Below are positions 1 through 10,805 of a stretch of 10,805 nucleotides of DNA, piece by piece. The DNA is taken from NCBI GenBank assembly GCA_021793635.1, contig JAJYSI010000064.1, positions 1 to 10,805 of the forward strand, given 5' to 3'. The notes beneath the pieces were generated by a model. It did no database searches. It was not told the DNA's origin and was given only the letters and a program-made list of their open reading frames with translations. How positions within the stretch are numbered: position 1 is the stretch's first letter; each line of letters begins with the position of its first letter. This DNA is from Bacteroidota bacterium (GTDB lineage: Bacteria > Bacteroidota > Ignavibacteria > Ignavibacteriales > Ignavibacteriaceae). The translations under genes and the position numbers were made by a program.

Positions 1-1
1 A

Positions 2-810
<809 letters not shown>

Positions 811-874
811 CTAAAAATAAATGCGGCATTCTTTTTATCAAATTACGCTTTAGGAAATAATTTAACAAGTCAAG

Positions 875-1825
875 TTAAGATACTTGAGGATTACCTAAGA
901 TTTCTCCCGCTTGTTCTTCTAATCGAGCAGGAGAATATTTTTCCGCGATTAACTTTTTACTTTCTTGAATCAAATCAAAATACGTAAGCTCGCTCCCCAG
1001 GAACCAAATCTTCACCCAGGTTCTTAGCCAGATTAATATTTGCTGAATTAAAAACATAATAAAGATTGTAAACCCGGAAACCATTCCGATTGATTCATCA
1101 AGAAGAAAATATAAAATGAAAAACACAACCGGTGCTATCAGCACAAGAAGATAAAGAAAGTAAGCGCCGAAGAAATGCCTGAACACAAACCTGGTTGACG
1201 TCCACATCGACTTTAATACTTTTTTTGAATCTTCCCTAAACAAGATAACTTTTGCATAATCACTAATGGCAAGAAACAGAATAAAAAACACCAGGCAGAC
1301 GATCGCTCCAACCAAAAACATATAGAACAGCGAAGCCTCGCTTTGAACCGACGGATATGCTGAAACGAGTACCGCACCGATTGCAAAGAAAAGTAAGCCT
1401 TCAACTACTGAGATTATAATTAACATATAAATTGCAAGACGAAGATATCTCATAAAGAACTTTCCGCAGCCGGATAAAAATTCTTTTATGTTCAATTTAT
1501 TCTCTTCGTTTAGAATTGTTAGTACGCCGCCCGAAAAGAAAATTGTAAAGATCAAAAAGAAAAATCCCATCCAAACTGCAGTAAGTAAAAACGGTCTTAT
1601 TGCTTTGCCTGACTGCCGCATGAAATCAGTATAGCTTGTGTAATCAAAATGCTTAACCAAGGAACTCAATGCCATTGTATTTCCTGCCCGAGCAGTTACA
1701 ACAGCATGAAAAGGTATTGCAATAACAAGCGCCAGCAGAAGAGTTGCCGCATAAATTAACGTAGTCATTCTTTTAGATTTTGCTGCCGAAATTAAACCTG
1801 CGGAATATGCCTTAACTATTTTCAT
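875..1825 (-). CDS. Six-helix integral membrane protein, unknown function
   Basis: A 316-residue polytopic membrane protein. Hydrophobic helices lie at about residues 22-44, 80-104, 127-155, 165-189, 218-242 and 246-267. The first loop (45-79) is polar, the N-terminus is basic (KSKR at 17-20), and the C-terminal tail is soluble, charged and about 45 residues long. No catalytic motif is recognisable. The layout (three helix pairs, with charged segments such as FREDSKKVLKSMW at 196-208 between them) resembles uncharacterised multi-pass families of the DUF4013 or YIP type, but I cannot assign one. AAGGAAAG precedes the ATG. The gene starts 17 bp after the stop of the M1 peptidase gene on the same strand, so the two are probably co-transcribed. 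Confidence 0.75.
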   Translation of the reverse strand: MKIVKAYSAGLISAAKSKRMTTLIYAATLLLALVIAIPFHAVVTARAGNTMALSSLVKHFDYTSYTDFMRQSGKAIRPFLLTAVWMGFFFLIFTIFFSGGVLTILNEENKLNIKEFLSGCGKFFMRYLRLAIYMLIIISVVEGLLFFAIGAVLVSAYPSVQSEASLFYMFLVGAIVCLVFFILFLAISDYAKVILFREDSKKVLKSMWTSTRFVFRHFFGAYFLYLLVLIAPVVFFILYFLLDESIGMVSGFTIFIMFLIQQILIWLRTWVKIWFLGSELTYFDLIQESKKLIAEKYSPARLEEQAGEILGNPQVS

Positions 1826-1842
1826 TTTTCTTTCCTTAATTA

Positions 1843-3870
1843 TTAAAACATTGAACCGAAAGTGAGCATTGTATTTTCAACCCAGAAAATGAACTTTGCA
1901 AAGTATTTATCCTCTGCTGTAGTTTCCGGTTCCCTTGTGTAGCTGTTGTTAATCAGGTTTACGTCCATAGGAATTTTATTGTAAGGATCAATTTTAGCCC
2001 AGAGTACTTTTTCCGGTTTGTCGTAAATGAAATCATGCGTGCGGTCTTTGCCGTCCCATTGCTCAAGAATTTCTTTTCCGTTGTCAAAGTGGACAAGCAC
2101 TTCTTCAGGCATAATTACATCGCCTAAACGGTAAACAACAACCTTCGATTCGTAAACAGGCTTGCCTGATTCTCTTTTAATCTTATAATATTTATTCACG
2201 CCTGCACTATCGTAAACACCCTGGGGCTGTTCCACTTTATTAATAGAAATGTTTGCAAGCTTGTAATCGCAGATGCCGGTTCCGTAAAGAACTTCATTAA
2301 AGAACCAGTCCATATTATCGCCAAATTTATTTCCGAGTCTTTCCTTTACAACTTCATTCACAATATTTATAAAGTCTCTTCCGCACGGATGCTTGAACTT
2401 CCAGCGCTCAAAGTAAGTCTGCATTATTTCATCCATTACTTTTTTGCCGACCAATCCTTCAAGAGTTTTCATCCACGTCCCGGTTTTATAATAAGTAATT
2501 TCGCCGTAGCCGCCGTTTGTGAACTGCCAAGAGTTCTGAAAGTCCGGTGCAATCTCGGGATCATTCATTCCCGCATAACTTTCTCTCTGGAATTCAAAAT
2601 CTCCGAAGTGATAGCCCAAGAGATCGAAGAAAGATTTTTTCTTGCCGTAATAATTGTCCATTATTCTTCCTTCGTAATATGTATTGAAGCCTTCATCCAT
2701 CCAGGCTTCCTCAAACTCGTTGGTAGCAAGCATCAGCATAAAATATTGATGACCGAATTCGTGGATTACAACATTTTCTATCATCTTAATTCCTTCAGGC
2801 AAGCCCCACAAGCTTCCCGCAGTAATAAAAGTAGGATACTCCATTCCCGCCGAACCCATTCCTCTTATCGGAGGATCTACAATCGTCAAGTTTGGATACG
2901 GATACTTTCCTAAATATTTATTAAAATACTCAAGCGCATCTTCAACAGATTGAATATGTCTTCCGGCAAGATAATAATGTTCCGGCTGAAGCAGCAATCT
3001 TATCTTAACATTATGCCATACGGCGTTAACAACTTTAAAACGGGGTGAGGCAGTCCATACAAAATCAATTACATCCTCCGAATGATAGAACAAAGTTTTT
3101 GTACCGTCGCTGTTTTGTATTTCATTTTGCAAAACACCGGCGGCACCAACCACATAATTTTTAGGAACGGTTATGTGAACATTGTAAACTCCAAAGTCCG
3201 CATAGAACTCCGAGTTTGCATGGTACTGGTGACAGTTCCATTGTCCCTTAGCAGCGTAGCGTTCTCCCGCTTTTTCATAAACTCCGATTTTAGGGAACCA
3301 CTGCCCGACAAGAAAATAATTATCGCTGAATCCGCTTCTGGCAAAAATCTTCGGCAGCTTCGATTCAAACTTAATTTGAAGAGTAATAGTTTGTCCTGGC
3401 AGTACCGGTTTAGAAAGCGGTACGCTTATTACAGTCTCATCGTCTTTGTTGTTATCGTCCGGCTGAATGTATTCTATTTTGTCTGTAAGGTCTTCACCGT
3501 CTTTTATTTTCATATCAAGAACTTTTTCCCATCCCCAGTTCAGGTTTGAGCTTTCATCAAACTTATCGCCGCGGAGCTGCCCGCCGGATTCTTTTATGAA
3601 AGTAGAGTTCGTATTCTTAAATGCATTTAAGTAAAGATGAAATTCAAGATTACTGATTTTATCATTTGAAGAATTCTTCCAGTACAATGTTTCATCTCCG
3701 GTAACAAGTTTCTTAACCGGGTCAAGCTTAACATTCATATCATAGCTTGCAATCCTATCGCTTAACGGCTGCGGAAAGATTGTCTGCTGTGCGAATGATA
3801 GCTGAATATCTAAAAGAATAAGTGAGAGGAAAAATAAAAAGACGGAAGGTTTGTTTTTTACAAGTTGCAT
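1843..3870 (-). CDS. Secreted M1-family zinc metallopeptidase
   Basis: A 675-residue protein with an N-terminal signal peptide (basic MQLVKNK, hydrophobic stretch at about 9-26, cleavage likely near SFAQ), so exported to the periplasm or outer surface. The M1 aminopeptidase core is complete. The exopeptidase motif is GMEYP at 342-346. The zinc site is HEFGH at 370-374, with H370 and H374 as ligands and E371 as general base. The third ligand is E393 in WMDEGFNTYYE. A likely transition-state tyrosine lies in ITYYKTG (458-464). Before the catalytic domain is a long beta domain with FWPL-like segments such as VGQWFPKIGVY (188-198); about 130 residues follow it. Members of this family remove N-terminal residues from peptides, probably nutrient peptides here. 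AGGA lies about 12 bases before the ATG. It heads a probable two-gene operon with the six-helix membrane protein. Confidence 0.93.
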   Translation of the reverse strand: MQLVKNKPSVFLFFLSLILLDIQLSFAQQTIFPQPLSDRIASYDMNVKLDPVKKLVTGDETLYWKNSSNDKISNLEFHLYLNAFKNTNSTFIKESGGQLRGDKFDESSNLNWGWEKVLDMKIKDGEDLTDKIEYIQPDDNNKDDETVISVPLSKPVLPGQTITLQIKFESKLPKIFARSGFSDNYFLVGQWFPKIGVYEKAGERYAAKGQWNCHQYHANSEFYADFGVYNVHITVPKNYVVGAAGVLQNEIQNSDGTKTLFYHSEDVIDFVWTASPRFKVVNAVWHNVKIRLLLQPEHYYLAGRHIQSVEDALEYFNKYLGKYPYPNLTIVDPPIRGMGSAGMEYPTFITAGSLWGLPEGIKMIENVVIHEFGHQYFMLMLATNEFEEAWMDEGFNTYYEGRIMDNYYGKKKSFFDLLGYHFGDFEFQRESYAGMNDPEIAPDFQNSWQFTNGGYGEITYYKTGTWMKTLEGLVGKKVMDEIMQTYFERWKFKHPCGRDFINIVNEVVKERLGNKFGDNMDWFFNEVLYGTGICDYKLANISINKVEQPQGVYDSAGVNKYYKIKRESGKPVYESKVVVYRLGDVIMPEEVLVHFDNGKEILEQWDGKDRTHDFIYDKPEKVLWAKIDPYNKIPMDVNLINNSYTREPETTAEDKYFAKFIFWVENTMLTFGSMF

Positions 3871-4224
3871 ATGTCTGCCGGTCCTTTTGTTGTTGACGAC
3901 TTAGTGCTTAGTACTATACCCTAAATTATTAAAGCCTTTTAGAACTGACTTTCTTTGGTTGTGAATATCATGAAAATAAAAATTAAAGGCAAAGAATTTT
4001 ACAGGAATTATTCGGGAATATTCTAAGAGAAGATAAGCGAGTTTTGCTTTGTGTATTGAATATTTTAATGACCTTATTAGATTTAATGGTTAGGATAGTT
4101 TTGCTGACGTAAATAATTTATTAGTACTTACAAAATAATAAGCATATATATTTCAGAAATAATTTCCACATGAAAGCTGGTAGATTAAATCTGCCGGTAA
4201 GCATTCAAGCTCAACAATAAACAT
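3871..4224. other. AT-rich intergenic region upstream of the M1 gene
   Basis: A 354-bp stretch between the start of the M1 gene and the end of the DUF2442 gene. It should carry the M1 promoter: on the minus strand a TATAGT (rc of 3912-3917) could be a -10 hexamer, but no convincing -35 matches it. A short + strand reading frame from 3970 (MKIKIKGKEFYRNYSGIF, then TAA) has no ribosome binding site and is not called. I see no RNA gene and no strong terminator. Confidence 0.4.
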
Positions 4225-4497
4225 TTAGGAGACTGCTTTAATTAAAGCGGGTTTGCTTATTTCATATAAGAAGTCAGGTGCTATATCATATTCATTGGGC
4301 CAGCATAAACCGCCCAGCATATCAAGCTCAAATTTCCGGATATATTCCTCGTCCTTCATTTCCGGAAAATCGGGCAAACTTTTGCTGCGCAAATAACCTA
4401 AATCTGCAATCCTGATTTCATTGTTCTCAAATTCAATTAATATTTTATAGTCTCCAATATATATTGCATTTACCGGTGTACTTATTCTATTTGTCAT
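4225..4497 (-). CDS. DUF2442 domain protein
   Basis: A 90-residue protein with the DUF2442 pattern: an N-terminal beta segment DYKILIEFENNEIRIADL (17-34), then a helix, and the family end LCWPNEYDIAPDFLYE (64-79), which matches the usual VxWPNGxDIAPxxLYE. GGAG lies 5 bases before the ATG. DUF2442 proteins are small and often encoded directly after a DUF4160 gene, a pair widely treated as a putative toxin-antitoxin module whose mechanism I do not know. Here the start lies 11 bp inside a broken DUF4160 frame, so the gene would be translationally coupled if the upstream gene were intact. The last residues are encoded over a palindrome, GCTTTAATTAAAGC. DUF2442 itself looks intact. Confidence 0.85.
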   Translation of the reverse strand: MTNRISTPVNAIYIGDYKILIEFENNEIRIADLGYLRSKSLPDFPEMKDEEYIRKFELDMLGGLCWPNEYDIAPDFLYEISKPALIKAVS

Positions 4498-4756
4498 TTT
4501 TACTCCATGGTTTAATTTTTAATATCTTTTTCCCGGCATTACGTCTTTCCCAATTCAAATATAATTCATCCTTGTGTTTGCTCATCCACTGCTTTAATAT
4601 TTTCATTTTACCCGGAGGAAGATTATTCTAACTAATTGAGCCGTCGAGGTCTATAATACTTTCTTGTCCGGCATACATAACATGCAAATGCGGCGGATCA
4701 TGATCATCCGAGTAATAAAAAATATACATGCCGCCGAAATATGATAATATGCCCAT
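4487..4756 (-). pseudogene. DUF4160 protein gene interrupted by an in-frame TAG
   Basis: Translated from the ATG at 4756, the frame gives MGILSYFGGMYIFYYSDDHD, then PPHLHVMYAGQESIIDLDG, a TAG at 4630-4628 (codon 43), and then in the same frame NNLPPGKMKILKQWMSKHKD with a helical C-terminus ending KPWSKNDK. The segments FYYSDDHDPPHLHVMYAGQ, LDG, LPP and the W-helix-W pattern are the DUF4160 signature, and 89 codons is a normal family length. There is no frameshift, so one nonsense change separates it from an intact gene. It ends in TAG 11 bp inside the DUF2442 gene, the usual overlap for this pair. A restart at the internal ATG (MKILKQWM) could give a 39-residue C-terminal piece. A sequencing error or readthrough is also possible. 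Confidence 0.85.
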
Positions 4757-5086
4757 AATGTGCTTAATAATTTACAAAATTATTTGATTGTTTTCAGCGG
4801 TAATTAACAATCCTGTCGTTTGCAGTTGTTAGGCAGTTGCACTGTCGAACATAACTCTGCTTAAAGTTGCACTCTTAAAACGCTATGAATACTATTAAAG
4901 CCGCAGTATAACTGCATAAAGAATTTAATCTGATAGTACAACTGTCAGACAACACCAGTAACTTAATTCTCTTATTATTTTTCTTTATCGGACAGGCACA
5001 GTCCAAACCGTGACAGCCAGGTTAAGAGATTGCATAACAAGTTCGGAATGACAAATGAACCGATTTATTTTTTTGCACAACTTCGG
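4757..5086. other. Intergenic region between DUF4160 and XRE genes
   Basis: A 330-bp stretch without a supported gene in either direction. It contains two copies of AGTTGCACT (in 4833-4885) and several ACTG/CAGT words, giving a loosely repetitive look, and a palindrome-element remnant at 5026-5055 described separately. It must hold the promoter for the DUF4160/DUF2442 pair, but no clear -35/-10 pair is visible. It reads as decayed DNA. Confidence 0.4.
5026..5055. repeat. Degenerate dispersed palindromic element
   Basis: The stretch reads GAGATTGCATAACAAG then TTCGGAATGACAAA. It resembles, from memory, a dispersed intergenic palindrome common in Bacteroidetes-like genomes in which GATTC-type arms flank AACAAGTT. 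Here the left arm is mutated, so the palindrome is poor. Only the resemblance and the intergenic position support it. Confidence 0.35.
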
Positions 5087-5395
5087 TTAATTATTGAAAC
5101 CGCCTCTAAGCAATTTCAAAATCAATTCTTTTAATATTTCTTTTTTATCTTCCGGCACTAAAGAACATATACCGCATATATCTTTGTCTTTATTCTTATT
5201 TGAAGGCAGGGAGATTACAGCACCGGTTACTTTGCAGATTCTATGAATTACTTTCCCCGACGGTTCAACCTTCCCTCTCTCCAGCTTTGAATAATATTCC
5301 CTGCTGAGATCCAATTTAGCAGCGACTTCTTTCTTTATCAGCTTATTATCTTTGCGGTATTGACCAAGCAAACTTCCCCAAATATTCCCGCTCAT
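5087..5395 (-). CDS. XRE-family helix-turn-helix regulator
   Basis: A 102-residue protein with a single HTH_3/XRE domain at about residues 7-61. Helices 2 and 3 are read as IKKEVAAKLDLSREYYSKLE (20-39), followed by RGKVEPSGKVIHRICKVTGA, the usual pattern in which the recognition helix is SREYYSKLERG. A short C-terminal part has ICGICSLVPEDKK (73-85; C74 and C77 form a CxxC) and an amphipathic helix, perhaps for dimerisation or partner contact. GAGGTGA lies about 6 bases before the ATG. Two 17-bp palindromes lie 30-77 bp upstream and are its likely operators, which suggests autorepression. The antitoxin of a toxin-antitoxin pair is possible, but no toxin gene adjoins it. Confidence 0.85.
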   Translation of the reverse strand: MSGNIWGSLLGQYRKDNKLIKKEVAAKLDLSREYYSKLERGKVEPSGKVIHRICKVTGAVISLPSNKNKDKDICGICSLVPEDKKEILKELILKLLRGGFNN

Positions 5396-5424
5396 CTCTC
5401 ACCTCTTCAATTGTTTTGAAAAAT

Positions 5425-5472
5425 GTGAATCAATAGTTCACGTTTTCATTAAAATGTGAACTTCAGGTTCAC
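5425..5472 (-). promoter_or_regulatory. Two tandem 17-bp palindromic operators upstream of the XRE gene
   Basis: Site 1 at 5425-5441 reads GTGAATCAATAGTTCAC (one arm mismatch). Site 2 at 5456-5472 reads GTGAACTTCAGGTTCAC (perfect 6-5-6 arms). Both follow AATGT-type flanks. Their centres are 31 bp apart, about three helical turns, so dimers would bind on the same face of the DNA. The position just before an XRE gene supports an autoregulatory operator; binding is inferred. Confidence 0.75.
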
Positions 5473-5655
5473 GAGATTTTTATTGATTAAAGAAAATATT
5501 TTAAGTACGATTAAGCAGCGCAAATAAAAGTTTGTTAAGAAATTTTACTTCCGGTTAATTTAATTTTTATTGCTGTTTAGGCTCCATGTAAATTAATCAA
5601 ATTAGCAACCAAAGAAAACAATGCTCAAAATATTTTAAGACGTGGAAGCAAGTCT
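5473..5655. other. AT-rich segment before the 21-bp array
   Basis: No gene is visible. A 13-mer, AAAATATTTTAAG, occurs at 5493-5505 and 5627-5639, and again inside the array at 5791-5803. Two GCTC-starting words at 5581 and 5623 are 42 bp apart, so the 21-bp pattern may begin here and lose phase in the last 12 bp before 5656. Confidence 0.45.
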
Positions 5656-6180
5656 GCTTTAAAATTCCAAAGTATTGCTTTTGAAAAAAGTATGAGAGCT
5701 TAATCTTTAAAGACAGTATTTCTTAATGAATAATTAAAAGCTCTTATTAAAATTTGATGAGCAGCCTGGAAAATTCCCGGTGCATTGCATAAAATATTTT
5801 AAGCATTAATATGAAGCCCGAATGTTCTTTCAAAATGATTGAGAAATTAGCTAAGACATAGAAAAGCCTTGATTGAATTTTTGGGTACTATAAAAAGTAT
5901 TAAGACAGCTTTTAATTGAATTCAAAGAGCGCCCGGAACAAAAATGCAAGCTCTTCCAGGACTTAGAAAAGCTTTCCGAAGTCCCGGAGGGATTTACTGA
6001 AGACTTAGCAAAGCTTTTTGTATAACATGAAAAGCTCTCTTATGTCCTTAAGAAGCTTTTCCAGCTACTAAAAAAGCTTTCCCAGGTCTTCCAAAAGCTT
6101 TTCCAGGACTTAACAAAGCTTTATTAGGACTTGAGAAAGCTTTGTTAAGACTTAAGGAAGCTTATCCGGGAGGTTTAAGA
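5656..6180 (+). repeat. Array of 25 units of a 21-bp repeat in strict phase
   Basis: Cutting the sequence every 21 bases from 5656 gives 25 units; 21 of them begin with GC and 13 begin with GCT followed by T, with no net insertion or deletion over 525 bp. The consensus is GCTTTTCCAGGACTT followed by six mostly-A bases, so unit junctions read AAAGCTTT (palindromic, HindIII core). Units 20-25 (from 6055) are the most alike; units 3-12 are strongly diverged. Read in one frame, the units give a seven-residue repeat A-(F/L)-P-G-L-x-K ending R-V-K-N-stop at 6195, but at least ten units carry in-frame stop codons and no long frame survives on either strand. It may be a decayed repeat-protein gene or non-coding phased DNA, since 21 bp equals two helical turns. 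Confidence 0.85.
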
Positions 6181-6195
6181 AGGGTAAAAAATTGA

Positions 6196-6303
6196 TAAAA
6201 CAGCACAAAATCGATTAATTCAGATCAAAAACAAGGTTTTTGAGGTTGAAAAACTAACATGAACCGGAAAGAATCATCAATCACAAATCAAAAAAAAGCC
6301 TTG
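6196..6303 (+). promoter_or_regulatory. Leader region of the small basic protein gene
   Basis: Between the array and the ribosome binding site lies AT-rich DNA with a possible weak sigma-70 promoter: TTGATA at 6192-6197 and TTAATT at 6215-6220, spaced 17 bp. A short perfect inverted repeat, CAAAAAC-AAG-GTTTTTG, lies at 6226-6242. Both calls are tentative. A transcript could also begin inside or before the array and carry the repeats as a leader. Confidence 0.35.
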
Positions 6304-6314
6304 AAAGGAGGTGA
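6304..6314 (+). promoter_or_regulatory. Extended Shine-Dalgarno sequence AAAGGAGGTGA
   Basis: Eleven bases match the complement of the 16S rRNA 3' end almost perfectly and lie 6 bases before the ATG at 6321. This is much stronger than the weak or absent sites of several neighbours (for example the genes at 7535 and 7938) and predicts high translation. Confidence 0.85.
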
Positions 6315-6320
6315 AGACTA

Positions 6321-6704
6321 ATGGCATACGTAAAGAAAGGTACTACCGAGGTAGTCGATAATTCCAAAAAGAAACTTTCTGCAATGATTAAGATAGACGC
6401 CGGTAAAAATAAGACCATAGATTACGGCGAAGAAGGTAACTCGCTTACGGCAGAAGTTATGGCAGCTAAGCTTCAGGAATATGAAACAGCTAAAAAGGAA
6501 TACGACAGCGCCCTGGATTCATTTACTGAAAAACAAAACCTACTTGACGCAATTGAGGATACGCTTGGCGAATTTAATAAGCGTATACTTAAAAGTGCGG
6601 CAGGCAAGTTCAACCAGGAATCCGACGAGTACGAAATGCTCGGCGGGAAAAAGCCTTCAGATTGGAAGAAGCGCGCAAGCAAAAAGACGGCGCCTGCAAG
6701 CTGA
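6321..6704 (+). CDS. Small lysine-rich coiled-coil protein, unknown function
   Basis: A 127-residue soluble protein. The N-terminal 40 residues are basic and low in structure. A long charged helix from about 43 to 95 (LTAEVMAAKLQEYETAKKEY, then KQNLLDAIEDTLGEFNKRIL) has coiled-coil character. The end NQESDEYEMLGGKKPSDWKKRASKK is Lys-rich. The SDEYEMLGG ending followed by a basic tail is one I associate with uncharacterised small proteins in Bacteroidetes-like and other genomes, but I know no function. The basic tail suggests nucleic-acid contact (inference). No signal peptide or membrane helix. It has a very strong ribosome binding site and its own terminator, so it is a single-gene unit right after the 21-bp array. 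Confidence 0.85.
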   Translation: MAYVKKGTTEVVDNSKKKLSAMIKIDAGKNKTIDYGEEGNSLTAEVMAAKLQEYETAKKEYDSALDSFTEKQNLLDAIEDTLGEFNKRILKSAAGKFNQESDEYEMLGGKKPSDWKKRASKKTAPAS

Positions 6705-6727
6705 CAGTCGAAGGTGAAGAAAAACAT

Positions 6728-6779
6728 AAAGCACGCGTAATTGTTTTTATATCATATTCAATTACGGGTGCTTTTTTTT
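6728..6779 (+). terminator. Intrinsic terminator of the small basic protein gene
   Basis: Arms AAAGCACGCGTAATTG (6728-6743) and CAATTACGGGTGCTTT (6759-6774) pair over 16 positions with one G-G mismatch, enclosing a 15-nt loop, followed by a run of T to 6779. It begins 24 bp after the stop codon. Confidence 0.9.
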
Positions 6780-6889
6780 ATAAAGAGCAGAAGGTGCCGC
6801 TGTTTTATGTTCTACTTATTCCGGTATTCAGAATTAAGGGCTGCCTGTCTTTTACCATTGAGATGCATTGATGCAACGAATATTATGGA

Positions 6890-7240
6890 TCATCCAAGCA
6901 GTGATTCTGCAGGTATGTTATATTTTCTGTGAAGTTCTCTCATCATTTTAACGGTAAGCTCTCTTTTACCGTTCAGGATTTCGGAAGCACGGTTTTTCCC
7001 GCCGACAGTTTCTGCAATATCCGATTGATTTAACCCCAACTGTTCCATTCTGAATTTGATAGCTTCAATCGGATCGGGAGGAGCAATATTAAAATGTTTC
7101 TGTTCATATACTTCGACCAATGTAACTAATATTTCTAATTCATCACCTTCCGAAGTACCCGGTTTTGAGTTAAAAAGTACATCAATCCTTTTCAAAGCCG
7201 AGTCATAATCTCTTTTTGTCTTTATAGGCTTAATCTTCAT
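6890..7240 (-). CDS. higA: HigA-type antitoxin, XRE regulator
   Basis: A 116-residue protein. The N-terminal helical part has MKIKPIKTKRDYDSALKRID and EGDELEILVTLVEVYEQKHF, typical of HigA antitoxins paired with HigB. The C-terminal XRE domain is at about 58-110: PIEAIKFRMEQLGLNQSDIA, then GGKNRASEILNGKRELTVKM with the recognition helix at NRASEILNG. HigA binds and neutralises HigB and represses the operon. The ATG at 7240 was chosen over an in-frame ATG at 7258 because AGAGGAA lies 8 bases before it and it begins one base after the higB stop. Palindrome GTTCCC-N5-GGGAAC at the operon front is its likely operator. Confidence 0.92.
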   Translation of the reverse strand: MKIKPIKTKRDYDSALKRIDVLFNSKPGTSEGDELEILVTLVEVYEQKHFNIAPPDPIEAIKFRMEQLGLNQSDIAETVGGKNRASEILNGKRELTVKMMRELHRKYNIPAESLLG

Positions 7241-7241
7241 T

Positions 7242-7535
7242 TTAAATTTCCTCTGCATTTACTTTATCATATTGTTGATGCGTTCCAATGAATCTAATAT
7301 ACACGATTTTATAATTATAATTTACCGCCGCAATTAGTCTATAACTGTTTCCTTTAATATTGAACACAACCCTATTATTTCTTAAAAGACTTGCTGTCCT
7401 ATAAACTTTTACAACGTCTTCAGGCTTTTGCCAATCGGCTTTCTTAGCCTCGTAATACCATGATTTAAGAGGTTGTTCCGAATCCGGATGTTTTTTCCAG
7501 AATTCCTTTAAAGTCCTTATTGCTATTACTCTCAT
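7242..7535 (-). CDS. higB: HigB-type mRNA interferase toxin
   Basis: A 97-residue protein of the HigB toxin family (RelE-like fold). Recognisable segments are MRVIAIRTLKEFWKKHPDSE at the start, PLKSWYYEAKKADWQKPEDV (22-41), NNRVVFNIKGNSYRLI (53-68) and YIRFIGTHQQYDKV (79-92), with H86 and Y89 in the usual active-site region. Family members cut mRNA on ribosomes. The ATG at 7535 was taken, not an in-frame TTG at 7541, because the family starts at MRVI. The ribosome binding site is weak, whereas higA has a good one, which would favour antitoxin synthesis. Gene order toxin-antitoxin is the usual one for higBA. All conserved segments are present, so it is probably functional. Confidence 0.93.
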   Translation of the reverse strand: MRVIAIRTLKEFWKKHPDSEQPLKSWYYEAKKADWQKPEDVVKVYRTASLLRNNRVVFNIKGNSYRLIAAVNYNYKIVYIRFIGTHQQYDKVNAEEI

Positions 7536-7550
7536 ATTCAAATATAAAGA

Positions 7551-7567
7551 GTTCCCATCTGGGGAAC
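7551..7567 (-). promoter_or_regulatory. Palindromic operator of the higBA operon
   Basis: GTTCCC-ATCTG-GGGAAC is a perfect 6-5-6 palindrome 15 bp upstream of the higB ATG. On the minus strand a possible -10, TATACT (rc of 7574-7579), would place the transcription start inside it, so HigA binding would block transcription. No clear -35 is present. Confidence 0.7.
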
Positions 7568-7586
7568 AATATAAGTATAAATTCCT

Positions 7587-7650
7587 CTCTGCGGTTCTCG
7601 GTGCTGACTCCGTGTACCTCTGTGTTACAAAAAGAAATTGTTACACGGAG
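7587..7650. repeat. Degenerate 10-11-bp CTCTGTG repeat with inverted copy
   Basis: Four consecutive words, CTCTGCGGTT, CTCGGTGCTGA, CTCCGTGTAC and CTCTGTGTTAC (7587-7628), form an imperfect 10-11-bp repeat, and TTGTTACACGGAG (7638-7650) is an inverted copy that can pair with 7618-7630 (one T-T mismatch and one wobble) around a 7-nt loop. Similar CTCTGCG/CTCTGTG runs are widespread intergenic repeats in several bacterial groups (from memory). Confidence 0.6.
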
Positions 7651-7937
7651 AATTGTTATGTGCAAAGATTTCTAACATTCTTTGCGGTTAAATATGTACT
7701 GTCTTTAGAAAAGGGAAAGTCGTGCTTGTAAGACTTCGGCTTAATCGAAGTGAAGATTTTCTGTTGAGCCGCATTTAACGGAATGCTCTTCACACTTTAC
7801 CTTTAAATATTAATTTCGGATATTTATAATAATTAATGAATTAATTATAAAAACATTTCTAATTTAATTTACGGGGGATGATGTTTGTTTTTAAACGAAG
7901 ATATTAAACATGAATCATTTTAAAATTTAATTTAAAA
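7651..7937. other. AT-rich intergenic region before the membrane protein gene
   Basis: No gene is visible. At 7733-7749 CTTCG-GCTTAAT-CGAAG forms a short hairpin. The word CTTGTAAGAC (7725-7734) recurs inverted at 10646-10655 near the transposase, with GTCG before both. From 7800 on, the DNA is very AT-rich (many AATTAAT words) and would hold the promoter of the gene at 7938; no clear hexamer pair and no Shine-Dalgarno are visible. Confidence 0.4.
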
Positions 7938-8942
7938 ATGGAAATACAAAACCGGGAATCGCCTGACCAAAATAAAAAATTAACAGTCATCTTTTCTGCA
8001 ATATTTCTATTGCTGCTTCTTAGCGAATTGGAAACAGCATTCCTTGTACAATTTTATAAACAAAATTTAATTGTACTTGCAGCTTCAACATTTTCACCAT
8101 TAAGCGGACATGCATGGTACCGGGCATTTCAGAATCGCTTACTGCCTGCCGGTATAATGTCTCTGTTTCATGCAAACAATATTGTAAACACATACAAGCT
8201 TTTTATTCTGTTTTTTACTTTCATATGCAATTTTTTGATTTACTTTTTATTTAATAAACTCGGTAATAAGAAAGCACTAGTTATGACTTTTCTGTTTTCT
8301 CTTGCTTTTTTATTATTTCAGGACAGAACATGGTTATATGGCTGGGATTTAATTTATACGGCAGTAACTGTTTTTTTGTTAATCGGTATAGATAGTAATC
8401 TGCCTAACCTTTATTTCATATTTATTTTTATAATTGCTTTGTTTAATCATGAATCCGCACTTTTTATTCCTGCATGGATGCTTATTACGGCATTTCCTAA
8501 AAATAAATTAAGACTGGTTGAGTCTATTATATTATTAGCTGCAGGTACCGGGATTATATTCTTTCTAAGATCTATGTTATTTAAGGGTTCACCTTTAATT
8601 AGTGTAGGCATAGATCAGACTCATAAAATATTAGGCAATCATTTTTGTCTATTTGATAATTTTAATTATCTGTTTACCTATCCCGGAACAGATAATTTCA
8701 GCAGCTGGCATTATGATTTTATACCAATAGTAATTTTTATAACATACATTTTTAGCCTACGCTTGTGGAAAGATCAAAAGTTTAGAAGTGTATTAATATA
8801 TTCAGGAATATTGATATTAGCTGTTTTACTCTTCGCAAATATTTACGAAACCAGAGTATGGCTCCCTATTATTCCTGCGCTGTTATATTTAAATAGTAAA
8901 GACTTGTTTATCGAAAAAGTTACACCGAGATATTTATCATGA
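7938..8942 (+). CDS. Polytopic membrane protein, possibly GT-C-like
   Basis: A 334-residue, strongly hydrophobic protein with about eight membrane helices (roughly 15-38, 86-106, 112-128, 136-152, 156-180, 192-212, 260-275 and 284-301). Loop motifs stand out: YRAFQNRLLP (61-70), GWDLIYT (135-141), FNHESALFIP (169-178) and NIYETRVWLP (301-310). Charged or polar residues at helix ends, with an early R-x-L-P motif and late E-x-R, recall GT-C-type glycosyltransferase or polymer-synthesis membrane proteins, but no known family is assigned. Very AT-rich codon use and no Shine-Dalgarno set it apart from the neighbours and suggest foreign origin. The TGA overlaps an ATG (ATGA at 8939-8942) that opens only a four-codon frame. 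Confidence 0.75.
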   Translation: MEIQNRESPDQNKKLTVIFSAIFLLLLLSELETAFLVQFYKQNLIVLAASTFSPLSGHAWYRAFQNRLLPAGIMSLFHANNIVNTYKLFILFFTFICNFLIYFLFNKLGNKKALVMTFLFSLAFLLFQDRTWLYGWDLIYTAVTVFLLIGIDSNLPNLYFIFIFIIALFNHESALFIPAWMLITAFPKNKLRLVESIILLAAGTGIIFFLRSMLFKGSPLISVGIDQTHKILGNHFCLFDNFNYLFTYPGTDNFSSWHYDFIPIVIFITYIFSLRLWKDQKFRSVLIYSGILILAVLLFANIYETRVWLPIIPALLYLNSKDLFIEKVTPRYLS

Positions 8943-8953
8943 TAAAAAATTAA

Positions 8954-9232
8954 ATTATTATAAGAATTGGGGAAGCGCTTTTATATTATTTGAAACGCCG
9001 GACTGACCTTATAGCGGAGAATAAAGAATACATACAAGACCCGGACTTTGAAGAAAATTTTAAAAATATTCTTGAGTTTATCGAACTGCTTTAAGATGTA
9101 GTAAAATATAAAAAGACCGGCGGGCATAAATACGACTTTGTTGATTACAAATCAGAAGATATGAAGCGTTTAATTAAAGACATGAAGCAGTTCGTCGACA
9201 GTTTTACCAAACTTGACGAAGGAATGAATTGA
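8954..9232 (+). pseudogene. Decayed small helical protein gene with internal TAA
   Basis: One frame reads IIIRIGEALLYYLKRRTDLI, then AENKEYIQDPDFEENFKNIL and EFIELL, a TAA at 9092-9094, then in the same frame DVVKYKKTGGHKYDFVDYKS and a helical end DMKRLIKDMKQFVDSFTKLD, stopping at TGA 9230-9232. Both halves have coding-like composition (acidic/basic helical pattern, GAC/GAA/AAG codons, much less AT-rich than the gap before). No convincing start codon is present, and the neighbouring frame (KNWGSAFILFETPD, then TGA at 8998-9003 region) may be the original N-terminus joined by a lost frame. The family is not recognised. It reads as a broken gene. Confidence 0.6.
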
Positions 9233-9252
9233 AACTTATTTTAAAATGGGCT

Positions 9253-9280
9253 AAAAAACTGTTGTAATTTAAAACCAGTT
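9253..9280 (-). terminator. Possible weak terminator after the Fic gene
   Basis: On the minus strand AACTG (9280-9276) can pair with CAGTT (9261-9257) across a 14-nt loop, followed by T bases to 9253. It lies 26 bp past the Fic stop. The stem is short, so the call is weak. Confidence 0.3.
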
Positions 9281-9305
9281 GTACTAATATTTATTCCGGC
9301 ACAGA

Positions 9306-10448
9306 TTAATTATTTTTTGTAAACAGATTCATATACTCGACAAAGCCGAACAAGCGGTATCTCTTAGCACCGGTAATTTCAACAAGAATTCCAAGATTAA
9401 CAAAATCCTGTATTAAAGAATTCGCTGTTGCAGGCGTAATATTAAGTTTATTAGAGATATCATTTGAACTCATTAAAGGATTTGTATAAAGTGTATTAAT
9501 CAATTCTTTTGCTTTCGGAATCTTTTTCCCCAGCTTAACAATTTTCTCATTGTCGATTTTGTCTTTTAGTTTCAATATACCTTTAAATGTTTCTATACCG
9601 ATTGTACTTGTTTCAATAACAGCAACAAGAAAAAATTTAATCCAATGAATTAAATCATTTTTAATCCTAACTCTATCCAGGTTATCATAATAAATCGTCC
9701 GGTGTCTTTCAAAATAATCAGACAGATACAGAACCGGTTTTGAAAGCACACCTGCGTCTATAAGAAAAAGAGTTATTAACAGTCTGCCTATTCTGCCATT
9801 ACCATCAAGAAACGGATGGATGGTTTCAAATTGGTAATGAGCTACTGCAGCTTTAATTAAATCGGGTGTTTCAGTTTTTTCATTGTGCAAAAAATTTTCC
9901 AGGTCTCCCATAAGCTCATTTACATGTGTATGCGGAGGAGGAATAAACTTTGCATCATTAATAGTTGCACCTCCAATCCAGTTCTGGCTTTTTCTAAATT
10001 CGCCGGGTGCTTTATTCTCGCCTCTTACGCCGTGCATTAAAATTTTATGTGATTCTTTAAATAGCCTGGTTGATACCGGTACGGATATTAATTTTGAAAC
10101 GGAACTGTTCATGGCTTCAATATTATTCTGAACCTCTTTCCAATCGTCTTTCTTTTCAGGGTTTATTACATCGTCTTTTAACAGAGCCTCTTCAATATTG
10201 GTTTTAGTTCCTTCAATCTGACTGGATTTGGTTGCTTCTTTGACAACATGCATCCTTATGAATATCTCAACATCCGGTATGAAAAGAGAAAATGCATTAA
10301 GATTGCCAAGCTTTAAATTGGCTTCAGATAAAAGTGAGTTAACTTTGGGATCTTCCCATGTCCATTCATGGTTAATTTTATTTGGTATGAAGCTTTTATA
10401 CTTAAAATCCTGCTGATACCTGCCAGCCTTAAAATCTTCAATTTTCAT
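9306..10448 (-). CDS. Fic-family AMP transferase with winged-helix C-terminus
   Basis: A 380-residue protein. The N-terminal Fic_N-like region has an inhibitory motif, SSQIEG (75-80), matching [S/T]xxxE[G/N], with E79 predicted to block ATP (class II Fic). The catalytic motif HPFLDGNGRIGR is complete at 211-222, with H211 as the base and N217/R219/R222 in the phosphate-binding loop. The C-terminal region (about 310-368) is winged-helix-like: SSNDISNKLNITPATANSLI, then NLGILVEITGAKRYRLFGF. Fic enzymes transfer AMP (or a related group) to hydroxyls on target proteins. The architecture is a common standalone Fic layout; the target is unknown. The ATG at 10448 was chosen over an in-frame TTG at 10466. 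The ribosome binding site is weak. No antitoxin gene is needed, as inhibition is built in. Confidence 0.93.
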   Translation of the reverse strand: MKIEDFKAGRYQQDFKYKSFIPNKINHEWTWEDPKVNSLLSEANLKLGNLNAFSLFIPDVEIFIRMHVVKEATKSSQIEGTKTNIEEALLKDDVINPEKKDDWKEVQNNIEAMNSSVSKLISVPVSTRLFKESHKILMHGVRGENKAPGEFRKSQNWIGGATINDAKFIPPPHTHVNELMGDLENFLHNEKTETPDLIKAAVAHYQFETIHPFLDGNGRIGRLLITLFLIDAGVLSKPVLYLSDYFERHRTIYYDNLDRVRIKNDLIHWIKFFLVAVIETSTIGIETFKGILKLKDKIDNEKIVKLGKKIPKAKELINTLYTNPLMSSNDISNKLNITPATANSLIQDFVNLGILVEITGAKRYRLFGFVEYMNLFTKNN

Positions 10449-10560
10449 TCTTTTTCTGAATTTCAATTAAACTAAGTGAACAGCTTATTTTAATTTAATG
10501 CTTTTCCTTGAAATAAACCAAATCTAATTTTAACTTATTAATCAGCGACGTCTCAAATAT

Positions 10561-10578
10561 GCTTTAAATAATTAAAGC
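10561..10578. promoter_or_regulatory. Palindrome GCTTTAA-ATAA-TTAAAGC
   Basis: A perfect 7-4-7 inverted repeat 113 bp upstream of the Fic start. It may be an operator, or the outer boundary of the insertion sequence; nothing in the sequence decides between these. Its core resembles GCTTTAATTAAAGC in the end of the DUF2442 gene. Confidence 0.4.
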
Positions 10579-10720
10579 ACCAAGTGGAACTTTATGAGCT
10601 TGTTCTTCGGGGTCACTAAATTTCGCAAAGGAAACACATAGCACGTCTTACAAGCGACATTCGCAGCCGCTAAGAAAATTGTATCTTAATAACTCATGTT
10701 ACGCAGAGGGGATAAAAATT

Positions 10721-10748
10721 TCTTAATTTAGCTATGTAAAAATTAAGA
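10721..10748 (+). promoter_or_regulatory. Hairpin overlapping the transposase ribosome binding site
   Basis: TCTTAATTT (10721-10729) and AAATTAAGA (10740-10748) are perfectly complementary around a 10-nt loop. The right arm overlaps the first bases of the AGAGG (10746-10750) that precedes the transposase ATG. Transcripts entering from outside could fold and hide the ribosome binding site, a known control in some insertion sequences; here it is inference. Confidence 0.55.
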
Positions 10749-10756
10749 GGTTGGCA

Positions 10757-10805
10757 ATGGATAAGCAACTATTGGAGACCTATTCAGATTACTTAATCAG
10801 TTCAT
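10757..10805 (+). CDS. Transposase, N-terminal fragment cut by the window edge
   Basis: Sixteen codons are visible: MDKQLLETYSDYLISS, running off the right edge. The YSDYLISS start resembles the N-terminus of IS4/IS701-type DDE transposases common in Bacteroidetes-like genomes (from memory; the part usually continues SFGQTTATGLS). AGAGG lies 6 bases before the ATG. The call rests on 16 residues, and the catalytic domain is outside the window. Confidence 0.6.
   Translation, partial: MDKQLLETYSDYLISS

Follow-up and report, generated by a model that had tools for sequence, protein, structure and literature searches.

Plasmid iterons are direct repeats about two helical turns apart that lie beside the gene of the Rep protein binding them, and the parC unit of plasmid pSK41 measures about 20 bp. 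In type II partition systems such as that of pSK41, the tandem parC repeats are located upstream of the operon and a dimer of the small protein ParR occupies each repeat, the whole forming a superhelical nucleoprotein complex that represses the promoter (PMC5016525). In ToxIN, a repeat array is found 5′ of a small protein gene, and the length of the repeat monomer is conserved while its sequence diverges; the ToxIN examples comprise 34-36 nt repeats in 2.8-5.5 copies, with a Rho-independent terminator between array and gene (PMC5086642). Intergenic direct repeats of the heptamer TAACTGA have been described in Beggiatoaceae, Cyanobacteria and Bacteroidetes and often precede start codons in Beggiatoaceae (PMC4679880).

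The locus described here belongs to a member of the Ignavibacteriaceae (Bacteroidota) and was analysed within a stretch of 10,805 bp, hereafter the window. It comprises an array of 25 phased 21-bp units (5656..6180, no strand assigned; 525 bp) upstream of a gene for a small protein of 127 aa (6321..6704, + strand), the founding member of what we call family A. The conserved half of the array has a dyad-symmetric consensus, AAGACTTAAAAAAGCTTTTCG (dyad z 5.9). Array and gene are separated by a spacer (6181..6320, +) without a terminator-like site, within which a likely ribosome-binding site, AAAGGAGGTGA, was recognized by eye at 6304..6314 (+). A probable terminator hairpin followed by a T-run, also seen by eye, lies after the gene at 6731..6780 (+) and is absent from the output of the terminator scan, which permits loops of 3-8. 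We read the array as a series of sites, many of them with dyad symmetry and spaced exactly two helical turns from one another, to which the adjoining small helical protein would bind, and we put the probability of this reading at about 0.4.

The nearest working counterpart is the parC/ParR centromere: here too a repeat array accompanies a small-protein gene, whose product is a candidate binder of the array. The differences are that no ParM, ParA or TubZ motor gene was found among the 10 window proteins scanned, that no ribbon-helix-helix is apparent in the all-helix AF2 model of family A, and that the present elements occur in many chromosomal copies, with an array mostly 3′ of the gene in a second protein family (family C) and with arrays that have no gene at all. 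Iterons differ in their partner, as family A proteins, 110-130 aa long, show no Rep profile in Pfam or NCBIfam and reach up to 15 matches in one genome, some of these being fragments. The likeness to ToxIN consists in the position of the repeats, on the 5′ side of a gene for a small protein, and in a length that is kept while the sequence diverges, but the units here measure 21 bp, occur in about 5-25 copies and are followed by no spacer terminators beyond chance, and the protein, with its helical model, has no endoribonuclease match of the ToxN/CptN/TenpN kind above the Pfam or NCBIfam cut-off. The TAACTGA (STRR) heptamers are also intergenic direct repeats from the same phyla; their unit is a fixed 7 bp, whereas the arrays here have neither a 7-bp sub-period nor a common sequence, and a seven-bp origin was rejected (mean z 0.02 at lag 7 over 84 arrays). 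Unlike CRISPR arrays, the units are plain tandem repeats and do not alternate with unrelated spacers. An earlier note on this DNA, made from the letters alone, knew of no described system with such a layout, and we found none in an open-licence library of papers, outside which most subscription-journal papers lie. Judged from sequence, the arrays have the look of DNA landing strips for their small proteins, of a kind not yet described and present in two distant bacterial groups.

The strict phase of the window array, as described in the earlier note, is borne out, and the 25 units, decayed ones included, follow one another without net insertion or deletion. Matches at lags 21, 42 and 63 taken together exceed those of dinucleotide shuffles with z 15.4 in units 13-25 (5908..6180, no strand assigned), the well-kept portion, and with z 4.6 in the decayed units 1-12, a value that 0 of 2000 shuffles reached; the possibility, raised in the note, that units 1-12 are no more phased than shuffled sequence is thus answered in favour of phasing. 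Among controls, the 252 bp left of the array give z 0.9 and the 6321 gene gives z 3.4 (p 0.0015), so that the value for units 1-12 on its own stands little above that of a coding gene, because these lags are multiples of three and codon structure counts. Stronger evidence is provided by a profile built from units 13-25 alone, for which the predicted phase ranks first of 21 in units 1-12 and also in units 1-6 and 7-12 taken separately. Identity increases towards the right end, as noted earlier (lag-21 match from 0.36 to 0.54), and the AAAGCTTT junctions named in the same note are clear in units 13-25, patchy to the eye in units 1-12 and not general beyond the close relatives of the window. The left edge of the array is soft, since the in-phase register also gives the highest score in the 126 bp before 5656, at a non-significant level (p 0.07), and Tandem Repeats Finder (TRF) alone detects only the right end, 6053-6171. 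In comparison with loci L001 and L002, the 525 bp array shows 0 and 1 gaps, and 374 bp of flank 3 and 2; phase conservation between orthologues is therefore weak evidence, as indels are few in the flanks too.

The 6321 protein is predicted to be helical, with a basic tail and a C-terminal ESDEYEMLGG motif. A search of 5.8 billion proteins added nine relatives to the query, each without a name or annotated as hypothetical, and of 67 candidate stretches from a scan of GTDB genomes 6 held a relative, in four Bacteroidetes MAGs and in two cyanobacteria, the two cyanobacterial relatives having a common C-terminal (D/E)SDEYEM.GG.R.S.R motif. In phylum samples searched at E 1e-5, with the starting genomes included, family A is distributed over Bacteroidota and Cyanobacteria, with 16 positive genomes among 194 cyanobacteria, of which, judged by best E-value, 10 hold close members and the other 6 nothing but distant ones, and 13 among 247 Bacteroidota, of which 3 hold close members and 10 a distant subfamily alone. 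The AlphaFold model (pLDDT 83) consists of a 20-residue helix, a 54-residue helix and the basic tail, and found no convincing match among solved structures, whether by PDB folds or by PDB sequences, the latter giving weak matches only. Pfam and NCBIfam hold nothing above cut-off for the protein families treated here, PADLOC and PHROGs gave weak matches only, and the precomputed label PF27821.1 carried by three homologues was not reproduced by the Pfam scan. No relatives of the 6321 protein were found on viral contigs, and a cyanobacterial member has no phage relatives and one plasmid record, from Kovacikia minuta. Two ORFs that we take to be DUF559-like endonucleases accompany family A genes, one between array and gene (L053:498-884, -, gene orientation) and one just past the gene (L005:3411-3794, -).

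The array is linked to these genes across the family. A first survey covered 122 loci, 120 of them usable, and detected a significant tandem array in 99, with periods of 21 bp (89 arrays), 20 (4), 40 (2), 31 (2), 24 (1) and 15 (1); second-best periods of 14 and 28 are artefacts of testing multiples. Among close family A members, the 700 bp upstream of the gene contain a tandem array in 83 of 92 cases, with a period of 21 in 77, 20 in 3, a reading of 31 in 2 and a reading of 35 in 1. The two readings of 31 reflect a 62-bp super-unit of about three units, and that of 35 (L114) a different repeat that scores best within 700 bp, so that a 20/21-bp array, two times as the 62-bp super-unit, is present within this distance in 82 of the 92. 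A 20/21-bp array lies 0.66-1.2 kb upstream at L053, L058, L083, L106 and L114. Within 1.2 kb, then, an array precedes 87 of the 92 close members, in support of the link between such arrays and homologues of the 6321 gene that the earlier note proposed to test; none was counted at L018, L026 (weak 21-bp peak), L066, L120 (40-bp repeat far upstream) and L123. Relative to the start codon, a typical array of the close family extends from about -400 to about -170. Half of the distant-subfamily loci, 12 of 24, have an array within 700 bp upstream (11 of period 21, 1 of period 18). These counts of 92 and 24 leave out fragments (L010, L019, L032, L033, L035, L096), duplicates or non-members (L006-L009, L011, L012, L064, L077, L078) and also L022, L024, L025 and L027; L025 is not a family member, and the family members L022, L024 and L027, together with L156 and L157, have 21-bp arrays too.

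Some loci depart from this pattern in their own ways. The Bacteroidota loci L067-L069 and L071-L076, whose proteins belong to the distant subfamily and carry ..GDDSDEITxLGMKKKSERRYGRP, have no array passing the threshold; the best period at L067, L072, L073 and L074 is nonetheless 21 bp, and arrays may have been lost or have decayed in this group. Super-units of 62 bp, made of about three pieces of 20-21 bp, were seen at L102, L109 and L145:14686-14972 and are alike across cyanobacterial genomes. TAnnTTTG, the Bacteroidota promoter motif, was rejected as a candidate, as no more than 3 of 13 loci have it upstream in the orientation of the gene.

The length of the unit is kept while its sequence turns over. 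Over 78 arrays, unit agreement between genomes is 0.769 at protein identities of at least 80% and 0.56 at 60-80%, and falls below 60% identity to 0.47, 0.45 and 0.44, against 0.445 for shuffled units; for proteins 45-60% identical, the value is 0.467 against the same 0.445. Unit sequences are unrelated once the proteins are less than 60% identical, and the period is still 21 bp (20 bp in one clade). Consensus units are of AAAGCTTT types in the window group and of ATATAAG types in L004, and some from cyanobacteria contain GCGATCGC (L005), GAACACAAGTCC (L092) or CGGGAGCGGTC (L097). Arrays of 20 bp (L037, L039, L040, L053) and of 22 bp (L231, L235) occur as well, and the periods found beside family A and two further families, B and C, namely 21 and in some cases 20 or 22 bp, are all close to two helical turns.

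Arrays of this kind are not exclusive to the family A gene, as families B and C have them and others are orphans. Two arrays in Bacteroidota control DNA touch genes of other small proteins, and families C and B (L218:3379-4248, L206:9532-10664, L220-L238) show 21-22 bp arrays, in most cases on the 3′ side of the gene. Family C (157 aa) occurs in 13 of 247 genomes, and its array is located 34-719 bp past the matched gene end in 11 of 16 loci, nine of these downstream arrays having a period of 21 and two, both in G401, a period of 22; as exceptions, L223 has a 21-bp array upstream and none was counted at L222, L226, L228 and L230. At E 0.001 the protein collection yields 1900 relatives of this family, the best 120 of which include Flavobacterium, Cyclobacteriaceae, Ignavibacteriae and Calditrichaceae; the modelled family C protein is helical, one of its helices measuring 52 residues. 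Family B (246 aa) is represented by four loci, with two arrays downstream (that of the query included), one upstream and one unreadable. In the survey of families B and C, L239 was read in a frame containing stops and does not enter the assessment. Significant dyads (p<0.05) were found in 8 of 11 arrays of family C and in neither of the 2 downstream arrays of family B. At L224, half-units of the family C array flip, to the eye, at +66..+290 past the gene (CCTAC/GTAGG, CTTCC/GGAAG), and the unit junctions are bridged by palindromes as long as about 20 bp. The proposal that A and C are homologues was rejected (hhalign probability 0.5%), and B and C are not detectably related (0.2%); B and A align weakly over 69 columns, which cover most of A, at 0.7% (E 0.08), with their C-terminal YGxxSxxY stretches paired, and may be remote kin.

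Background DNA amounting to 800 kb contained 10 arrays of period 21, 4 of period 42 and 1 of period 22. Six of the period-21 arrays came from 400 kb of two cyanobacterial genomes, where TRF reported 8 of this period, and four from 400 kb of two Bacteroidota genomes. Control DNA also holds arrays of other periods, e.g. 14, 15, 24-27, 34, 39 and 45, so that these genomes produce repeats of many kinds. None of the ORFs listed beside the control period-21 arrays was family A-like by eye. When six control cyanobacterial arrays were compared with the 21-bp units of family A, one matched the cis unit of its own genome (19/21) and another the unit of a different genome (17/21), the remaining four being not above shuffles. 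The L092 unit is present at 8 places of its own genome, G074, besides the cis array, and at one further place in G131, with no copy in 4 of the 6 genomes searched. To the eye, some places seem to be decayed copies: at L160 the array is intact and the gene behind it truncated, and at L161 a spacer is left and no gene. Other places with this unit show neither spacer nor gene remnants. G003, which is related to the window organism, has two AAAGCTTT orphan arrays, C118 and C147, besides its cis array. All three contain AAGCTT triplets at 21-bp intervals, family A is absent from the listed neighbours of C118 and C147, and 23 of the 24 forward matches are spaced by exactly 21 bp with 14-28 bp allowed. 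Triplet arrays of this type are confined to the cis position in G001 and G002 and absent from G004, and the reversed control pattern gave 1, 10, 6 and 1 forward matches in G001-G004. The 10 matches of G002, the genome of L002, are TTCGAA triplets 14-28 bp apart and perhaps represent an array of another unit. A gene flanking an orphan array of G003 has no match in G001 or G002. The same G003 carries a family A copy (L022) with several stops near its start and a good 21-bp array.

The strongest rival to the binding-site reading, which we nevertheless consider unlikely, is that the arrays are bacterial satellite DNA, which would spread, grow and become uniform through slippage and recombination, with array and gene duplicating as one unit, the small genes as fellow travellers and a unit length that is inherited, not selected. 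It would readily accommodate the array-wide variants at three loci with matching flanks, whose units are homogenized to mostly AATACG (L118), AACACG (L116) and AAAACG (L121), as well as the decayed-looking L160 and L161, the orphan arrays with the L092 unit and, by extrapolation, a number of arrays exceeding that of family A genes. It does not account, however, for the association of arrays with two or more unrelated protein families, or for the rarity of any other unit length next to these genes, and homogenizing slippage would not yield an array such as that of the window, which is in phase despite heavy divergence of its units. Dyad enrichment also counts against it: relative to column-permuted profiles, 33 of 88 family A arrays have a dyad at p<0.05 and 20 of 88 at p<0.01, that of the other 55 being not significant. 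Such symmetry could also come from transcription of the array into a repeat RNA, which would bind the protein or hold it in check, in the manner of a type III toxin-antitoxin system or as an RNA scaffold, an explanation that we regard as quite improbable. The 5′ position of the array relative to a small basic protein gene would suit it, as would two features of the window's relatives, in which 9 of 10 arrays have a better predicted fold than their column permutations (the window, L001-L004, L016, L017, L020 and L021, with z from -2.5 to -4.2; L015 being the exception) and the stem mismatches of ten loci lean towards G-T (96 vs 50), a lean that is weaker over 12 Bacteroidota loci under a wider stem rule (133 vs 101; 8 of 12 above control). 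Yet the gain in folding is equal on both strands, modest over all 41 arrays (mean z -1.1 and -1.3) and not significant in L065 and L070, two other Bacteroidota loci, and unit order is without effect on folding (30 arrays, mean z -0.2 and -0.3), by which a long-range RNA fold was rejected. Mismatches in all arrays show no overall preference, with 402 G-T against 367 A-C and 48 of 100 arrays above control, and family C has fewer G-T than A-C (63 vs 76; 2 of 10 above control); terminators are found in 4 of 78 array-gene spacers against 2.6 expected, and in that of the window not at all. The balance of mismatches, the indifference to unit order and the absence of terminators speak against an RNA origin of the dyad symmetry. 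Rfam is empty at the window array, its one match in the window lying elsewhere and being a chance one, and an array that is found 5′ of the gene in family A, mostly 3′ in family C, on either side in family B, or alone is more readily understood as a DNA site than as a leader RNA.

Two further explanations were offered in the earlier note. Curved DNA, in which phased A-tracts bend the promoter region, agrees with the window, where AAAGCTTT and A-runs recur each 21 bp, but fails as a common principle, with an A4/T4-type tract in only 27 of 88 units, some units GC-rich and units such as CGGGAGCGGTCTGCCTCGTGC (L097) in existence; we hold it to be very unlikely. We give almost no credence to the other, a decayed gene for a seven-residue repeat protein. 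It draws on 21 being a multiple of three, on some near-perfect arrays that are open in several frames and on the L003 array, which by eye encodes a coiled-coil-like heptad without a start codon, and it founders on the 20-bp and 22-bp arrays, which are incompatible with a reading frame, on the stop codons in all six frames of the window array (7-15 per frame) and on the open frames of the arrays, which exceeded those of column-permuted copies in 0 of 88 cases (p<0.05). A guide array directed against its own gene or flanks was tried separately and rejected, with no excess of matches over 88 arrays.

Cooperative binding by a dimeric or polymeric protein is what best fits the two-turn spacing, the tolerated variety of units, the frequent dyads and the position of arrays on either side of the gene, and the same-face protein sites proposed in the earlier note are the leading candidate among its options. 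We infer that the linked protein binds the array and oligomerizes, and the purposes named here for the complex are inferred with it. Dimers or higher oligomers would line up on one face of the helix and form a regular nucleoprotein stretch. An array beside its own gene would at least regulate that gene, as an autoregulatory site, and further arrays with a matching unit in the same genome would be places that the protein joins or marks, orphan arrays being such further targets. Length would be conserved because it sets the spacing of the protein subunits, and the unit sequence, homogenized within each array, would drift together with the protein. PDB fold searches revealed no recognizable DNA-binding fold in the family A or family C model. 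This counts against the binding-site row, as does the faster turnover of the units than of the proteins, which is odd for a sequence-specific binder. On the same side stand the 55 of 88 family A arrays whose dyad is not significant, the four of six control arrays that do not exceed shuffles, the four of six genomes that lack the L092 unit, and the arrays of other periods in the control DNA.

A broader proposition, which we put forward as tentative and doubtful, is that satellite-like arrays with a two-turn unit, each coupled to one small helical protein out of several kinds, of which two or more are unrelated, constitute a widespread and undescribed class of bacterial chromosomal elements, in which cooperative assembly would be guided by spacing more than by sequence and would link distant array loci. 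The class may be likened to the nucleosome-length satellites that mark eukaryotic centromeres. If the proposition is true, dozens of regularly spaced arrays would be present per genome, as extrapolated from the 10 in 800 kb, and an overlooked layer of chromosome organisation or gene control would be at hand. Annotation has missed the arrays because their spacing is conserved and their sequence is not; such elements are found by a periodicity scan, not by a sequence search, and for many arrays a candidate partner is encoded close by.

In the window, the 6321 gene stands alone, about 140 bp past the end of the array, and is flanked by a divergent XRE-type regulator gene upstream (5087-5395) and by a HigB/HigA-like pair downstream (6890-7541). 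Other accessory genes of the window encode DUF433 (577-792), DUF2442 (4225-4497) and Fic (9306-10466) proteins. Two palindromes of the GTGAA(C/T)...GTTCAC type at 5424-5473, before the XRE gene, are kept in L001 and L002 and are probably operators of the XRE regulator itself. The left flank that contains them is more conserved than the array itself.
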